A DNA stretch of 64,000 nt, from assembly GCF_900188335.1 (NCBI RefSeq), contig NZ_FZOY01000004.1, forward strand, positions 310,001 through 374,000. The letters are read 5' to 3'. This document shows positions 1 to 64,000 of the stretch, in pieces. Position 1 is the stretch's first letter. Every line of letters starts with the position of its first letter. A program made the translations under genes and the position numbers. The notes below the pieces were generated by a model that was not told the DNA's origin, made no database searches, and was given only the letters and a program-made list of their open reading frames with translations. The stretch is from Tropicimonas sediminicola. Lineage in GTDB: Bacteria > Pseudomonadota > Alphaproteobacteria > Rhodobacterales > Rhodobacteraceae.

Positions 1-320
1 TCGTCGCCGGCTTCATCGGTTCGCCGCCGACGAATTTCCTCGATGCCGGACGCGTCGGCGGCGGGCCGGCGGGCGCGCAGGTGGGCATCCGCCCGGAGCA
101 TGTCCGGCTAGGGGCGACCGGCAAGCTCGCGGCCACGGTCGCCTATGCCGAGGCGCTTGGCGCCGAAACGCTGGTCCATCTGCGCACCGAGGACGGCGCG
201 GCGATCACCGTTCGCCAGGACGCAGGGGAGCCGATCCCCGCGGAGGGCGCTTCGCTCCACCTCGACTGGAGCCCGGAGCACCAGATGGTCTTCGGCGCGG
301 ACGGCCGGCGCGCCGGCTGA
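1..320 (+). CDS. ABC transporter ATP-binding protein, C-terminal fragment (sugar/glycerol-phosphate type)
   Basis: Only the last roughly 105 residues lie in the window; the gene is cut by the left edge, and its reading frame begins at base 3. The visible part reads VAGFIGSPPTNFL and then GIRPEHVRL. These are the linker and TOBE-domain signatures of the UgpC/MalK/MsmX family of cytoplasmic ATPases that drive carbohydrate or glycerol-phosphate importers. The Walker motifs lie outside the window, so ATPase integrity and substrate cannot be judged. It ends convergently with the small gene at 387-644, with a GC-rich hairpin between them. The family is fairly certain; the substrate is unknown. Confidence 0.85.
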   Translation, partial: VAGFIGSPPTNFLDAGRVGGGPAGAQVGIRPEHVRLGATGKLAATVAYAEALGAETLVHLRTEDGAAITVRQDAGEPIPAEGASLHLDWSPEHQMVFGADGRRAG

Positions 321-327
321 GCCTTGC

Positions 328-352
328 GCCCTGCGCCGACGCGGCGCGGGGC
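328..352. terminator. GC-rich hairpin between convergent genes
   Basis: A 10-bp stem (GCCCTGCGCC pairing with GGCGCGGGGC, one G-T pair) with a 5-nt loop lies between the end of the ABC ATPase and the end of the convergent gene at 387. There is no T-run on either side, so intrinsic termination is only a guess from position. Confidence 0.35.
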
Positions 353-386
353 GACCGTCACCAAGGACCCGAGCGGGCCGCGCAGG

Positions 387-644
387 TCACTCGGACTTGG
401 TGATCTGCTTGCGCAGCCAGCGGGCGCGGGCCATCTGGTCGTGAACGATCTTGAGCTTGGCTTCGAGACGTTCCCGTTTCGACGGCTTGGTCGCCTTCTC
501 AAGGTCCTTGCGAAGCGCCTCCTGCTTGGCTTCGAGCTTGAGGATGACCTTCTCGACATGACGGACCTTGATCCGGTCAGCCTTGTCGCTCTTCAGCCTG
601 GCGTAATAGTCGTCCAGCCGGGCAATCGTCTTTTCCAGGGCCAT
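387..644 (-). CDS. small charged coiled-coil protein, function unknown
   Basis: An 85-residue protein starting MALEKTIARLDDYY. It is rich in Lys, Glu, Arg and Leu with heptad-like spacing (for example VEKVILKLEAKQEALRKDL), which predicts one long amphipathic helix or coiled coil. No signal peptide, membrane segment or cysteine is visible. The start was chosen because the ATG at 644 follows a clear GGAGGA sequence; the longer frame upstream has no such site. It lies 49 bases downstream of the Na/Pi-cotransporter-like gene on the same strand and may be cotranscribed with it. I do not recognise a family. Confidence 0.65.
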   Translation of the reverse strand: MALEKTIARLDDYYARLKSDKADRIKVRHVEKVILKLEAKQEALRKDLEKATKPSKRERLEAKLKIVHDQMARARWLRKQITKSE

Positions 645-693
645 CGTGCCATCCTCCGGATGTGCCGTTGCAGCCTTCGGCGGATCGCCCCGC

Positions 694-2487
694 TCAGGCC
701 GACAACTCCTGAATCTCGTCTTCCTCGAGGGCGAGGATCCGTTCAACCTCGGCAACCGCGCCCTCAGTCTCGATATAATACACCCGGGCCGCTTCGATCA
801 GGTCCGTCATTGCCGCATAGGCATAATCGGAATCGTTGAGGAAGGAGGTCGCCGTGGCGGCGCCGATCCTGCGGTCACGGATCAATTCCTCGACCAGCCG
901 CGTCGAGTTCTTGCGGTCGCGCTCCACCTGGATCCGTTCGTCGTCCAGCCAGAGGCTCGACCGCATCTCCGGGTCGCTCCGCTCGAGATCGTCGATCTCG
1001 ACGAGGATGCGGGCGATCTCGGTGCGCAGACCGTTGTAGAGATCCGTCGCCGTCCCCTTCGGGTGGGTGGTGTAGGCGCTGGCGTTGCGGCGCATGTGCT
1101 TGACCGCCTTGACCGCGCGGACCGTGCGCTGCGCGGCGTCCCAGAGCAGGTGAACCTGCTCCATCGTGTCCTTTGGCAGGCTCTGCGTCCCGGCCCGCGT
1201 GGCGAATTCCACGATTGCGGCATAGAGCGACTTGACCCGGGTCTCGTAGAGCTCGTCGAACTCCAGCTCCATCGGTTCGGTGCTGGCGGCCACGGTCGCG
1301 GCGATGTCGTCGCTGGCGTAGATCTCCTCGCGGTGCAGGTTCAGGCCGTGGGCGATGAGGGCGATGGCGTTGTCCTGCAGGTGCCGGACCTCGTTGCGCA
1401 TGGCTGCTACGATCGTCGCGGGGAAGCCGTCCACCGCCTCGCTGAGATACCTGGGCTTGCTGACATCCGGCTCCGGCTCGGGGATCGTCCGCTCCAGCAG
1501 GGCGATCAGCCGACCGATCAGCGGCACCATGATCGCGACGCCGAGAACGTTGAAGATCGTGTGGAAGACAGCGAGCTTGAGCGCGTAATCCTCCGCATCG
1601 ATCCCGACGAGATCGCTGATCTCGTCGACCGCCCAGACGATCTGGTTGATCAGGACGAGCGCCACCCCGGCGGTCACCAGGTTGAACAGCAGGTGCGCCA
1701 GCGCCAGCCGCTTGCCCTGGAAATTCGCGGTGAGCGACCCGATGATGGCGGTGACCGTGGTGCCGATATTTGCCCCGATCGCCAGCGCGATGGCGTTCTC
1801 GTAGGAGACCTGCCCCGCCGCCAGCGCGGTGATCGTCAGCACCATCGTCGCGTGGCTCGACTGCATGACCACCGTCGCCGCCGCCCCGATGAGCGTATAG
1901 ACCACCAGCCCGAGCACGCCCGTCATCGCGAACCGGGTGAGGTCGAACTGTTCCTTGAAGGAGTCGAACCCCTCCTTCATGTGGTGGATGCCGAGGAAGA
2001 GAAAACCGAGCCCGGCGAGTATATAGCCCGCGCCGCGGAGGTATTTCGATTTCTGGAACACCAAGATGATGCTGACCCCGAGCATCGGCAGCGCGTAGGC
2101 CGAGATATTCACCTTGAGCCCGAGCCCGGCGACCAGCCAGGCGCCGGTGGTGGTACCGATGTTGGCGCCAAAGATGATGCCGACCCCCGCCGCCAGCGTG
2201 ATGAGCCCCGCGCTGAGAAAGGAGATGGTGATCACCGAGACCAGCGAGCTCGACTGCATGAGCGTGGTCGAGACGATCCCGAAACCGAGCGACTTGCCGA
2301 GCGAATCCGTGGTCGCCGCCAGCATGCGCTCGAGGAAGCCGCCGGAGAACATCTTGAACCCGTCTTCGAGCATGAACATCCCGAACAGGAAGATGGCGAC
2401 GCCCGCGGCGATCTCCTGAAAATCCGCGCTGGCCCAGAAAGCCAGAAGCAGCGTGCCGATGGCGAGCGGCAGCAGAACGGTCTTCAC
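694..2487 (-). CDS. Na/Pi cotransporter family protein with C-terminal PhoU-like domain
   Basis: A 597-residue protein. The first half (about 1-320) is a membrane domain with two related segments carrying the QSSSLVSV and QSSHATMV motifs and glycine-rich GANIGTT repeats, typical of the NptA/SLC34-like Na/Pi-cotransporter family. The second half (about 350-597) is helical and charged, as in PhoU-type tails. The family moves phosphate or a related anion with sodium at the inner membrane, or senses it. The start codon is GTG at 2487; the ribosome site is weak, so a downstream start is possible. It follows the hydroxypyruvate-isomerase-like gene after about 200 bases. The family is firm; direction and substrate are not shown by the sequence. 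Confidence 0.88.
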   Translation of the reverse strand: MKTVLLPLAIGTLLLAFWASADFQEIAAGVAIFLFGMFMLEDGFKMFSGGFLERMLAATTDSLGKSLGFGIVSTTLMQSSSLVSVITISFLSAGLITLAAGVGIIFGANIGTTTGAWLVAGLGLKVNISAYALPMLGVSIILVFQKSKYLRGAGYILAGLGFLFLGIHHMKEGFDSFKEQFDLTRFAMTGVLGLVVYTLIGAAATVVMQSSHATMVLTITALAAGQVSYENAIALAIGANIGTTVTAIIGSLTANFQGKRLALAHLLFNLVTAGVALVLINQIVWAVDEISDLVGIDAEDYALKLAVFHTIFNVLGVAIMVPLIGRLIALLERTIPEPEPDVSKPRYLSEAVDGFPATIVAAMRNEVRHLQDNAIALIAHGLNLHREEIYASDDIAATVAASTEPMELEFDELYETRVKSLYAAIVEFATRAGTQSLPKDTMEQVHLLWDAAQRTVRAVKAVKHMRRNASAYTTHPKGTATDLYNGLRTEIARILVEIDDLERSDPEMRSSLWLDDERIQVERDRKNSTRLVEELIRDRRIGAATATSFLNDSDYAYAAMTDLIEAARVYYIETEGAVAEVERILALEEDEIQELSA

Positions 2488-2688
2488 GGGCGATCCGCCA
2501 AGGTGGTCATCTCCGGTCTGCGCTCCGTTTCGGGAAGCGGTGACGGTCTGTTCAAGATTTTGAGTTTCCTCTCCATTTCTTTCGCACCCGACCGGCCAGA
2601 GCCGGTCTTCGCGGCCCCCGCCCGCCGGCGCGTCCCACGAACCTACGCCAACGGGGCGATCGCGGGCAAGCGCCTCCGCCGCGCGCGC

Positions 2689-3453
2689 TCACCGCATGGC
2701 GCGGAGCCAGCCCAGAGTCGCACCGGTATCGCCGCCGGTCCGGTATTCGGCCCCGAGTGGCGCCGACCACCCGAGCGCCGCGATCCGCTCGAAGACGAAG
2801 GGATAGAACAATTCGCCATGGTCCGGCGCGCCGCGGTCGGGCACCGAGGCGAACTGGATATGCCCGACCAGCGGCAGAAGATCGGCCAGCCGGCCGGTCA
2901 CGTCGCCCTCCGTCCGCTGCACGTGGTAACAGTCGAACATAAGCATCAGGTTACCCGCGCCGACCTCCTCGATGATGGCGCGCGCCTGATCCGTGGTGGT
3001 CAGGAAGTAGCCCGGCGCGTCGTGCCGGTTGAGCGGTTCGATCAGCAGCGTGATCCCGTGGGCGGCGGCCTTTCCGCAGGCCTCTGTGAGGTTCGCCACG
3101 TAGGTCTCCCGCGCCTGCGGACCTTCGGCCACCCCGGCCATCGCGTGGATGCGCCGGGTGCCGATGGCATGGGCATAGGCAATCGCCTCGTCGATCGCCG
3201 CCTGCGCCTCCGTTTCGCGACCCGGCAGGGCAAGGAGCCCGTTATCGCCCGCCGCCACGTCGCCGCGCCGGGTGTTCAGCGAGAGCATCTCCAGCCCCGT
3301 CTCGCGCAGGGCCGAAACGATCTCCTCCGGCGGGGTGTCGAAGGGCCAATGGCATTCCACGGCGTCGAAACCCGCCGCATGAGCGGTGCGGATGGCATCG
3401 GGCAGCGGCCGGTCCGCCCAGAGGAACCCGAGATTGGCAGAGAATGTCGTCAT
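2689..3453 (-). CDS. hydroxypyruvate isomerase-like TIM-barrel enzyme
   Basis: A 254-residue protein matching the Hyi/OtnI branch of the xylose-isomerase-like TIM barrels. Visible motifs include MTTFSANLGFLW at the N-terminus, LIEPLNRHDAPGYFL in the middle and LMFDCYHVQRTEGD with GHIQFASVPDR near the end; the Glu, Asp, His and Glu residues in these blocks are the usual metal and catalytic ligands. The family interconverts hydroxypyruvate and tartronate semialdehyde, or related 3-oxo acids. The ATG at 3453 follows GAAGAGGCACGC. It begins 24 bases after the AMP-forming ligase and so could be the last gene of the cluster that starts with HMG-CoA reductase, but it may be an unrelated passenger. 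Family confidence is good; the exact substrate is uncertain. Confidence 0.82.
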   Translation of the reverse strand: MTTFSANLGFLWADRPLPDAIRTAHAAGFDAVECHWPFDTPPEEIVSALRETGLEMLSLNTRRGDVAAGDNGLLALPGRETEAQAAIDEAIAYAHAIGTRRIHAMAGVAEGPQARETYVANLTEACGKAAAHGITLLIEPLNRHDAPGYFLTTTDQARAIIEEVGAGNLMLMFDCYHVQRTEGDVTGRLADLLPLVGHIQFASVPDRGAPDHGELFYPFVFERIAALGWSAPLGAEYRTGGDTGATLGWLRAMR

Positions 3454-3477
3454 GCGTGCCTCTTCAGCCCCTTGGTT

Positions 3478-4899
3478 TCACTGTCCGGCCCCAAGCTGGC
3501 GGCGCAGGCGGGGCTCGTCGATCTTGGAGGCGTGGCGCCGGTCCATCGGCATCCGCCGGACCTCGACCACGCGGTCGATCCCGAGACGCCTTGCGGCCGC
3601 CTGCCAATGTGCCAGATGGCGGACGTCTCCTTCGATGGCCAGCACCGCCCCCTGCTCCATACGCACCAGCGCGGCCCGACGGACACCCGGCCAGAACCGC
3701 GCGGCCGTCTCGACCTGCAGCGGCATCGGCCCATCCTGCGCCCCCGGCTTCCAGCGCCCGAGCAGCCAGAGCCGGCCATGCACGTCGAGCCGCGCCGCAT
3801 CGCCGGTACGATGCCATATCCGTTCGCCCTCCCGGACCTTGTTGCCGGCGTCCTGCGCCGGGTCGATGTAGCCGCGGTTGACATGCGCCCCGGCGACCTG
3901 AACCTCGCCCTCGACCAGCCGCAGCTCGATCTCCGGCACCGGCAGACCGGCCAGCAGCCCGCCGCCGGCCTCCATCTCGGCCCAATCCTCGGCGGCGATC
4001 TCCGCTGTGCCGATCTCAGCGATCGGCTCAGCCTCGGTCGAGCCATAGACGGCCACAACCCGCAAGCCCGGACGCCCCTCCAGCAGGCGCCGGAGCGTGT
4101 CCGGAAAGACCGGCCCGCCGCCGGTGAAGATCGTCGTGACACCGGCCGGTACGCCAGCCTCGGCCAGCTTTTCGCAAATCGAGGGCGGCAGCAGCAGGCG
4201 GGTCGCGCCGCTCCGGGCGATCCATGCGCCGATCCGTCCTCTGTCGGCCCGGTCCTGCCGGGTGAGCTTCCAGTTCGGCAAGACCGAGCAGCGCCCAGCC
4301 GCGAGGTTCACCAGCACGAAGACCGGGAACCCCACGAGGTCGCGTTCCGGCCCACTGGCGGCGAGCAGCGGCGCAACGGCGGCATTCTGGGCCATCAGGA
4401 ACCCGTGGCTCCGCAGGATCCCCTTGGGCGCGCCGCTTGTGCCCGAGGTGAAGGAGATCAGCGCCGGGTCGTCGGGGTCGAGCATAACCGGCGGCACGTT
4501 GCCTGCCTCGTCGTCCCCCGGCCAGAGACCGGTCAGCCCCCAGAGCGCCGGCAGGGCGCGCAGAAGCCGATATGGCCCGCTCGCGGCGATGGCCGTGGGG
4601 CGGGTCGTCCGCACCGCGTGCAGCAGTCCGCGCAGCCCCATCGCCGGCTCCGGGAAAACGGCGACAAGCCCCGCCTTCCAGATCCCGGCCAGCGTCACGT
4701 AGAGCGCCGCCGAGACCGGAACGGCCACCAGCACCCGGTCCCCCTTGCCCAGCCCGCGCGCACGGATCTGCGCGGCAAAGGCGCTGGCCCGCCGGTCGAG
4801 TTCCCCGAAGCTGGTCAGCTCCCCCGAGGGATCGAGGATCGCCGGCGCATCGGGGCTCCGCGCGACCCTCTCCGCGAAGGCCTCAACGAGCGTCGTCAT
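3478..4899 (-). CDS. AMP-forming acyl-CoA/acyl-AMP ligase of unknown substrate
   Basis: A 473-residue member of the ANL superfamily. The ATP-binding loop SFTSGTSGAPKGI is at about 149-161, the YGSTEAEP adenine motif follows, then HRTGDAARLDVHGRLWLLGR at the hinge. The C-terminal lysine motif appears as RRHASKIDEPRLR. The protein is shorter than most acyl-CoA synthetases (500-550), with compact loops. It would activate a carboxylic acid as its adenylate, perhaps then as a thioester. The RRH-x-SK ending recalls OleC-type beta-lactone synthetases, but that is only a resemblance. The start ATG at 4899 lies 17 bases inside the preceding GNAT gene, so translation is coupled. No carrier protein is visible nearby. 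Confidence 0.82.
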   Translation of the reverse strand: MTTLVEAFAERVARSPDAPAILDPSGELTSFGELDRRASAFAAQIRARGLGKGDRVLVAVPVSAALYVTLAGIWKAGLVAVFPEPAMGLRGLLHAVRTTRPTAIAASGPYRLLRALPALWGLTGLWPGDDEAGNVPPVMLDPDDPALISFTSGTSGAPKGILRSHGFLMAQNAAVAPLLAASGPERDLVGFPVFVLVNLAAGRCSVLPNWKLTRQDRADRGRIGAWIARSGATRLLLPPSICEKLAEAGVPAGVTTIFTGGGPVFPDTLRRLLEGRPGLRVVAVYGSTEAEPIAEIGTAEIAAEDWAEMEAGGGLLAGLPVPEIELRLVEGEVQVAGAHVNRGYIDPAQDAGNKVREGERIWHRTGDAARLDVHGRLWLLGRWKPGAQDGPMPLQVETAARFWPGVRRAALVRMEQGAVLAIEGDVRHLAHWQAAARRLGIDRVVEVRRMPMDRRHASKIDEPRLRRQLGAGQ

Positions 4900-5731
4900 C
4901 GAGTACCTTGCCCATCAGCGCGTAGCGGCGGAACAGGCGGCCCCCGAGCTGTTCGCTGCGTTGGGCGGAAACGTTGGTTTCGTGGATCAGCGCGTGGATC
5001 GCATGGGTGAACCCCGCCTTGCGCGCCGCGTCGTGAAACACCGAGGCGAGCGCCTGTCCCGCACCGTGCCGGGTGCTGGCGTAGGTCTTGAGGATCACCG
5101 TGTCGGGGGATGGCCCGGAGCCGTAGTTCGGGATGCCGAACAGGAACCCCACCAGCGCGCCCTCGCCGTTCCGGGCAAACAGAACGAACTCGCGCCGCAG
5201 CATCGGGACGAAAGGAAGATACATGCCGAGGAAATCCTCGCGCGTGATCGGTGTGTAGAACGCGTTGCCGGCAAAGGCCGCAAGCGACAGATCATAGACC
5301 TGTCCGAAATGCGCCTCCGGGTCGGTTCCGTCCCATGTCTCGACGGTGATCTCCGGGTCGAACGGCGGCGGGTTGTCCATGCCGGCAAGCTCGACGCGGG
5401 CGGAGAAATACCGGGCGATCGGCGTGAAGCCGGCGGCGGTGAAGGCGGGCAGGTCCGCGGGGCCGGACTTGGGCTCCATCAGGAAGGGCGGCGAGCCGTC
5501 ACTTTCGGTCACGAGGCGATAGCTGTGCCAGGTATTGCCGTCCATCGGGCCGAGCAACCGCGCCGCTCCCCCGTCCCGGGCGGCAGTCTCGGCCTGCGCA
5601 AGCACCGCGCGGCCGGCCTCGGCGCTCTCACAGGTGAACTTGCCCACCGCCATCGTCGGTTTCCCGTCCCAGGAGGGCGCGTCGTGGAAGAGGGTGACGC
5701 GGGCGCCATCCGTGGCAAGGATTTCGGTCAT
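4883..5731 (-). CDS. GNAT-like acyltransferase in the HMG-CoA reductase cluster
   Basis: A 282-residue protein starting MTEILATDGARV. An N-terminal part with GPMDGNTWHSYRL is followed by a C-terminal GNAT-like fold with LVGFLFGIPNY and a helix bearing RHGAGQALASVFHD, where the acyl-CoA pyrophosphate loop is expected. It ends with VSAQRSEQLGGRLFRRYALMGK. The start ATG at 5731 overlaps the stop of the upstream kinase-like gene as ATGA, which decides the start; the much longer in-frame extension upstream is antisense-like noise. It overlaps the next gene, the AMP ligase, by 17 bases. A role in acylating an amine or hydroxyl made by the cluster is an inference from context. Confidence 0.75.
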   Translation of the reverse strand: MTEILATDGARVTLFHDAPSWDGKPTMAVGKFTCESAEAGRAVLAQAETAARDGGAARLLGPMDGNTWHSYRLVTESDGSPPFLMEPKSGPADLPAFTAAGFTPIARYFSARVELAGMDNPPPFDPEITVETWDGTDPEAHFGQVYDLSLAAFAGNAFYTPITREDFLGMYLPFVPMLRREFVLFARNGEGALVGFLFGIPNYGSGPSPDTVILKTYASTRHGAGQALASVFHDAARKAGFTHAIHALIHETNVSAQRSEQLGGRLFRRYALMGKVLDDDAR

Positions 5732-7053
5732 GACGAAACTCCGATCAGGGCGAAGGTGGCATAGGCCAGCGCCGGCAAGGCGACGCTCAGCCCGGCGAGA
5801 CGGGCCATGCGCTGGCGGCGGAAGGCTCCGGGCCAGCGCAGCGCGACCAACCCGCAGAGCGCCAGAGTGGCCAGAAGCAGGGGCCCGACATGGGGCGCCC
5901 AGTGCTTGGCGGGCAGGTTGGCCTGCATCAGCCAGAGCCAGAACGCCCAGAGTCCGGCCGCAAGCAACGCGAGCCCTCCGAGGCGCACCACAAGCGCTGC
6001 CCTCGCGAGCGCCAGCGCCGCCAGCGCGATGCAGAGCCCGGCCATGGTCGCACCGAAGAAGTCGAGCGCGTTGAGCCCCGTGGCATGGCCCGCCGCCAGC
6101 CAGCCGAAACTCAGCACCGCCAGCGCGGCAACGGCATCGAGCTCCGGGTGCCGGTCGGCGCTCGGCGCTCGGCGTTCGGCCAGAACGTGCAGCACCAGCA
6201 TGGCGAGCGGGAGCACCGTGTTCTGCATCGCGGTCACCGACAGCAGCAGGAAGATCGCCAGCAGATAGACCCGCGCCACGTGCCGGGACAGACCGAGCCG
6301 GTCCGCCAGCATGTGGAACAGCGCGAAGGCGCCGGCAAAGACGATGGCCAGCGCCAGCAGTTCGGAGGTCGGGCTCGCGCCATGCTCGCGCAGGATGATC
6401 AGCACCGCCAGCGGCAGAAACAGGTTGTCGAACCCCCGCCAGCTGTCGGCCTCGACCAGCGTGCCGAGGGTGGCGATAAGGAAGCCGAGGATCACCACGT
6501 TCTGCCGCGGGATCTCCGATAGCAGGAGCAGGCAGACCATCGAGAGGATCACGGTCACCATGAACAGGATCGCGCTGCCCTCGACGCTCTTGAGCCCGTC
6601 CTCCACGGTGAAATGCCGCCGGCCATAGGTGCTGCCCGCAAGCGCCGCAGCGGCATCTCCAAGTGTCAGGACGGCCAGCGGCAGCACGTAGAGCAGCGGG
6701 TCGCGCTGGCTGAGCAGCAGGACGAGCGCCACCGCGGCGGCGAGCAGGAAATCGCCGTAGGATTGCCGGTCCACCGAGTGGAGCGCGGCCGAGGCGCCGC
6801 TGCCGCGCAGGATCGGCGCGCGCATTGCGGCCATCACCAGGACGGTGAAGCCAAGGAGCATGTAGACCGGCCAATTCTCGGCAAACAGGAACGGCAGGCA
6901 GATGGCGAAGAGGCCCGTGGCCACGTGGACCAGCTTGCGCTGCACCTCGGCGCTCCAGCCGGCCGCCTCTGCCCGGCGCCGCACCAGCGTCATGAAGCCG
7001 AGCAGGCCAAGGATCGACGCGGCGGCGACAAGCAACGGGCCGAGGACCTGCAT
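5728..7053 (-). CDS. phytol/dolichol kinase-like integral membrane protein
   Basis: A 441-residue, almost wholly hydrophobic protein with about 12 or more membrane segments. The N-terminal half shows the CTP-dependent polyprenol-kinase/CDP-DAG-synthase signatures: EVQRKLVHVATGL near residue 38, GDAAAALAGSTYGRRHF around 132-148, KSVEGSAILFMV, and EADSWRGFDNLFLPL. These match VTE5-type phytol kinases and bacterial relatives. The C-terminal half is additional membrane sequence without a motif I can assign. Its ATG overlaps the stop of the DUF3419 gene by one base (TGATG), and its own stop overlaps the GNAT start by four bases. The likely reaction is CTP-dependent phosphorylation of an isoprenoid alcohol, or transfer of a cytidylyl group to a phospholipid. 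Confidence 0.78.
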   Translation of the reverse strand: MQVLGPLLVAAASILGLLGFMTLVRRRAEAAGWSAEVQRKLVHVATGLFAICLPFLFAENWPVYMLLGFTVLVMAAMRAPILRGSGASAALHSVDRQSYGDFLLAAAVALVLLLSQRDPLLYVLPLAVLTLGDAAAALAGSTYGRRHFTVEDGLKSVEGSAILFMVTVILSMVCLLLLSEIPRQNVVILGFLIATLGTLVEADSWRGFDNLFLPLAVLIILREHGASPTSELLALAIVFAGAFALFHMLADRLGLSRHVARVYLLAIFLLLSVTAMQNTVLPLAMLVLHVLAERRAPSADRHPELDAVAALAVLSFGWLAAGHATGLNALDFFGATMAGLCIALAALALARAALVVRLGGLALLAAGLWAFWLWLMQANLPAKHWAPHVGPLLLATLALCGLVALRWPGAFRRQRMARLAGLSVALPALAYATFALIGVSS

Positions 7054-8144
7054 CAGCGTATCTCCTCGATCACGAAATCGGAGTAGAAGAACGCCTTGTC
7101 CTGCGCCTTGAGCCGGTCTTCGAGCACCGTCAGGGTTGTCACCCTTTCGGCCAGCGAAGCCGGCACGCGGCGCGGGGCCATCATGTTCCAGTAGACCATC
7201 CGGCTGCCCGGCCTGCCGCGGTCCAGCACCTGCCGATAGGCCGCTTCCGCCGCCTCGGGGGACATGTACTCGAAGATGTCCGAGAGGTTGAACCCGTCCA
7301 CCGGCGGGCCAGCTGCGGCTTCGAGCGGGCCTTGCACCAGCTCCAGCCGGTCGAGCCGTTCGCGGATCACCTCGTAGGGGCCGGGCCGCCAGGGCATCGG
7401 GAGCGCCGCGCCGTGACCACCCTTGAGGATCCAGTGCAGGTACGGGTTCTCTGCCGGGTCGCAGGTCACCCCGGCATGGCGGATGCGGCGCGCGACATGG
7501 TCGGCGACCGATCCCTCGACATGGTCGAAGAACGCCTTGTCCCGCCCCATCCGCCCCATGACGAAGCGGGAGAAGAACAGCTCCAGCATCAGCCGCCAGC
7601 GCCAGGTGACGAAGCGCTCGTCGAGGAACCGCGCGCGCTCGGCCGTCGGGCGGGAGACGAAGGCGTCGTCGATGGTCCGGCGCGAATGGACGAGCGGCAG
7701 GATAAAGCGGCGGAAGATGCGGAAGTACCGCTCGAACCGCCCGACCCCACCCGCGCCATGGGCCAATACCTCCGGGCGCAGCGCCTGCCAGCGGGCGCGC
7801 GTCTCCTCCGGCAGGCCGGCGATGGCGCGGTCCAGCAGCGCGTCGCGCCGCTCGCTGGGGCGCGAGCCCATGAGCTCAAGGAACTCGGGCTGATCCAGCG
7901 CCCGCATCGCCCCGATCCGCAGCCGCAGGCAGTCGAGCTGCGCCGCCGAGAGATCGACCGCCGTGACGACCTCCGGGTCCAGCGTCAGCAACGCCAGCGC
8001 ATTGTCGCCCGCCGAGCAGATCGACAGGAAGCGCTGCCCGGCATCGGGGCGCATCGCGGCGACGAGCACATCGGCGTCTTCCCAGAGCTGGGCGTAACGG
8101 ATGATGTCGAACCGGGCGCGCTCGGCGATGTCATTGCGGGTCAT
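7053..8144 (-). CDS. DUF3419 family, BtaA-like SAM:3-amino-3-carboxypropyl transferase
   Basis: A 363-residue protein. The N-terminus reads RYAQLWEDADVL, then the nucleotide-binding loop FLSICSAGDNALALL at 39-53 and AVDLSAAQL with Asp64. This is the signature of BtaA/DUF3419, in which SAM donates its aminocarboxypropyl group, not its methyl, to diacylglycerol to begin betaine-lipid synthesis. Later blocks NPYLHWILKG, FNLSDIFEYM and VYWNMMAPRR also fit. No BtaB N-methyltransferase is nearby, so the product could stay as a primary amino acid or be acylated by the cluster's GNAT. The ATG at 8144 sits 14 bases inside the dikinase-like gene. Family assignment is good; the acceptor is unknown. Confidence 0.83.
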   Translation of the reverse strand: MTRNDIAERARFDIIRYAQLWEDADVLVAAMRPDAGQRFLSICSAGDNALALLTLDPEVVTAVDLSAAQLDCLRLRIGAMRALDQPEFLELMGSRPSERRDALLDRAIAGLPEETRARWQALRPEVLAHGAGGVGRFERYFRIFRRFILPLVHSRRTIDDAFVSRPTAERARFLDERFVTWRWRLMLELFFSRFVMGRMGRDKAFFDHVEGSVADHVARRIRHAGVTCDPAENPYLHWILKGGHGAALPMPWRPGPYEVIRERLDRLELVQGPLEAAAGPPVDGFNLSDIFEYMSPEAAEAAYRQVLDRGRPGSRMVYWNMMAPRRVPASLAERVTTLTVLEDRLKAQDKAFFYSDFVIEEIR

Positions 8145-10587
8145 GGGCCAGCCGCACCTCCCCAGTCTCGCCGTCGACGGAGAGCATCGCCCCGTCCGGC
8201 ACCCAGTCGGTCGCACCCTTGATCCCGACGACGCAGGGGATGCCGAGTTCCCGCGCCACGATGGCCGAATGCGACAGCAGCGAGCCGCGCTCGACGACGA
8301 TGGCCGCCGCGTTGGAAAAGACGGCGATCCAGCCCGGATCGGTGTTGCGCGCAACGAGTATCTCGCCGGCGGCCAGATGCTCGGTGCGCGGGTCGCGGAT
8401 CACCCGCGCCCGGGCGGTGACCTGACCCGCGGAACAGCCCGTGCCGGTGCGCAGCGTCCCGGTCTCGGGCTCCGCGGAGGCGACCGCACCGGTCTCCACC
8501 AGCAGCGCCGCACCGCGCCCCACCATCCGCTCCGGCGGGTCCAGCAGATGCTCGTGGCGGGCCTGCTCGGCCTTGCGCGCTGCGGCGATGGCTCGGATGT
8601 CCTGCGTCAGGCCGTTGCCCTCGATGGCACCGAGCACCTCCTCCACGGTGAGCAGGAAGATATCGCGCGGAGCATCGAGCCGGCCGGCGGCCCAGAACTC
8701 GCGCCCCATCGCGAGGAATACACGCCGGGCATGGCCGAAGATCCGGGTGCGTTCGAACCGCAGGTTCTCCCGGTCGCGCACCCGTGCCTTGGCATAGGCC
8801 GTGACCTGCCGAGCGATCCAACGCCTCACCGGGCTCTCCGGCATCAGCGCCCGCCAGTCGGGTTCGGCACGTTCCGGCGCGGCGCCCTCTGGCCGGCGGG
8901 CACTGGCGACGATGGCGGCGAGCAGCTGCGATGGATCCTCGTCGAGCGGGATCGATTCCAGCTTCAGCTCCTGCGTGCAGCGATCCCCGAAGCGGTCGAT
9001 ATAGGCATCGAACTCCGCCGCGATCTCCGACTGCGCCGCCAGCGCCTCGCGTCCGTCCCGGGCCAGCGGATCGGCAAGCCCCGCCTCGGCCACCATCCGC
9101 CCCATCCGCGCGATCCTCCGCGACGGCTCCGCCGAGACGATGTCGCCCTGCCCGATCATCACGTCGTTGTGCAGCGCCAGCCCCGCCGGACCGGCCCAGC
9201 GTTCCAGCAGCTTCCGCGAGCCGCCGAAGGCCATCATGCACAGGAAATCGTTGATGAGCGGCGCGTCCCAGCGGTCGAGCAGATCGGCCTCGATCGTCCG
9301 GTAGATGGCCGCGAGCTCGGTCAGGTTCGCCCGGTCAGGATGCGGTCCGGTGGCCAGCGCCTGTTCCAGCCGCGCCTCGAACCGCCGTTTCGTCGCCGGC
9401 AGCCGGAACGCCGCCCAGCCGAGCCCCGCCGCCACCCGCGCCGTCCGCGCGGACTCCGCGAGCCGCCGCAAGCCGGTCGCCGGCGGCGGCCCGATGGAGT
9501 CTCGCAGCTCGGCCGGCAGAGGCTCGTCCACGCCCATCATGGTCTCCATGTGGTCGCGGTTGCGGGAGAACCCGGGCAGCAGAGCCAGCGTGCGATACCA
9601 ATTGCCCAGGTTGTAATAGACCCGCCCCTCGACCCGGGAGAGCATGTTGTCGAAGACCGGCGCATTGGCCGCGATCAGCGACGGGCGCAGCCCCAGAAGC
9701 GCGACGAAAGCACGGTAGACCCGGCCGTAGACATGAACCGCGAAACTGTAGGTCAGCGGGCTGACGATGCCGGGGTAGCTCTCGACGATGTTGGAATTGT
9801 CGAGCACGACCATCGTGTCGTCCGGCATCGGAGCCGGGCGCAGCGGCGTGGTGATCGGACGCGACTGCAGCAGGAGCAGGCGCGTGCCGTCATAGGCCCA
9901 TTCGATGTCCTGCGGCAGGCCGAAGAAGGCCTCGGCGCGCGCGGCGAGGTCAGCGACCTCCTGCGCCTCGGAGGGGGTGAGAACCTGCGGGGCCTCCGGC
10001 GCGGCGACCACCGCGCCACCGGTGCCGACCTGCCAGTCCTCGCTGTCCGCCTCGCCGGAAACCAGCGCCTCGCCCAACCCCGCGATGGCCGAGATGGCGC
10101 GCCGGTCCCGCAGCCCGCTCACCGGGTCGGCGGAGAAGGCCACGCCGGCGGTGCGGGCGGGAACCATGCGCTGCACCACGATCGCCGGCGCCTCGGCCGC
10201 GGCGGCCCGCGTGGCCTGCCGGTAGCGCTCCAGCGTCTCCGAGGCGCCCGAGGCCCAGACCGCGCAGATCGCGTCCTCCACGCCCTCGGTCGGCACGTCG
10301 AGCGCGGTGTGGAATTGCCCGGCATGGCTGTGAGCGGTGCCGTCCTCGGCCCGGCCGGAGGAGCGCACCGCGTAGGGTCCGGGGCCGAGAGCGTCGAGCG
10401 CCGGACCGAGCGCAGCTTGCAGTTCCGGCGTGGCGATCACGCGCGCACCCTCCCGGCGGCAGGCCGCGGCGGAGACGACGAAGAAGGCCGGCACGTCGAA
10501 CCCCGCCTCCGCCAGCCTGTGCAGAGCCGCGCCCTTGCCGCCGGCCGTTTCGACGCTGATCTCTGCCGGTGTCAGGATCGGTCCCAT
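8131..10587 (-). CDS. PEP-synthase/rifampin-phosphotransferase-like dikinase without PEP domain
   Basis: An 818-residue protein. The N-terminal ATP-grasp domain (about 1-290) shows ETAGGKGAALHRLAEAGF, YAVRSSGRAEDG and VVQRMVPARTAGVAFSADP. A long middle domain carries FGDRCTQELKLESIPLDEDP. The C-terminal swivelling phosphohistidine domain has GSLLSHSAIVARELGIPCVV with the predicted phospho-acceptor His at about 773. The PEP/pyruvate-binding barrel that ends true PEP synthases is absent; this order is that of rifampin phosphotransferase and other antibiotic or small-molecule dikinases. It should split ATP to AMP and Pi and pass the beta phosphate to an unknown acceptor bound by the middle domain. 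Its ATG lies 3 bases after the UbiA stop. Given its neighbours, the acceptor may be an isoprenoid or polyol intermediate, which is inference. Confidence 0.8.
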   Translation of the reverse strand: MGPILTPAEISVETAGGKGAALHRLAEAGFDVPAFFVVSAAACRREGARVIATPELQAALGPALDALGPGPYAVRSSGRAEDGTAHSHAGQFHTALDVPTEGVEDAICAVWASGASETLERYRQATRAAAAEAPAIVVQRMVPARTAGVAFSADPVSGLRDRRAISAIAGLGEALVSGEADSEDWQVGTGGAVVAAPEAPQVLTPSEAQEVADLAARAEAFFGLPQDIEWAYDGTRLLLLQSRPITTPLRPAPMPDDTMVVLDNSNIVESYPGIVSPLTYSFAVHVYGRVYRAFVALLGLRPSLIAANAPVFDNMLSRVEGRVYYNLGNWYRTLALLPGFSRNRDHMETMMGVDEPLPAELRDSIGPPPATGLRRLAESARTARVAAGLGWAAFRLPATKRRFEARLEQALATGPHPDRANLTELAAIYRTIEADLLDRWDAPLINDFLCMMAFGGSRKLLERWAGPAGLALHNDVMIGQGDIVSAEPSRRIARMGRMVAEAGLADPLARDGREALAAQSEIAAEFDAYIDRFGDRCTQELKLESIPLDEDPSQLLAAIVASARRPEGAAPERAEPDWRALMPESPVRRWIARQVTAYAKARVRDRENLRFERTRIFGHARRVFLAMGREFWAAGRLDAPRDIFLLTVEEVLGAIEGNGLTQDIRAIAAARKAEQARHEHLLDPPERMVGRGAALLVETGAVASAEPETGTLRTGTGCSAGQVTARARVIRDPRTEHLAAGEILVARNTDPGWIAVFSNAAAIVVERGSLLSHSAIVARELGIPCVVGIKGATDWVPDGAMLSVDGETGEVRLAHDPQ

Positions 10588-10590
10588 GGG

Positions 10591-11505
10591 TCAGATCCCC
10601 GCGACCAGGGGCAGGAATCCGGCGGCGAGGTAGCAGACCAGCAGCCAGAGGCCCGACATCTTGTCCACCCGCCCCTGCCAGGCCGGGCTCGGGTCGGCAC
10701 GGAACCGCCATGCGCAGAGGGCGACCAGCAGCAGCCCGATCCCGCCAACCGCCGAGATCACCCCGACCGCCCCCAGCGCCTGCCCGAGGCCGACGAGCAG
10801 GAGATAGGCCACCGCGGCCGTCGCCAGCCAGACAGCCGCCGCGCGACGCGGCCCCCAGAGCGCGGAATAGGTATCCACCCCCTCGCGCTCGCTCTCAGGC
10901 GCCCAGACCTTGCGTCCGATCTCCAGCACGCAGCCATTGGCGAAGCTGAGCGCGAGGAACCAGCCGAGCGCGGGTGCTGGCGCGGCGCCGGCTGCGGTCC
11001 ACTCGATGCCGGTCAACATCAGGTCGATCAGCGGCATGATCACCATGTGGCTGAGCAGGTAGACCAGCGGCCGCGCCTTGAGCCAGGCGGGTGCGCCGAA
11101 TTCAGCTGTCATCAGCGCGAGCCAGAGCCAGACCAGCAGGAGCAGACCCCGCGTGGCCGGGTTCCAGGCCCAGGCCAGCGCCAGCATCCCCGCGCCCACC
11201 AGCGCGGCCAAGCCGAGGATCGTGCGCAGGCTCACCAGCCCGCGCGGGATCGGCCGCTCGGGGCGATAGCGCCGGTCGTCCTCAAGGTCCTTCGCCTCGT
11301 CGAAGGCCCGCATCTGGAAGAAGATTCCGAGCGCCAGCAGCGCCGCGACGACATAGGCCCAGATCCCGGGCAGCGGACGCCCCGCCAGAAACGCCGAGAC
11401 ATTGACGCTGGCGGCGGCGAAGACTGTCAGCAACGGCACTGTCTGTACCAGCGGGAAGCGCTCTGCCTGGTAGGTCCAGAGGCGGCGGGGAAGGCTTTGG
11501 GTCAT
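10591..11505 (-). CDS. UbiA superfamily prenyltransferase with variant aspartate motif
   Basis: A 304-residue membrane protein with about nine hydrophobic helices. The first prenyl-diphosphate motif reads DEAKDLEDD at 69-77 where UbiA enzymes usually have NDxxDxxxD, and the second aspartate-rich loop appears as GRKVWAPESEREGVDTYSALWG near 198-219. Such enzymes transfer a prenyl chain from prenyl diphosphate to an aromatic ring, sugar alcohol or glycerol phosphate. The start overlaps the HMG-CoA reductase stop as ATGA, so both are translated together. It could act in quinone, tocopherol-like or ether-lipid-like chemistry; the sequence does not decide. Confidence 0.84.
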   Translation of the reverse strand: MTQSLPRRLWTYQAERFPLVQTVPLLTVFAAASVNVSAFLAGRPLPGIWAYVVAALLALGIFFQMRAFDEAKDLEDDRRYRPERPIPRGLVSLRTILGLAALVGAGMLALAWAWNPATRGLLLLVWLWLALMTAEFGAPAWLKARPLVYLLSHMVIMPLIDLMLTGIEWTAAGAAPAPALGWFLALSFANGCVLEIGRKVWAPESEREGVDTYSALWGPRRAAAVWLATAAVAYLLLVGLGQALGAVGVISAVGGIGLLLVALCAWRFRADPSPAWQGRVDKMSGLWLLVCYLAAGFLPLVAGI

Positions 11506-12773
11506 CGTTTGCGCGCCAGCTTGTCATGGGCGGAGGCGAAATGCCCGGCGGCCATGGCGGCCACGATGGAGATCTCGCCACACAGACAGAGCGCCGCCGT
11601 GACCTCTGCCAGCGCGGCGGCACTCCCCGGCCCCTCGAGCCCGACGAGGTTCAGCGCGGCGCGCTGGCTCGGCAGGCGGGTGCCGCCGCCGACGGTGCCC
11701 ACGAGAATGTTGGGCATGGTCACGGAGCAGAAGATCCCGCCCTCGCGCCGCTCCATCCGGGTGAAGCCGACCGCGCTTTCCGCCACGCAGGCAGCGTCCT
11801 GACCGGTGGCGATGTAGAAGGCGGCGAGCGCGTTGGCGTAATGCGCCTGCGCCCCGAACTGGCCGGAGAGCAGCGCGCCGAGGCCGGCGACGCGGCCGTA
11901 ATCGAGCATGGCATCGATGTCTGTCCGCAACACGCTGCGCACCACCTCCGGCGGCAGGATGACCGAGGCGCTGACCTTGCGGCCACGGCCGGTGATCGTG
12001 CCCAGCGAGGTCGCTTTCTTGTCGCCGGAGAAATTGCCCTCGACATACCAGCGCAGCGGCTTCGTCGGGCATTCGGCCACGGCGGCCTTGCCGAGCGCCT
12101 CGGTGGCGATCGTCACCATGTTCTGCCCTGCCGCCTCGCCGGTCGTGTAGCGGCAGAGCAGGAAGACGACGTTGTTGTCGATCACCGGCTCCAACGAGAC
12201 CAGCTTGCCGTGAGACGTCGTCGCCTCGGCGGCGGCCTTGAGGCGTTCGACATGGCTGACCGCCCATTCGACGAAGCGTCCGGCGTCGAGCAGGCTCTCG
12301 AAGACGAAGGCCGGGGTCCGCAGCACGCCCTCGTAGAGCACCGCGGTGCTGATCCCGCCGGCCCGCGTCGCCGCCCAGGCGCCGCGCGCGTAGGAAGCCA
12401 CAAGCGCGGCCTCGGTGGTGGCGAGCGGCAGGTGGAAATCCCCGTCTGCATGCAGCCCCCGCACGCGCAACGGACCGACGACGCCCACCGGCAGCTTCAC
12501 CGTGCCGATCATGTTCTCGATATTGGTGGAGTAGCATTCGGCGGTGGCGAGCGTCTCAGGGTCGGCGAGCACCGCCTCGCTCTCGGACGGGGCGTGCCCC
12601 TGCCCGCGCAGCGCCTCCCACAGCCCCCTGATCGACTCCGCCGAGGCCGATTGCGCCCCGCGGAAGCGGGAGAGCGCGGCGTCGCTGGGAAGCATGCGTT
12701 CCTCGCGGCCCTGCCGGAAGTACAGCTCGCGCACCCGCTGGAGCATCTCGAGCACATGGTTCGGAACGATCAA
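11502..12773 (-). CDS. class I hydroxymethylglutaryl-CoA reductase
   Basis: A 423-residue soluble protein, the size of bacterial and archaeal class I enzymes without a membrane anchor. HMG-CoA reductase reduces HMG-CoA to mevalonate using NADPH. Landmarks are ENMIGTVKLPVGVVGPL (85-102), PLATTEAALVAS with the catalytic Glu at 121, EAAGQNMVT (213-221, the DAMGMNM equivalent), SGDKKATSLG with Lys252, TGQDAACV with Asp326, and AAGHFASAHDKL with His416. All four catalytic residues of class I enzymes are present. The start is TTG at 12773 behind a GGGGGG stretch; an ATG at 12746 is the alternative. It is the first gene of the run down to 3478. No HMG-CoA synthase or mevalonate kinase is in the window. 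Confidence 0.92.
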   Translation of the reverse strand: MIVPNHVLEMLQRVRELYFRQGREERMLPSDAALSRFRGAQSASAESIRGLWEALRGQGHAPSESEAVLADPETLATAECYSTNIENMIGTVKLPVGVVGPLRVRGLHADGDFHLPLATTEAALVASYARGAWAATRAGGISTAVLYEGVLRTPAFVFESLLDAGRFVEWAVSHVERLKAAAEATTSHGKLVSLEPVIDNNVVFLLCRYTTGEAAGQNMVTIATEALGKAAVAECPTKPLRWYVEGNFSGDKKATSLGTITGRGRKVSASVILPPEVVRSVLRTDIDAMLDYGRVAGLGALLSGQFGAQAHYANALAAFYIATGQDAACVAESAVGFTRMERREGGIFCSVTMPNILVGTVGGGTRLPSQRAALNLVGLEGPGSAAALAEVTAALCLCGEISIVAAMAAGHFASAHDKLARKR

Positions 12774-12827
12774 GCGAAGCCCCCCAAATTCGCTCGCGCC
12801 CGGTTGGCGCGCATTAAGAATGGGGCG

Positions 12828-12856
12828 AGACTACAGACCGGACCGGACACAGACAA
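12828..12856 (-). promoter_or_regulatory. weak candidate promoter for the HMG-CoA reductase cluster
   Basis: Reading the minus strand, TTGTCT and TAGTCT stand 17 bases apart, about 55 bases before the TTG start of the reductase gene. They are poor matches to sigma70 boxes and the stretch is GC-rich, so this is only a candidate. Confidence 0.22.
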
Positions 12857-12941
12857 TCCGACCGCGAGGCCCCGCGCCACTCGCTGTCTCACAATGTGGC
12901 GGACTGGTCTGACCGGAAGAAAGCGCCGACAGGACAATGCT

Positions 12942-12974
12942 GTGGCATCCGGCGCGCACTGCACCGGATGCCAC
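12942..12974. promoter_or_regulatory. perfect 11-bp inverted repeat upstream of the HMG-CoA reductase cluster
   Basis: GTGGCATCCGG (12942-12952) is repeated as its exact reverse complement CCGGATGCCAC (12964-12974) after an 11-base spacer. It lies between the exporter gene (ending at 13004) and the reductase gene (starting at 12773), both on the minus strand. No T-run follows on the minus strand, so it may be a Rho-assisted terminator of the exporter or an operator for the cluster. Confidence 0.4.
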
Positions 12975-13003
12975 GGTATGGACGGCTCGGGCGGTGCGGC
13001 GCC

Positions 13004-13744
13004 TCAGATGTAGGCGGAGAGCCCGCGCCAGCCCGCGAGCAGGGCGGAGAGCCCCATGACGGCGATGGCAAGCTGCCGGTACTGGGTGTTGTCGAGTCGG
13101 CTGAAGGCCTCGGTACCCAGCCAGGTGCCGAGCGCCAGCGCGGGGATCGAGACGAAGCTCAACCAGAGCGTGTGGCTGTTCACGGCCCCCGCAACGAACA
13201 GGCCGGGCGTGGCCATCAGCGCCGCGATGAAAAAGAAGAACAGCAGCGAGGCACGGGTCTGGACCGAGTTGATGCCGGAGCCGAGGTAATAGGCCACGGC
13301 CGGCGGGCCGGGGATCGCTGCGAGCCCCGAGAACGCGCCGGAGGCGACGCCGGCCGCCAGGGCGAGGCCGTTGTGGGCCCGCTGCTCCGTCGGCTTGTAG
13401 CGCAGGATCATCACCAGCCCGACCAGAATGGCGGTCGCGATCAGGATCCGTGCCGCATCGGGGCTGAGCGCGGTCAGCGCGAGGATCCCCACGGGTGTCC
13501 CCAGCAACGAGCCGAGCGACAGCCGAACCAGCGAGGGCCGGTGAATGTCGGCGTGCAGGACGAAAACATCGCGCAGCCCCACCACCACCTGCAACAGCAC
13601 ACCGATCGCCACCGCCTCGACCGGCGGCAGGACGAGCGAGACGATCGGCACGGCCGCAAGCGCGAAGCCGAAGCCTGCCATGCCGCGCAGGAAGGCCGAA
13701 AAAAAGACGGCGCAGATCACGAGGAGGGTTGTAGTGGAGAGCAT
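13004..13744 (-). CDS. TauE/SafE (TSUP) family sulfite/organosulfonate exporter
   Basis: A 246-residue membrane protein with about eight hydrophobic segments. It begins MLSTTTLLVICAVFFSAFLRG and carries GMAGFGFALAAVPIVSLVLPP and, in the second repeat, ASGAFSGLAAIPGPPAVAYYLG, the paired glycine/proline-rich motifs of the TSUP (formerly DUF81) family. Members export sulfite, sulfoacetate or related anions. The ATG at 13744 was chosen over a hydrophilic upstream extension. It lies 40 bases after the MocR-type regulator on the same strand and next to taurine catabolism genes. A role in exporting sulfite released from taurine is likely, but no xsc gene is nearby to confirm it. Confidence 0.83.
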   Translation of the reverse strand: MLSTTTLLVICAVFFSAFLRGMAGFGFALAAVPIVSLVLPPVEAVAIGVLLQVVVGLRDVFVLHADIHRPSLVRLSLGSLLGTPVGILALTALSPDAARILIATAILVGLVMILRYKPTEQRAHNGLALAAGVASGAFSGLAAIPGPPAVAYYLGSGINSVQTRASLLFFFFIAALMATPGLFVAGAVNSHTLWLSFVSIPALALGTWLGTEAFSRLDNTQYRQLAIAVMGLSALLAGWRGLSAYI

Positions 13745-13784
13745 CTTGGGTGTCGTCCCGGGCGAGTTTGGTGTCCCCGCCCGC

Positions 13785-15287
13785 CTATCCGCTGCGCTGC
13801 AGCAAGGATTGGGCCAGTTCTGCGTTTTCGATGGGGCCAGGGCCCGCGGCGGCAAGCTCGGCCGCGAGTTCCCCCAGCTTGCGCATCCCCGGAACGATGG
13901 CCTCCGTCTGGATCAGGGACAGCCCGAGCCTCAGATATCGCCCCGCCTGCTCGGGCGGCACAAAGGGGTCGCCGCTCTCGAACAGAACGCCCGCCTCGAG
14001 CGCAACCCGGTTCAGAACGCGGGCATCCACGCCCTCTGGACATTCCAGCCACACGCTGGCGCCGCCGTTGCAGGGATCCGGGGTCCGAAAGCCGGGGAGC
14101 AGCTCCGGCAGATGCTCGATCACCCGGTACCAACGGTCCGCGTGGGCCGCGCGGAGCTTGCGGATCAGCGCCAGGAAATGCCCCTCGGCCAGGAAGATCG
14201 CCGCCGTGCGCTGGTTGTTGAGCGGCACGGAGCGGTGGACCAGCCGGCGCAGCCAGCGCGCCTCGGTCACCAGCGGCTCCGGCGCGATCATGAAGCCCAA
14301 CCGCACGCCGGGCGCCAGCACCTTGGAAAGCGTCCCGAGATAGATCACCCGCCCGTCGCGGTCGCGCGACTTGAGCGACGGCTCGCCGGAGAAGGAAACC
14401 AGCCCCTCGTGGTCGTCCTCCACGATCAGGAAATCGTCCTGCGCGGCGCGGGCCAGGATCTCGTCGCGGCGTCCGCCGGGCATGACGGTCATGGTCGGGC
14501 ATTGCGCCCCCGGCGTCAGGATCGCCAGGTCGAGGTTGGAGCCCGGCGAAATTCGCGCGCCCCGCTCGTCCACCGGCAACGGCACGGATTCCGCGCCGGT
14601 CAGCTCGAAGATGAAGCGCGAATCTGGATAGCCGGGCATCTCGCAGCCAACCCGCCGGCCGGGGCCGGCCAGCAACTGGGCGAGGAGGTAGAACCCCTCC
14701 TGCGCGCCGAGGGTGATCAGGATCTCCTCGGGCCGGGCATATATCCCGCATTCGGGCAGGATCCGCGAGCGGATCTGCTCGATCAGCATGGGGTCGTCGT
14801 CCACCGCCCTGTCCGCCGACCACCAGTCCAGCGCCGCCCGTCCCAACGTATCGCGCGAGGATTCGCGCCAGGCGTTCAGCGGAAAGAGCTGGCGGTCCAC
14901 CTGGCCGAAGATGAAGGGATAGGGGTAGTCGTGCCAGTTCTGCGGCTTGCGGATGTGGTTGAGCCGCGACGGGTGCACCGCCATCCGCGCGTCCCAGTCC
15001 ACCACCGACTTCAATCCCGCAGGCCTCTCCGCCGCGCGGCCGCGCGCCGCCACGAAACAGCCGCGCCGGGGGAGCGACTCCAGATAGCCGCGTGCGATCA
15101 GTTCATCATAGACTGCGGTCGCGGTGTTGCGCGCGATCCCGAGTTTCTCGGCCAGGGCGCGGGAGGAGAGGATCTTCTGCCCCGGCTGAAGCGTGCCCTC
15201 GTGAATCGCCGCGATGAGCCCGCGCCGAAGCTGCCGCTGAAGCGGCTCCGAACTGCTTCGGTCGACTGAAACGGGCACGCTCTGCAT
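13785..15287 (-). CDS. tauR: MocR-type (GntR-aminotransferase) regulator, probable taurine regulator TauR
   Basis: About 500 residues. A GntR winged-helix domain (LQRQLRRGLIAAIHEGTLQPG, then LAEKLGIARNTATAVYDEL) is followed by a fold-type I aminotransferase-like domain with ITLGAQEGFYLLAQLL, IVEDDHEGL and YLGTLSKVLAPGVRLGF, whose lysine binds PLP. The MocR family uses PLP as effector-sensing cofactor; TauR of Rhodobacter is the founding taurine example. It is divergent from taurine-pyruvate aminotransferase with a short shared control region, which supports the name. The start is uncertain: ATG 15287 gives normal length, ATG 15398 would add 37 unusual residues. I could not find a convincing TauR repeat by eye. 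Confidence 0.85.
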   Translation of the reverse strand: MQSVPVSVDRSSSEPLQRQLRRGLIAAIHEGTLQPGQKILSSRALAEKLGIARNTATAVYDELIARGYLESLPRRGCFVAARGRAAERPAGLKSVVDWDARMAVHPSRLNHIRKPQNWHDYPYPFIFGQVDRQLFPLNAWRESSRDTLGRAALDWWSADRAVDDDPMLIEQIRSRILPECGIYARPEEILITLGAQEGFYLLAQLLAGPGRRVGCEMPGYPDSRFIFELTGAESVPLPVDERGARISPGSNLDLAILTPGAQCPTMTVMPGGRRDEILARAAQDDFLIVEDDHEGLVSFSGEPSLKSRDRDGRVIYLGTLSKVLAPGVRLGFMIAPEPLVTEARWLRRLVHRSVPLNNQRTAAIFLAEGHFLALIRKLRAAHADRWYRVIEHLPELLPGFRTPDPCNGGASVWLECPEGVDARVLNRVALEAGVLFESGDPFVPPEQAGRYLRLGLSLIQTEAIVPGMRKLGELAAELAAAGPGPIENAELAQSLLQRSG

Positions 15288-15546
15288 CGGGTGGGGGCTC
15301 CGGCTGTCCTGAGCCTTCTGCTGGAGCCAGCCGCGCCGCTTGGCAAGCGATCGGCCCCGATCCGGCGCCACGCATCCCGTTAGCGCCCAAAGTTTCATCA
15401 GCGCCGCATTCCGCCGGCCCGGAATCGACAACCTTCGAGGATGACGGCGCGGAACTGGCCCCAACTGATCTGCCGCGCTGGCCCTGTTTCGCTGCGGTGC
15501 AGAAGTGATTGGTTGGCCGCCAAATCGAGTTCGAGAAGGAAACTCC

Positions 15547-16923
15547 ATGGACGGCATGTATCCCAACGACATCTGCGCCACCGTCGAGGCGGACCGCGCA
15601 CATGTCTGGCACCATCTCTTTCAGCACGCCGCGCTCGAAACCCAGGATCCGCGCATCTTCCTCGAAGGCAAGGGAATGACCCTCTGGGACCAGGCCGGCC
15701 GCGAGTATCTCGACGCGGTCTCCGGCGGCGTCTGGACGGTCAACGTCGGCTACGGCCGCGAAAGCATCGCCAACGCCGTGCGCGACCAGCTGCTCAAGCT
15801 GAACTTCTTTGCCAGCAACGCCGGCAACGTGCCGGCCGCGCAATTCGCCCAGCGGCTGACCGAGAAGACGCCGGGGCTGACCCGCGTGTTCTATGCCAAC
15901 TCCGGCTCGGAAGCGAACGAGAAGGCCTTCAAGATGGTCCGCCAGATTGCCCACAAGCACCACGGCGGCAAGAAGTGGAAAGTACTCTATCGCGAGCGCG
16001 ACTACCACGGCACCTCGATCGGTGCGCTGGCCGCCTGTGGCCAGCAGGAGCGCTATGACCAGTTCGGTCCCTTCCCCGACGGTTTCGTCCAGGTGCCGCA
16101 TTGCCTCGAGTACCGCGCCCAGTGGGACGTGGAGGAATACGGCCAGCGCGCCGCCGATGCCATCGAGGAGGTGATCCTGCGCGAGGGCCCGGACACCGTC
16201 GGCTCGATCTGCCTGGAACCGATCACCGCCGGTGGCGGCGTCATCACCCCGCCGCAGGGCTACTGGGAGCGTGTGCAGGAGATCTGCCGCAAATACGACA
16301 TCCTGATCCACATCGACGAGGTCGTCTGCGGCCTCGGCCGGACCGGCCAGTGGTTCGGCTACCAGAACTACGGCATCAAGCCCGACTTCGTGACCTGCGC
16401 CAAGGGGCTGGCCTCCGGCTATGCCGCGATCTCCTGCCTGATCACGACCGAGGAGGTCTTTGACAAGTTCAGGACCGACCCCGGCGACAAGCTCAGCCAC
16501 TTCCGCGACATATCCACCTTCGGCGGCTGCACCGGCGGCCCGGCGGCGGCGCTGGAGAACCTGCGCATCATCGAAGAGGAGGCGCTGCTGGACAACACGC
16601 TCGCGATGGGCGCGCTGCTGATGGACCGCCTGCAGGAGCTCAAGGACAAACACGCCATCGTCGGCGACGTGCGCGGCAAGGGCCTGTTCTGCGGGCTGGA
16701 GCTGGTGGCCGACCGCACCACCAGGGAACCGCTGGCCGAGCCGCTGGTCGACGCCGTCGTCGCCGGCTGCGACGCCGAGGGCGTGATCATCGGCCGGACG
16801 GCGCGGGCGCTGCCCGGCTTCAACAACACGCTCTGCCTGAGCCCCGCCCTGATCGTCGGTTCGTCCGAGATCACCCGGATCACCGAAACGCTCGATCGCG
16901 TGCTCGGCAAGATCGCTGCCTGA
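15547..16923 (+). CDS. tpa: taurine-pyruvate aminotransferase
   Basis: A 458-residue class III aminotransferase. It shows FYANSGSEANEKAFKM (117-130), the RDYHGTSIGALAACG substrate loop, ICLEPITAGGGVITPP, the cofactor Asp in IDEVVCGLGRTG (257) and the PLP lysine in CAKGLASGY (286). It moves the amino group of taurine to pyruvate, giving sulfoacetaldehyde and alanine in the cytoplasm. The ATG at 15547 follows GAGAAGGAAACTCC; an earlier in-frame ATG at 15505 lacks a ribosome site. It is divergent from tauR and followed by tauABC. Sulfoacetaldehyde acetyltransferase (xsc) and alanine dehydrogenase are not in the window. Omega-amino acid transaminases are the alternative, but the context favours taurine. 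Confidence 0.9.
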   Translation: MDGMYPNDICATVEADRAHVWHHLFQHAALETQDPRIFLEGKGMTLWDQAGREYLDAVSGGVWTVNVGYGRESIANAVRDQLLKLNFFASNAGNVPAAQFAQRLTEKTPGLTRVFYANSGSEANEKAFKMVRQIAHKHHGGKKWKVLYRERDYHGTSIGALAACGQQERYDQFGPFPDGFVQVPHCLEYRAQWDVEEYGQRAADAIEEVILREGPDTVGSICLEPITAGGGVITPPQGYWERVQEICRKYDILIHIDEVVCGLGRTGQWFGYQNYGIKPDFVTCAKGLASGYAAISCLITTEEVFDKFRTDPGDKLSHFRDISTFGGCTGGPAAALENLRIIEEEALLDNTLAMGALLMDRLQELKDKHAIVGDVRGKGLFCGLELVADRTTREPLAEPLVDAVVAGCDAEGVIIGRTARALPGFNNTLCLSPALIVGSSEITRITETLDRVLGKIAA

Positions 16924-16929
16924 CACCGT

Positions 16930-16950
16930 GGCGGGCGGCCCCCGCCCGCC
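16930..16950 (+). terminator. hairpin between tpa and tauA
   Basis: GGCGGGCG pairs with CGCCCGCC across a 5-base loop, 6 bases after the tpa stop. There is no T-run. It could attenuate or process the transcript so that tpa and tauABC levels differ. Confidence 0.4.
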
Positions 16951-17001
16951 GTCTCCACAAGAACCAAGAAGATCTCAGTCCAGCAAGGAAAGAGGAAAGA
17001 C

Positions 17002-18000
17002 ATGCTCAACAAGACCGCGACCCGCATCGCCGCGACCCTTATCGGCCTCGCGCCCCTGGTCGGCACGGCGCAGGCCGAAAGCCTGATCGTCGGCAACTTC
17101 GGCATCCCGATCCCGATGATGAAGGACCTCGCCTCCGGCGCCTATTCCGAGGCGATGGGCTTCGACATCGAGTGGCGCAAGTTCGCCTCCGGAACCGACG
17201 TGATCGCCGCCATGGCTTCGGGTGACGTGAAACTCGCCGCGCTCGGCTCCTCGCCGTTTGCCATCGCCGCGAGCCAGGGCGTGCCGATCGAGCTGTTCTC
17301 CATCGGCGCCGTGATCGGCGAGGCCGAGAGCCTGATCGCCCGCGACGGCTCGGGCGTCGAGACCCTCGAGGACCTCAAGGGCAAGCGCGTGGCCGTTCCG
17401 GTGGGCTCCACGGCGCATTTCTCGCTGGTCGGCGCGCTGGCCCATGCCGGCATCGCCGAGAACGAACTGACCATCCTCTCCATGCCGCCCGACCAGATCG
17501 CCGCCGCCTGGGAGCAATCGGCCATCGACGCCGCCTTCATCTGGGAGCCGGTCCAGTCCCAGATCCTGCAGTCCGGCACCCGGATTCTCGGCGCCGACGA
17601 GACCGCCCAATGGGGCTACCCCACGTTCGACGGCTGGGTGGTGAATGCCGAATGGGCCGAGGAAAACCCCGAGGCGCTGGCCGCCTTCGTAAAGCTCAGC
17701 GACGAGGCAAACCTCGCCTACCTCGCCGATCCCGCGGCCTGGACGCCGGACAGCGCGCCGGTTCTGGCGATCGCGGAAGCGACCGGCGCCGATCCGGAGC
17801 AGGTTCCGGTGATCCTCTCGGGCTTCACCTTCCTCCCCGCCGCCGACCAGGCCGGCGAGGCCTGGCTCGGCGGCACGATGGCGCCGGCGATCAAGGCGAC
17901 CTCGGAGTTTCTGAAGGAAGCCGGCCGGATCGACATGGTGGCCGACGACTACTCCCAGTTCATCACGCTGAAGCCGCTCGAGGACGCGACGGCGCAGTGA
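17002..18000 (+). CDS. tauA: taurine ABC transporter substrate-binding protein
   Basis: A 332-residue periplasmic protein with a Sec signal peptide ending in GTAQA-ES at about residue 26. The mature part reads LIVGNFGIPIPMM, FASGTDVIAAMASGDVKLAALGSSPFAIA and LKGKRVAVPVGSTAHFSL, the nitrate/sulfonate/taurine-binding fold (SsuA/TauA). The ATG follows AAGAGGAAAGAC. It captures taurine or a related sulfonate for TauBC. It sits 78 bases after tpa. A 10-bp hairpin downstream (18008-18034) probably stabilises this transcript relative to tauBC. Taurine specificity rests on the tpa/tauR context. Confidence 0.9.
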   Translation: MLNKTATRIAATLIGLAPLVGTAQAESLIVGNFGIPIPMMKDLASGAYSEAMGFDIEWRKFASGTDVIAAMASGDVKLAALGSSPFAIAASQGVPIELFSIGAVIGEAESLIARDGSGVETLEDLKGKRVAVPVGSTAHFSLVGALAHAGIAENELTILSMPPDQIAAAWEQSAIDAAFIWEPVQSQILQSGTRILGADETAQWGYPTFDGWVVNAEWAEENPEALAAFVKLSDEANLAYLADPAAWTPDSAPVLAIAEATGADPEQVPVILSGFTFLPAADQAGEAWLGGTMAPAIKATSEFLKEAGRIDMVADDYSQFITLKPLEDATAQ

Positions 18001-18007
18001 GCTTCCC

Positions 18008-18034
18008 GGTGCGGCGCCGCCGACGCGCCGCACC
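18008..18034 (+). terminator. intercistronic hairpin after tauA
   Basis: GGTGCGGCGC and GCGCCGCACC form a perfect 10-bp stem with a 7-base loop just after the tauA stop and before tauB. Such hairpins after binding-protein genes commonly protect the upstream mRNA and lower expression of the membrane and ATPase genes. No T-run follows. Confidence 0.45.
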
Positions 18035-18059
18035 CCCACCCCACGCAACGGAGAAAGAC

Positions 18060-18845
18060 ATGCTCGAAATCCGCCGCGCTTCCGTCCTCTATCCCGGCCG
18101 TGACGGGGCCGACCCCGTCGAAGCCCTGCGCAGCATCGAACTCGACATCGAACCCGGCGAGTTCGTCGTGGCCCTCGGCGCCTCGGGCTGCGGAAAATCC
18201 ACCCTGCTCAACCTGATCGCGGGCTTCCTCGCCCCCAGCTCCGGCCAGATCCGGCTCGACGGCGCGCCGGTCACCGGCCCCGGACAGGATCGCGCGGTGG
18301 TGTTCCAGAAACACGCGCTGATGCCGTGGATGAACGTGATCGACAACCTGTCCTTCGGCCTGAAGCTGCAGGGCGTCGAGAAAGCCGAACGGCACAGGAT
18401 CGCCCGGGAATTCCTCGAACTGCTCGGGCTCGAGGATTTCGAGACCTCGCCGGTCTACATGCTCTCGGGCGGGATGCAGCAGCGCGTCGGCATCGGCCGG
18501 GCGCTGACGGCGGACCCGCGCATCCTGCTGATGGACGAACCCCTCGGCGCGCTCGACGCGCTGACCCGCGAGCGGGCGCAGGAACTGATCCTCCGGATCT
18601 GGGAAGCGCAGAAGAAATCCGTCTTCCTGATCACCCACAGCGTCGAAGAAGCGCTGTTCATGGGCACCAAGCTGATCGTCATGTCGCCCCGCCCGGGCCG
18701 GATCACGCATCGCTTCGACCTGCCCTTCTCGCGCCAGCACCTCTCCGGCATGTCCGGCCGCGAGGTGAAGGCCTCCCCCGATTTCATCGCGATGCGCGAA
18801 ACCGTGCTGAGCATCATCTTCGCAGACGAGGAGAAGGCGGCATGA
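18060..18845 (+). CDS. tauB: taurine ABC transporter ATP-binding protein
   Basis: A 261-residue cytoplasmic ATPase. Walker A is GASGCGKSTLLNL, the Q-loop is VVFQKHALMPWMNV, the ABC signature is LSGGMQQRVGIGRAL, Walker B is ILLMDEPLGALDA and the switch His is in ITHSVEEA. The spacing and the LMPW segment are typical of the nitrate/sulfonate/taurine transporter ATPases. The ATG follows GGAGAAAGAC. Its stop overlaps the tauC start as ATGA. It energises taurine import with TauA and TauC. Confidence 0.92.
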   Translation: MLEIRRASVLYPGRDGADPVEALRSIELDIEPGEFVVALGASGCGKSTLLNLIAGFLAPSSGQIRLDGAPVTGPGQDRAVVFQKHALMPWMNVIDNLSFGLKLQGVEKAERHRIAREFLELLGLEDFETSPVYMLSGGMQQRVGIGRALTADPRILLMDEPLGALDALTRERAQELILRIWEAQKKSVFLITHSVEEALFMGTKLIVMSPRPGRITHRFDLPFSRQHLSGMSGREVKASPDFIAMRETVLSIIFADEEKAA

Positions 18846-19717
18846 CCATGAAAGCCGACAACGCGATCCCGGGCGCCCCGCGCGGCGCCCTCCTGCGCAA
18901 CGTCTTCCGGCAGGCGCCGACCAAGCCGGGCCAGACCTATGGCGTGCCGGGCGAGGGCAACACGATCCGGATCTCGGTCGCGGCCGTGCTGTCCGTGCTG
19001 GCGCTCTGGCAGATCGTCACCGCGAGCGGGCTGATCGCGCCGCTCTTCCTGCCCTCGCCGGTCGCCGTGGCGGAGAAGTTCTTCGCCCTCGTGCAGAACG
19101 GCTACACCAACGCGCCGCTGCTGCAGCACATCCTGGTCTCCGCAGCCCGGGTCTTCGCCGCCTTCGCGCTGGCCTGCGTGATCGGCATTCCGCTTGGCCT
19201 CGGCATGGGGATGAGCCCGACCCTGCGGGGGCTTTTCGACCCCTTCCTCGAGTTCTACCGGCCGATCCCGCCGCTGGCCTACCTGCCACTGATGATCATC
19301 TGGTTCGGTATCGGCGAGACCTCCAAGATCCTGCTGATCTTCCTCTCCGTTCTGGCGCCGGTGGCGCTCGGGGCGCGGGCCGGGGTGCGGTCCGTCGCCA
19401 TCGAGCAGATCCATGCCGCCTATTCACTGGGGGCCACCCGGTCGCAGGTCCTGCGCGAGGTGGTGCTGCCCTCGGCCTTCCCCGAGATCCTGACCGCCAT
19501 GCGCATCGGCGTCGGTTTCGGCTGGACCACGCTGGTCGCCGCCGAGATGGTCGCGGCGACCCAGGGGCTCGGCTACATGGTGCTCTCGGCGAGCCAGTTC
19601 CTGCAGACATCGACTGTGCTTGTGGGCATCATCCTCATCGGCGGCATCGCCTGGATCTTCGATCTGGCGATGCGGTGGGTGGAGAAGCGGCTGGTGCCCT
19701 GGAAAGGACGGATGTGA
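18842..19717 (+). CDS. tauC: taurine ABC transporter permease
   Basis: A 291-residue inner-membrane permease with six or so helices. A hydrophilic N-terminal stretch of about 45 residues precedes the first helix (SVAAVLSVLALWQIV). The ATPase-contact loop reads EQIHAAYSLGATRSQVLREVVLP, with the conserved EAA-G motif in variant form. It belongs to the SsuC/TauC family. Its start overlaps tauB by four bases, and its stop overlaps the GTG start of the following GNAT gene. Confidence 0.92.
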   Translation: MTMKADNAIPGAPRGALLRNVFRQAPTKPGQTYGVPGEGNTIRISVAAVLSVLALWQIVTASGLIAPLFLPSPVAVAEKFFALVQNGYTNAPLLQHILVSAARVFAAFALACVIGIPLGLGMGMSPTLRGLFDPFLEFYRPIPPLAYLPLMIIWFGIGETSKILLIFLSVLAPVALGARAGVRSVAIEQIHAAYSLGATRSQVLREVVLPSAFPEILTAMRIGVGFGWTTLVAAEMVAATQGLGYMVLSASQFLQTSTVLVGIILIGGIAWIFDLAMRWVEKRLVPWKGRM

Positions 19718-20226
19718 CTGCAACAGGCGACCCTGTCGACCGGACATCCCGCAAGGCCCTGCCTTGCGGGATTCGCCGTGCGACAACGGCGGACGAAACG
19801 GCGATCCGTGCCTGCGTGCGCGAAGCCTATGGCCGGTATGTCGCCGACATAGGCCGCGAGCCCGCACCGATGCAGGCCGACTACGCCCGCCACATCGCCG
19901 CCGGCGAGACCTGGGTCGCGACGGCCACGGACGGAGGCTTCCTGGGCTTCGTCGTCTTCTATCCCGACGGCAGTGCAATGCACCTCGACAGCGTCGCCGT
20001 CGCACGCCACGCCGAACGGCGCGGCATCGGCAGGGCGCTGATCGGGTTCTGCGAGGAGACGGCCCGTCGGGCCGGGTTCGGCGCCGTGCGGCTCTATACC
20101 AACGCGAAGATGACCGACAATCTCACCATCTACCCGCGCCTCGGATTCCGAGAGACCGGCAGGCACCGGCAGGACGGCTTCGACCGGGTCTTCTTTGAAA
20201 AGCGCCTGTCCCCCGAGACCGGTTGA
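19714..20226 (+). CDS. GNAT family N-acetyltransferase coupled to tauC
   Basis: About 170 residues with a complete GNAT core: GIRRATTADETAIRACV, then LDSVAVARHAERRGIGRALIGFCEE carrying the acetyl-CoA loop RRGIGRA, and a C-terminal NLTIYPRLGFRETGR. It should acetylate a small-molecule amine or protein N-terminus in the cytoplasm. The start is taken as GTG 19714, which overlaps the tauC stop as GTGA; an ATG at 19675 inside tauC is the alternative. It is the last gene of the taurine operon, but a role in taurine metabolism is not evident. Confidence 0.8.
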   Translation: MTATGDPVDRTSRKALPCGIRRATTADETAIRACVREAYGRYVADIGREPAPMQADYARHIAAGETWVATATDGGFLGFVVFYPDGSAMHLDSVAVARHAERRGIGRALIGFCEETARRAGFGAVRLYTNAKMTDNLTIYPRLGFRETGRHRQDGFDRVFFEKRLSPETG

Positions 20227-20782
20227 TCGGGCCACTCGGGCCCACCATGGCGCGCGGGCGGCACCGCCCTGAGGCGACCGCCTGATTCCTTCGCGGCAAA
20301 GGCCCGATCGGGCACTGCCCGTGCGGCGGATTTGTCATTTTTCAGACACGAAACCCGCGCCCCGGCACGTCCGACATTGTGCCGCACCTGTTAGCGCAAC
20401 AGCCGACATCTGAGACGCCACCGAGGCATCAAACCCTCGTCAGAACGCGGCTTTCAGCCGATCTCGCCCGAATTTCCATTTGCGTAAGCTTATGTGAGAT
20501 ATTAGTTTTTACGCCCACCCAGCATATTCCTCCTTCTCCCGGGGCGTTTGATCAACTCGCGTCGCCCCCCGGTCGTTCTGCCACAAATCGACGTCTTCCG
20601 AGGGCCGCGATGCCCCCCTGCGACAGGCTGTTCAGCTTTACAACTTTTGCCAAATTCTTTAGGCCCGGCGTCAGTTTGATGACATCCCATCACCCACAGG
20701 TCACCCAGGGCGCCGCCCGTAGCTTCGACATGCGAAAGCTATCCAAGACGCGTTCGTGACCCCTTCGGTTACAGGAGCATTC
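20227..20782. other. long intergenic region before the sodium:solute symporter
   Basis: This stretch of about 555 bases has no convincing gene. The second half is clearly less GC-rich than its surroundings, with TTGCGTAAGCTTATGTGAGA and ATATTAGTTTTTACGC near 20481-20514; GCGTAA and TTACGC there form an imperfectly placed inverted repeat 21 bases apart. It probably holds the symporter promoter and a long leader, but I cannot fix promoter boxes. Confidence 0.4.
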
Positions 20783-22579
20783 ATGGAAACCGAACTCATC
20801 GCCTCACTGCTCGAACGCAGGGTCGATTTCGCGCTCGTCGCGCTCTACCTCGTGTTCATCGTCGCCATCGGCTTTCTGTTCAGTGGTAAATCCAACAACC
20901 CCAGCAACTACTTCCGCGGTGGCGGCAAGCTGCTGTGGTGGATGACCGGTGCCTCGGCCTTCATGGTACAATTCTCCGCCTGGACCTTCACCGGCGCCGC
21001 CGGCAAGGCCTATAACGACGGTCTTGCCGTCGCGGTCATCTTCATCGGCAACTCGATCGGCTATTTCGTGTCGTTCCTGCTGGTCGCCGAGATGTTCCGC
21101 CAGACCCGCTGCATTACCCCGGTGGACGCGATCCGGCGCCGCTATGGCCCTGTGAACGAACAGTTCTTCACCTGGGCGCAGGTGCCGCTGGGCGTCATCC
21201 AGGCGGGGATCTGGCTCAACGGCCTTGCGATCTTCACCTCGGCTGTGTTCGGCATCTCGATCGAATGGACCATCGTGATCACCGGCCTCGTCGTCATGTT
21301 CGTTTCGCTCACCGGCGGCGCCTGGGCGGTCGTGGCCTCCGACTACGTGCAGATGCTCGTCATCATGGCGATCTCCGTCACCGCGACCGTGTTCGTGGCG
21401 GCCGAGTTCGGCGTGAGCAACGTCATCGCGGAGTTCCCGAACGACCTGTTCACCAACAACATGAACTACGTCGGCCTGTTCTTCGTCTGGTCGCTGATGT
21501 CGATCTCCAAGCAGATCTTCTCGACCAACAACATGTACGACGCCTCGCGCTACCTGGTGGCGAAGGACAGCCTCAATGCCAAGAAGGCCGCGCTGCTCGC
21601 CTCGCTTCTGATGCTGGCCGGTACCTTCATCTGGTTCCTGCCGCCGATGGCCACGGCCGTCATGGGCGTGAACCTGACCGAGGCCTACCCGACGCTCGGC
21701 TCCAAGGCGACCGACGCCGCCTACCTCGCCTTCGTCGACTTCGCGATGCCCGTGGGCATGGTGGGGATCATGATGGCGGCGCTGTTCTCGGCCACCATGT
21801 CCTCGATGGACTCGGGCCTGAACCGCTCTGCCGGGATCATGTGCATGAACTTCTACCAGCCGGTCATCAAGCGCGGTCGCGCCAGCGACGCCGAACTGAT
21901 GATCGTCGGCAAGGTCATCACCTTCCTGTTCGGCCTGGTGATCGTGGGTGTCGGCCTGTTCATCGCCTCGCTGAAACAGCTCAGCCTGTTCGACATCATG
22001 CTGCAGATGGGCAGCCTCATCCAGATGCCGATCCTGATCCCGCTGTTCCTGGCCGTCTTCGTCAAGAAGGTCCCGGACTGGGCGCCCTGGGCGACGGTTG
22101 TGCTGGGTGTCGGCGTGTCGCTGGTCTCCAAGTACGTGCTGACGCCGGACCTGATCAGCTCTTTCACCAGCATGGAATTCACCGGCCGGGAAAGCAGCGA
22201 CCTGGTGTTCATCGTGTCGATGTTCCTGCACCTGACGGTCACCACCGGCTTCTTCTTCTGGTCGCGGCGCTTCTATGCCGGCCTGAGCGAGAAGCGGCTG
22301 GCGGAGGTCGATGCCTTCTTCGAGGACGTGACCACCCCGGTCGTTTCCGAACAAGAGGTCAGCGAGACCGATCTCGAGCAGCGCAACAAGCTCGGCACCC
22401 TGGCGATGATCTACGGCGCGACGATCCTGCTGCTGCCGCTCATCCCGCAGGAAGGCAGCCAGGTTCCGGCCATCCTCGGCTTCGGCCTGACCGGCGGCAT
22501 CGTGCTCGTCATCGGCACGCTGCTGAAGCTCTCGGCCCGTCCGTCGAAAGCCCGGAAGGCCAGCGCCGCGCGCGCCTGA
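20783..22579 (+). CDS. sodium:solute symporter family protein
   Basis: A 598-residue inner-membrane transporter of the SSS (SLC5-like) family with about 13-14 helices. It has FLFSGKSNNPSNYFRGGGKL near the N-terminus, the SAWTFTGAAGKAYNDG helix break, the STNNMYDASRYLVAKDS loop, and ALFSATMSSMDSGLNRSAGI with the Ser/Asp residues of the sodium site region. The ATG at 20783 follows ACAGGAGCATTC; an upstream GTG has no ribosome site. The substrate (sugar, carboxylate or other) cannot be read from sequence. The gene is monocistronic with a strong terminator behind it. Confidence 0.9.
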   Translation: METELIASLLERRVDFALVALYLVFIVAIGFLFSGKSNNPSNYFRGGGKLLWWMTGASAFMVQFSAWTFTGAAGKAYNDGLAVAVIFIGNSIGYFVSFLLVAEMFRQTRCITPVDAIRRRYGPVNEQFFTWAQVPLGVIQAGIWLNGLAIFTSAVFGISIEWTIVITGLVVMFVSLTGGAWAVVASDYVQMLVIMAISVTATVFVAAEFGVSNVIAEFPNDLFTNNMNYVGLFFVWSLMSISKQIFSTNNMYDASRYLVAKDSLNAKKAALLASLLMLAGTFIWFLPPMATAVMGVNLTEAYPTLGSKATDAAYLAFVDFAMPVGMVGIMMAALFSATMSSMDSGLNRSAGIMCMNFYQPVIKRGRASDAELMIVGKVITFLFGLVIVGVGLFIASLKQLSLFDIMLQMGSLIQMPILIPLFLAVFVKKVPDWAPWATVVLGVGVSLVSKYVLTPDLISSFTSMEFTGRESSDLVFIVSMFLHLTVTTGFFFWSRRFYAGLSEKRLAEVDAFFEDVTTPVVSEQEVSETDLEQRNKLGTLAMIYGATILLLPLIPQEGSQVPAILGFGLTGGIVLVIGTLLKLSARPSKARKASAARA

Positions 22580-22602
22580 GACCGACCGCAAGACAAAAGA
22601 AG

Positions 22603-22628
22603 AAGGGGAGGCCATTTGGCCTCCCCTT
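22603..22628 (+). terminator. intrinsic terminator of the symporter gene
   Basis: AAGGGGAGGCC and GGCCTCCCCTT form a perfect 11-bp stem with an ATTT loop, about 24 bases after the symporter stop. The stem ends in T-rich TTTCT. A-rich sequence before the stem would let it also work on the minus strand. Confidence 0.85.
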
Positions 22629-22746
22629 TCTGGTTCGGGATGATGCTTTCACCGGTGGACTTGAGTGGATGTCCCTGGGCTGAAAGCGGCCTTCCCGTCG
22701 AAGTGGGATGGAACAGGCGGGCGCCGCGGCGGCCTCGCCCCGTCCC

Positions 22747-22998
22747 TCAGAACGTCGAGGTCGAGACGCTGTCGCGCTTCATCGTGCGAAGGCGCTTGCG
22801 ATAGCTGCGCCCGACGGACACGCCCTTACCCTCGGCTCCTTCGAACACCGTGGTCGGCGCGTTGAAAAGCCGAACGGCAGCCCGCGCCATCCAGGAGATC
22901 GCGGCCCGCGCTGCCTTGGCCTGAGCGGCCTGCGATTCGAGTTCGATCTGGCGGCGATCGACGGGCGTTTCGGTGATCTTCAGATTTTCTTTCGACAT
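22747..22998 (-). CDS. small basic protein, function unknown
   Basis: An 83-residue protein starting MSKENLKITETPVDRRQIE. The middle is alanine-rich and amphipathic (QAAQAKAARAAISWMARAAVRLF), and the tail is Ser/Arg/Lys-rich (GRSYRKRLRTMKRDS). No cysteines and no signal peptide are seen. The ATG at 22998 has a clear AAGGAGCTTGAT ribosome site, which is the main reason for calling it. It is isolated between the symporter terminator and a long non-coding stretch. No family recognised. Confidence 0.6.
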   Translation of the reverse strand: MSKENLKITETPVDRRQIELESQAAQAKAARAAISWMARAAVRLFNAPTTVFEGAEGKGVSVGRSYRKRLRTMKRDSVSTSTF

Positions 22999-23521
22999 AT
23001 CAAGCTCCTTTTCAGAAAATTCGTCGCAGGACCAAGATACCTGTTAGCGCCAACACTTCCACCGACACCTCTGCATTGCTGCGTTGCGGCATGCGCAAGC
23101 GGAAATACCATGGGTGCGCGGTTTTGTGGCAGCTTTGGCCGCTCCGCTGGAATTCTGCGCCCCCGGCGAAGCCTTGCGGGCTGAGTACGCCACGACCGCG
23201 TGGGCGGCAGGCCTCGTCCATCGGGATCATGCGAGGCCTCAGCATGAGGATGCTTTTCATACGGAGCACCGTCGGGGGAGCTTGAGTTCGGACGTTCAAT
23301 CGCCCCCCCACTCAACCCCACGCCCATCGCGACCAGTGAAGGTGCTGACGGGATGTCGAACCTTGCAGATGACGCGCCCAGACCGGCGAACCTTTCGAGT
23401 CTGACGACAGAGGCTTTCAAAGGCAGCGGATAAGCCCGCACATCGCCCTCAATGTTATGATGTATCAACCTCTGGACAACCACTGATACGTTATATCATA
23501 ACTAATCAACAGAGGATCTCC
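22999..23521. other. intergenic region between the small protein and the COG0523 gene
   Basis: About 520 bases with several overlapping open frames in both directions but none with a credible family or ribosome site. The right end, from about 23451, is markedly AT-rich and holds the Zur-box-like palindrome and presumably the promoter of the GTPase gene. Confidence 0.5.
23490..23502. promoter_or_regulatory. Zur-box-like palindrome upstream of COG0523 gene
   Basis: GTTATATCATAAC is an inverted repeat (GTTAT, 3 bases, ATAAC). A second related copy, GTTATGATGTATCAAC, starts at 23454. Zinc-uptake-regulator sites of alphaproteobacteria are AT-rich palindromes built on GTTAT/ATAAC, and COG0523 GTPases are typical Zur targets. 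Operator identity is inferred from sequence similarity and position. Confidence 0.6.
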
Positions 23522-23632
23522 ATGAGACACCTCGAGGCTGGCAGACGCCCGCCACCCGCACAGGGGCCGCGCCCCTCCCATGAACCAAGACACGCCATCG
23601 CGATCCCCCGCATACATCGGAACGACCTGCCC

Positions 23633-24829
23633 ATGACCGACACCCGCCTTCCCGTCACCGTCCTCTCCGGCTTCCTCGGCGCCGGCAAGACCACCTTGCT
23701 CAACCGCGTGCTGAACAACCGCGACGGCCGCCGCGTCGCCGTGATCGTCAACGACATGTCGGAGGTAAACATCGACGCCGACCTCGTCCGCCAGGGCAGC
23801 GAGCTGTCGCGCTCCGACGAAACCCTGGTGGAGATGTCGAACGGCTGCATCTGCTGCACGCTGCGCGACGATCTGCTGAAGGAGGTGCGGCGGCTTTCCG
23901 AAGAGGGGCGCTTCGACTACCTGCTGATCGAATCCACGGGCATTTCCGAGCCGCTGCCCGTCGCTGCCACCTTCGACTTTCGCGACGAGGCCGGGCAGAG
24001 CCTTTCGGATGTCGCCCGGCTCGACACGATGGTGACCGTGGTCGACGCGGTGAACCTGCTCAAGGATTTCTCCAGCCATGACTTCCTCAGCGATCGCGGC
24101 GAGTCCCTTGGCGACGGCGACGACCGCAGCCTTGTGACGCTGCTGACCGAGCAGATCGAGTTTGCGGACGTGGTGATCCTGAACAAGGTGGCCGATGCCG
24201 GCCCCGCCGCCACCGAGGCCGCGCGCGCGATCATCCGCAGCCTGAACGGCGACGCCCGGATCATGGAGACCAACCATTCCGACGTGCCTGCGAGCGCGAT
24301 CCTCGACACCGGGCTGTTCGATTTCGACAGCGCGCATGAGCACCCGATGTGGGCCAAGGAGCTCTACGGCTTTGCCAATCATGTACCCGAGGACGAGGAA
24401 TACGGGATCACCTCCTTCGTCTACCACGCCCGCGCGCCCTTCGACCCCGCCAGGCTGCACGCGGCGCTGAACGGCCCGCTGCCCGGTACGATCCGCGCCA
24501 AGGGCCACTTCTGGATCGCCTCGCGGCCGGACTGGGCGGTGGAGTTCAGCCTCGCCGGCGCGATGTCCTCGGTGACGCCGCTGGGGCGCTGGTGGGCCTC
24601 GGTGCCGGAAGACAGGTTGCCGACGCATCCCGAGGCGCAAGCCGAGATCGCCCGCCACTGGGCCGAACCCTGGGGAGACCGGCGGCAGGAGATCGTCTTC
24701 ATCGGCGTCGGGCTCGACCGGGAAGCGATCTGCGCCACCCTGAACGCTGCATTGCTCGACGCCGGGGATTTCACACCTGCGGCCTGGGAAGCGCTGCCCG
24801 ATCCGTTCCCGCATTGGGGGCCGCGCTGA
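23633..24829 (+). CDS. COG0523 family GTP-binding metal chaperone (probable zinc allocation protein)
   Basis: A 398-residue P-loop GTPase. Walker A is GFLGAGKT at 13-20; the metal motif SNGCICC has Cys72, Cys74 and Cys75; Walker B is LLIESTGISEP; the guanine motif is LNKVAD. The C-terminal CobW_C domain holds HFWIASRPD and GRWWAS. COG0523 proteins deliver zinc or cobalt to target enzymes, often under zinc starvation. The palindrome upstream supports Zur control and a zinc role. The start is doubtful: ATG 23633 has a weak site, while ATG 23522 follows GAGGATCTCC and would add 37 residues rich in His, Arg and Pro. Confidence 0.88.
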   Translation: MTDTRLPVTVLSGFLGAGKTTLLNRVLNNRDGRRVAVIVNDMSEVNIDADLVRQGSELSRSDETLVEMSNGCICCTLRDDLLKEVRRLSEEGRFDYLLIESTGISEPLPVAATFDFRDEAGQSLSDVARLDTMVTVVDAVNLLKDFSSHDFLSDRGESLGDGDDRSLVTLLTEQIEFADVVILNKVADAGPAATEAARAIIRSLNGDARIMETNHSDVPASAILDTGLFDFDSAHEHPMWAKELYGFANHVPEDEEYGITSFVYHARAPFDPARLHAALNGPLPGTIRAKGHFWIASRPDWAVEFSLAGAMSSVTPLGRWWASVPEDRLPTHPEAQAEIARHWAEPWGDRRQEIVFIGVGLDREAICATLNAALLDAGDFTPAAWEALPDPFPHWGPR

Positions 24830-24950
24830 TGGCGTGGCCCGGATTCCGAAACTGGTCACCTCTACCGAATGCGCGCCCGAAGGCGGGGCGCGCCGTCGTT
24901 GCCCATTCTTGCGACGCCGCCGGAAGCCCCAATCCGGCAGGGGACCTCTG

Positions 24951-25229
24951 ATGCGTGGCAATCGTGGCGCGACACGTCTCCCCAGGAAGCGCCGGACGGG
25001 CGATCCCATGCGCGACTACGACCGGCTCTCGCCGGAGGTTCGGGCATGGCTGGCCTCGGCGCTCCTGCCCTGGCGGCCGAAATCGGCCCAACGCGCCTTT
25101 GAGCGAGCTCTGTCCCGCACCAAGGACAAGGCGCAGGCCATCGACGAGCTGGACCGAATGCAGGAGACGCTCATAGCTCGGGATGCGCGCAAGGTCTGGG
25201 GCGAGAACCACCCGTCGGCCACGCGGTAG
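24951..25229 (+). CDS. small DUF6525-like protein
   Basis: About 92 residues starting MRGNRGATRLPRKRRTGDPM and continuing with YDRLSPEVRAWLASALLPW and AFERALSRTKDKAQAIDELD. This arrangement of a basic N-terminus, then a Leu/Trp helix and a charged helix, is what I recall for DUF6525 proteins of Rhodobacteraceae. A shorter version from ATG 25008 is possible, but the basic N-terminus is part of the family. No function is known. It follows the COG0523 gene by 121 bases on the same strand. Confidence 0.65.
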   Translation: MRGNRGATRLPRKRRTGDPMRDYDRLSPEVRAWLASALLPWRPKSAQRAFERALSRTKDKAQAIDELDRMQETLIARDARKVWGENHPSATR

Positions 25230-25367
25230 AACGCTGAGAGCGCAGCGCAAAACACCGTGTACGCATCGCCCCGGTGCCGTTTGGCCAGTCGCGCCATTGC
25301 ACGGACAGGTTTCAATCCGGCGGGATCTCGTGCAGCCAATGGACGCCCTACCCGATGATCTTGCTTC

Positions 25368-26282
25368 CTAGCTCCATCGAAACGCCCCGGATGCGTTCTC
25401 CTCCAGGTAGACCTCGAAGAAGTCGGTGAAGGTCGCCACCAGGGGCGGAAGCTTCTCGTAGGGCGGGTAGAACAGCGTGAGCCACAGCATCGGCACGGGC
25501 CAGTCGTCCAGCACCGTCTCGACAGCGCCGGAGGCGACTCCTTCCGACGTGATGAAATCCGGCAGGAGCGCCATGCCCCCGCCCTTCAGGACCAACTCGT
25601 AGAGCAGGTCCCCGTTGTTGGAGATCACATCCCCCCGCGCCTGCACCTGCCGCCGGCTTCGGTCCTTCTGGAAGGTCCATGTCTCCGGCTCGGACGTATC
25701 GCCGTAGGACAGACAGGAGAACCGGTCGATCTCGTCGGGTGTCTGCGGCCGGGAAACGCGTTCGAACAGCGCGGGCGCGGCCACCACGTGCCGGGGCACT
25801 TCGCAGATCTTGCGCCAGATGGTCGACTTGTCGGCAGGCGCCTGGCTGATCCGGATCGCCACGTCGCATGGCTCTTCCATGATGTCGATCAGGCGGTCGG
25901 TCAGGCGGATCTGCAACTGCACATGCGGGTAGGCCAGGCGGAAGCTCTCTACCAGTCCGGGCATCAGGCGCAGCCCCAGCGACATCGGCGCATTCAGCCG
26001 CAACTGGCCCCGATCCGGCAGGCTTTCCTGGCGGATCTGCTCGGTCGCCGCATCGAACTCTTCCAGCAGCCCGGTGTAGCGCGCGGCGATCATCGCCCCG
26101 GCGCTGGTTGTCGACACCCTGCGGGTGGTTCGCAGCAGCAACTGCTGACCCAGAGCCTCCTCCAGCCGCGCCACCGCGCGGGTCACGCTGGCAGGCGTCG
26201 TGCCGAGCACCCGCGCGGCGCCGGTGAAACTGCTCTGGCGGGCAACTTCCAGAAACACCCGGATCGGGCCGAGATCGTCCAT
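25368..26282 (-). CDS. LysR family transcriptional regulator divergent from quinone-stress-like operon
   Basis: A 304-residue LysR regulator. The helix-turn-helix is in FTGAARVLGTTPASVTRAVARLEEALG (a stretch starting near residue 19), followed by LLLRTTRRVSTTSAG and a periplasmic-binding-like effector domain (about 90-295). It belongs to the CrgA/AaeR-like subgroup with the RVSTT variant. It is divergently placed, with 115 bases between its start and the glyoxalase-family start at 26398, so it most likely controls that operon and itself. The effector may be a quinone or aromatic electrophile, judged only from the target genes. Confidence 0.88.
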   Translation of the reverse strand: MDDLGPIRVFLEVARQSSFTGAARVLGTTPASVTRAVARLEEALGQQLLLRTTRRVSTTSAGAMIAARYTGLLEEFDAATEQIRQESLPDRGQLRLNAPMSLGLRLMPGLVESFRLAYPHVQLQIRLTDRLIDIMEEPCDVAIRISQAPADKSTIWRKICEVPRHVVAAPALFERVSRPQTPDEIDRFSCLSYGDTSEPETWTFQKDRSRRQVQARGDVISNNGDLLYELVLKGGGMALLPDFITSEGVASGAVETVLDDWPVPMLWLTLFYPPYEKLPPLVATFTDFFEVYLEENASGAFRWS

Positions 26283-26318
26283 GGTTATTATTACGCTTGA
26301 CGCAATAGATTAGGCAAT

Positions 26319-26339
26319 ATTGATGCCGATTGTCTCAAT
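26319..26339. promoter_or_regulatory. candidate LysR-type operator
   Basis: ATTGA and TCAAT form an inverted repeat with exactly 11 bases between the arms, in the short divergent region between the LysR gene and the glyoxalase-family gene. LysR proteins bind dyads of the T-N11-A type, so size and place fit. No other evidence. Confidence 0.4.
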
Positions 26340-26397
26340 GAACATTCGTGCCAAAATCTGTCCCGACGCAATGAACAGGACCAGAGAGGCGCGAACG

Positions 26398-27330
26398 ATG
26401 ATCGACCAGATCAAGGGATTGCACCACGTCACCTCGCTTGCCGGAGATGCCAATGCCAACAACGCGTTCTTCACGAAGACGCTCGGCCTGCGGCGGGTGA
26501 AGAAGACCGTCAACTTCGACGCGCCGGAGGTGTACCACCTCTATTACGGCGACGAAGCCGGGACACCCGGCAGCGTGATGACCTACTTCCCCTTCGGCCA
26601 GACGCCGCCGGGACGGCGCGGGATCGGTGAGGTCGGCGTGACCGAGTTTGCCGTGCCGAAGGGCAGCCTCGGCTATTGGAAGGAGCGGCTTTCGACGCAC
26701 GGCGCAACCGGCCTGTCCGAGGACAGCGCCTTTGGTGCGGACCGTCTGCTCTTCGACGGCCCCGATGGCGACAGCTTCGCGCTGGTCGAGGACGCGCTGC
26801 GCGGCCGCACGCCCTGGACCGGTGGCGATGTGCCGGAGGAAACAGGGGTTCTGGGCTTTCACGGTGCGCGCTTCCGGCTTCGGGATGCCGCCGCCACAGG
26901 CGAGTTGCTGGAGTTCATGGGCTACCAGAAGGCCGAGACCTCGGGCAATCTGACCCGCTACGTCATCGAGGGTGGCAACCCAGCCGACACGATCGACATC
27001 GAGGCCATTCCGACTGCGCGGGTCGCGTCCCAAGGCGCGGGCTCCGTGCATCATATCGCGTTTGCGGTCGAGGACCGTGCGGCGCAGCTGGAGGTGCGCA
27101 AGGCGCTGATGGACACCGGCTACCAGGTCACGCCGGTGATCGACCGGGATTACTTCTGGGCGATCTATTTCCGCACCCCCGGCGGAATCCTCTTCGAGGT
27201 CGCCACCAACGAGCCCGGCTTCGACCGGGACGAAGACACCGCGCATCTGGGCGAGGCGCTGAAGCTGCCCACGCGCTACGAGCCGATCCGGTCGCGCATC
27301 GAGGCGGGACTGGTCCCGATCTCGGACTAG
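26398..27330 (+). CDS. glyoxalase/ring-cleaving dioxygenase family protein (MhqO-like)
   Basis: A 310-residue protein with two vicinal-oxygen-chelate modules. The first begins IKGLHHVTSLAGDANANNAFF, the second includes VLGFHGARFRL, GAGSVHHIAFAVED and FRTPGGILFEVATNEPG; His, His and Glu in these blocks are the metal ligands. It resembles Bacillus MhqO/MhqA and related hydroquinone dioxygenases. The ATG at 26398 follows GAGAGGCGCGAACG. It is the first gene of a five-gene plus-strand run controlled by a divergent LysR. Reaction on quinones or catechols is inferred from family. Confidence 0.86.
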   Translation: MIDQIKGLHHVTSLAGDANANNAFFTKTLGLRRVKKTVNFDAPEVYHLYYGDEAGTPGSVMTYFPFGQTPPGRRGIGEVGVTEFAVPKGSLGYWKERLSTHGATGLSEDSAFGADRLLFDGPDGDSFALVEDALRGRTPWTGGDVPEETGVLGFHGARFRLRDAAATGELLEFMGYQKAETSGNLTRYVIEGGNPADTIDIEAIPTARVASQGAGSVHHIAFAVEDRAAQLEVRKALMDTGYQVTPVIDRDYFWAIYFRTPGGILFEVATNEPGFDRDEDTAHLGEALKLPTRYEPIRSRIEAGLVPISD

Positions 27331-27357
27331 ATCAAGCGCAACACCAAGGAGGTCGCC

Positions 27358-27978
27358 ATGTCGACAGATGCCTACACGGCGCTCGTTCACGCGCCCGCGC
27401 CCGGCGCGCCGCTGATCTTTGCCTTTCACGGCACGGGCGGCGACGAAAACCAGTTCTTCGGCCTCGCGCGGCAACTCATGCCGCAGGCCGGGGTCGTCTC
27501 TCCCCGTGGGGACGTTTCCGAAAGGGGCGCGGCGCGGTTCTTTCGGCGGACCGGCGAGGGCGTCTACGACATGGCGGATCTCGCGGCGCGGACCGAGAAG
27601 ATGGCCGGTTTCGTGGCCGCCCATCGGAAGGCCAACCCCGGCTCGCCGGTCTATGGCTTCGGCTATTCCAACGGCGCCAATATCCTTGCCGCGGTCGCCT
27701 TCAAGCATCCGGAGCTGTTCGACCGGATCGGGCTGCTGCACCCGCTGATCCCGTGGACACCAGAACCGGTTCCGGCGCTGGCGGGGCGCGACTTGCTCGT
27801 CACGGCCGGGCGCCGCGACCCGATATGTCCATGGCCGATGAGCGAGGAGCTGATAGACTGGTTCTCCGAGCAAGGCGCAACGGTTTCGACCCGCATTCAC
27901 GACGGAGGCCACGAGGTGCGCCCCGAGGAAATCGACGCGCTCGCCCTGTTTCTGAACCAGGCGAAAACCGCGGCCTGA
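27358..27978 (+). CDS. alpha/beta hydrolase, phospholipase/carboxylesterase family (MhqD-like)
   Basis: A 206-residue serine hydrolase. FAFHGTGGDENQFF gives the oxyanion-hole region, GYSNGAN carries the nucleophile Ser104, GRRDPICP carries Asp154 and DGGHEV carries His185, a complete triad. The compact size and GTGGDE motif match the carboxylesterase 2 family that includes MhqD. It follows the glyoxalase-family gene by 27 bases with an AAGGAGGTCGCC ribosome site. The pairing MhqO-like plus MhqD-like also occurs in quinone-resistance operons of Gram-positive bacteria. Confidence 0.86.
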   Translation: MSTDAYTALVHAPAPGAPLIFAFHGTGGDENQFFGLARQLMPQAGVVSPRGDVSERGAARFFRRTGEGVYDMADLAARTEKMAGFVAAHRKANPGSPVYGFGYSNGANILAAVAFKHPELFDRIGLLHPLIPWTPEPVPALAGRDLLVTAGRRDPICPWPMSEELIDWFSEQGATVSTRIHDGGHEVRPEEIDALALFLNQAKTAA

Positions 27979-28013
27979 AGCTGGCCGCGGCATTTCAACA
28001 AGGAAAATTGGTC

Positions 28014-28313
28014 ATGGAAAGCATTACGATCACGCGCACGGATACCGACAGCAAGGCACGCTATGCCGCCAGGGTCGCCGGGGTGGAAGGCGAAGGCGAA
28101 CTGACGCTCTCCAAGGTGACGGACAAGCTCATCATCGCCGATCACACCGGCGTGCCCGACACCATGCGCGGCAAGGGCGTCGCGGCGGCGCTCGCCGAAC
28201 GCCTGATCGCGGATGCCCGCGTGGCGGGCCAGCGGATCGTGCCGCTCTGCCCCTTCGTGCGCGCCTATGCCGAGAAGCGGCGCGAGGCGCTGGCGGATGT
28301 CATCCAGTGGTGA
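28014..28313 (+). CDS. small GNAT-type acetyltransferase (COG2388/YidJ-like)
   Basis: A 99-residue protein with the minimal GNAT core typical of the Gcn5-related COG2388 group: IIADHTGVPDTMRGKGVAAALAE, where MRGKGVA is the CoA loop, then RIVPLCPFVRAYAEK with the conserved Cys-Pro-Phe. It starts with ATG 28014 behind AAGGAAAATTGGTC. It is the third gene of the operon. Substrate unknown; related proteins are found in stress operons. Confidence 0.82.
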   Translation: MESITITRTDTDSKARYAARVAGVEGEGELTLSKVTDKLIIADHTGVPDTMRGKGVAAALAERLIADARVAGQRIVPLCPFVRAYAEKRREALADVIQW

Positions 28314-28356
28314 TCCCGGCCCCGCAAACTGCACGCCAGAAATCAAGGAACGCCCC

Positions 28357-29034
28357 ATGAGCCTGAACGCGGATTTCACCCAGGATGTCATCGTCCGGCC
28401 AGAAGACAACCGCTGGGTCGCCTCGCCGATGCCAGGGGTCGACCGGATGATGCTCGACCGGATCGGCGACGAGGTGGCGCGCGCCACGACCATCGTGCGC
28501 TATGCTCCCGACAGCCACTTCTCGCCCCACACCCACGGCGGCGGCGAGGAGTTCATCGTGCTCGACGGCGTGTTCGAGGACGAGCACGGGGCCTTCCCGG
28601 AAGGCGCCTACATCCGGAATCCGCCGACCTCGCGCCACACGCCGGGCTCGAAGCCGGGCTGCGTGATCTTCGTGAAGCTCTGGCAGTTCCAGCCGGAGGA
28701 CCGCACCCATGTGCGCGTGGCGACCGGCAAGCTCGGCAGCGTGGCGGACGCGTCCCGCCCCGGCGTCGCGGTCTCGCCGCTCTATCGCGACGCGCACGAG
28801 GATGTCCGGATCGAGCAATGGTCGGCCGGGACGTCCGCGGCCGTCATGGCGGAGGGCGGTGCGGAGATCCTGCTGCTCTCCGGCAGCCTGCGCCTGGACG
28901 GCGCGGCGCTCTCGCCCTGGACGTGGATCCGCCGTGCCGACGGCCACGACATTGCCCTGACCGCCGGCCCCGAGGGCGCGCGGCTCTGGATCAAGACCGG
29001 GCATCTTCTGGATGTCCGCGCGCCCGAAGCCTGA
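28357..29034 (+). CDS. ChrR-like cupin domain protein
   Basis: A 225-residue cupin protein. The first cupin motif is FSPHTHGGGEEFIVLDGVFEDEHG, with the His and Glu ligands of the metal site, followed by the second motif around RNPPTSRHTPGSKPGC. A second, weaker cupin-like repeat occupies the C-terminal half. It resembles the cupin part of the anti-sigma factor ChrR without its zinc-binding N-terminus. The ATG follows AAGGAACGCCCC. It may detoxify or sense an oxidised small molecule together with the pirin next door; function is not established. Confidence 0.78.
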   Translation: MSLNADFTQDVIVRPEDNRWVASPMPGVDRMMLDRIGDEVARATTIVRYAPDSHFSPHTHGGGEEFIVLDGVFEDEHGAFPEGAYIRNPPTSRHTPGSKPGCVIFVKLWQFQPEDRTHVRVATGKLGSVADASRPGVAVSPLYRDAHEDVRIEQWSAGTSAAVMAEGGAEILLLSGSLRLDGAALSPWTWIRRADGHDIALTAGPEGARLWIKTGHLLDVRAPEA

Positions 29035-29069
29035 CCCTTAGCCCCTTCCCCGAGACAAGGACCAGACCC

Positions 29070-30032
29070 ATGAGTTGGAACCCGACCCTCGCCCCGGATT
29101 GCCCCGATCACGTCAGCGCCGATGCGATCGAGACGCTCATTATCCCCCGCGCCCGCGATATCGGCGGTTTCGAGGTAAGGCGGGCCCTGCCCTCGCCGAA
29201 GCGGCAGATGGTGGGCCCCTTCATCTTTTTCGACCAGATGGGCCCGGCAGAGTTCATCACCGATGGCGGCATCGACGTGCGCCCGCACCCGCATATCGGC
29301 CTCGGCACGGTGACCTATCTCTACCAGGGCGAGTTCGAGCATCGCGACAGCCTCGGCACGCACCAGATGATCTATCCCGGCGAGGTGAACTGGATGCTCG
29401 CCGGGCGGGGCGTGACGCATTCGGAGCGCACCAGCGCCGAGACCCGCGCCACGCGGCACAAGCTGTTCGGCATCCAGACTTGGGTCGCTCTGCCGGAGGA
29501 CCGCGAGGACATGGCGCCGGATTTCGAGCACCACAAGGCAGGCGCCCTGCCGGACCTGAACGAGGGCGGCGCGCAGGCGCGGCTCATTCTCGGCACCGCG
29601 TGGGGCGAGCGCTCGCCCGTTACCATGCAGTCGGAGATCTTCTACGCCGATGTCACCCTGGCCCCGGGGGCGCAGTTTCCCCTGCCGGATGACCACGAGG
29701 ATCGCGGTATCTACGTGACGCAGGGCTCCATCGAGATCGCCGGGCAGAGCTTCGAGGCAGGCCAGATGATGGTCTTCCGTCCGGGCGACCGTCTATCGGT
29801 GCGGGCGGGCTCGCAGGGGGCGCGGCTGATGGCGCTTGGCGGCGAGACGCTGAACGGGCCGCGCTATGTCTGGTGGAACTTCGTCTCGTCCTCGCCGGAC
29901 CGGATCGAAGAGGCCAAGGAAGCCTGGAAAGCGGCGGATTGGGAGAAGGGACCGTTCCACCTGCCGCCGGGGGATGCGGAGGAGTTCATTCCAATCTCCC
30001 CCGAACTGGATCGGCTCAGGATCAAGCGCTAG
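29070..30032 (+). CDS. pirin family protein
   Basis: A 320-residue bicupin. The N-terminal pirin domain shows VGPFIFFDQMGPAEF, DVRPHPHIGLGTVTYLYQGE and PGEVNWMLAGRGVTHSERT, giving the His, His, His and Glu iron ligands. The C-terminal pirin domain contains the DDHEDRGIYVTQGSIE block. Bacterial pirins can cleave quercetin or act in oxidative stress. The start ATG 29070 follows GAGACAAGGACCAGACCC. It ends the LysR-divergent operon, 81 bases before 6-phosphogluconate dehydrogenase. Confidence 0.9.
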   Translation: MSWNPTLAPDCPDHVSADAIETLIIPRARDIGGFEVRRALPSPKRQMVGPFIFFDQMGPAEFITDGGIDVRPHPHIGLGTVTYLYQGEFEHRDSLGTHQMIYPGEVNWMLAGRGVTHSERTSAETRATRHKLFGIQTWVALPEDREDMAPDFEHHKAGALPDLNEGGAQARLILGTAWGERSPVTMQSEIFYADVTLAPGAQFPLPDDHEDRGIYVTQGSIEIAGQSFEAGQMMVFRPGDRLSVRAGSQGARLMALGGETLNGPRYVWWNFVSSSPDRIEEAKEAWKAADWEKGPFHLPPGDAEEFIPISPELDRLRIKR

Positions 30033-30113
30033 GGATGGCGCGGGCGGGCGGGCCATTTCAGCCCCCCTGCCGGCTGCCAGCAAGACCGGACATTCAAACG
30101 GAACGAGGGCAAG

Positions 30114-31523
30114 ATGGACCTTTCCGAAATCGGCCTGATCGGCCTTGGCACCATGGGCGCGGCCCTGTCACTTAACATCGCGGAGAAGGGGTTCCGGATC
30201 TCTGTCTTCAACCGCACGGTGTCTCGGGTGGACGGTTTCCTGGCCGAGGCCGGCCCCTTGGCAGAGCGGATCACGCCGACCCGCTCGCTCGAGGATTTCG
30301 TCGCCTCGCTGGCAGAGCCGCGCGCGATCATTCTCATGGTGCCAGCAGGCGAAGCGGTGGAGGCGCAGATCGCGGCCCTGCGCCCGTTGCTGGGGCCGGA
30401 CGACCTGATCATCGACGCCGGCAATGCCAACTTCCACGACACCAACCGCCGCGCCGCCGAGGCCGTGGCGCAGGGTGTGCCTTATCTCGGCATCGGTGTC
30501 TCTGGCGGCGAGGAGGGCGCACGGCACGGGCCGTCGATCATGGGCGGCGGGGACCGCGCCAACTGGGACCGGGTCTCGCACATTCTCGAGGCGATCAGCG
30601 CCAAGTACGAGGGAGAGCCCTGCGCCACGTGGATGGGCGAGGGCGGTGCCGGCCATTTCGTCAAGACGGTCCACAACGGCATCGAATACGCCGACATGCA
30701 GCTCATCGCCGAGACCTACGGCGTGCTGCGCGATGGCATGGGCCTCTCCGCAGCCGAATGCGGCGAGGTTTTCGGTCGCTGGAACGATGGCCCGCTTCGC
30801 TCCTACCTCGTGGAAATCTCGGCCAGGGTCTCGGCCGCCCTCGATCCGGAAACCGGATCGCCGATGCTCGACGTCATCCTGGACCGGGCCGGACAAAAGG
30901 GCACCGGGCGCTGGACGGTGATCGAGAGCCAGCAGGTTGGCGCACCGGTGCCGGTGATCGAGGCGGCCGTCGCGGCGCGCAACCTGTCGGCGGCACTGGA
31001 AACCCGCCGCGCCGGGCAAGAACTGTTCGGCGCGGCGCCCCAGTCCCTGCCCGACGGCACGCTCTCGCTGGACGACCTCGAAGCCGCGATGATCGCGGGC
31101 AAGATCATGTGCTACGCGCAGGGTTTCGACCTGCTCGCGCGCACCGGGGCGCAGCACGGATGGGCGCTGCCGATGCCCGAGATCGCCGAGGTCTGGCGGG
31201 AAGGCTGCATCATCCGGTCCGACATGCTGAACGACATGGCCGCGGCCCTGCGCGGCGAGCCCGAGCGCAACCTGATCTTTGCGGACTATTTCGCCGATCT
31301 CGTTGCGCGCAACCACGGTGCGCTGCGGAAGGTCGTGTCGACGGGCGCGCTTCACGGCCTGCCCATGCCCGCCCTCTCCGCCGCGCTGAGCTATTTCGAC
31401 ATGATCCGCACCGAGCGCTCGACCGCCAACATGCTTCAGGCGCAACGAGATTTCTTCGGCGCCCACGGCTTCGAACGGATCGATGCCGCGGGCGCGCATC
31501 ACGGCCCATGGGGCAGCAGCTGA
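30114..31523 (+). CDS. gndA: 6-phosphogluconate dehydrogenase, decarboxylating (NADP)
   Basis: A 469-residue protein of normal family length. The Rossmann motif is IGLIGLGTMGAALSLNIAEKG and the NADP-selecting residues follow in FNRTVSRVD. The catalytic region reads LGIGVSGGEEGARHGPSIM and GAGHFVKTVHNGIEYADMQ with Lys and Asn. It oxidises 6-phosphogluconate to ribulose 5-phosphate with CO2 release in the pentose phosphate pathway. The ATG at 30114 follows CGAGGGCAAG. It may be read through from the pirin operon, supplying NADPH, but it also could have its own promoter. Confidence 0.94.
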   Translation: MDLSEIGLIGLGTMGAALSLNIAEKGFRISVFNRTVSRVDGFLAEAGPLAERITPTRSLEDFVASLAEPRAIILMVPAGEAVEAQIAALRPLLGPDDLIIDAGNANFHDTNRRAAEAVAQGVPYLGIGVSGGEEGARHGPSIMGGGDRANWDRVSHILEAISAKYEGEPCATWMGEGGAGHFVKTVHNGIEYADMQLIAETYGVLRDGMGLSAAECGEVFGRWNDGPLRSYLVEISARVSAALDPETGSPMLDVILDRAGQKGTGRWTVIESQQVGAPVPVIEAAVAARNLSAALETRRAGQELFGAAPQSLPDGTLSLDDLEAAMIAGKIMCYAQGFDLLARTGAQHGWALPMPEIAEVWREGCIIRSDMLNDMAAALRGEPERNLIFADYFADLVARNHGALRKVVSTGALHGLPMPALSAALSYFDMIRTERSTANMLQAQRDFFGAHGFERIDAAGAHHGPWGSS

Positions 31524-31740
31524 ACCGGTCTTGTTTCAGGGCGCTGTCCGGGAGGCCGCCAACCGATCTCAACAGGCCGGAGCGGAATGCCTCGTCGCTC
31601 CGCCCCTTTCACGCGGCTCTCGCCCGACGGGGCCTCCATGCTGCGAATGCAGAACGACCCGACGCGCCGCCACTACGGGCGGGTCGAAGCGCCGATCCCG
31701 ACAGGAACCGGTGAACACCACTCGAATGATGGGGAAATTT

Positions 31741-31817
31741 TGGTAGCGGAGGAGGGACTTGAACCCCCGACACGCGGATTATGATTCCGCTGCTCTAACC
31801 AACTGAGCTACTCCGCC
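31741..31817 (-). tRNA. tRNA-Met (CAT anticodon), CCA encoded
   Basis: On the minus strand the cloverleaf runs GGCGGAG, then a GCTC/GAGC D-stem, an anticodon arm GCGGA-ATCATAA-TCCGC with CAT in the loop, a five-base variable loop, a GGGGG-TTCAAGT-CCCTC T-arm and CTCCGCT-A-CCA. The first acceptor pair is G-U. The lack of a C-A mismatch at the first acceptor pair rules out an initiator of the usual type. Elongator Met is most likely; a tRNA-Ile with lysidine would look the same at the DNA level. Confidence 0.93.
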
Positions 31818-31967
31818 CCGAAGCGTGGGCGGGACTTAATGGACGGGGCGCGGGGCGTCAAGCGGATTCGGCCCATTTTCCGGCACTGCCGGACGGGCGT
31901 TGCGCGGGTTGCCCTTTACCTTTGAACCGGGCTTCGCTTGATATGCGCCGAAGCCCGAGGAGAGCCC

Positions 31968-34145
31968 ATGCACGCCGCCCTGCCCCTGACCCGCGACCTC
32001 GTCCTGATCGGTGGAGGGCACACCCATGCGCTGGTCCTGCGCATGTGGGGGATGCGCCCGTTGCCGGGCGTGCGCGTGACGCTGATCAACCCGGGCCCCA
32101 CAGCGCCCTATTCCGGGATGCTTCCGGGGCATGTGGCCGGGCATTACGGGCTTGATGAACTGGAAATCGACCTGGTGAAGCTGGCGCGCTTTGCCGGCGC
32201 GCGGATCGTGGCCGGAGCGGCTGTCGGTATCGACCGGGCGGCGCGGCGAGTGAAGCTCGCCGGCCACCCCGACGTCCGCTACGACATCTGTTCCATCGAC
32301 ATCGGCATCCACACCCGGATGCCGGACCTGCCCGGGTTCGCCGAGCACGGGATCGCCGCAAAGCCGCTCGACCGGTTCGCGGAGGCCTGGCGGGCCTGGT
32401 GCGCGGAGGTCGCGTCTGGCGATGCGACGCCGGAGGCCTGCGTGATCGGCGCGGGCGTGGCAGGGGTGGAGTTGGCGCTGGCGATGAGCCATCGGCTGCG
32501 GACCCTTGGAGCCAAGCCGCGGCTGGGGCTGGTCGATGCCGGGTCGGCGCTGGACGGGATGCCGCGACGGACGCGCAACCTTCTGCTCGACCGTCTCGCA
32601 CATGAATACGTCGCGCTCCATGAACATGTCGAGGTGGCCGAGGTCGCGCGGGACGCAGTCCGGCTCGGGGATGGCACCACGCTTCCCTCCGGTTTCACGC
32701 TGGGGGTTGCCGGGGCGCGGCCCCATGGCTGGATCGCGGACACCGGGCTCGAGCTTCACGAGGGCTACATCACCGTCGATGCATCGCTGCGGAGCGTCTC
32801 GGACCCGGCGATCCTTGCCTGCGGGGATTGCGCCCATCTCGGGTTCGCGCCGCGCCCCAAGGCCGGGGTCTACGCGGTGCGCGCCGCGCCGATCCTGTTC
32901 GCCAACCTGCGCGCGGAACTTGCCGGGACCCGGCCCCGGCGCTTCCGGCCCCAGAAGGATTACCTCAAGCTGATCTCCATGGGCGGCAAGGAAGCGGTGG
33001 CCGACAAGAACGGCATCACCGTCTCGGGCGGCTGGCTCTGGCGCTGGAAGGATCACATCGACCGCAGTTTCATGCGCAAGTTTCATGACCTGCCGGCGAT
33101 GGCGCCGCCGCCGCTGCCGCCTGTCCATGCAAAGGGCGTCGAGGCCGTGCTGGGAGACAAGCCGCTGTGCGGTGGCTGTGGGGCCAAGGTGGCAGGGGCG
33201 CGGCTCCGTGCGGCGCTGGCGGGCTTGCCGCCGCCCGAGCGGTCCGACGTGCTCTCGTTGCCCGGCGATGACGCGGCGGTGCTGGCAATCGGCGACGCGC
33301 GGCAGGTCCTGACCACCGATCATATCCGCGCCTTCACCGAGGATCCGGTCGCGCTGGCCCGCATCACCGCGGTTCACGCGCTCGGCGACATCTGGGCGAT
33401 GGGCGCCCGGCCGCAGGCGGCGCTGGCCAGCATTACCCTGCCGCGGATGCGCGACGAGATGCAGGAGGCGACGCTGCGCGAGATCCTCGACACCGCCTCG
33501 GAGGTGTTCCGGGCCGAGGGCGCGGAACTTGTGGGCGGGCACACAAGCGTCGGCGCGGAGCTGACGGTGGGCTTCACCCTCACCGGGCTCGCGTCGGAAA
33601 GGCCGATCACGCTGGCGGGCGCGCGGCCCGGCGATGTGCTGCTGCTGACCAAGCCGATCGGCTCCGGGACGGTCCTGGCAGGCGAGATGCAGGGCAAGGC
33701 GCAGGGGCGCCATGTGCTGGCCACGCTGGCTTCGATGGCACGGCCGCAGGGCGCGGCGGCCGCGATCCTGGACGGTGCCCATGCGATGACCGACGTCACC
33801 GGCTTCGGCCTCGCCGGGCACCTGATGGGGATCTGCGAGGCCTCGGGCGTCGGCGCCGAGATCACGCTCGAGGCGGTGCCGATCTACCCGGGCGCGGAAG
33901 AGCTCGCCGGGGCCGGTGTGCGTTCCACGCTGTTCCCGGCCAACCGCGAGGTCGCCGGGCGGATGGTCCTGCCCGAGGGGCCGCGCGCCGACCTTCTGTT
34001 CGATCCCCAGACGGCGGGAGGCTTGCTGGCTGCGGTGCCCGAGGCCGATGCCACCGAGCTGCTCTGCGCGCTGGACGCGGCGGGCTTTCCGGCCGCGCGG
34101 ATCGGCCGGATCGTGGAAGGCCCGCCGTTCATTGCGGTGACGTGA
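31968..34145 (+). CDS. selD: selenide, water dikinase with N-terminal pyridine-nucleotide oxidoreductase domain
   Basis: A 725-residue fusion. Residues 1-370 are an FAD/NAD(P)-dependent NDH-2-like domain with DLVLIGGGHTHALVL, PYSGMLPGHVAGHY, ACVIGAGVAGVELALAM and AILACGDCAHLG. Residues 380-725 are SelD with CGGCGAKV at about 400-406 (catalytic Cys and Lys), LPGDDAAVLA, GHTSVGAELTVGF and TDVTGFGLAGHL. The enzyme makes selenophosphate from selenide and ATP; the fused oxidoreductase may reduce the selenium source. The ATG at 31968 follows GGAGAGCCC. Its 3' end overlaps that of convergent mnmH by 17 bases. No selA or selB is in the window. Confidence 0.92.
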   Translation: MHAALPLTRDLVLIGGGHTHALVLRMWGMRPLPGVRVTLINPGPTAPYSGMLPGHVAGHYGLDELEIDLVKLARFAGARIVAGAAVGIDRAARRVKLAGHPDVRYDICSIDIGIHTRMPDLPGFAEHGIAAKPLDRFAEAWRAWCAEVASGDATPEACVIGAGVAGVELALAMSHRLRTLGAKPRLGLVDAGSALDGMPRRTRNLLLDRLAHEYVALHEHVEVAEVARDAVRLGDGTTLPSGFTLGVAGARPHGWIADTGLELHEGYITVDASLRSVSDPAILACGDCAHLGFAPRPKAGVYAVRAAPILFANLRAELAGTRPRRFRPQKDYLKLISMGGKEAVADKNGITVSGGWLWRWKDHIDRSFMRKFHDLPAMAPPPLPPVHAKGVEAVLGDKPLCGGCGAKVAGARLRAALAGLPPPERSDVLSLPGDDAAVLAIGDARQVLTTDHIRAFTEDPVALARITAVHALGDIWAMGARPQAALASITLPRMRDEMQEATLREILDTASEVFRAEGAELVGGHTSVGAELTVGFTLTGLASERPITLAGARPGDVLLLTKPIGSGTVLAGEMQGKAQGRHVLATLASMARPQGAAAAILDGAHAMTDVTGFGLAGHLMGICEASGVGAEITLEAVPIYPGAEELAGAGVRSTLFPANREVAGRMVLPEGPRADLLFDPQTAGGLLAAVPEADATELLCALDAAGFPAARIGRIVEGPPFIAVT

Positions 34146-35196
34146 GCGCCGCGACCTCGTCCACCAGTGGCAACAACCGGTCCGCCGCCCCCGCCAGCCC
34201 GTCCGGGTCGAGCCTGATGTCGAGCCGCGCCGCCGGTTCGCCCGCGTCGCTGCGGGACTTGGCATAGCGGCTGTCGTAATGGCGCGTGACCAGTTCGAAG
34301 GCCAGCGCCTCGAAAGCGCCGGCATCGACCATCCCCTGCCATTCCGCGACCCGCTCGCGGCCCTGCAGACGGACGAGCTGCCCCAGGATGCGTTTGAGGT
34401 CCTCCCGATCCTGCGAGATGTCGGAATAGGCCCGCGCAAGGTAGCGGGCGCGGTCCTCCACGCTGGCCTGCATCCGGATGCGACGCGCGGCGCGCATCGC
34501 GCTCCAGATGGACGGCGGCACCAGCAGGTCGCCCACCTTGCTGCTCTCGGCCTCCACCAGCACGGGGCGGGCAGGGTCGAGCGCGGCGAGCGCCTCGACC
34601 AACCGGCTTTCGAGCATCTTCTGGCTGGGCTGGCCGCCAGGGCGCGGCCCCAGCACCGAGCCGCGGTGATTGGCCAGCCCTTCGAGGTCCAGCACCTGCC
34701 CGCCGCGCGCCGCCACCATGTGCAGCAGCTCGGTCTTGGCGGTGCCCGTGTCGCCGTCGATCAGCACCAGCCGGTGCGGCAGCGGCCGGTCATAGAGCGT
34801 GGCAACGACCGCGCGGCGGTAGCTCTGGTAGCCGCCCTTGAGCACGTCGGCGCGCCACCCGATCTGGCTCAGGATCGAGGCGAAGGAATTCGAGCGCTGC
34901 CCGCCCCGCCAGCAATAGACCAGCGGCCGCCAGCCGCCGTCCTTCTCCGCCAGCGGACCCTCGATGTGGCCGGCCGCATTGCGCGCGACCAGCGCGGCCC
35001 CAACCTTGCGGGCGCGGAACGGGCTTTCCTGCTTGTAGATCGTGCCGACGACGGCCCGTTCCTCGTTCGACAGGACCGGCAGTGAAATCGCGCCGGGCAC
35101 GTGATCCTCGGCGAACTCGGCCGGCGAGCGCACGTCGATCACCGTGTCGAACGGCAGATCGAGCGGGCGGGAAAGATCGGGCAGGTCATGGGCCAT
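34129..35196 (-). CDS. mnmH: tRNA 2-selenouridine synthase
   Basis: A 355-residue protein. The N-terminal rhodanese domain has DVRSPAEFAEDHVPGAISLP and the catalytic Cys in VYCWRGGQRS. The C-terminal P-loop domain has LIDGDTGTAKTELL, a variant Walker A. MnmH (SelU/YbbB) replaces sulfur by selenium in 2-thiouridine at the wobble base of tRNAs for Lys, Glu and Gln, using selenophosphate from SelD. The start ATG 35196 begins the family-typical MAHDLPDLSRPL; the longer frame is non-coding. Being convergent with selD, it shares the selenium pathway but not its promoter. Confidence 0.93.
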   Translation of the reverse strand: MAHDLPDLSRPLDLPFDTVIDVRSPAEFAEDHVPGAISLPVLSNEERAVVGTIYKQESPFRARKVGAALVARNAAGHIEGPLAEKDGGWRPLVYCWRGGQRSNSFASILSQIGWRADVLKGGYQSYRRAVVATLYDRPLPHRLVLIDGDTGTAKTELLHMVAARGGQVLDLEGLANHRGSVLGPRPGGQPSQKMLESRLVEALAALDPARPVLVEAESSKVGDLLVPPSIWSAMRAARRIRMQASVEDRARYLARAYSDISQDREDLKRILGQLVRLQGRERVAEWQGMVDAGAFEALAFELVTRHYDSRYAKSRSDAGEPAARLDIRLDPDGLAGAADRLLPLVDEVAALTSPQ

Positions 35197-35545
35197 GTCA
35201 GGGGTATCTAGCGCAGCTTCGAGGCGGACAAAAGCGATCCTGACGCGTCCGCGCCGGACAAACTTCGCCCAATGTGTGCGCCATACAAGGGCGGACCTGC
35301 ACAACTTGAGGGCCGTGCGAAAATTCCGCCTCGGCCGGAGGACTTCCGATTGCCTCAAATCGCGCCGTTTGCGCTATCCTGAGCGCATAGACTTGGTGCG
35401 TACGAGGACAGCGCGTCAGTAGACCTCCGTTAGTGACACTCGGCCGAAAGGCCGACCGCGGCGGGCGGGACAACTCCCTTCCTGCCTGCCGCCACTCGCT
35501 GTCCGGATTGCGTCAGGTCCAACGGCGGACAGAGGAGGCTCCCGT
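35197..35545. other. intergenic region between mnmH and the 2-oxoglutarate oxygenase gene
   Basis: About 350 bases that must hold the two divergent promoters. The only structure I see is a 6-bp stem with a GAAA loop (TCGGCC-GAAA-GGCCGA, 35440-35455), too short for a confident role. No gene is supported. Confidence 0.4.
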
Positions 35546-36442
35546 ATGATCCCGACACTCGACTGGAGGCGTTTCTCGACCGGAAGCGACAGGTCAGGTT
35601 TCATCGCGGATCTCGGAGCGGCCTGCAAGGCGCCGGGCTTCTTCCTGCTGACCGGCCACCGTATCGACCCGGCGCTGGTTTCCGCCGTCTTTTCCGCGGC
35701 CGACGGGCTGTTCGACCTGACCGAGGCAGAGAAACGCACGCTTGCGCTGCCATCGCGGCCAAAGGATCGCGGCTGGTCCAAGATCGGCACCGAGAGCAGC
35801 ACCGCGGACAGCCCGCATCCCGACCGGCGGGAAACCTTCGGGATCGGCCCGGAAACGCTGGGCAACGCGCCGCAGATGCGTTGGGGCACCCCCTATCGCG
35901 GCACGAATGTCTGGCCCGACATGCCCGGTTTCCGGGATGTCATGCTGAAATACTTCGGCGCCGCACAGGCGCTGTCTCTGGCGCTGCACTGGGCCATCGC
36001 CGCCGATCTCGGCTTTCCCGAGGGCTGGTTCGACGCGCGGTTCCGCAAGCCGGACGCGAGCCTGCGCCTGATGCACTACCCGCCCGCGCGCGGGCTCGAA
36101 GGCGAGATGGGCGCCGGGGCGCATGTCGACCAGGACGCCCTCACGCTGCTTCTGACCGACGACGAGCCGGGGCTGCAGGTCTGGTCCGCGGAGGCCAACG
36201 ACTGGATCGACGTGCCGCATGTGCCGGGAGCGATCGTGGTCAATGTCGGCACTTGCCTGCAGGACTGGTCCGGGGGGCGCTATGCCGCACCGCTGCACCG
36301 GGTCCTGCCCCCGCGCGAGGATCGCCGGTCGGTAGCGTTCTTCCTGCGTCCAGAGAAGCGCGCGCCGCAAGTTCACCAGAGCGAGCGCAGCAGCCTGCAA
36401 GCCTGGGCGCCCGAAGCCACCGGGCGGCACGCGAACGCCTGA
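35546..36442 (+). CDS. 2-oxoglutarate/Fe(II)-dependent oxygenase, isopenicillin N synthase-like
   Basis: A 298-residue protein. The N-terminal DIOX_N part reads ACKAPGFFLLTGHRIDPALV and the oxygenase core has GAHVDQDALTLLLTDDEPGLQVW with the HxD iron ligands, YAAPLHRVLPP with the distal His and RRSVAFFL with the 2-oxoglutarate Arg. These are cytoplasmic enzymes that hydroxylate or cyclise small molecules. The ATG follows GAGGAGGCTCCCGT. It is alone on its strand, convergent with the ybbP-like gene. Substrate unknown. Confidence 0.88.
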   Translation: MIPTLDWRRFSTGSDRSGFIADLGAACKAPGFFLLTGHRIDPALVSAVFSAADGLFDLTEAEKRTLALPSRPKDRGWSKIGTESSTADSPHPDRRETFGIGPETLGNAPQMRWGTPYRGTNVWPDMPGFRDVMLKYFGAAQALSLALHWAIAADLGFPEGWFDARFRKPDASLRLMHYPPARGLEGEMGAGAHVDQDALTLLLTDDEPGLQVWSAEANDWIDVPHVPGAIVVNVGTCLQDWSGGRYAAPLHRVLPPREDRRSVAFFLRPEKRAPQVHQSERSSLQAWAPEATGRHANA

Positions 36443-36460
36443 CCGGTCGGGCGCGCGCGG

Positions 36461-38991
36461 CTACTCCCGCGCCCGCAGCACCCGGGCCGGCCGCGCCGCG
36501 AGCGGCCGCCAGGCAAAGGCGAGCCCGGCGAGCAGGGTCGCCAGCACGCCGCCGGTGACGATCAGCAGGGCCGAGACCGGCTCGAAGGCATAATCGGTTT
36601 CCATCACGAAGGTCGTCACCGCCCAGCCGGAAAGCCCGCCGCAGAAGATCGCCACGATCCCCGCCGCCGCCCCGAGCAGCGCAGAGCGGATTGCGAAATA
36701 GCCGAGGATCTGGCCGCGCGCCGCGCCGACCGTCTTGAGCACCGCCGATTCGAACACCCGCATCCGCTCGCCGGCCGCCGCCGCACCGATCAGCACGATC
36801 ACACCCGTCACCAGCGTCGCCGCCGCGCCATAGGTGATGGCGGCCGCGATCCCGGCCAGCACCTCGGTCACCCGGTCGATGGCGTCGCGCACCCGGATCG
36901 CGGTGATGTTGGGATAGCTGCGCGCCAGGTCGCGCAGGATCGCGGCTTCGGCCTCCGGCGCGGCATAGATCGTCGCGATGTGGCTGTGCGGCGCGCCGGC
37001 CAGCGCGGCCGGGTTCATCGACATGACAAAGCCGATGCCGGCAGTCGAGAAATCGACCTCGCGGAAGCTGGTGATCTCGGCATCGATGTCCCGGCCGAGG
37101 ATGTTGACGGTGATCGCGTCGCCGAGTTGCAGGCCCATCTCCTCGGCCTCCTCGGCGGCGAAGCTGACCTGGTTCGGGCCGGTGTAATCCTCCGGCCACC
37201 ATTCCCCGGCGGTGACCGTTGTCTGCTCCGTCGGCCGAGCCGAGTAGGTCACGCCCCGGTCGCCGCGCAGCACCCAGTGGTCGCCCACCGCCTCGCGCGC
37301 CGGCTGGCCGTTGATGCGGGTAATGATCCCGCGCAACATCGGCGCGGTCTCGACACGGGTCACGCCCGGATCGCCCTCGACCCGCTCGAGGAATCCGTCG
37401 AGCTGGTCGGGCTGGATGTCGACCACGAAATAGGAGGGCGCGACCTCGGGCAGGTCGCGGGCAATGGCGCCGCGCAGGTTCGAATCGATCTGCCCCACGG
37501 CGGCAAGCACCGTGAGGCCGAGGCCGAGCGAAAGCACCACCGAGGTCGCCTCGCCCCCCGGCCCGCCCACCGCGCCGAGCGCCAGCCGCAGCGCGGTCCG
37601 GCCGCGCAGGGCGCGCGCCCGCGCCAGCCGCCGCGACAGGCGGCGAATCCCGGTGGCGGCCAGCACCAGCAGCAGCAGCGATCCCGCCACCCCCGCCGCC
37701 GAGTAGAAGGCGAGCTCCGGCACGCCCGAGAACCACGCCGCCGCGCCGACCAGCAGCGCCACCAGCAGGGCGGTCACGACGAGAAAGGCCGGGCGGGGCA
37801 GCCGCCAGCGCCCGGAAACGGCATCGCGGAACAGCGAGGCGGCGCGGACCTCCTCGGTGCGCGCGAGCGGCCAGAGGGTGAAGATCAGCGCCGTCAGCGC
37901 GCCGTAGAGCGCGGCTTCGGCCAGCGGGCCGGGATAGATCCCGAAGCTCGCGGGCACCGGCAGGCGCGCCTCGATCACCGGCGCGAAGATCAGCGGTACA
38001 AGCCCGCCCAGCATCAGCCCGAGCGCGATGCCGAGGATCGACAGCGCGCCGATCTGCATCAGGTAGGCGGCGAAGATCGTGCGGCTGTCGGCGCCGAGGG
38101 TCTTGAGCACCGCGATCACCTCGCGCTTGCCGTCGAGATAGGCGCGCACCGCCGCCGAGACGCCGACGCCCCCGACCGCCAGCCCGGCAAGGCCCACCAG
38201 CACCAGAAACGCCCCGAGCCGGTCGACGAAGGCGGCCACGCCCGGCGCGCCGTTGCGGCTGTCGCGCCAGCGCATGCCGCTGTCCCGGAAAAGCCTGCGC
38301 GCCTCGGTCTTGGCGGCCTCGATGTCGGTGCCTTCGGGAAATGCCAGCCGGTAATGGGTCTCGAACAGCGTCCCGGGTTCCAGCAGGGTGGAATTGGCCA
38401 GCGCCTCGGTCCGGACCAGCGTGCGCGGGCCAAGGCCGAAGCCGTCGCCCGCGTCGTCCGGCTCGCGCTCCAGGATCGCAGCCAGCCGGAACTCCTGGGT
38501 GCCAAGGCGGAACACGTCGCCGGTGTCGAGCCCCAACCGCTCGGCCAGCACCCGCTCCATCACCCCGCCGGGCAGCCCGCCCTCGACCGCCAGCGCCTGA
38601 TCGAGCGGCATGTCGGGGGCGAGCCCGGCTGTGCCGTAGATCGGCCAGGCATCGTCGACGCCCTTCACCTGGGTCAGCGCGCGTTCCTCACCATCCCCTT
38701 CGCCCACGACGGCCATGGAGCGGAAGTCGACCACCTCGGAGATTGTCTCCGCCTGCGCCTCCATCCAGGCGCGCTCGGCGTCGTCGGCATAGCGATAGGT
38801 AAAGGACATCTCGGCATCGCCGCCGAGCAGCACCGCGCCCTCCTGCGCCAGACCGGCCTCGATCCCGGTCCGCACCGAGCCGACGGCGGCGATGGCTGCC
38901 ACGCCCAGCGCGAGGCAGGCGAGAAACACGCGAAAGCCGGAGATCCCGCCGCGCAGCTCCCGCCGGGCGATCTTCGCGGCAGTGGAGAGAC

Positions 38992-38995
<4 letters not shown>
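36461..38995 (-). CDS. ybbP: FtsX-like ABC transporter permease (YbbP-like)
   Basis: An 844-residue permease with an N-terminal anchor (ISGFRVFLACLALGVAAIAAVGSV), a periplasmic MacB_PCD-like region, then two blocks of three helices with FtsX signatures, as in VLKTLGADSRTIFAAYLMQIG and AVLKTVGAARGQILGYFAIRSAL. The layout of about ten helices matches E. coli YbbP, not LolE (four helices). Its start overlaps the ATPase stop by four bases. With YbbA it probably extracts lipophilic molecules from the inner membrane. Confidence 0.88.
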
Positions 38996-39693
<698 letters not shown>

Positions 39694-39712
39694 CGGGCGG
39701 GTCTCCGTCTGG

Positions 39713-40396
39713 GTGCACGGTTCTCGATATGGGGCCTTGGCCCGGGCGAACAAGGCATTGCCTGGCCTTGCCTTTGCCCTGGCCCTGCCAACAGCCACCC
39801 TGGCGGAACCGGTAACACTCGCCGCGCTCGGCGACAGCCTCACCCAGGGCTACGGCCTGCCGCCCGAGGATGGCTTCGTCCCGCAGTTACAGAATTGGCT
39901 TGAGAGCCGCGGCCACGAAGTGACGGTGATCAATGCCGGGGTCTCGGGCGACACCACGGCAGGCGGGCTTTCGCGGGTGGCCTGGACGCTCACGCCGGAG
40001 GTCGACGCGATGATCGTGGCGCTTGGCGGTAACGATCTTTTGCGCGGCATCGACCCGGCCAGCAGCCGCGGCAACCTGCGCGGCATCCTGGAAGCGGCCT
40101 CCGAGGCCGATGTCTCTGTCTTGCTGGTCGGGATGCAGGCGCCGGGCAATTACGGGCCGGATTACAAGCAGGCCTTCGACACGATGTATCCCGAGCTCGC
40201 CGAGGAGTTCGGCGCGCTGCTGGCGCCGAGTTTCTTCGAAGGGCTCACCGGCGATCCGTCGGACGCGCAGGCGATGGGCCGGTACATGCAGCCCGACGGG
40301 CTGCACCCCAATGCGGAGGGCGTGGCGCAGATCGTCGCGACGCTCGGACCCCGGGTGGAAGCGCTGATCGGGCGCGTGGAGACCGCGTCGAACTAG
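39713..40396 (+). CDS. tesA: SGNH-family arylesterase/lysophospholipase (TesA-like)
   Basis: About 227 residues with a signal peptide (LPGLAFALALPTATLAEP) and the SGNH blocks: GDSLTQGYG with the nucleophile Ser, NAGVSGDTTAGG, VALGGNDLLRG and DGLHPNAEG with the Asp/His pair. It is a periplasmic esterase/thioesterase acting on acyl esters. The start is uncertain: GTG 39713 gives a short charged leader (HGSRYGALARANK) before the hydrophobic core and leaves just 19 bases to the divergent ybbA start; TTG 39737 is another option. The ybbA-tesA divergence is conserved in E. coli, suggesting a joint role in lipid handling. Confidence 0.88.
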   Translation: MHGSRYGALARANKALPGLAFALALPTATLAEPVTLAALGDSLTQGYGLPPEDGFVPQLQNWLESRGHEVTVINAGVSGDTTAGGLSRVAWTLTPEVDAMIVALGGNDLLRGIDPASSRGNLRGILEAASEADVSVLLVGMQAPGNYGPDYKQAFDTMYPELAEEFGALLAPSFFEGLTGDPSDAQAMGRYMQPDGLHPNAEGVAQIVATLGPRVEALIGRVETASN

Positions 40397-40418
40397 ACGC
40401 GGCAGGGAGGAAAGCGGC

Positions 40419-41828
40419 ATGACCCTGATCGAACGGCTGCGCGACGTGCTGGGCGCGCCCAATGTCCTGACCGGCGAGGAGACGGCCCGCTACGCGACCG
40501 ACTGGACCGGCGTCTATGCCGCCGAACCGCTGGCCGTGCTGCGCCCCGGATCGACGGCGGAGGTCGCGGCGGCAGTGCGGCTGGCGGCCGAGACCGGCAC
40601 GCCGGTGGTCCCCGTCGGCGGCAACACCGGGCTCTGCGGCGGCACCTACGCGCCGGGGGCGCTGATGATCTCGCTGGAGCGAATGTCCGCGATCCGGGAG
40701 ATCCGCGACAGCGCCCGCATCGCCGTGGTGGAGGCCGGCGTGGTGCTCGATACGCTGCACACGGCCGCCGCCGCACACGGTCTCGCCTTCCCGCTCACCT
40801 TCGGCGCGCGCGGTTCCGCGATGATCGGTGGCTGTCTCTCGACCAATGCCGGCGGGTCCAACGTTTTGCGCCACGGCTCCACCCGGGGGCTCTGCCTGGG
40901 GCTGGAGGTCGTGCTGCCGTCGGGCGAGGTGCTGGACCTGATGACGGCATTGCACAAGGACAATTCCGGCTACGATCTGAAGGATCTGTTCATCGGCGCC
41001 GAGGGCACGCTCGGCATCATTACCGCCGCAACGCTGAAGCTCGTCCCGGCGCCGGTCGCCCATGCCACCGCGATGATCGCGATGCCCTCGCTCGACGCCG
41101 CGCTCGGCCTGCTGAACCGGCTGCAATCCGAGACCGGCGGCGCGGTGGAAGCGTTCGAATACCTCCCCGGAGACACGCTCGACACGATCGTCACCCATTT
41201 CGACGCCCTGCGCGCACCCTTCGCCGAGTCCCACGCCGTCAACATCCTGCTCGAGATCGGCGCCACCGCGCCGCGCGACGCCACTCCCGGCGCCGACGGC
41301 ACCCTGCCCGTCGTCAGCCGCCTCGAGGAGATGCTGGGCGAGTTGATGGAGGAGGGCGACGTGCTGGATGCCGTCATCGCCATGAACGCGGCCCAGCGAA
41401 AGGCGTTCTGGGCGATCCGCGAAGGCGTTGCCGAAGTCGCGCTCAGCCGCAAACCCTTCGTCAACGCCGATGTCTCGGTGCCCGTCGACGCGGTGCAGGC
41501 GTTTCTCGACCAGATCGCCGAGCGCCTGCGCCGGCTCGACCCCGAGGTTACAGCGCTCTGGGTCTCGCACCTCGGCGACGGCAACGTCCACTACACCGCC
41601 CGGCCATCCCGCGACGATCCCGCGCTGCTGGACCGGGTTCTGGAGGCAGTGGAGGACGTGGCCCTTTCCCTCGGCGGCAGCTTCTCGGCGGAGCACGGTA
41701 TCGGAAAGTCGAAGCTCGCCTCCATGCGGCGGCGCAAGAACCCCGCGGCGCTCGCCGTGATGCGGCAGCTCAAGGCCGCGCTCGACCCGCAGGGCCTGAT
41801 GAACCCCGGCAAGGTGATCCCAGACTGA
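40419..41828 (+). CDS. FAD-linked 2-hydroxyacid dehydrogenase (GlcD/D2HGDH/Dld-like)
   Basis: A 469-residue flavoprotein. The FAD-binding_4 domain has VVPVGGNTGLCGG, TFGARGSAMIGGCLSTNAGG and LFIGAEGTLGIITAATLKL. The C-terminal FAD-oxidase domain ends HLGDGNVHY, SAEHGIGKSK and DPQGLMNPGKV, with the His and Glu metal/substrate residues. Family members oxidise D-lactate, glycolate or D-2-hydroxyglutarate and pass electrons to a quinone or ETF. The length and NVLTGEE start lean to the D-2-hydroxyglutarate/D-lactate group. It follows tesA by 22 bases and may share its transcript. Confidence 0.87.
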   Translation: MTLIERLRDVLGAPNVLTGEETARYATDWTGVYAAEPLAVLRPGSTAEVAAAVRLAAETGTPVVPVGGNTGLCGGTYAPGALMISLERMSAIREIRDSARIAVVEAGVVLDTLHTAAAAHGLAFPLTFGARGSAMIGGCLSTNAGGSNVLRHGSTRGLCLGLEVVLPSGEVLDLMTALHKDNSGYDLKDLFIGAEGTLGIITAATLKLVPAPVAHATAMIAMPSLDAALGLLNRLQSETGGAVEAFEYLPGDTLDTIVTHFDALRAPFAESHAVNILLEIGATAPRDATPGADGTLPVVSRLEEMLGELMEEGDVLDAVIAMNAAQRKAFWAIREGVAEVALSRKPFVNADVSVPVDAVQAFLDQIAERLRRLDPEVTALWVSHLGDGNVHYTARPSRDDPALLDRVLEAVEDVALSLGGSFSAEHGIGKSKLASMRRRKNPAALAVMRQLKAALDPQGLMNPGKVIPD

Positions 41829-41873
41829 TTGCCACGGCTTCCCTCGGCACGCGGTATCTGACATAGCAGCCCC

Positions 41874-42719
41874 ATGTTCGACGATCTCGACGATATCCAC
41901 CCGCTGTTCCACGGCGCCCCCTCGACAACGGAGTTCAAGAAGCTCCGCAAACGCATCGTGCGCAACGTGCGCGAGGCGGTCGAGCAATATGGCATGATCG
42001 AGCGGGACGCCCGCTGGCTGGTCTGCCTGTCCGGCGGCAAGGACAGCTACACGCTGCTCGCCGCGCTCTACGAGCTGAAGTGGCGCGGGCTTCTGCCGGT
42101 CGATATCCTCGCCTGCAACCTCGACCAGGGGCAGCCGGGTTTCCCGGCGACGGTGCTGCCGGAGTTCCTCGAGCGCATGGGTGTGCCGCACCGGATCGAA
42201 TATCAGGACACCTATTCCATCGTGATGGACAAGGTGCCCCAGGGGCGCACCTATTGCGCCCTCTGCTCTCGCCTGCGCCGCGGCAACCTCTATCGCATCG
42301 CCCGCGAGGAGGGCTGCTCGGCGGTCGTTCTCGGCCACCACCGCGACGACATCCTCGAGACCTTCTTCATGAACCTCTTCCACGGCTCCCGGCTGGCCAC
42401 CATGCCGCCCAAGCTGGTGAACGAGGAAGGCGACCTGTTCGTCTATCGTCCGCTGGCCCACGTGGCCGAGGAGGATTGCGAGAAATTTGCCCGGGCCATG
42501 AACTACCCAATCATCCCCTGCGACCTTTGCGGTAGCCAGGACGGGCTGCAGCGCCAGCAGGTCAAGGCGCTGATCGACGGCTGGGAAGCCAACCACCCCG
42601 GCCGCCGGCAAAAGATGTTCCGGGCGCTGATGAACGCGCGCCCCTCGCACCTGCTCGACCCGGAACTCTTCGATTTCGCAGGGCTTTCCCGCAAGTCCGG
42701 ACAAATCGACGAAAATTGA
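41874..42719 (+). CDS. ttcA: tRNA 2-thiocytidine(32) synthetase
   Basis: A 281-residue protein. The PP-loop is [19 protein letters not shown] near residue 45; the cluster-binding Cys pair is [10 protein letters not shown]; later Cys residues occur in [13 protein letters not shown]. TtcA activates C32 of certain tRNAs with ATP and inserts sulfur using a [4Fe-4S] cluster. The [18 protein letters not shown] block is typical. It starts at ATG 41874, 46 bases after the dehydrogenase, without a strong ribosome site. Confidence 0.93.
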
Positions 42720-42812
42720 ACCGAGATTCCGGACTCGCATTAAGGGGATGCTGAGTCGCATCCTCTAGCGTCGTTCCCGACCGGCGAAGAGCCAAACCGA
42801 GGAACATGTCGC

Positions 42813-44351
42813 ATGAAACGGCCCGCACTCCGCTTACGCCAGATCCGGCGGCGGCTGAACCACGCCTTTATCCGCCCACAAACGCTCGCCTTCGTCCCGG
42901 CGCTGATGTTCGGCGGCTACTGGTTCGGCGGAGAGGGCGTCTTGATGATCACCGCGGTGACCTTTCCCATGGTGCTCATGCTGGGCGGGCTGTTCGAGGG
43001 GGACCGCAATTTCGAGCGTCTGGACGGGCTGACCGGACTCGCCAACCGCACGCACCTGCTCGACACGCTGCAGGATTTCCTGTCGCACTACGAGGGACAG
43101 GGGCAATCGACCATCGCCTTCGTGATCCAGCTCGACGAGTTCGCCGAGGTGGCGGAGGCGCTCGGGAGCGCCGGCACTGAAGAAGTGCTCCGCCGCACCG
43201 CGGACCGGATCCACGGCGCCATTCGCCCCGGCGACGTGGCAGCCCGGCTGGTCGAACACCGCTTCGGCCTTGCGCTCGGCCCGGTGCGGCAGGCGAACAT
43301 GGAGGTTGGCCTTCGGGTCTGCGAGCGCATCCAGACGGCGATCGCCGAACCGATCAGTCTCGACGCGACGACCGTGCACGTTTCCGCCTCCATCGGCTTC
43401 TGCCTCGCGCGCCGGGCACCACAACGGGACGCAGAGGCGATGCTCGAAGCCGCCGAGATCGCGATGGACGCGGCCCGCCGCGCCGGCCGCTCTCAGATCA
43501 GGGCCTATTCCCGCGAGATGAGCGCAGCGATCGAAAACAGGCACTCCCTGTCGGAAGAGATCGCGCGCGCCTTCGACGAAGGCGAGATCCGTCCCTGGTT
43601 TCAACCACAAATCTCCACGGACACCGGCCTCGTGTCCGGCTTCGAGGCGCTGGCCCGCTGGGACCATCCCACGCGCGGCACCCTGCTGCCGGCGGATTTC
43701 CTCGAGGCGGCGGAAAGCGCCGGGCTCCTCGAGCGCCTCGGCGAGGTGATGCTTTTCAGCAGCCTGACCGCGCTGCGCATGTGGGACAAGGCGGGGTACC
43801 GGGTGCCGCGCGTGGCGCTCAACTTCACGGCCGCCGAGCTGCGCAACCCGCGCCTCGTGGACAAGATGAAGTGGGAGCTCGACCGGTTCGACCTGACCCC
43901 GGACCGGCTCAATGTCGAGGTGCTCGAAACCGTGGTCGCGGACAGCTCGAACGACACGATCACCGCCAACATCGCGGCGCTTGCAACCCTGGGCTGCCAG
44001 ATCGACCTCGACGATTTCGGCACCGGCCATGCCTCGATCAGCAATATCCGGCGTTTCGCCGTGAACCGTATCAAGATCGACCGCTCCTTCGTCGCCCGCG
44101 TGGACGGAGACCAGAGCCAGCAAAAGATGATCGCCGCGATCCTGTCTCTGGCCGATCAACTCGACCTGGACACGCTGGCCGAAGGGGTCGAGACCGTTGG
44201 CGAACACGCCATGATGGCGCAACTGGGCTGCGGCCATGTCCAGGGCTTCGGCGTCGCATTGCCGATGCCCTTCGAGGAAACCATGGGCTGGATGGACCGG
44301 CACCTCGCGAAGCTCGGCCACACTCCGCAGATCGGACGCCCGACGAGCTGA
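42813..44351 (+). CDS. membrane GGDEF-EAL protein with degenerate GGDEF, probable c-di-GMP phosphodiesterase
   Basis: A 512-residue protein. Two hydrophobic segments lie near residues 25-65 (TLAFVPALMFGGYWFGG and VLMITAVTFPMVLMLGG). The GGDEF domain starts DGLTGLANRTHLLDTL but the signature is replaced by VEHRFGLAL, so it cannot be a normal cyclase and may only bind GTP. The EAL domain is intact, with FEALARW, ALNFTAAEL, VEVLETVV, DLDDFGTGHAS, NRIKIDRSF and TLAEGVETV. It should hydrolyse c-di-GMP to pGpG at the inner membrane. It is 93 bases downstream of ttcA and upstream of yidC. Confidence 0.9.
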   Translation: MKRPALRLRQIRRRLNHAFIRPQTLAFVPALMFGGYWFGGEGVLMITAVTFPMVLMLGGLFEGDRNFERLDGLTGLANRTHLLDTLQDFLSHYEGQGQSTIAFVIQLDEFAEVAEALGSAGTEEVLRRTADRIHGAIRPGDVAARLVEHRFGLALGPVRQANMEVGLRVCERIQTAIAEPISLDATTVHVSASIGFCLARRAPQRDAEAMLEAAEIAMDAARRAGRSQIRAYSREMSAAIENRHSLSEEIARAFDEGEIRPWFQPQISTDTGLVSGFEALARWDHPTRGTLLPADFLEAAESAGLLERLGEVMLFSSLTALRMWDKAGYRVPRVALNFTAAELRNPRLVDKMKWELDRFDLTPDRLNVEVLETVVADSSNDTITANIAALATLGCQIDLDDFGTGHASISNIRRFAVNRIKIDRSFVARVDGDQSQQKMIAAILSLADQLDLDTLAEGVETVGEHAMMAQLGCGHVQGFGVALPMPFEETMGWMDRHLAKLGHTPQIGRPTS

Positions 44352-44501
44352 TCCGGCCGATCGGGGTGCAACTGCCGCACCGTCGCCGGATGGTCGCAGC
44401 CCCGCGCGGGCTTGAAAAACGGGATTCTGCTTGACGTTTCGGCCCGCGCCGGATTGAACCGGCGCCAACCCCGGATACCAAAGGACGTCGGTGATCCCCT
44501 G

Positions 44502-46319
44502 ATGGACGATCAGAACAAGAACCTCATTCTCGCCACCGCGCTCAGCTTTCTCGTGATCCTGGTCTGGTTCGTGCTGTTTCCACCACCGGAACCGAGCGTG
44601 ACCGAGACTCCGCCCGCGGCGACCGAGACGATCGGCCAGACCGATGCAAACGGCGCCCCGATCGCCTCCGTTCCGCAGGCCGCCGATCCCGGCGCGACCA
44701 CGGCGACGACCGAGGTCGCCCCTGCCGCCGACGCCCCGCGCCTGAACGTCGAGACCCCGCGCCTGACCGGTACGATCTCGCTCGCAGGCGGTCGGATCGA
44801 CGACCTTCTGCTGAACGACTACCGCGAGACGCTGGACACCAACTCGCCCAACGTCCGTCTGCTGGAGCCGGTCGGGGACCCGCTCTCCTACTACGCGCTC
44901 TTCGGCTGGGCCCCCGGCGGCGGGCTGACGCCGGCCGACGTGCCCGGCACCGACACGGTCTGGACCGTCGAGAGTGGCGAAACGCTGACGCCTGAGAACC
45001 CGGTTTCGCTGCGGTGGGACAGCCCTTCGGGCCTGATCTTCCGCCGCGAGCTGTCGATCGATGACGATTACATGTTCACGGTCGCCCAGACCGTCGAGAA
45101 CCCGACCGAAGCAGCCGTTCGGGCCGCGCCCTACGGCATCATCGCGCGGCACGGCCTGCCCGAGACCAGCCGATTCTTCATTCTGCACGAGGGGGTCGTC
45201 TCGATGGCGAACGGCTCGCTCACCGAGATGGACTACGGTGATTTCGAGGACTTCGCGGTCGATCCGGCCATGGGCGCGCAGGCCGAAACGATCGAAGACG
45301 TGACCGAAGGCTGGATCGGCTTCACCGACAAGTACTGGATGACCACGCTGATCCCCAACAACGGGGAGCCCTTCAAGCAGGTCATGCTGTTCCAGCCGCA
45401 GTCGCAGATCTACCAGACCCAGACGATCTATCCGACGGTCGAGATCGGCCCCGGCCAGACGGTGGAGCATTCCTCCCGGCTCTTCGCCGGCGCCAAGGAA
45501 TGGGAGGCGATCCGCGACTATCAGAACGAGGGCGGCGTCTACCGCTTCATCGATTCCATCGACTGGGGATGGTTCTTCTTCCTGACCAAGCCGATCTTCC
45601 AGGTCCTGCACTTCCTGAACGCCATGATCGGCAACATGGGCTGGTCGATCATCGCCCTGACCGTCATCATCAAGGCGCTGCTCTTCCCGCTGGCGTACAA
45701 GTCGTACTCCTCGATGGCCAAGATGAAAGAGCTTCAGCCGGAGATGGAGAAGCTCAAGGAGAAGGCCGGCGACGACCGGATGCAGCTCCAGAAGGACATG
45801 ATGGAGCTCTACAAGAAGGAAAAGGTGAACCCGGCTTCCGGCTGTCTGCCGATCCTGCTGCAGATCCCGATCTTCTTCTCGCTCTACAAGGTGATCTTCG
45901 TCACCATCGAACTGCGCCACGCGCCCTGGCTCGGCTGGATCCGCGACCTCTCGGCGCCGGACCCGTCGTCGATCCTGAACCTGTTCGGCCTGCTCCCCTG
46001 GGGCGTTCCGGATCTCGGTGCGCTGCAGATCATCTCGCTCGGCATCCTGCCGATCCTGCTCGGCATCTCGATGTGGATGCAGCAGAAGCTGAACCCGGCG
46101 CCCACCGATCCGACGCAGCAGATGATCTTTGCCTGGATGCCGTGGATCTTCATGTTCATGCTTGGCAGCTTCGCCAGCGGGCTGGTGCTCTACTGGATCA
46201 CCAACAACACCATCACGTTCATCCAGCAGTACCTGATCATGCGCTCGCACGGCTACAAGCCGGATATTTTCGGCAACATCACGTCGAGCTTCAGACGCAA
46301 GAAACCAGACGCCGAGTGA
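44502..46319 (+). CDS. yidC: membrane protein insertase YidC
   Basis: A 605-residue protein of normal Gram-negative length. The N-terminal anchor is NLILATALSFLVILVWFVLF, followed by a long periplasmic beta domain (about 60-340) with a Pro/Thr/Ala-rich linker, then the five-helix core with GNMGWSIIALTVIIKALLFP, KMKELQPEMEKLKEKAGDD and a C-terminal helix ending VLYWITNNTITFIQQY. YidC inserts and folds inner-membrane proteins with or without SecYEG. The ATG 44502 begins MDDQNKNLI. The stop overlaps the MOSC gene start. Confidence 0.96.
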   Translation: MDDQNKNLILATALSFLVILVWFVLFPPPEPSVTETPPAATETIGQTDANGAPIASVPQAADPGATTATTEVAPAADAPRLNVETPRLTGTISLAGGRIDDLLLNDYRETLDTNSPNVRLLEPVGDPLSYYALFGWAPGGGLTPADVPGTDTVWTVESGETLTPENPVSLRWDSPSGLIFRRELSIDDDYMFTVAQTVENPTEAAVRAAPYGIIARHGLPETSRFFILHEGVVSMANGSLTEMDYGDFEDFAVDPAMGAQAETIEDVTEGWIGFTDKYWMTTLIPNNGEPFKQVMLFQPQSQIYQTQTIYPTVEIGPGQTVEHSSRLFAGAKEWEAIRDYQNEGGVYRFIDSIDWGWFFFLTKPIFQVLHFLNAMIGNMGWSIIALTVIIKALLFPLAYKSYSSMAKMKELQPEMEKLKEKAGDDRMQLQKDMMELYKKEKVNPASGCLPILLQIPIFFSLYKVIFVTIELRHAPWLGWIRDLSAPDPSSILNLFGLLPWGVPDLGALQIISLGILPILLGISMWMQQKLNPAPTDPTQQMIFAWMPWIFMFMLGSFASGLVLYWITNNTITFIQQYLIMRSHGYKPDIFGNITSSFRRKKPDAE

Positions 46320-47077
46320 CCGGCCGACTTGCGCATATCGTTCGCCATCCGATCAAGTCGCTCGGATGGGAGGAATTGCCGGCGGTCGAGCTGACCGCCG
46401 GCAAAGTGCTGCCCTACGATCGCCACTGGGCTCTGGCGCACGAGGCTGCGGCCTTCGAGGGCAACCCCGAAGGCTGGTATGCCAAGCGCAACTTCGTGCG
46501 CGGCGTGGCCTCGGCCCCGCTGATGGCGATCCGGGCGAACCTGTCGCCCGACGCCAGCCGCGTGACGCTGACCCACCCGGAGCGCCCGGCGCTCGAGATC
46601 GTTCCGGATGGCGGCGCAGCCTCGGCCGCTCTGACCGACTGGGTCGCGCCGCTATGGCCCGCCAACCGGCCCGAACCGGCACGCCTCGTCACTGCCGGCG
46701 CGCAGGCCATGACCGATGCACCGGACCCGTTCGTCTCGGTGCTGAGCCTCGCCTCGCTGCGCGACCTCGGGCAACGCATGGACAAGGATCTTTCGATCCA
46801 CCGTTTCCGCGGCAACCTATGGTTCGACGGCCTCCCCGCCTGGGAAGAAGCCGACTGGGCCGGGCGCGAACTCGCCATCGGCGCGACCCGGCTCCGCGTT
46901 GTCGAACCGATCACCCGCTGCAACGCCACCCGCGCCAATCCCGACACCGGCCGAGACGACGGCGACACCCTCGCGGCGCTGGAAGCCGCCTTCGGCCACC
47001 GGGACTTCGGCGTCTTCGCCACCGTCATCGAAGGCGGGCCGATCCGCATCGGCGACCCAGTGGAGCCCTGCCCATGA
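46316..47077 (+). CDS. MOSC domain protein (molybdenum cofactor sulfurase C-terminal-like)
   Basis: A 253-residue protein. An N-terminal MOSC_N-like beta part has IVRHPIKSLGWEELPAVEL and the MOSC domain carries SIHRFRGNLWFDGLPAWEE and VEPITRCNATRANPDTG with the conserved Cys. MOSC proteins move sulfur or handle Moco, as in YcbX and YiiM. The start is GTG 46316, overlapping the yidC stop as GTGA; the ATG alternatives are far inside. It is translated between yidC and engB, an order common in Rhodobacteraceae, though the functional link is unclear. Confidence 0.9.
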   Translation: MTGRLAHIVRHPIKSLGWEELPAVELTAGKVLPYDRHWALAHEAAAFEGNPEGWYAKRNFVRGVASAPLMAIRANLSPDASRVTLTHPERPALEIVPDGGAASAALTDWVAPLWPANRPEPARLVTAGAQAMTDAPDPFVSVLSLASLRDLGQRMDKDLSIHRFRGNLWFDGLPAWEEADWAGRELAIGATRLRVVEPITRCNATRANPDTGRDDGDTLAALEAAFGHRDFGVFATVIEGGPIRIGDPVEPCP

Positions 47078-47727
47078 GTGCCCTGCCCTTTCCGCTCGCC
47101 CCGACCCCGGACGACGCCACGATGGAGCGTGGCCGCAAGCTCTTTGCCGGCCGGACCGAATTCCTCAAGGGCGTGGTCGCGATGTCCGGCCTGCCGTCGG
47201 CTGACCGGATCGAGGTCTGCTTCGCCGGGCGTTCGAACGTCGGCAAGTCGACGCTGATCAATGCGCTGACCGGGCACAAGGCGCTGGCCCGCGCCTCCAA
47301 CACGCCGGGCCGGACGCAGGAGATCAACTTCTTCACCCTGCAGGACAGCCATTACCTCGTCGACCTGCCCGGCTATGGCTTTGCCAAGGCCCCTGTCGCC
47401 GTGGTCGAGAAATGGCAGAAACTGCTCAAGGCCTACCTGTCCGGTCGCGCCACCCTGCGCCGCGCCTTCGTGCTGATCGACGCCCGCCATGGCGTCAAAT
47501 CGGTCGACGAGGAGATCCTGACGCTGCTCGACAAGGCCGCCGTGCCCTTCCAGGTGGTGATGACCAAGGTCGACAAGGTAAAGGCGGCCGAGCTCGACAA
47601 GGTACTGGCCCAGGTCCGCGGCAAGCTGCAGCCGCACCCGGCCGCCTACCCCGAGCTGCTCGTCACCTCCTCCGACAAGGGCGAGGGGATCGAGACCCTG
47701 CGCGCCACTATCGCCGGCCTCGACTGA
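47074..47727 (+). CDS. engB: ribosome biogenesis GTP-binding protein EngB/YihA
   Basis: A 217-residue GTPase. G1 is [17 protein letters not shown]2 is [12 protein letters not shown]3 is [11 protein letters not shown]4 is VVMTKVDKV and G5 is VTSSDKGEG. EngB acts in large-subunit assembly and is usually essential. The start overlaps the MOSC stop as ATGA. Confidence 0.95.
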
Positions 47728-47778
47728 ACCAGGCGCGCCGCTCCGCTTCTTCTCTCCAGAAAACCCCGCCGGAGGCGC

Positions 47779-47798
47779 GATCTTTCGGACGAAAGATC
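47779..47798. repeat. short perfect palindrome between engB and the SDR gene
   Basis: GATCTTTCG-GA-CGAAAGATC is a perfect 9-bp inverted repeat with a 2-base centre in the 109-base gap between convergent genes. It lacks a T-run but has the position of a bidirectional terminator. A GC-rich stretch on both sides suggests it may be part of a dispersed palindromic element. Confidence 0.45.
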
Positions 47799-47836
47799 GT
47801 CCGCCGCGCAGCGGCGCCCCTGCTGCCGGTCCGCCT

Positions 47837-48577
47837 TCAGACGTGCTGCCCGCCGTTCACCTCGATCTCGGTACCGGTCACGTAGCTCGATGGCTCCGTG
47901 CAGAGGAAATAGATCACATCCGCGACTTCCGAGGGCTGGCCGAGACGCCGCAGTGGCAGCCCGTTCACGATCCTCTCGGTGCCCGGGCTCAGGATCGAGG
48001 TCTCGATCTCGCCGGGAGCGATCGCGTTGACCCGCACGCCATGCGGCCCGAAATCATGCGCCATCTCGCGGGTGAGCGCCTTGAGCGCCGCCTTGGAGGT
48101 CGCATAGGCCGCGCCGGCAAAGGGATGCACGCGCGAGCCGGCGATGGAGGTGACATTGACCACCGCTCCCTTCGCGGCGGTCAGTTCCTCGATCAGGCCG
48201 CGCGCCAGCACGACGGACGCGAAGAAGTTGACGTGGAACACCCGCCCCCAATCCAGAAGATCGGTGTCGATCGTGTTCAGACGTTCGCCGTTCGGACCCT
48301 TCGGCGAGATCCCGGCATTGTTGACCAGCGCGTCCAGCCGTCCGCCGATCTTCTCCTGGATCACGCCCACGGCGTTGATCGTGTCGGCAGGGTCCGACAG
48401 GTCGATCTGGACATGGTTCTCCTCGCCACCGGGCCAGGGACAGGCGGGGGAGAAGGGCTGACGGGAGCAGGTGATCACCCGCCACCCCTCGGCGCTGAAC
48501 TTGCGCACGGTGGCGTGGCCGATCCCGCGGCTCGCCCCGGTCAGCAGCAATGTCTTCTGTCGGTTCTCGTCGGCCAT
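47837..48577 (-). CDS. short-chain dehydrogenase/reductase
   Basis: A 246-residue classical SDR. The cofactor motif is [26 protein letters not shown] follows, the catalytic Ser is in [13 protein letters not shown], Tyr and Lys in [13 protein letters not shown], and the family end is [15 protein letters not shown]. The start ATG 48577 follows GGGAGCACAGC. It is alone on its strand, convergent with engB and divergent from argB. The substrate is not indicated; FabG-like ketoacyl reductases and sugar-alcohol dehydrogenases are both possible. Confidence 0.88.
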
Positions 48578-48674
48578 GCTGTGCTCCCGCGTTCTGGCCC
48601 AAGCCATACGCAAAGCGGCGGCAAACACAATCGCCCTTGGCACGCGGTCGGTCAGGCCCTAACACGGGAGACCA

Positions 48675-48698
48675 ATGCATCACCGAGCCGACAGATGA
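48675..48698 (+). CDS. possible 7-codon upstream ORF overlapping the argB start
   Basis: ATG-CAT-CAC-CGA-GCC-GAC-AGA-TGA encodes MHHRADR and its stop overlaps the argB ATG as ATGA. It has its own GGGAG site 4 bases before the ATG, whereas the first argB ATG has none. It could be a leader that couples ribosomes onto argB, or chance. Confidence 0.3.
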
Positions 48699-49582
48699 AG
48701 AAACAGGTCATGAACCGCGACTGGATTGCCACCGCCCGGACCCTCTCCGAGGCCCTCCCCTACCTCCAGCGCTACAGCGGCGCCACCGTTGTCATCAAGT
48801 TTGGCGGCCACGCGATGGGCGACGCCGAGCAGATGGCGCAGTTTGCCCGCGACATCGTGCTGATGAACCAGGTCGGCGTGCACCCGGTCGTCGTCCATGG
48901 CGGCGGGCCGATGATCAACGAGCTGCTGGCCAAGCTCGACATCAAGAGCGAGTTCGTGAAGGGCAAGCGGGTGACCGACGCCGCCACCATGGAAGTGGTG
49001 GAGATGGTGCTCTCCGGCCTCGTCAACAAGCGCATCGTCCAGGCGATCAACCAGGAGGGCGGCCGCGCCGTGGGCATCTCCGGCAAGGACGCCAACATGA
49101 TGGTCTGCGACCCGGTCGATCCGGCGCTCGGGCTGGTCGGCCAGCCGGTGGAGGTCTCGCCCGACCTCATCCACCAGATGCATGCGCACAAGATCATCCC
49201 CGTGGTCGCCCCGCTCGGCGCCGGCCGCGACGGCGAGACCTTCAACGTCAACGGCGACACCGCCGCCGGCGCCATCGCCGCCGCGCTCAAGGCCGACCGC
49301 CTGCTGCTGCTCACCGATGTCGAGGGCGTGAAGGACGCCAGCGGTTCCGTGGTCACACAGCTCAGCCCAGACCAGGTGCGCGAGCTGACCGCCAGCGGAG
49401 TCATCGCCGGCGGCATGATCCCCAAGACCGAGACGGCGCTCGATGCGATTGCCGGCGGGGTGCGGGCCGTTGTGATCCTCGACGGCCGGGCGCCAAATGC
49501 CTGCCTGCTGGAACTGTTCACCGACCACGGCGCCGGTTCGCTGATCCGGGTGCCGTTCGAGCAGGAACCGCGCAAGATGTGA
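48695..49582 (+). CDS. argB: acetylglutamate kinase
   Basis: A 295-residue amino acid kinase. The nucleotide loop is [12 protein letters not shown], the substrate part [16 protein letters not shown], then [27 protein letters not shown] and LTDVEGV, with [12 protein letters not shown] near the end. It phosphorylates N-acetylglutamate, the second step of arginine synthesis, and in many proteobacteria is feedback-regulated by arginine and PII. The long N-terminal helix ([18 protein letters not shown]) fits arginine-sensitive hexameric forms. ATG 48695 overlaps a 7-codon upstream frame; ATG 48710 behind GAAACAGGTC is an alternative. Confidence 0.95.
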
Positions 49583-49626
49583 AAAGGGCTTCGCATCGGC
49601 GAAACCTGTCCTATGATCGGGCCGTC

Positions 49627-50310
49627 ATGTGCACCGCTCCCCAGTCAGCCGGACCGGATTTCGAGTCGCTGGAGCACGAGGCGGGGAGCCTGTCTCTCTC
49701 GATCCTCGGCGGGCTCCACGTCGCGCCGTCGGACGAGGGCATACCGGAGGGCGTGCGCACCCTGCTGCTGCTCGGCCCGGCCGAGCCCGGCTTCTGGCCC
49801 AGCGTGACCGCCGACCCCGAGTTTTCCGACGCCGCTCCCGACCCGCTGGATCGCTGGTCGCGGCGGGTGATCGGGGACTGGGCGGCGCGGATCGGCGCAG
49901 AGGCGCTCTTTCCTTTCGGTGGCCCGCCCTTCCTGCCGTTTCTCAACTGGCTCACCCGGACCGGGCGCGCCTGGACCTCGCCTGTGGGGCTGGTCGTGCA
50001 TGCCGAGGCGGGGCTTTTCCTCTCGGTCCGCGGCGCGCTCGGCCTGCGGGAGAATATCGCGCTTCCCGCCCCCCTGGAACGCCCCTGCGAGAGCTGCGAC
50101 GCCCGCCCGTGCCTGACTGCCTGCCCGGTCTCCGCGCTCGGCGCTGGCGGCTATGACACCGGCAATTGCCACGATTACATCGACACCGCAGACGCCGACT
50201 GCATGGACCTGGGATGCGCCGTTCGGCGCGCCTGCCCGGTCAGCCAGGGCTATCCGCGCCTGCCCGCTCAATCCGCGTTTCACATGCGCGCTTTTCACGG
50301 ATCCTCATGA
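49627..50310 (+). CDS. 4Fe-4S ferredoxin-type protein
   Basis: A 227-residue protein. A 155-residue N-terminal part without clear motif precedes a ferredoxin-like tail with CESCDARPCLTACPVSALG and, further on, DCMDLGCAVRRACPVSQGY, giving eight or more Cys as in 2[4Fe-4S] proteins. The Cys arrangement and the final segment recall the ferredoxin end of epoxyqueuosine reductases, but the corrinoid-binding part of that enzyme is not visible. It starts at ATG 49627 and ends in an ATGA overlap with the sixA-like gene. Its redox partner is unknown. Confidence 0.75.
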   Translation: MCTAPQSAGPDFESLEHEAGSLSLSILGGLHVAPSDEGIPEGVRTLLLLGPAEPGFWPSVTADPEFSDAAPDPLDRWSRRVIGDWAARIGAEALFPFGGPPFLPFLNWLTRTGRAWTSPVGLVVHAEAGLFLSVRGALGLRENIALPAPLERPCESCDARPCLTACPVSALGAGGYDTGNCHDYIDTADADCMDLGCAVRRACPVSQGYPRLPAQSAFHMRAFHGSS

Positions 50311-50807
50311 GACACCTGATTCTTCTCCGCCACGTGAAATCCAGTTGGGTGAACCCCGACGTCGACGATTTCGACCGCCCGCTCAACAAGCGCGGCAAAC
50401 GCAGTGCCAAGGCGCTCGGCAAGTGGCTGCGCGACAGCGCATTGAAGCCGGACGAGGTCCTGTGCTCCTCCGCCCGGCGCGCCCGCGAGACCTTCGAAGG
50501 GTTGAAGCTCTCCGTCGGGGCGGACCTCCGGGAGGATCTCTATCACGCCGAGCCCGAGGTGATGCTCGAGGTGCTGCGCAAGGCCGGCGGAAAATCCGTC
50601 CTGATGATCGGCCACAACCCCGGCATCGCGGCCTTTGCCCAGATGCTGACCGAGACCCCGCCGGAGCATCCACGCTTCTCCGATTACCCGACCGGGGCGC
50701 TCCTGGTGCTCGATTTCGACATCAAGACCTGGTCGAAGGCCGGCCCCGGCAAAGGCAAGGTGCGGAGTTTTCTCACGCCGCACGATCTCGTTCCGGCCGA
50801 AGAGTAG
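50307..50807 (+). CDS. sixA: phosphohistidine phosphatase SixA-like protein
   Basis: A 166-residue histidine phosphatase. The catalytic RHG-type motif is LILLRHVKSSW at the N-terminus, with the second catalytic His in VLMIGHNPGIAAFA and the conserved Arg in CSSARRARETFE. SixA removes phosphate from phosphohistidine of Hpt domains or phosphotransferase proteins. It is translationally coupled to the ferredoxin-like gene and convergent with bztD. Confidence 0.88.
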   Translation: MRHLILLRHVKSSWVNPDVDDFDRPLNKRGKRSAKALGKWLRDSALKPDEVLCSSARRARETFEGLKLSVGADLREDLYHAEPEVMLEVLRKAGGKSVLMIGHNPGIAAFAQMLTETPPEHPRFSDYPTGALLVLDFDIKTWSKAGPGKGKVRSFLTPHDLVPAEE

Positions 50808-50821
50808 GCCGAAACCGCGAA

Positions 50822-50845
50822 CGCCCCGGCGGTGATGCCGGGGCG
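50822..50845. terminator. bidirectional hairpin between sixA and bztD
   Basis: CGCCCCGGC and GCCGGGGCG form a perfect 9-bp stem with a 6-base loop in the 63-base gap between the two convergent genes. There is no long T-run, so it may need Rho or act only as mRNA end protection. Confidence 0.6.
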
Positions 50846-50870
50846 CTGAACTCTCGCGATACCAATCGCC

Positions 50871-51662
<792 letters not shown>

Positions 51663-51672
51663 GAGCGTTTCC

Positions 51673-52965
51673 TTAGCGATGGCCCGTCTGGAGCTTGCGC
51701 TCCAGGTACATGGAGTACCGGGACATGGAGAAGCAGAAGATGAAGAACATGACGGCGATGAAGCCGTAGATCTCCCAGACAAGGCCGTTCCAGGCCGCGT
51801 CGGCGAGGATCGCGCGCGACAGGCCCAGCGGGTCGAGAAGGCCGATGATCGACACCAGCGTCGTGTCCTTGAACACGCCGATGAAGGTGCTGACGATGCC
51901 GGGGATCGAGATCTTGAGCGCCTGCGGCATAATGATCAGCCGTTGCGCCATCCAGAAGTCGAGCCCGAGCGCGTCGGCCGCCTCGTACTGACCGCGCGGC
52001 AGCGCCGCGAGACCGCCGCGGATCACTTCGGCCATGTAGGCCGAGGCGAAGAGCGTCACCATGATGATGACCCGCAGGATGATGTCGAAATCGGTGCCCG
52101 GCGGCATGAAGATGTTGAGCAGTGTCGAGGCCACGAAGAGCAGCGTGATCAGCGGCACCCCCCGGATGAACTCGATGAAGCCCACCGAGAGCGAGCGGAC
52201 GATCAGCAGGTTGGACTGCCGCCCGAGCGCCAGCAGGATGCCGATCGGCAGCGACAGCGCGATCGCGACCACGCCGATGGTGATCGAGAGCATGTAGCCA
52301 CCGAAGGCGCGGCTCTCGACCGACTGGATTGCCAGCGGCAGAACCGAGGCGATACCGTCGGCCACCGGGCCGGAGAGGAAAATCCACCAGATCACCGGCA
52401 GGACGAAGGCCAGGATCGTCGCCGCGAGGTTGCCGAGCACCGGCGCAAGGTGCCGGGAGGCGAGATAGCCGATGACGAAACCGAGCGCCGCCATGACCGG
52501 GTTCCAGATCGTGCCGCCCCAGAGCAGCCAGGGCATCAGGAACGGGTAGATCGCCGAGAAGTAGAGCATCTTGCGCGGCAGGTGGGTGAAGAGCACCGGC
52601 GCGAGCGCGACGAAGAGCAGTATGAAGTCCAGCACGACCCGCCAGTAGAGTTCCTTGGGGTAGAAGCCGAACATGAACTGCAGCCAGCGTTCGCGGATGA
52701 TGCCCCAGCAGGCCCCGCCATAGCCGAGTTCCGCGATGATCTCGCGGCATTCGGTCAGCGAGGAGGCGTGCCAGGTCGGCGAGACCATCCAGGGCAGCGC
52801 CTGGGCCAGCAGCCAGTAGATGAAGGCCAGCGCCAGCAGCGTGACGACGGAGTTGAAGGCGGAGGAGAACAGGTTCTCCCGCACCCAGCCGATCGCGCCG
52901 GTTGTCGCCGCGGGCGGCTCCTGCTCGGAGAGCATCTCGGAGCGGACGTAATGCGTGTTGCTCAT
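51673..52965 (-). CDS. bztC: glutamate/aspartate ABC transporter permease
   Basis: A 430-residue inner-membrane protein, longer than ordinary amino-acid permeases because of extra N-terminal helices, as in BztC/AapM. The C-terminal half holds the HisM-type domain: [33 protein letters not shown] and [20 protein letters not shown] with the EAA loop, then [14 protein letters not shown]. It starts one base after the bztB stop codon. Confidence 0.94.
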
Positions 52966-52966
52966 C

Positions 52967-54286
52967 TTACCGCTCCACCAGTTTGACGCGCTGATTGTAG
53001 AGGTTCATCCCCGCCGAGATCGCCAGGCTGATCGACAGATAGACGAGCATCCCCATCAGAACCGTCTCCAGCTCGCGGCCGGTCTGGTTGAGGGTGATCC
53101 CCATCAGCGTGCCGGTCAGATCCATGTAGCCCACGGCGATGGCGAGCGAGGAGTTCTTGGTCAGGTTCAGGTATTGCGAGATCAGCGGCGGGATGATGAC
53201 CCGCAACGCCTGCGGCAGGATGACGAGGCTCATGATCCGGTTGGGCCAGAGCCCGAGCGCCGCGGCGGCCTCGGTCTGCCCCTTGGAGATGGCCAGGATA
53301 CCCGCGCGCACGATCTCGGCGATGAAGGCCGCGGTGTAGAGCGACAGCGACAGCCAGAGCGCGATCAGCGAGTTGCGGAGATAGATACCGCCCTGGAAGT
53401 TGAACCCCTTGAGCTCCGGCATGCCGAGGTGAAAGCCCAGGGCGGCCAGGACCGCGAGGGTCGGGATCAGCACGACACCGAGGCGCAGGTACCAGGTGGT
53501 CGGCCGGTCGCCGGTCTCATTCTGGATCCGGTCCGCGCGCTGGCGGATCTTGCTGGACGCATAGAGACCGGCAAGGAACACGGCGGCGATGAGCAGGAAG
53601 TCGAGGCTGATCTGGAACATCCCGCAGGAATCGCTGACCGGGCCACCGTCTTCGGGGATGGCGCAGGCCGGGCTGTCCGTATCGGGCAGGATCGGCAGGT
53701 CGCCGAGGCCACGGCTGAACAGCGGCTCGGGGACATAGACGCCACGGTTGGTCAATGCGACGGAGTCGAAGAGCAGCATGCTGGCTTCGGGGTCCTCGCC
53801 GCGGAAATCCCTCGGGGCGGGCAGGGTCTCGATCAGGATCGCCATGGTGAAGACGATCCAGAGCAGCACCGGCACGTTGCGGAACATCTCGACATAGACG
53901 GTCATCAGGCGCGACACGAGCCAGTTGTTCGACAACCGCAGAACGCCGACGATCACGCCGACCACCGTCGCCGTGATACAGCCGAGCACCGCCACCAGCA
54001 GAGTGTTGAGCAGGCCGACGACGGTCGCCCGCCAGTGGCTGGACTGCGAATTGTAGTCGATCAGCCTCTGGTTGATGTCATAGCCGGCCGGATCCCGAAG
54101 GAAGGTGAAGTCGATCGGCTTCCCGAGGACGGCGAGGTTGTTGATCGTGTTGTTGATGAGCCAGCCTGCCAGGATCAGGAACCCGATGAGCGCGACGATC
54201 TGGATGGTGATCGAGCGGTAGCGGGTGTCGTAGATCAGCATGCCGAGCTTGAACGACTCCTTCGGCGGGTCGGTCATTGTGCTCAT
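52967..54286 (-). CDS. bztB: glutamate/aspartate ABC transporter permease
   Basis: A 439-residue permease partner of BztC. After an N-terminal soluble stretch and a first helix, the HisM-type domain is interrupted by a long insert (about 170-290) as in BztB/AapQ, and the EAA loop appears as GQTEAAAALGLWPNRIMSLV, with ILPQALRVIIPPL. The ATG 54286 follows GGGAACATTGCC. It lies 135 bases after bztA, with a hairpin in between. Confidence 0.94.
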   Translation of the reverse strand: MSTMTDPPKESFKLGMLIYDTRYRSITIQIVALIGFLILAGWLINNTINNLAVLGKPIDFTFLRDPAGYDINQRLIDYNSQSSHWRATVVGLLNTLLVAVLGCITATVVGVIVGVLRLSNNWLVSRLMTVYVEMFRNVPVLLWIVFTMAILIETLPAPRDFRGEDPEASMLLFDSVALTNRGVYVPEPLFSRGLGDLPILPDTDSPACAIPEDGGPVSDSCGMFQISLDFLLIAAVFLAGLYASSKIRQRADRIQNETGDRPTTWYLRLGVVLIPTLAVLAALGFHLGMPELKGFNFQGGIYLRNSLIALWLSLSLYTAAFIAEIVRAGILAISKGQTEAAAALGLWPNRIMSLVILPQALRVIIPPLISQYLNLTKNSSLAIAVGYMDLTGTLMGITLNQTGRELETVLMGMLVYLSISLAISAGMNLYNQRVKLVER

Positions 54287-54383
54287 GGCAATGTTCCCTG
54301 CAGCGCTCCGGGCTTCTTTCATCGGCGGGGTTTGCTCTCCCCGTCCATTGGCCCGGATATTTTCGTTGAAGTGCAGATACGCG

Positions 54384-54409
54384 AAGGGCGCGACATTTGC
54401 CGCGCCCTT
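54384..54409 (-). terminator. intercistronic hairpin after bztA
   Basis: AAGGGCGCG and CGCGCCCTT form a 9-bp perfect stem with an 8-base loop, about 12 bases after the bztA stop. As in many amino-acid transporters it probably lets the binding protein be made in excess of BztBCD by partial termination or mRNA protection. Confidence 0.6.
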
Positions 54410-54421
54410 GCTAAGTCGATC

Positions 54422-55438
54422 TTAGCGGAACGGCGGGGAGTAGAGCAGGCCGCCGTTGGTCCACTGCGCGTTCAGGCCGCGCGCCAGGCCGATCGGCGTG
54501 GTCTCGCCCACGTTCTTCTCGAACAGCTCACCGTAGTTGCCGCCCGCCTTGATGGCGCGCTTGGCCCATTCGGCGTCGAGGCCGAGCATTTCGCCCAGCG
54601 AGCCTTCGGTGCCGAGGATACGGTTGATCTCCGGGTTGTCGGTGCCGGAGGACAGCTCGTCGATGTTGGCCGAGGTGATGCCGAGCTCTTCGGCCGAGAT
54701 CAGCGCGTTCAGCGTCCAGCGGACGATGTCGCCCCAGTCGTTGTCGCCGTGGCGAACGAGCGGGCCGAGCGGCTCCTTGGAGATGATCTCCGGCAGCAGG
54801 ATGTGGTCACCCGGCGCCTCGAAGGTCGCGCGAACGGCGGCGAGGCCGGAGGCGTCGGTGGTGTAGGCGTCGCAGGCACCGGCGAGGTACTGCTGCTGGG
54901 CCTCGTTGTCGGTCTCAACCGGCACCGGCTCGTAGGAGATGTTGTTGGCGCGGAAGAAGTCGGCCAGGTTCAGCTCGGTGGTGGTGCCGGTCTGGATGCA
55001 GACGGTGGCGCCGTCCAGTTCCTTGGCCGAGGAGACGCCGAGCTCCTTCGGAACCATGAAGCCCTGGCCGTCGTAGTAGTTCACGCCGACGAACTCGAAC
55101 TTGAGGTCGATGTCGCGGGTAAAGGTCCAGGTGGTGTTGCGGGCGAGCAGGTCCACTTCGCCCGAAGCCAGGGCGGTGAAGCGGGTCTTGCCGGTGGTCG
55201 GGATGAACTCGACAGCGGTCGGATCCCCGAGCACGGCGGCCGCTACGGCACGACAGAACGCAACGTCGAAACCTTCCCACTCGCCATTCGCGTTGGGAGC
55301 GGCGAAGCCGACGAGGCCGGTGTTCGCGCCGCAGTTCAGCTTGCCGCGGGCCTTGACGTCGTCCAGGGTAGCAGCCCCCGCGACACCGGCCGACAGGCCA
55401 GCCACGGCCAGTGCCCCAACGAGTACGGTCTTTTTCAT
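54422..55438 (-). CDS. bztA: glutamate/aspartate-binding periplasmic protein
   Basis: A 338-residue binding protein with a signal peptide (MKKTVLVGALAVAGLSAGVAGA). The mature part has LDDVKARGKLNCGANTGLVGF, WEGFDVAFCRAVAAAVLGD, the arginine-type ligand loop ARNTTWTFTRD and TVCIQTGTTTELNLADFF, and ends NAQWTNGGLLYSPPFR, as in AapJ/BztA. It is first in the bztABCD operon. The ATG at 55438 follows GGAAGAGGTACTC. The promoter must lie in the 240 bases upstream. Confidence 0.95.
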   Translation of the reverse strand: MKKTVLVGALAVAGLSAGVAGAATLDDVKARGKLNCGANTGLVGFAAPNANGEWEGFDVAFCRAVAAAVLGDPTAVEFIPTTGKTRFTALASGEVDLLARNTTWTFTRDIDLKFEFVGVNYYDGQGFMVPKELGVSSAKELDGATVCIQTGTTTELNLADFFRANNISYEPVPVETDNEAQQQYLAGACDAYTTDASGLAAVRATFEAPGDHILLPEIISKEPLGPLVRHGDNDWGDIVRWTLNALISAEELGITSANIDELSSGTDNPEINRILGTEGSLGEMLGLDAEWAKRAIKAGGNYGELFEKNVGETTPIGLARGLNAQWTNGGLLYSPPFR

Positions 55439-55678
55439 GAGTACCTCTTCCTGATGGTCCCACCCGTTCCGGTGGTGATCCTTTATTTTGTGGGCCTCTC
55501 GACCCGAGCGAAACTCTTGCGAGAGGGCGCCGCCCCCTCAGCGCCCCAACTTTGGGCAAATTCCTAAATAAAGGTCAAGTGCGGCTCCGGAAGTGGCCCT
55601 AGCGTCACCTTTGCTGGCGCGCAGCCCGTGTCCATGTGTTGAAAAATTGGGCAGCGCCAGCCGTGGAGCAGACAGGAT

Positions 55679-56395
55679 TTAGACGGCCGGGCGAGACAGG
55701 CGGTGGAAATTCGCTGCGTGCAGAAACGCTTGCCGTTTGATCGCCGCATCGGCGGCCGCCTCTGCGTCAACGCCCCACTGGCTCTCCTGGAAGGTCTCGT
55801 CGACCCGCGAACGCCGCCAGAGCTCCTCGGGAGAAAAAACTTCGTCGACAGCGGCGAGGCCGATCAGGAGCGAGCCTGAAAGGCTGACCAGGTCATGCAG
55901 GGCAGTCAGCGCGAACGGATCCGAATCTTCGACCCGGCGGCGCAGGGTCGCGAGGCTCTCCTCCGACTGGGCCACCGGAACGATTCCCACGGTCAGCTCC
56001 AGCGCGGCGCCAAGTGCGCTGCGCGCCCAGTCGAGCATCGGGTCCCAGGCCTCGGCCTGCAGCTGCGCCAGCAGCTCGGGTCCGTCAGCGCGGTAACAGC
56101 AGAGGTCGGTTTCGCCGTAGGCCGCGATCAGCGCCGCGACCTCCGCGAACTGCGGAACGACCTTGTCGATCGCGGAATTGGCGGACCGGGTGAAGGGCAT
56201 CGACAGCGGGTCGATCTCGCCTTCCTGCGCGTTCCACTCGGCGGCGATCTCCTCGGCCAGCAGGCGCGTCGGCAGCAACAGCGTCGCCTTGCTGGGCGTC
56301 CGCACCGGGCGGCCGTCGAGCGCCACGCTCCAGCCCGCCCCGGAATCGACGGCCTCGGCCTGCTTCCAGAAGCGTTTCGCCTTCCACTCGGCCAT
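55679..56395 (-). CDS. ATP12 family F1-ATPase assembly chaperone
   Basis: A 238-residue protein homologous to mitochondrial ATP12, which binds the F1 alpha subunit before assembly. The N-terminus KRFWKQAEAVDSGAGWSVALDGRPVRTPSKATLLLPT and the LLAEEIAAEWNAQ block are diagnostic, and PFTRSANSAIDKV and ETDLCCYRADGPELL follow. This family is confined to alphaproteobacteria and eukaryotes. It starts directly after the HAD gene stop and ends the operon crcB-rluC-HAD-ATP12. Confidence 0.92.
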   Translation of the reverse strand: MAEWKAKRFWKQAEAVDSGAGWSVALDGRPVRTPSKATLLLPTRLLAEEIAAEWNAQEGEIDPLSMPFTRSANSAIDKVVPQFAEVAALIAAYGETDLCCYRADGPELLAQLQAEAWDPMLDWARSALGAALELTVGIVPVAQSEESLATLRRRVEDSDPFALTALHDLVSLSGSLLIGLAAVDEVFSPEELWRRSRVDETFQESQWGVDAEAAADAAIKRQAFLHAANFHRLSRPAV

Positions 56396-57082
56396 TCAGC
56401 TCTCCCAGATTCGTTCGATCGCGGCGGGCAGATCGGCGTAGCGATCGACGATCGCGCCGGCCCCGGCCCGCGTCAGGGTTTCGGTGGGATGGTAGCCCCA
56501 GCTCACGCCAAGCGTCCGGACGCGGGCGGCGCGGCCCATCTCCATGTCAAAGCTCGTGTCGCCGATCATCACCGCGTCCCGCGCCTCCACGCCGGTTTCG
56601 GCAAGCGCCGTCAGCACCATCGAGGGGTGCGGCTTGGAGGGGTGGTGGTCGGCCACCTGCTCGGTGACGAAGGCCCCGGTCAGCCCGTGGGCCGCCAGCA
56701 GGTGATCCAGCCCGCGGCGGGACTTGCCGGTGGCGATGCCGACCAGAACGTCGTCGCGAGCGAGCAGCGCGTCGATCACCTCCCGCGCACCGGGATAGAG
56801 CGGTGACATCTGCTCCGGCGCACCGGTGCTGCGAAGGCTGGAGAAGCTGTTCTTGTAGCCCTCGACCAGCGCCTCCTGCGCCTCCGTGTCGAGCTCGGGA
56901 GAAAGCTGTGCCATCGCGACCGGCAGCGACAGGCCGACGATCGACAGCACCGTTTCGCGCGGCGGCGGCTGCATCCCGAGCCCGCCATAGGCGGCGTCCA
57001 TCGCGGCGACGATATGCGCCTGGCTGTCCACGAGGGTGCCATCGACGTCGAAGATCACGAGCCGAAGCGGGGAATGGCTCAT
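56396..57082 (-). CDS. HAD-IA family hydrolase (phosphoglycolate phosphatase-like)
   Basis: A 228-residue HAD protein. Motif I is IFDVDGTLVDS, motif II IATGKSRRG, motif III lysine in HHPSKPHPSM and motif IV MIGDTSFDMEMG. The cap sequence with FSSLRSTGAPEQM suggests subclass IA phosphatase of phosphoglycolate or pyrimidine type. The start ATG 57082 overlaps the rluC stop by four bases. Substrate cannot be assigned. Confidence 0.9.
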   Translation of the reverse strand: MSHSPLRLVIFDVDGTLVDSQAHIVAAMDAAYGGLGMQPPPRETVLSIVGLSLPVAMAQLSPELDTEAQEALVEGYKNSFSSLRSTGAPEQMSPLYPGAREVIDALLARDDVLVGIATGKSRRGLDHLLAAHGLTGAFVTEQVADHHPSKPHPSMVLTALAETGVEARDAVMIGDTSFDMEMGRAARVRTLGVSWGYHPTETLTRAGAGAIVDRYADLPAAIERIWES

Positions 57083-58128
57083 CCGTCCTGCTCCTCGAAG
57101 GGATCGGCGGGCACGTCAGCGGCGCGCCAGTCGAGCATCTCCCAGGTCCGTTCCATGTGTTCCGGCAGCGGCGCGGTCAGCACCAGGCGGCTGCCGGTCA
57201 CCGGGTGGGTCAGCGACAGCGACCGGGCGTGCAAGTGCAGCTTGCGCGACAACGCGCCGCCCAGACCCGCGCCCCAGCCGTCGCCCAGGTTCTCCTGCCC
57301 GGAACCGCCATACTTGCCGTCGCCAACGATCGGATGCCCGATCTCGGCCATGTGTGCGCGCAGCTGGTGCGTGCGCCCCGTGACCGGGACCAGCGCCACC
57401 CAGCTCACCCGCCCGCCGAGCCCCGAGAGCACGGCGTAGTCGGTCGTGGCGCGCTTGGCACCGGGGGTCGCGTCGACCTCGCGCGGATGCACGCAGCGCA
57501 TCTTCTCGCCCTCGCCGCCGGCCCCGTGGCCACCGGCCTTTACCAGGCCGAAGCGGATCGTGCCCATCTGCGGCGCGGGCACGCCGGCGACGGCGGCCCA
57601 GTAGATCTTGCGGGTGTCGCGGGCGCGGAAGGCCTCCGTCAGGGCGCCGGCCATCGCGCGGGTCCGCGCCAGCAGCAGCACGCCGGAGGTGTCCTTGTCG
57701 AGCCGGTGAACCAGCCGCGGTTTCTCGTCCAGCCCGAAGCGCAGCGCCTCGGCCAGCCCGTCGACATGGCGGGTCTGCTTGCTGCCGCCTTGCGTGGGCA
57801 GGCCAGCGGGCTTGTTGATCGCGATCAGGTGGTCGTCCCGGTAGATCACGGTCTCCCGGATCATCCTGGCGTCGGCCTCGGAGACGCCGCTCCGCTCCTG
57901 CCGCGGCGGCTCGCTCTCCGGATCGGGCAGTGGCGGCACGCGGACGATCTGCCCGGCCTCGATCCGCGTCGAAGTCTTGACCCGCGCCCCGTCGAGACGC
58001 AGTTCGCCCTTGCGGCACATCTTCTCGATCCGGCCCTGGCCGACATGCGGGAACCGGTTCCGGAACCAACGGTCGAGCCGCTGCCCCGCCTCGTCCGGCG
58101 CGATCTCGATCTGCTGCACCCGGCTCAT
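57079..58128 (-). CDS. rluC: RluC/RluD family 23S rRNA pseudouridine synthase
   Basis: A 349-residue protein. An N-terminal S4 RNA-binding domain (RLDRWFRNRFPHVGQGRIEKM) is followed by the catalytic domain with PAGLPTQGGSK and the catalytic Asp in RLVHRLDKDTSGVLLLARTR, and GRTHQLRAHMAEIGHPIVGD. The S4-bearing form and length fit RluC, which acts on several 23S positions. It overlaps both neighbours by four bases (crcB and the HAD gene), so it is part of one operon. Confidence 0.92.
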   Translation of the reverse strand: MSRVQQIEIAPDEAGQRLDRWFRNRFPHVGQGRIEKMCRKGELRLDGARVKTSTRIEAGQIVRVPPLPDPESEPPRQERSGVSEADARMIRETVIYRDDHLIAINKPAGLPTQGGSKQTRHVDGLAEALRFGLDEKPRLVHRLDKDTSGVLLLARTRAMAGALTEAFRARDTRKIYWAAVAGVPAPQMGTIRFGLVKAGGHGAGGEGEKMRCVHPREVDATPGAKRATTDYAVLSGLGGRVSWVALVPVTGRTHQLRAHMAEIGHPIVGDGKYGGSGQENLGDGWGAGLGGALSRKLHLHARSLSLTHPVTGSRLVLTAPLPEHMERTWEMLDWRAADVPADPFEEQDG

Positions 58129-58508
58129 GGCAGCGGCACCACACCACGGGCGAAGGCAAGCCCCACGACAAGCGCGGCGAGCGAGACCAGCACCGATGCG
58201 GTGATATAGACCAGCGCGATCTCAGTCCGGCCCTCCTCCATCAGGAAGATCGCGTCCAGCGAGAAGGCCGAGAAGGTGGTGAAGCCGCCGAGGAAGCCGG
58301 TCATCAGGACCGGGGCCAGCGAATTGGCGCCCTTGCGCTCCAGCAGGACGACGAGCGCGCCCATCAGGAAGGAACCGACCACGTTCACCGTCAATGTCCC
58401 CCAGGGGAAGCCGATGCCCAGCAGGGCCTTCATTCCGACGTTTGTCAGGTATCGGCAGGTTGCGCCGAGCGCGCCGCCGAGGGCGACCTGGAGAGCGGTG
58501 AGGATCAT
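58125..58508 (-). CDS. crcB: fluoride ion channel CrcB
   Basis: A 127-residue protein with four helices. It shows GGALGATCRYL, PWGTLTVNVVGSFLMGAL and GFLGGFTTFSAFSLD with the polar track residues of Fluc channels. CrcB exports fluoride as a dual-topology dimer. I chose ATG 58508; GTG 58529 would add seven residues. No fluoride riboswitch is seen upstream. It heads the crcB-rluC-HAD-ATP12 run. Confidence 0.92.
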   Translation of the reverse strand: MILTALQVALGGALGATCRYLTNVGMKALLGIGFPWGTLTVNVVGSFLMGALVVLLERKGANSLAPVLMTGFLGGFTTFSAFSLDAIFLMEEGRTEIALVYITASVLVSLAALVVGLAFARGVVPLP

Positions 58509-58559
58509 TGCGCCGATGTCCTGTGCCACCGGCGCAATGTCAAGGGCCCGGCCTTGCGC

Positions 58560-59231
58560 TCAGGCCGATTTGCGCGCGCCGGCGGGGCTGTCGCCGTTGG
58601 CGGCGATCACCTCGATCACGCGATCCTCGGGCACCGGCCCGCGCACGATCTTCTTGCCGTGGATCATCGACGGCACCAGGTTCTCGCCCTTCCAGACCTT
58701 GTAGAAAAGGATCGCCGCGATGTGCAGCAGGACCAGCGCCAGGATGATCGGGGGCAGCGTATTGTGCCAGCCCGACGCCCAGCCAACCCAGGATCCGCTG
58801 ACAGAATCGGCAAGCGGGCCCTTGTTGATGAAGTCGTCCGGATCGCTGAACAGCCCCGTGAAGGCCTGAAACGCCAGGACCCCGAGCAGCGCAAAGACCG
58901 ACAGCGCCCCAACCGGGTTGTGCCCGGCCCAGTGGCTCGGCTTGCGCTTCGAGATGCCGCTCGAATAGCGCAGGAACGTGCCCGGCGCGTAGACGAAGTC
59001 CCGGAAGCGGGCGGGCCAGGGGCCGAACAGGCCCCAGACCACGCGGAAGACGAGCAGCCCGATCACGGCATAGCCGAAGTAGAAGTGCAGGGTCATGATA
59101 CCCGGGCCGAACTTGCCCAGGTACCATGCCGTACAGACGCAGATCGCCAGCGCCCAGTGGAACAGGCGAAGGCCCGGATCCCAGAGGCGGACGCGGCGAA
59201 GCTGGTCGGTTTCAGGCGAGCCGTCAGACAC
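58560..59231 (-). CDS. cytochrome b561-like membrane protein
   Basis: A 223-residue membrane protein. Four helices with histidines are visible, including DPGLRLFHWALAICV and TLHFYFGYAVIGLL, and later SGWHNTLPPIILALVLLHIAAILFY, fitting a bis-heme cytochrome b561/b6-like protein (COG3658). It starts with GTG 59231, 5 bases after the cytochrome c' stop, so the two are translated as a pair. Electron transfer between the quinone pool and the c-type cytochrome is a natural inference. Confidence 0.85.
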   Translation of the reverse strand: MSDGSPETDQLRRVRLWDPGLRLFHWALAICVCTAWYLGKFGPGIMTLHFYFGYAVIGLLVFRVVWGLFGPWPARFRDFVYAPGTFLRYSSGISKRKPSHWAGHNPVGALSVFALLGVLAFQAFTGLFSDPDDFINKGPLADSVSGSWVGWASGWHNTLPPIILALVLLHIAAILFYKVWKGENLVPSMIHGKKIVRGPVPEDRVIEVIAANGDSPAGARKSA

Positions 59232-59236
59232 GCGCC

Positions 59237-59692
59237 TCAGTCCTTCTTGGCCTGGAATTCCTTGTGGCAGGCCTGGCACTGCTGGCCGATCGGCCCGATC
59301 GCCGCGACCATGGCGTCCTTGCCGTCGCTGGCGACGGCCTGCATGTTGGCGGCAGCGGCCTGCAGATCGGCCATGATCGCGGTGACTTGGTCGGTGTTCT
59401 CCCAAAGCGCCGGCTTGGCATAGGAGACGCCCGGCAGATCGTCCATCGAGGTGCCTTCCAACCAGAAACCGGACTGGTCGGCATTGGCCAGTTCCACCAG
59501 CATGTCGGCGGCGGCCTGCGCGACGGCCGGATCGTATTCCGCTTCGCCCTTGGCGACAGCGGCGAAGGTACCGACCTGCTTGCCGAAGCCTTTCATGTGG
59601 TCCTGACGGGCTTTGACGGCGTCCGTGGCGGCGTCGGCAAGAGCAATGCAGGGGATGGAAACGGCGATGGCGGCTAGAATGGTCTTTTTCAT
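59237..59692 (-). CDS. cytochrome c' family protein
   Basis: A 151-residue periplasmic protein with signal peptide MKKTILAAIAVSIPCIALA and a single C-terminal heme site QCQACHKEF, the cytochrome c' layout of a four-helix bundle. Such proteins bind nitric oxide and protect against nitrosative stress. The ATG follows CAGGAGACCAGCC. It precedes a cytochrome b561-like gene, a pairing also seen in other alphaproteobacteria. Confidence 0.9.
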   Translation of the reverse strand: MKKTILAAIAVSIPCIALADAATDAVKARQDHMKGFGKQVGTFAAVAKGEAEYDPAVAQAAADMLVELANADQSGFWLEGTSMDDLPGVSYAKPALWENTDQVTAIMADLQAAAANMQAVASDGKDAMVAAIGPIGQQCQACHKEFQAKKD

Positions 59693-59823
59693 GGCTGGTC
59701 TCCTGAAATGGCCAGTTTGATGAACCCGGTCACAGGGTTGCGAGATTCGCGCTCCTACGTAAGGCATCGCACGGCTGCATTCACAGTTTAAGATGATTGT
59801 CTGTAGCCCTTATCAAATTTAGG

Positions 59824-61134
59824 TCATCCGCCGCGTTTCGCCCGGAGCTTGACGAAATAGTCGAGCCTGCGTTTCAGGTCGCGTTCGAAGCCGCGCTCGA
59901 CCGGGAAATAGTAGATGCCGCGCTTCATCCCCTCCGGGAAGTAGTTCTGGCCCGAGAAGCCGTCTTCCGCGTCGTGATCGTAGCTGTAGCCCTCGCCGTA
60001 GCCCTGCTCCTTCATGAGCGAGGTCGGCGCGTTCAGGATGTGCTTGGGCGGCGGCTCGGAGCCGGTCTGGCCCGCCGCCTTCATGGCAGCCTTGTAGCCC
60101 GCGTAGGCAGCGTTCGACTTGGGGGCGAGCGCGAGGTAAACGACCGCCTGCGCCAGCGCCAGCTCGCCCTCCGGGCTGCCGAGACGTTCGTAGACCTGCC
60201 AGGCCTGAAGACAGAGCGCCTGTGCCTGCGGGTCGGCCAGGCCGATGTCCTCCACCGCCATTCGGGTGATCCTGCGCGCGAGGTAACGCGGGTCCTCTCC
60301 GCCTTTGAGCATCCGCGCCAGCCAGTAGAGCGCCGCGTCCGGGTCCGAGCCGCGGACGGATTTGTGGAGAGCCGAGATCAGGTTGTAATGCGCGTCGCCC
60401 GACTTGTCGTATTGCGCGGCCCGCTGGGTCAGCCGCGCGGTCAGTGCGTCGGTGTCGATCACGCCGTCGGATTTCCAGGCCGAGACCTGCTCCACCAGGT
60501 TCAGCAAAGCCCGCCCGTCGCCGTCGGCCATTGCCAACAACGACATGCGCGCTGCATCCGTCAGCGGCAGCGCGCGCCCCAGTTCCGATTCGGCCCTCGC
60601 GAGCATCGCCGCCAGCGCCGTCTCGTCCAGCCGGTTCAGCACCAGCACCTGGCTACGGCTCAGAAGCGCCGCGTTGAGCTCGAAGCTCGGGTTCTCGGTC
60701 GTCGCCCCGACAAGGACAATCGTGCCATCCTCCATATGCGGCAGGAACCCGTCCTGCTGCGCCTTGTTGAAGCGGTGGATCTCGTCGACGAAGAGAAGCG
60801 TGCCCTGCCCATTCCTGCGCCGCAGGCGCGCCGCCTCGAACACCTTCCTGAGTTCGGGCACTCCGGTGAAGATGGCGCTGATCTGCACGAAGTGGAGGTC
60901 GGTCACATCGGCCAGCAGCCGCGCGATGGTTGTCTTGCCGACGCCGGGCGGCCCCCAGAGCACCAGCGAGGAGAGCGAGCCCGCCGCAAGCATCGCGCCC
61001 AGCGGACCGTCGGGGCCGAGCAGGTGATCCTGCCCGATGACCTCGCCGAGGGTCCTGGGGCGCAGCCGGTCGGCAAGCGGACGCGGCGCGTCGCTCTCGG
61101 TTCTGTCGGTGGGCGAGTCGAAAAGGTCCGGCAT
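59824..61134 (-). CDS. rarA: replication-associated recombination protein A (MgsA/RarA)
   Basis: A 436-residue AAA+ protein. Walker A is LWGPPGVGKTTIARLL, Walker B LLFVDEIHRFNKAQQDGFL, sensor 1 VGATTENPSFELN and the C-terminal MgsA part has YLALAPKSNAAYAGYKAA and HILNAPTSLMKEQGYGEGY. RarA acts on stalled forks and belongs to the clamp-loader clade. The start ATG 61134 begins MPDLFDSPTDRTE. It is on the minus strand, downstream of the LuxR-type gene. Confidence 0.94.
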   Translation of the reverse strand: MPDLFDSPTDRTESDAPRPLADRLRPRTLGEVIGQDHLLGPDGPLGAMLAAGSLSSLVLWGPPGVGKTTIARLLADVTDLHFVQISAIFTGVPELRKVFEAARLRRRNGQGTLLFVDEIHRFNKAQQDGFLPHMEDGTIVLVGATTENPSFELNAALLSRSQVLVLNRLDETALAAMLARAESELGRALPLTDAARMSLLAMADGDGRALLNLVEQVSAWKSDGVIDTDALTARLTQRAAQYDKSGDAHYNLISALHKSVRGSDPDAALYWLARMLKGGEDPRYLARRITRMAVEDIGLADPQAQALCLQAWQVYERLGSPEGELALAQAVVYLALAPKSNAAYAGYKAAMKAAGQTGSEPPPKHILNAPTSLMKEQGYGEGYSYDHDAEDGFSGQNYFPEGMKRGIYYFPVERGFERDLKRRLDYFVKLRAKRGG

Positions 61135-61244
61135 GGGCGCAGCCTAGGTCCGGGTCGAGCGGAGCGAAAGCCGATCCCGACGCAAAAAACAGAAGAGATC
61201 CCTGCGGATCGCCCCGTCGCGACCCGCCTGAAAGACACGGCGCC

Positions 61245-61856
61245 TCAAAGCAGCCGAGCGTCCTTGGCCCGCTGGATGGCCTCGGCCGTCGTGCGGGCCA
61301 TCAGCCGCTGCCGCGCCGCGGTCAGCCGGGCCTTGAGCGCGCTCTCCGAGATCCCGAGCTTGGCTGCCGCGGCGGCATGCCGGTCGCCCGCAGCGATCAG
61401 CCGCAAGGCCTGTGCCTGCGCCGCAGTCAGCTTCTCGGGCGGTTCGGTCAACTGGTGAAGCCGGTCGATGATCCGGGAGATCTGCTCCATCTCGGAGTCG
61501 GTAAACTCCCTGTCGGACCGGGCGGCCCCCGCAATCGTGCGCGACGACACCGGCCCGGCCGAGACCGCGACCCCGAACCGCAAGCCGAACCCGGCCGCCT
61601 CCTCCATGATCCCGAACGGGTCGGGAATCCCCAGCTCGCTCCAGCGCGCGTACCCGGTGGTGGAAAAGGCCCAGGCGGTGACGGGATCGCGCATCACATA
61701 GGCGTTGGCCGTGTAATGCTCGATCCAGGCCGGGTCATAGGTCTGGATCGTCAGCAGCGGCGAGGCAAAACGGATGTGAAGGCCGACGAAATATCCCGCC
61801 GGGGACATCGCCGCCAGCTTTGCAAGTTCACGATCGACAGCCGCGCGGTCAGCCAT
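61245..61856 (-). CDS. LuxR-type regulator with autoinducer-binding domain, no luxI nearby
   Basis: A 203-residue protein. The N-terminal domain keeps most TraR/LuxR ligand residues: Trp and Tyr in AWIEHYTANAY, Asp and Pro in MRDPVTAWAF, and Trp in ARWSEL. The C-terminal HTH reads LTAAQAQALRLIAAGDRHAAAAAKLGISESALKARL in sense, with the recognition helix in SESALKARLTAARQRL. Shorter than typical 230-250-residue LuxR proteins. No LuxI homologue lies in the window, so it is a possible solo receptor. ATG 61856 was chosen; ATG 61886 would add ten residues. Confidence 0.85.
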   Translation of the reverse strand: MADRAAVDRELAKLAAMSPAGYFVGLHIRFASPLLTIQTYDPAWIEHYTANAYVMRDPVTAWAFSTTGYARWSELGIPDPFGIMEEAAGFGLRFGVAVSAGPVSSRTIAGAARSDREFTDSEMEQISRIIDRLHQLTEPPEKLTAAQAQALRLIAAGDRHAAAAAKLGISESALKARLTAARQRLMARTTAEAIQRAKDARLL

Positions 61857-61967
61857 GGTGAAAGAGAGCCCTACTGGACATGTCACCCCTAGTATACGGA
61901 TCGAGATGGCGGCTCGTCACGTCTTGCCGCATTTTCGGCACCCCGGTCGCGAATGATCGGCCATCCC

Positions 61968-61999
61968 CAAAAACAAAAGGCCCCCGCGATGCGAGGGCC
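61968..61999 (-). terminator. intrinsic terminator of the rplQ operon
   Basis: On the minus strand GGCCCTCGC and GCGGGGGCC form a 9-bp stem (one G-T pair) with a 3-base loop, followed by TTTTGTTTTT. It lies 22 bases after the rplQ stop and ends the alpha ribosomal operon. Confidence 0.9.
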
Positions 62000-62021
62000 C
62001 TGTGGTTCCGGCCTGTCGGGC

Positions 62022-62435
62022 TTACGCCTCGTCGGTGGCCTCTTCCCGGACGCGATCCTCGGCGCCCTTGGCAGCCGGGTCACGGTCGACCAGCTCGATG
62101 ATCGCCATCGGAGCCATATCGCCGTAGCGGAAGCCGGCCTTCAGAACACGGACGCAGCCGCCCGGGCGTTCGGCGTACCGCGGGCCGAGCACTTCGAACA
62201 GTTTCGCAACGTGCTTGTCCTGCTTCAGGCGCGAAGCGGCCTGACGGCGGGCGTGAAGGTCGCCGCGCTTGCCGAGCGTGATCAGCTTCTCGACGATCGG
62301 CTTGAGTTCCTTGGCCTTGGGCAGGGTCGTCTTGATCTGCTCGTGCTCGATCAGCGAGCCGGCCATGTTGGCGAAGAGCGCCTTGCGGTGCTCGTGGGTG
62401 CGGTTCAGGCGGCGGTATCCGCGGGCGTGACGCAT
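62022..62435 (-). CDS. rplQ: 50S ribosomal protein L17
   Basis: A 137-residue protein beginning [20 protein letters not shown] and continuing with [19 protein letters not shown] and [20 protein letters not shown], all diagnostic for bacterial L17. The acidic tail ([12 protein letters not shown]) is an alphaproteobacterial extension. It follows rpoA by 116 bases and precedes a strong terminator. Confidence 0.97.
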
Positions 62436-62551
62436 ATCTCAGTTCCTTCTAGCTTTTGCTTTGTCCGGCAGCCCATGCGTGCGGGCCGCTCTCCTTGGGG
62501 CGGGATTGCCCGGTAATTCGGGCGCGCCACGCGGGCGCGCCCGGTCGAAGA

Positions 62552-63568
62552 TCAGAACTGGTCTTCGAATTTCTTGGCGAGATCCTCGATGTTCTCCGGC
62601 GGCCACTCCTCGACATCCATGCCGAGGTGAAGGCCCATGCCCGAGAGCACTTCCTTGATCTCGTTGAGCGACTTGCGGCCGAAGTTCGGGGTGCGGAGCA
62701 TCTCGGCTTCGGTCTTCTGGATCAGGTCGCCGATGTAGACGATGTTGTCGTTCTTCAGGCAGTTGGCCGAGCGGACAGACAGTTCCAGCTCGTCGACCTT
62801 CTTCAGAAGCAGCGGGTTGAACTCGAGCCCGTCGTCCTCTTCCTGGCGGCCGGCGGCTTCCGGCTCCTCGAAGTTGACGAAGATGCTCAGCTGGTCCTGG
62901 AGGATGCGCGCGGCATAGGCCAGCGCGTCGTCCGGGGTCACCGAGCCGTCGGTCTCGATCTTCATGGTCAGCTTGTCGTAGTCCAGAACCTGGCCCTCGC
63001 GGGTCGGCTGAACGTCGTAGGAGACCTTCTTGACCGGCGAGTAGATCGCGTCGATCGGGATCAGGCCGATCGGGGCGTCCTCGGGACGATTCTTGTCGGC
63101 CGCGACATAGCCCTTGCCGGTGTTGACCGTCAGTTCCATGTAGAGATCCGCGCCGTCGTCGAGGTGGCAGATCACGTGGTCGCGGTTCAGGATCTCGATG
63201 CCGGCGGTCTCCGAGATGTCACCGGCGGTGACGGCGCCCGGGCCCTTGGCGGAAACCGACAGGCGCTTGGGTCCGTCGACATCCATCCGGATGGCAATGC
63301 CCTTGAGGTTCAGGACGATGTCGGTCACGTCCTCGCGGACGCCGGCAACGCTCGAGAACTCGTGCAGAACATTGTCGATCTGGACGCTGGTGATCGCCGC
63401 GCCTTGCAGCGAGGACAGCAGCACGCGACGCAGCGCGTTGCCGAGCGTCAGACCGAAGCCGCGCTCCAGCGGTTCGGCCACGACGGTCGCCTTGCGGCTC
63501 GCGTCGGCGCCGGGCTTGACCTCCAGCTGGGTCGGCTTGATGAGTTCCTGCCAGTTCTTGTGGATCAT
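62552..63568 (-). CDS. rpoA: DNA-directed RNA polymerase subunit alpha
   Basis: A 338-residue protein of standard length. The N-terminal domain has [24 protein letters not shown] and the C-terminal domain has [22 protein letters not shown] and [13 protein letters not shown], the region that contacts UP elements and activators. The ATG 63568 gives the typical start [12 protein letters not shown]; an in-frame ATG at 63583 would add five residues. Confidence 0.98.
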
Positions 63569-63640
63569 GTAGATCGCCTCCATACCTGTCCGTCTCCCAT
63601 GTCCGTGGAAACGGACGCCCGAGGTTCAAAATGCCAGAAC

Positions 63641-63666
63641 GGACCGCGCCTGTAGCGGCGCGATCC
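63641..63666 (-). other. hairpin between rpsK and rpoA
   Basis: A 10-bp stem (GGATCGCGCC with GGCGCGGTCC, one G-T pair) with a 6-base loop lies in the gap before rpoA. A second 6-bp stem (GTCCGT-TTCC-ACGGAC) is at 63601-63616. With no T-run these may be processing or regulatory structures in the leader of rpoA. Confidence 0.4.
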
Positions 63667-63686
63667 GAAAGAGTAAGCCCTGATCC

Positions 63687-64000
63687 TCAGACGCGGCGGC
63701 GCTTCGGAGGACGGCAACCGTTGTGCGCGATCGGCGTGACGTCGCGGATCGAGGTGATGTTGAAGCCGACGGCGGCCAGGGCGCGGAGCGCGCTCTCACG
63801 GCCGGAACCGGGGCCCTGCACCTCGACCTCGAGGGTCTTGACGCCGTGCTCCTGCGCCTTGCGGCCGGCATCTTCGGCGGCCATCTGAGCGGCGTAGGGG
63901 GTCGACTTCCGGGAGCCCTTGAAGCCCATCGTGCCGGCGGACGACCAGGAGATCGCGTTGCCCTGCACGTCGGAGATCAGGATCTTGGTGTTGTTGAACG
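63687..64000 (-). CDS. rpsK: 30S ribosomal protein S11, truncated by the window edge
   Basis: The last 104 or so residues are visible, reading [20 protein letters not shown] at the right edge and ending [29 protein letters not shown] and [13 protein letters not shown] are diagnostic for S11. The start and the preceding rpsM lie beyond the window. It is followed by rpoA and rplQ in the usual alpha-operon order. Confidence 0.97.

Follow-up and report, generated by a model that had tools for sequence, protein, structure and literature searches.

Seven open genes lie on the minus strand at positions 3478-12773 of the window, the 64,000-nucleotide stretch of Tropicimonas sediminicola DNA analysed here, and neighbours are joined by overlaps or by a single 3-base gap; in transcription order the junctions measure -4, +3, -14, -1, -4 and -17 bases, so the tight same-strand coupling claimed in the first-pass annotation is borne out. 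Gene 1 (11502..12773, TTG start) encodes a homologue of class I HMG-CoA reductase (HMGR; PF00368, 348.6 bits) with an FcrA signature. It is followed by a divergent membrane transferase of the UbiA superfamily (gene 2, 10591..11505; PF01040, 52.8 bits), a phosphotransferase resembling PPDK and PEP synthase (gene 3, 8131..10587; PF01326, PPDK_N, plus PF00391, PEP-utilizers), and a divergent DUF3419 protein paralogous to BtaA (gene 4, 7053..8144; PF11899, 169.8 bits against a cut-off of 28.2). Gene 5 (5728..7053) encodes a membrane protein without known family, with about 13 TM-like segments; gene 6 (4883..5731) a tandem GNAT acyltransferase, as judged from predicted fold and alignment; and gene 7 (3478..4899) an AMP-forming acyl ligase of fatty-acid-CoA-ligase or OleC-like type (PF00501, 141.9 bits). 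Pfam confirmed the HMG-CoA_red, UbiA, PPDK_N plus PEP-utilizers, DUF3419 and AMP-binding domains in the window proteins, and the products of genes 5 and 6 gave no Pfam match at E ≤ 0.001. Most of the earlier family calls are upheld by Pfam or by fold, the exception being gene 5.

All seven genes are present in order in 14 of 38 fetched HMGR loci, and 83 of the 84 junctions in the conserved loci measure between -17 and +5 bases, a script having placed each start codon close to where the window protein leads one to expect it; the arrangement is far beyond chance. A scan of genome contigs gave 149 matching stretches, of which the best 80 form the locus set and the weaker 69 lie outside it. The order of all seven genes is kept in 68 of these best 80 of 149, mostly from Rhodobacterales, and one further locus among them (L155) contains all seven in a different order. 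The reductase cluster, gene 5 and the cluster-type DUF3419 gene were found in the identical 15 of the 244 Rhodobacterales genomes, an all-or-none set for the genes tested; 10 of the 14 other cluster genomes have a reductase stretch identical to one of the 69 seven-gene loci, so that the set of 15 genomes and the set of 69 loci partly coincide. The seven proteins also co-evolve, with distance-matrix correlations of r 0.71-0.90, whereas 200 permutations of one gene pair never exceeded 0.30. Roseinatronobacter sp. S2 carries the operon on a plasmid; plasmid searches with the GNAT and with the UbiA-like protein returned one plasmid only, and the search with the DUF3419 protein returned that same single plasmid and six distant matches. 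The first-pass annotation had proposed a check of conserved co-occurrence and had named unconserved order and uncorrelated occurrence as grounds against its grouping; both were examined and neither was found. The seven genes are one co-occurring, co-evolving unit.

A sulfotransferase and a P450 gene adjoin the operon in 18 of the best 80 of 149 loci, an adjacency which suggests tailoring of the product. The commonest flanking gene family reaches at most 25 of the 69 seven-gene loci, and within the part of the flanking families that was identified in these 69, neither an exporter nor a regulator stood out as a fixed neighbour. Among 64 non-redundant upstream regions the best shared 8-mer occurred in 10, compared with 6-7 in shuffles, which is unconvincing, and a Pho box was no better represented than in shuffles. 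The two genes bordering the operon in the window were rejected as parts of it: the TIM-barrel gene (2689-3453), separated by 24 bases from the seventh gene, had one weak match among the best 80 of 149 loci (L079, 30% identity, 4.4 kb off), and for the TauE-like gene (13004-13855) the same set gave none.

The closest solved structure to the gene 1 protein is the HMGR 6hr7. Its catalytic residues E86, K252, D326 and H416 (human E559, K691, D767 and H866) are kept in 15 of 15 cluster genomes and in 68 of the 69 loci, L139 having a gap at the E559 position, and the equivalents of R590, D690, K691, K692 and N755 are likewise kept. As read from the sequence, the substrate pocket is altered: E245, A296 and F412 occupy the positions of human S684, K735 and L862, and this E/A/F triplet is found in 15 of 15 cluster genomes and in 68 of the 69 loci, the exception (L155) having D/G/F. 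Four HMGRs adjoining mevalonate genes, used as controls, retain Ser/Lys/Leu at the pocket positions. At the Lys735 position, control L072 shows Asn in one alignment and Lys in another; in the E559 column five S/K/L control rows are without Glu, and their matches start close to that column.

In class I HMGR the carboxylate of HMG is bound by Ser684 and Lys735, as described in PMC9500038. FcrA is a statin-insensitive class I HMGR homologue whose substrate is long-chain fatty acyl-CoA, reduced with NADPH, and not HMG-CoA; in it, according to PMC11948995, S684 is replaced by Glu, the carboxylate-binding Lys (printed there as 795, and equated here with Lys735) by a small residue, and L862 by a bulky one across all FcrA, this being Trp in the N. 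pharaonis enzyme. In a tree of class I sequences, which did not include the FcrA sequences of PMC11948995, the cluster reductases joined Vibrionaceae homologues (98/98), with several long branches, and stood apart from mevalonate-linked HMGRs (100/100). The first-pass annotation placed an HMG-CoA reductase at the head of the cluster; the pocket signature, set against the Ser/Lys/Leu of mevalonate-linked enzymes, speaks against that assignment, and gene 1 probably encodes an alcohol-forming fatty acyl-CoA reductase of the FcrA type.

Gene 4 shares the YAQ.WED and VD.S motifs with BtaA, and the aminocarboxypropyl chemistry of BtaA on SAM is plausible for its product. The BtaA/BtaB pair makes betaine lipids (DGHS/DGTS), BtaB being the N-methyltransferase. 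A methyltransferase adjoins all three of the non-cluster DUF3419 loci scanned (four were fetched), and two cluster genomes (G174 and G237) have a second DUF3419 gene with an adjacent methyltransferase. In contrast, no methyltransferase is found among the seven operon genes, and the gene 4 protein has 363 residues, compared with 407 and 416 for two BtaA-type copies, and shares no more than 24-29% identity with three BtaA-type proteins adjoining a methyltransferase. A profile of the cluster type (A3) scored all 15 cluster copies at 646 bits or more and the remaining matches at 80.2 bits or less. On the identity, the profile gap and the missing BtaB-type partner we rejected a betaine-lipid BtaA identity for gene 4, whose product is probably a 3-amino-3-carboxypropyl transferase using SAM.

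The model of the gene 6 protein (pLDDT 89.9) retrieved tandem GNATs at the head of the Foldseek PDB list, its matches including 7q3a, mycothiol synthase and the clavulanic-acid tandem GNAT 2wpw; by sequence, 3 of 15 family members reach the Acetyltransf_1 model at E ≤ 1. As modelled, gene 6 is a tandem GNAT consisting of two GNAT-fold halves. The best NCBIfam match of gene 7 is PRK09274, 'fatty acid CoA ligase family' (251 bits, under the cut-off of 478), and its SFTSG and RTGD motifs and C-terminal K459 are invariant in the 10 copies aligned out of 15. Its top solved matches are NRPS adenylation domains, so that a substrate other than a fatty acid is conceivable.

UbiA prenyltransferases carry two Asp-rich motifs. 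The gene 2 protein, with 8 TM-like segments and a UbiA domain over the Pfam cut-off, keeps a D-rich first motif (D-E-x-K-D-x-x-x-D), and its second motif reads E..RK.W..(E)...GV..YS in alignment, with few Asp; when 398 sampled genomes of the phylum were searched at E ≤ 1e-8, its own genome was the sole match. The gene 3 protein has an N-terminal ATP-grasp domain and a C-terminal swivelling His domain in the rifampin-phosphotransferase arrangement, with H773 in 'LLSHSAIV.RE' invariant in the 10 copies aligned out of 15. Its top solved matches, 5fbs/5hv1, are labelled phosphoenolpyruvate synthase and are known as rifampin phosphotransferase (RPH). The likeness to these enzymes embraces both end domains and extends over part of the middle region, but gene 3 falls under the cut-off of every NCBIfam family listed (25 of 26); being operon-bound, the enzyme probably acts on a pathway intermediate. 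Gene 5 had been called phytol/dolichol-kinase-like, a name that none of the searches bore out. Neither Pfam nor NCBIfam gave a family of note, its model (pLDDT 82.6) had no PDB match at E ≤ 0.001, and its alignment to a CdsA-like signature was not significant (P 0.27); a search of the own genome with PF01148 found only one other gene. The call is left with a likeness of motifs, whose order (RK..H, DAAAAL.G..YG, KS.EG, DN.FLP) resembles that of CTP-dependent lipid kinases.

We reason that the operon encodes an undescribed pathway leading from a fatty acid through a fatty alcohol to a membrane lipid, or a comparable amphiphile, with an amino-acid head and an N-acyl group, a reading we hold to be fairly probable. 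The AMP ligase, going by its family, would form an acyl thioester, which the FcrA-type enzyme, as its signature suggests, would reduce with NADPH to a long-chain alcohol. The gene 5 membrane protein and the PPDK-like enzyme may then act on the alcohol or on its acceptor, by activation or phosphorylation, and the UbiA-like membrane transferase could couple the pieces, plausibly via an ether bond. The usual substrates of UbiA enzymes are allylic diphosphates; a saturated alkyl chain is not of this kind, and we know of no precedent for its transfer by a UbiA-type enzyme. The DUF3419 enzyme would move the 3-amino-3-carboxypropyl group of SAM onto a hydroxyl, giving a homoserine-type head, the amine of which the tandem GNAT would N-acylate; in some members, the associated P450 and sulfotransferase may hydroxylate and sulfate the product. 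That the operon encodes two polytopic membrane proteins suits a membrane-held product. More tentatively, and with considerable doubt, the product may be an N-acylated alkyl-ether of homoserine, or else an alkyl polyol in ether linkage to homoserine. FcrA, a new DUF3419 aminocarboxypropyl transferase, the tandem GNAT and a UbiA-type transferase that takes phosphate-activated fatty alcohols instead of prenyl diphosphates would make it, some strains would hydroxylate and sulfate it, and it would constitute a new class of bacterial lipid.

The alternatives that keep HMG-CoA as the substrate turn on the rest of the mevalonate route and on the reductase pocket. The first-pass annotation reported that other mevalonate genes are missing, and this is confirmed at genome scale: HMG-CoA synthase was found in 0 of 15 cluster genomes and mevalonate kinase over cut-off in 0 of 15, and the GHMP kinases of the own genome are two galactokinases, matching below the mevalonate-kinase cut-off, and IspE. 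DXR, in turn, is present in 15 of 15. It is very improbable that a true HMG-CoA reductase here supplies mevalonate to a new isoprenoid-lipid pathway; Pfam and public homologue annotation do name the protein HMG-CoA reductase, a UbiA-type enzyme stands within the operon, and R590, D690, K691, K692 and N755 have their equivalents, but the route is incomplete and the carboxylate-binding Ser and Lys have been lost and a Glu gained relative to HMGRs that lie beside mevalonate genes within the same bacterial family. We accordingly rejected the mevalonate reading, and with it the isoprenoid product first proposed. Mevalonyl transfer to an amine is known from fungal siderophore side chains, and the reductase could instead use HMG-CoA from leucine breakdown, the AMP ligase making mevalonyl-CoA and the GNAT passing it to an amine. 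An HMG-CoA lyase scoring over cut-off in 14 of the 15 cluster genomes implies that HMG-CoA occurs, ligase and GNAT share the operon, and the same five residues are retained; we nevertheless judge this improbable, as a Glu in place of S684 may repel the HMG carboxylate, an Ala in place of K735 is unable to salt-bridge to it, and these changes mark FcrA, which, according to PMC11948995, leaves HMG-CoA unreduced.

The product might also be no structural lipid but a small, diffusible amphiphilic compound, either a signal or something like a metallophore or an antibiotic. This would accord with the patchy spread among Rhodobacterales, the plasmid copy in Roseinatronobacter and the accessory P450 and sulfotransferase genes, all typical of secondary metabolism. 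We think it unlikely, though it deserves more weight than the HMG-CoA schemes; no flanking family exceeds 25 of the 69 loci and no fixed exporter or regulator was recognised within the flanking families identified, the upstream regions share no convincing motif, and the two polytopic proteins fit a product held in the membrane. FcrA plus ligase is published as the wax-ester precursor module of haloarchaea (PMC11948995), and the operon might likewise supply wax esters or another neutral storage lipid; it is nevertheless without a wax-ester synthase, and its DUF3419, GNAT, PPDK-like and UbiA-like genes have no role in a wax-ester route, so that we give this reading the least credence of all.

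As an undescribed conserved biosynthetic cluster, the operon retains the standing it was first given in so far as it is conserved and coupled, and its link to lipids is probable; the isoprenoid part does not stand. No description of the seven-gene operon was recognised in the open-licence literature, among the matches listed. A term search of the main text of PMC11948995 found neither the seven-gene operon nor alphaproteobacteria, and the sole 'operon' mentioned is a cloning construct. HMGR-annotated genes in bacteria using the MEP route have been a puzzle; in this case both the pocket residues and the gene neighbourhood indicate a pathway based on fatty alcohol, and suggest which other enzymes take part. 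If this is right, marine bacteria such as Ruegeria, Roseovarius, Sulfitobacter and Loktanella make an uncharacterised lipid whose route can be named step by step, and for which relatives having or naturally lacking the operon exist for comparison, and the DUF3419, UbiA and PPDK-like phosphotransferase families would gain new substrates.

Compared with FcrA as presented in PMC11948995, the cluster reductase shares the class I HMGR kinship with its catalytic Glu/Lys/Asp/His, the three pocket changes, a ligase partner (FadD in the case of FcrA) and occurrence in genomes without the mevalonate pathway. It differs in having Phe where the N. pharaonis enzyme has Trp, in its length of 423 residues without a long N-terminal extension, and in belonging to a seven-gene operon. 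Ether-lipid routes from fatty alcohols, those of myxobacterial ElbD and of AGPS, are cited in the same paper; in these, too, alcohol from an acyl-CoA reductase feeds ether lipids, with a ligase in the same system. The operon described here, however, is without a PlsC-like or AGPS gene and has in their place the UbiA-like, DUF3419 and GNAT genes.

The operon lies on the minus strand of the window, from 12773 to 3478, with its seven open genes confirmed; in order of transcription they encode an HMGR-like reductase (12773-11502), a UbiA-like enzyme (11505-10591), a PPDK-like phosphotransferase (10587-8131), a DUF3419 protein (8144-7053), a membrane protein (gene 5, 7053-5728), a GNAT (5731-4883) and an AMP ligase (4899-3478). 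Successive junctions measure -4, +3, -14, -1, -4 and -17 bases, and the coupling on one strand described in the first-pass annotation (overlaps, or gaps of 3 bases at most) was therefore borne out. Pfam assigned HMG-CoA_red, UbiA, PPDK_N plus PEP-utilizers and DUF3419 to genes 1 to 4, none to genes 5 and 6, and AMP-binding to gene 7; no NCBIfam family exceeded its cut-off for any of the seven among the matches listed (the best 25 of 26 for the PPDK-like protein, the best 25 of 82 for the ligase). Gene 6 has the predicted fold of a tandem GNAT. Most of the family assignments made initially were upheld; gene 5, called phytol/dolichol-kinase-like, gave neither a family nor a fold match in sequence-family and structure searches. 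Gene 5 has approximately 13 TM-like segments and an order of conserved motifs which we take to be reminiscent of CTP-dependent lipid kinases; when its profile was compared with a CTP_transf_1 protein also encoded in this genome, the corresponding signature was aligned, although not significantly (P 0.27). A hydroxypyruvate/2-oxo-tetronate isomerase-like gene (2689-3453; under NCBIfam cut-offs) begins 24 bases past the ligase and is not a conserved operon neighbour in other genomes; neither of the two genes flanking the window operon is conserved beside it elsewhere.

Among 244 genomes of the order, PF00368 matches occurred in 40, 39 of them over cut-off, and surroundings were fetched for 38 of these places, all but the window's own and a G135 fragment. 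All seven genes were present in the same order at 14 of these 38 loci, or in 15/244 genomes when the window is included; 83 of the 84 junctions at the 14 loci fell between -17 and +5 bases, the remaining one being 211, with start codons picked by script. Gene 5 was found in exactly these 15 genomes. None of the other 24 HMGR loci carried the cluster: three held a class I HMGR close to matches for HMG-CoA synthase and mevalonate kinase (one kinase over cut-off, two a few bits under), one gave no match to the cluster reductase profile, and 20 matched it weakly (20-34 bits) with no DKK motif aligned, suggesting that these are probably class II enzymes.

A scan with the GNAT profile, one genome per species, yielded 149 related stretches. 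Among the best 80, which were retained, 68 carried the complete set in the order of the window operon, and 11 started at a contig end, so that the operon was seen in part (one, L156, also had no ligase match after the GNAT). The conserved co-occurrence of the families for which the first-pass annotation had proposed a search was thus found in both samples, which overlap and are not independent, since 10 of the 14 other cluster genomes of the order sample had a reductase stretch identical to one among the 80 loci. The hosts are mostly Rhodobacterales, with further copies in Bosea, Devosia, Dongia, Anderseniella and Rhizobiaceae, Sphingomonadales and gammaproteobacterial (Granulosicoccaceae) MAGs, and a plasmid-borne copy in Roseinatronobacter sp. 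S2. The last of the 80 loci, L155, from an alphaproteobacterial MAG, had all seven genes in a different order; this copy adjoins ABC-transporter genes and a fragment of an integrase core (L155, 280-3068), a setting suggestive of transfer. Beyond these loci the operon seems to be uncommon: in 385 genomes of the class, five weak matches to the GNAT profile were obtained in addition to the own genome, and the UbiA profile matched the own genome only in 398 genomes of the phylum (E <= 1e-8). Pairwise-distance matrices of the seven proteins across 69 loci correlated at 0.71-0.90; in 200 permutation runs on the HMGR-DUF3419 pair only, the correlation was at most 0.30.

In plant and human HMGR, R590, S684, D690, K691, K692 and N755 contact the HMG part of statins, and Lys735 is salt-bridged to the terminal carboxylate (PMC9500038). 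The cluster reductase retains the equivalents of R590, D690, K691, K692 and N755, but Glu (E245) stands in for S684 and Ala (A296) for Lys735 in 15/15 cluster genomes and 68/69 scan loci, the exception being L155 with Asp and Gly; F412 replaces L862 in all 15 genomes and all 69 loci. These are the same three positions that separate FcrA, a class I HMGR homologue reducing fatty acyl-CoA, from HMGR: Grossi and colleagues describe Glu in place of Ser684, generally small residues in place of the carboxylate-binding Lys and a bulky residue in place of Leu862 (PMC11948995, where that Lys is printed as 795; we equate it with Lys735). Ser, Lys and Leu were kept in five controls, namely three HMGRs found next to mevalonate-pathway matches in the same bacterial family, one HMGR from the annotated mevalonate operon of a Streptomyces and an unannotated Streptomyces copy; their E559 column was not aligned to Glu because the matches begin near it, and in a coarser alignment the control L072 showed Asn rather than Lys at Lys735. 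In a tree of 27 sequences, which has several long branches and does not include those of the FcrA paper, the cluster reductases formed one clade (100/99) with Vibrionaceae homologues adjacent (98/98) and mevalonate-linked HMGRs separate (100/100). Judged by these residues, HMG-CoA reduction is probably not the function of the cluster enzyme.

The genome context agrees with this: DXR was present in 15/15 cluster genomes, whereas HMG-CoA synthase and mevalonate kinase over cut-off were each found in 0/15, and in the own genome two weaker mevalonate-kinase matches are galactokinases and a third GHMP kinase is IspE. The first-pass annotation was right that other mevalonate genes are absent; its view of a true HMG-CoA reductase leading an isoprenoid cluster did not survive the FcrA signature and the lack of mevalonate partners. 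HMG-CoA may nevertheless exist in these cells from leucine breakdown, since HMG-CoA lyase was over cut-off in 14 of the 15, and a cluster reductase acting on this HMG-CoA is an unlikely but viable alternative. The isoprenoid reading was rejected on the pocket changes together with the DXR, synthase and kinase counts, in favor of a probable FcrA-type reductase.

Four HMGR homologues from Vibrionaceae (L169, L170, L174, L177), 51-55% identical to the window reductase, carry Asp in place of S684, Thr or Asn in place of K735 and Phe in place of L862, and are perhaps FcrA-like rather than mevalonate enzymes; in Vibrio fluvialis (L170), the sole annotated locus of the four, the gene is isolated. A homologue on a Streptomyces sp. 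NBC_01435 plasmid (L175, 6001-7053) has Glu/Thr/Phe at these three positions, differing from the mevalonate-operon HMGR on another Streptomyces plasmid, and one on Alteromonas macleodii plasmid pBGP9 (L171, 6878-8044) has Ala/Ser/Trp, downstream of AMP-binding, iron-containing redox and SDR genes. A divergent homologue on Sinorhizobium medicae plasmid pMl1 (L172, 5857-7101), in which Lys replaces R590 and Arg replaces K692, neighbors acyl-CoA carboxylase subunits and an indolepyruvate ferredoxin oxidoreductase, and perhaps acts on another substrate class.

A sulfotransferase (PF13469) and a P450 adjoin the operon in 18 of the best 80 loci (L089, L090, L091, L107, L126 and L136 included) and a P450 without sulfotransferase lies near it in 6 more, counts that are lower bounds because 11/80 loci are truncated on their upstream side. 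Pfam confirmed the P450 in 10/10 scanned (of 24) and the sulfotransferase in 2/2 scanned (of 18). The sulfotransferases are 59-71% identical to the query copy in L107, the P450s just 22-31% to that in L101. Among the 14 other cluster loci of the order sample, partly the same genomes, the pair occurred in 2 and a P450 alone in 3 more; beside the window operon there is neither. The pair is divergent upstream in 17 loci, whereas in Cypionkella (L126) it follows the operon immediately and is co-directional, and its occurrence on either side argues for a functional link, the operon product probably being one that can be hydroxylated and sulfated.

We read this unit, with its FcrA signature, as a pathway starting from a fatty acid. 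By family membership the AMP ligase would convert a fatty acid, its candidate substrate, to an acyl thioester; its best solved-structure matches are NRPS adenylation domains, so its substrate may be other than a fatty acid. The FcrA-type reductase would then yield a fatty alcohol, to be activated by the PPDK-like phosphotransferase, perhaps with gene 5, joined by the UbiA-like enzyme, given an aminocarboxypropyl group by the DUF3419 enzyme, as its family suggests, and N-acylated by the GNAT. The UbiA step is the weakest, because known members use allylic diphosphates. No description of the operon was recognised in the open-licence literature among the matches listed; a term search of the main text of the FcrA paper (PMC11948995) gave no match for alphaproteobacteria, Rhodobacter or Roseo, and that paper cites Gophna 2006 for class I HMGR in bacterial genomes lacking the mevalonate pathway. 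The pathway is conserved and, within the reach of this search, undescribed; that much of the undescribed isoprenoid-lipid pathway first proposed stands, with a probable fatty-alcohol lipid pathway replacing the isoprenoid one, and its product is directly testable.

Cluster-type DUF3419 proteins (at least 646 bits) were confined to the 15 cluster genomes, the other matches, in 13/244 genomes, scoring at most 80.2 bits; two genomes (G174 and G237) had such a low-scoring match plus a cluster copy. Four non-cluster loci were fetched and three scanned, and in each of the three a methyltransferase gene comes after that of a DUF3419 protein scoring 340-357 bits, which we take to be the BtaA-BtaB arrangement. 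The window protein is 24-29% identical to these three BtaA-type proteins, and both types keep YAQ.WED; by sequence, the cluster DUF3419 protein is distinct from BtaA.
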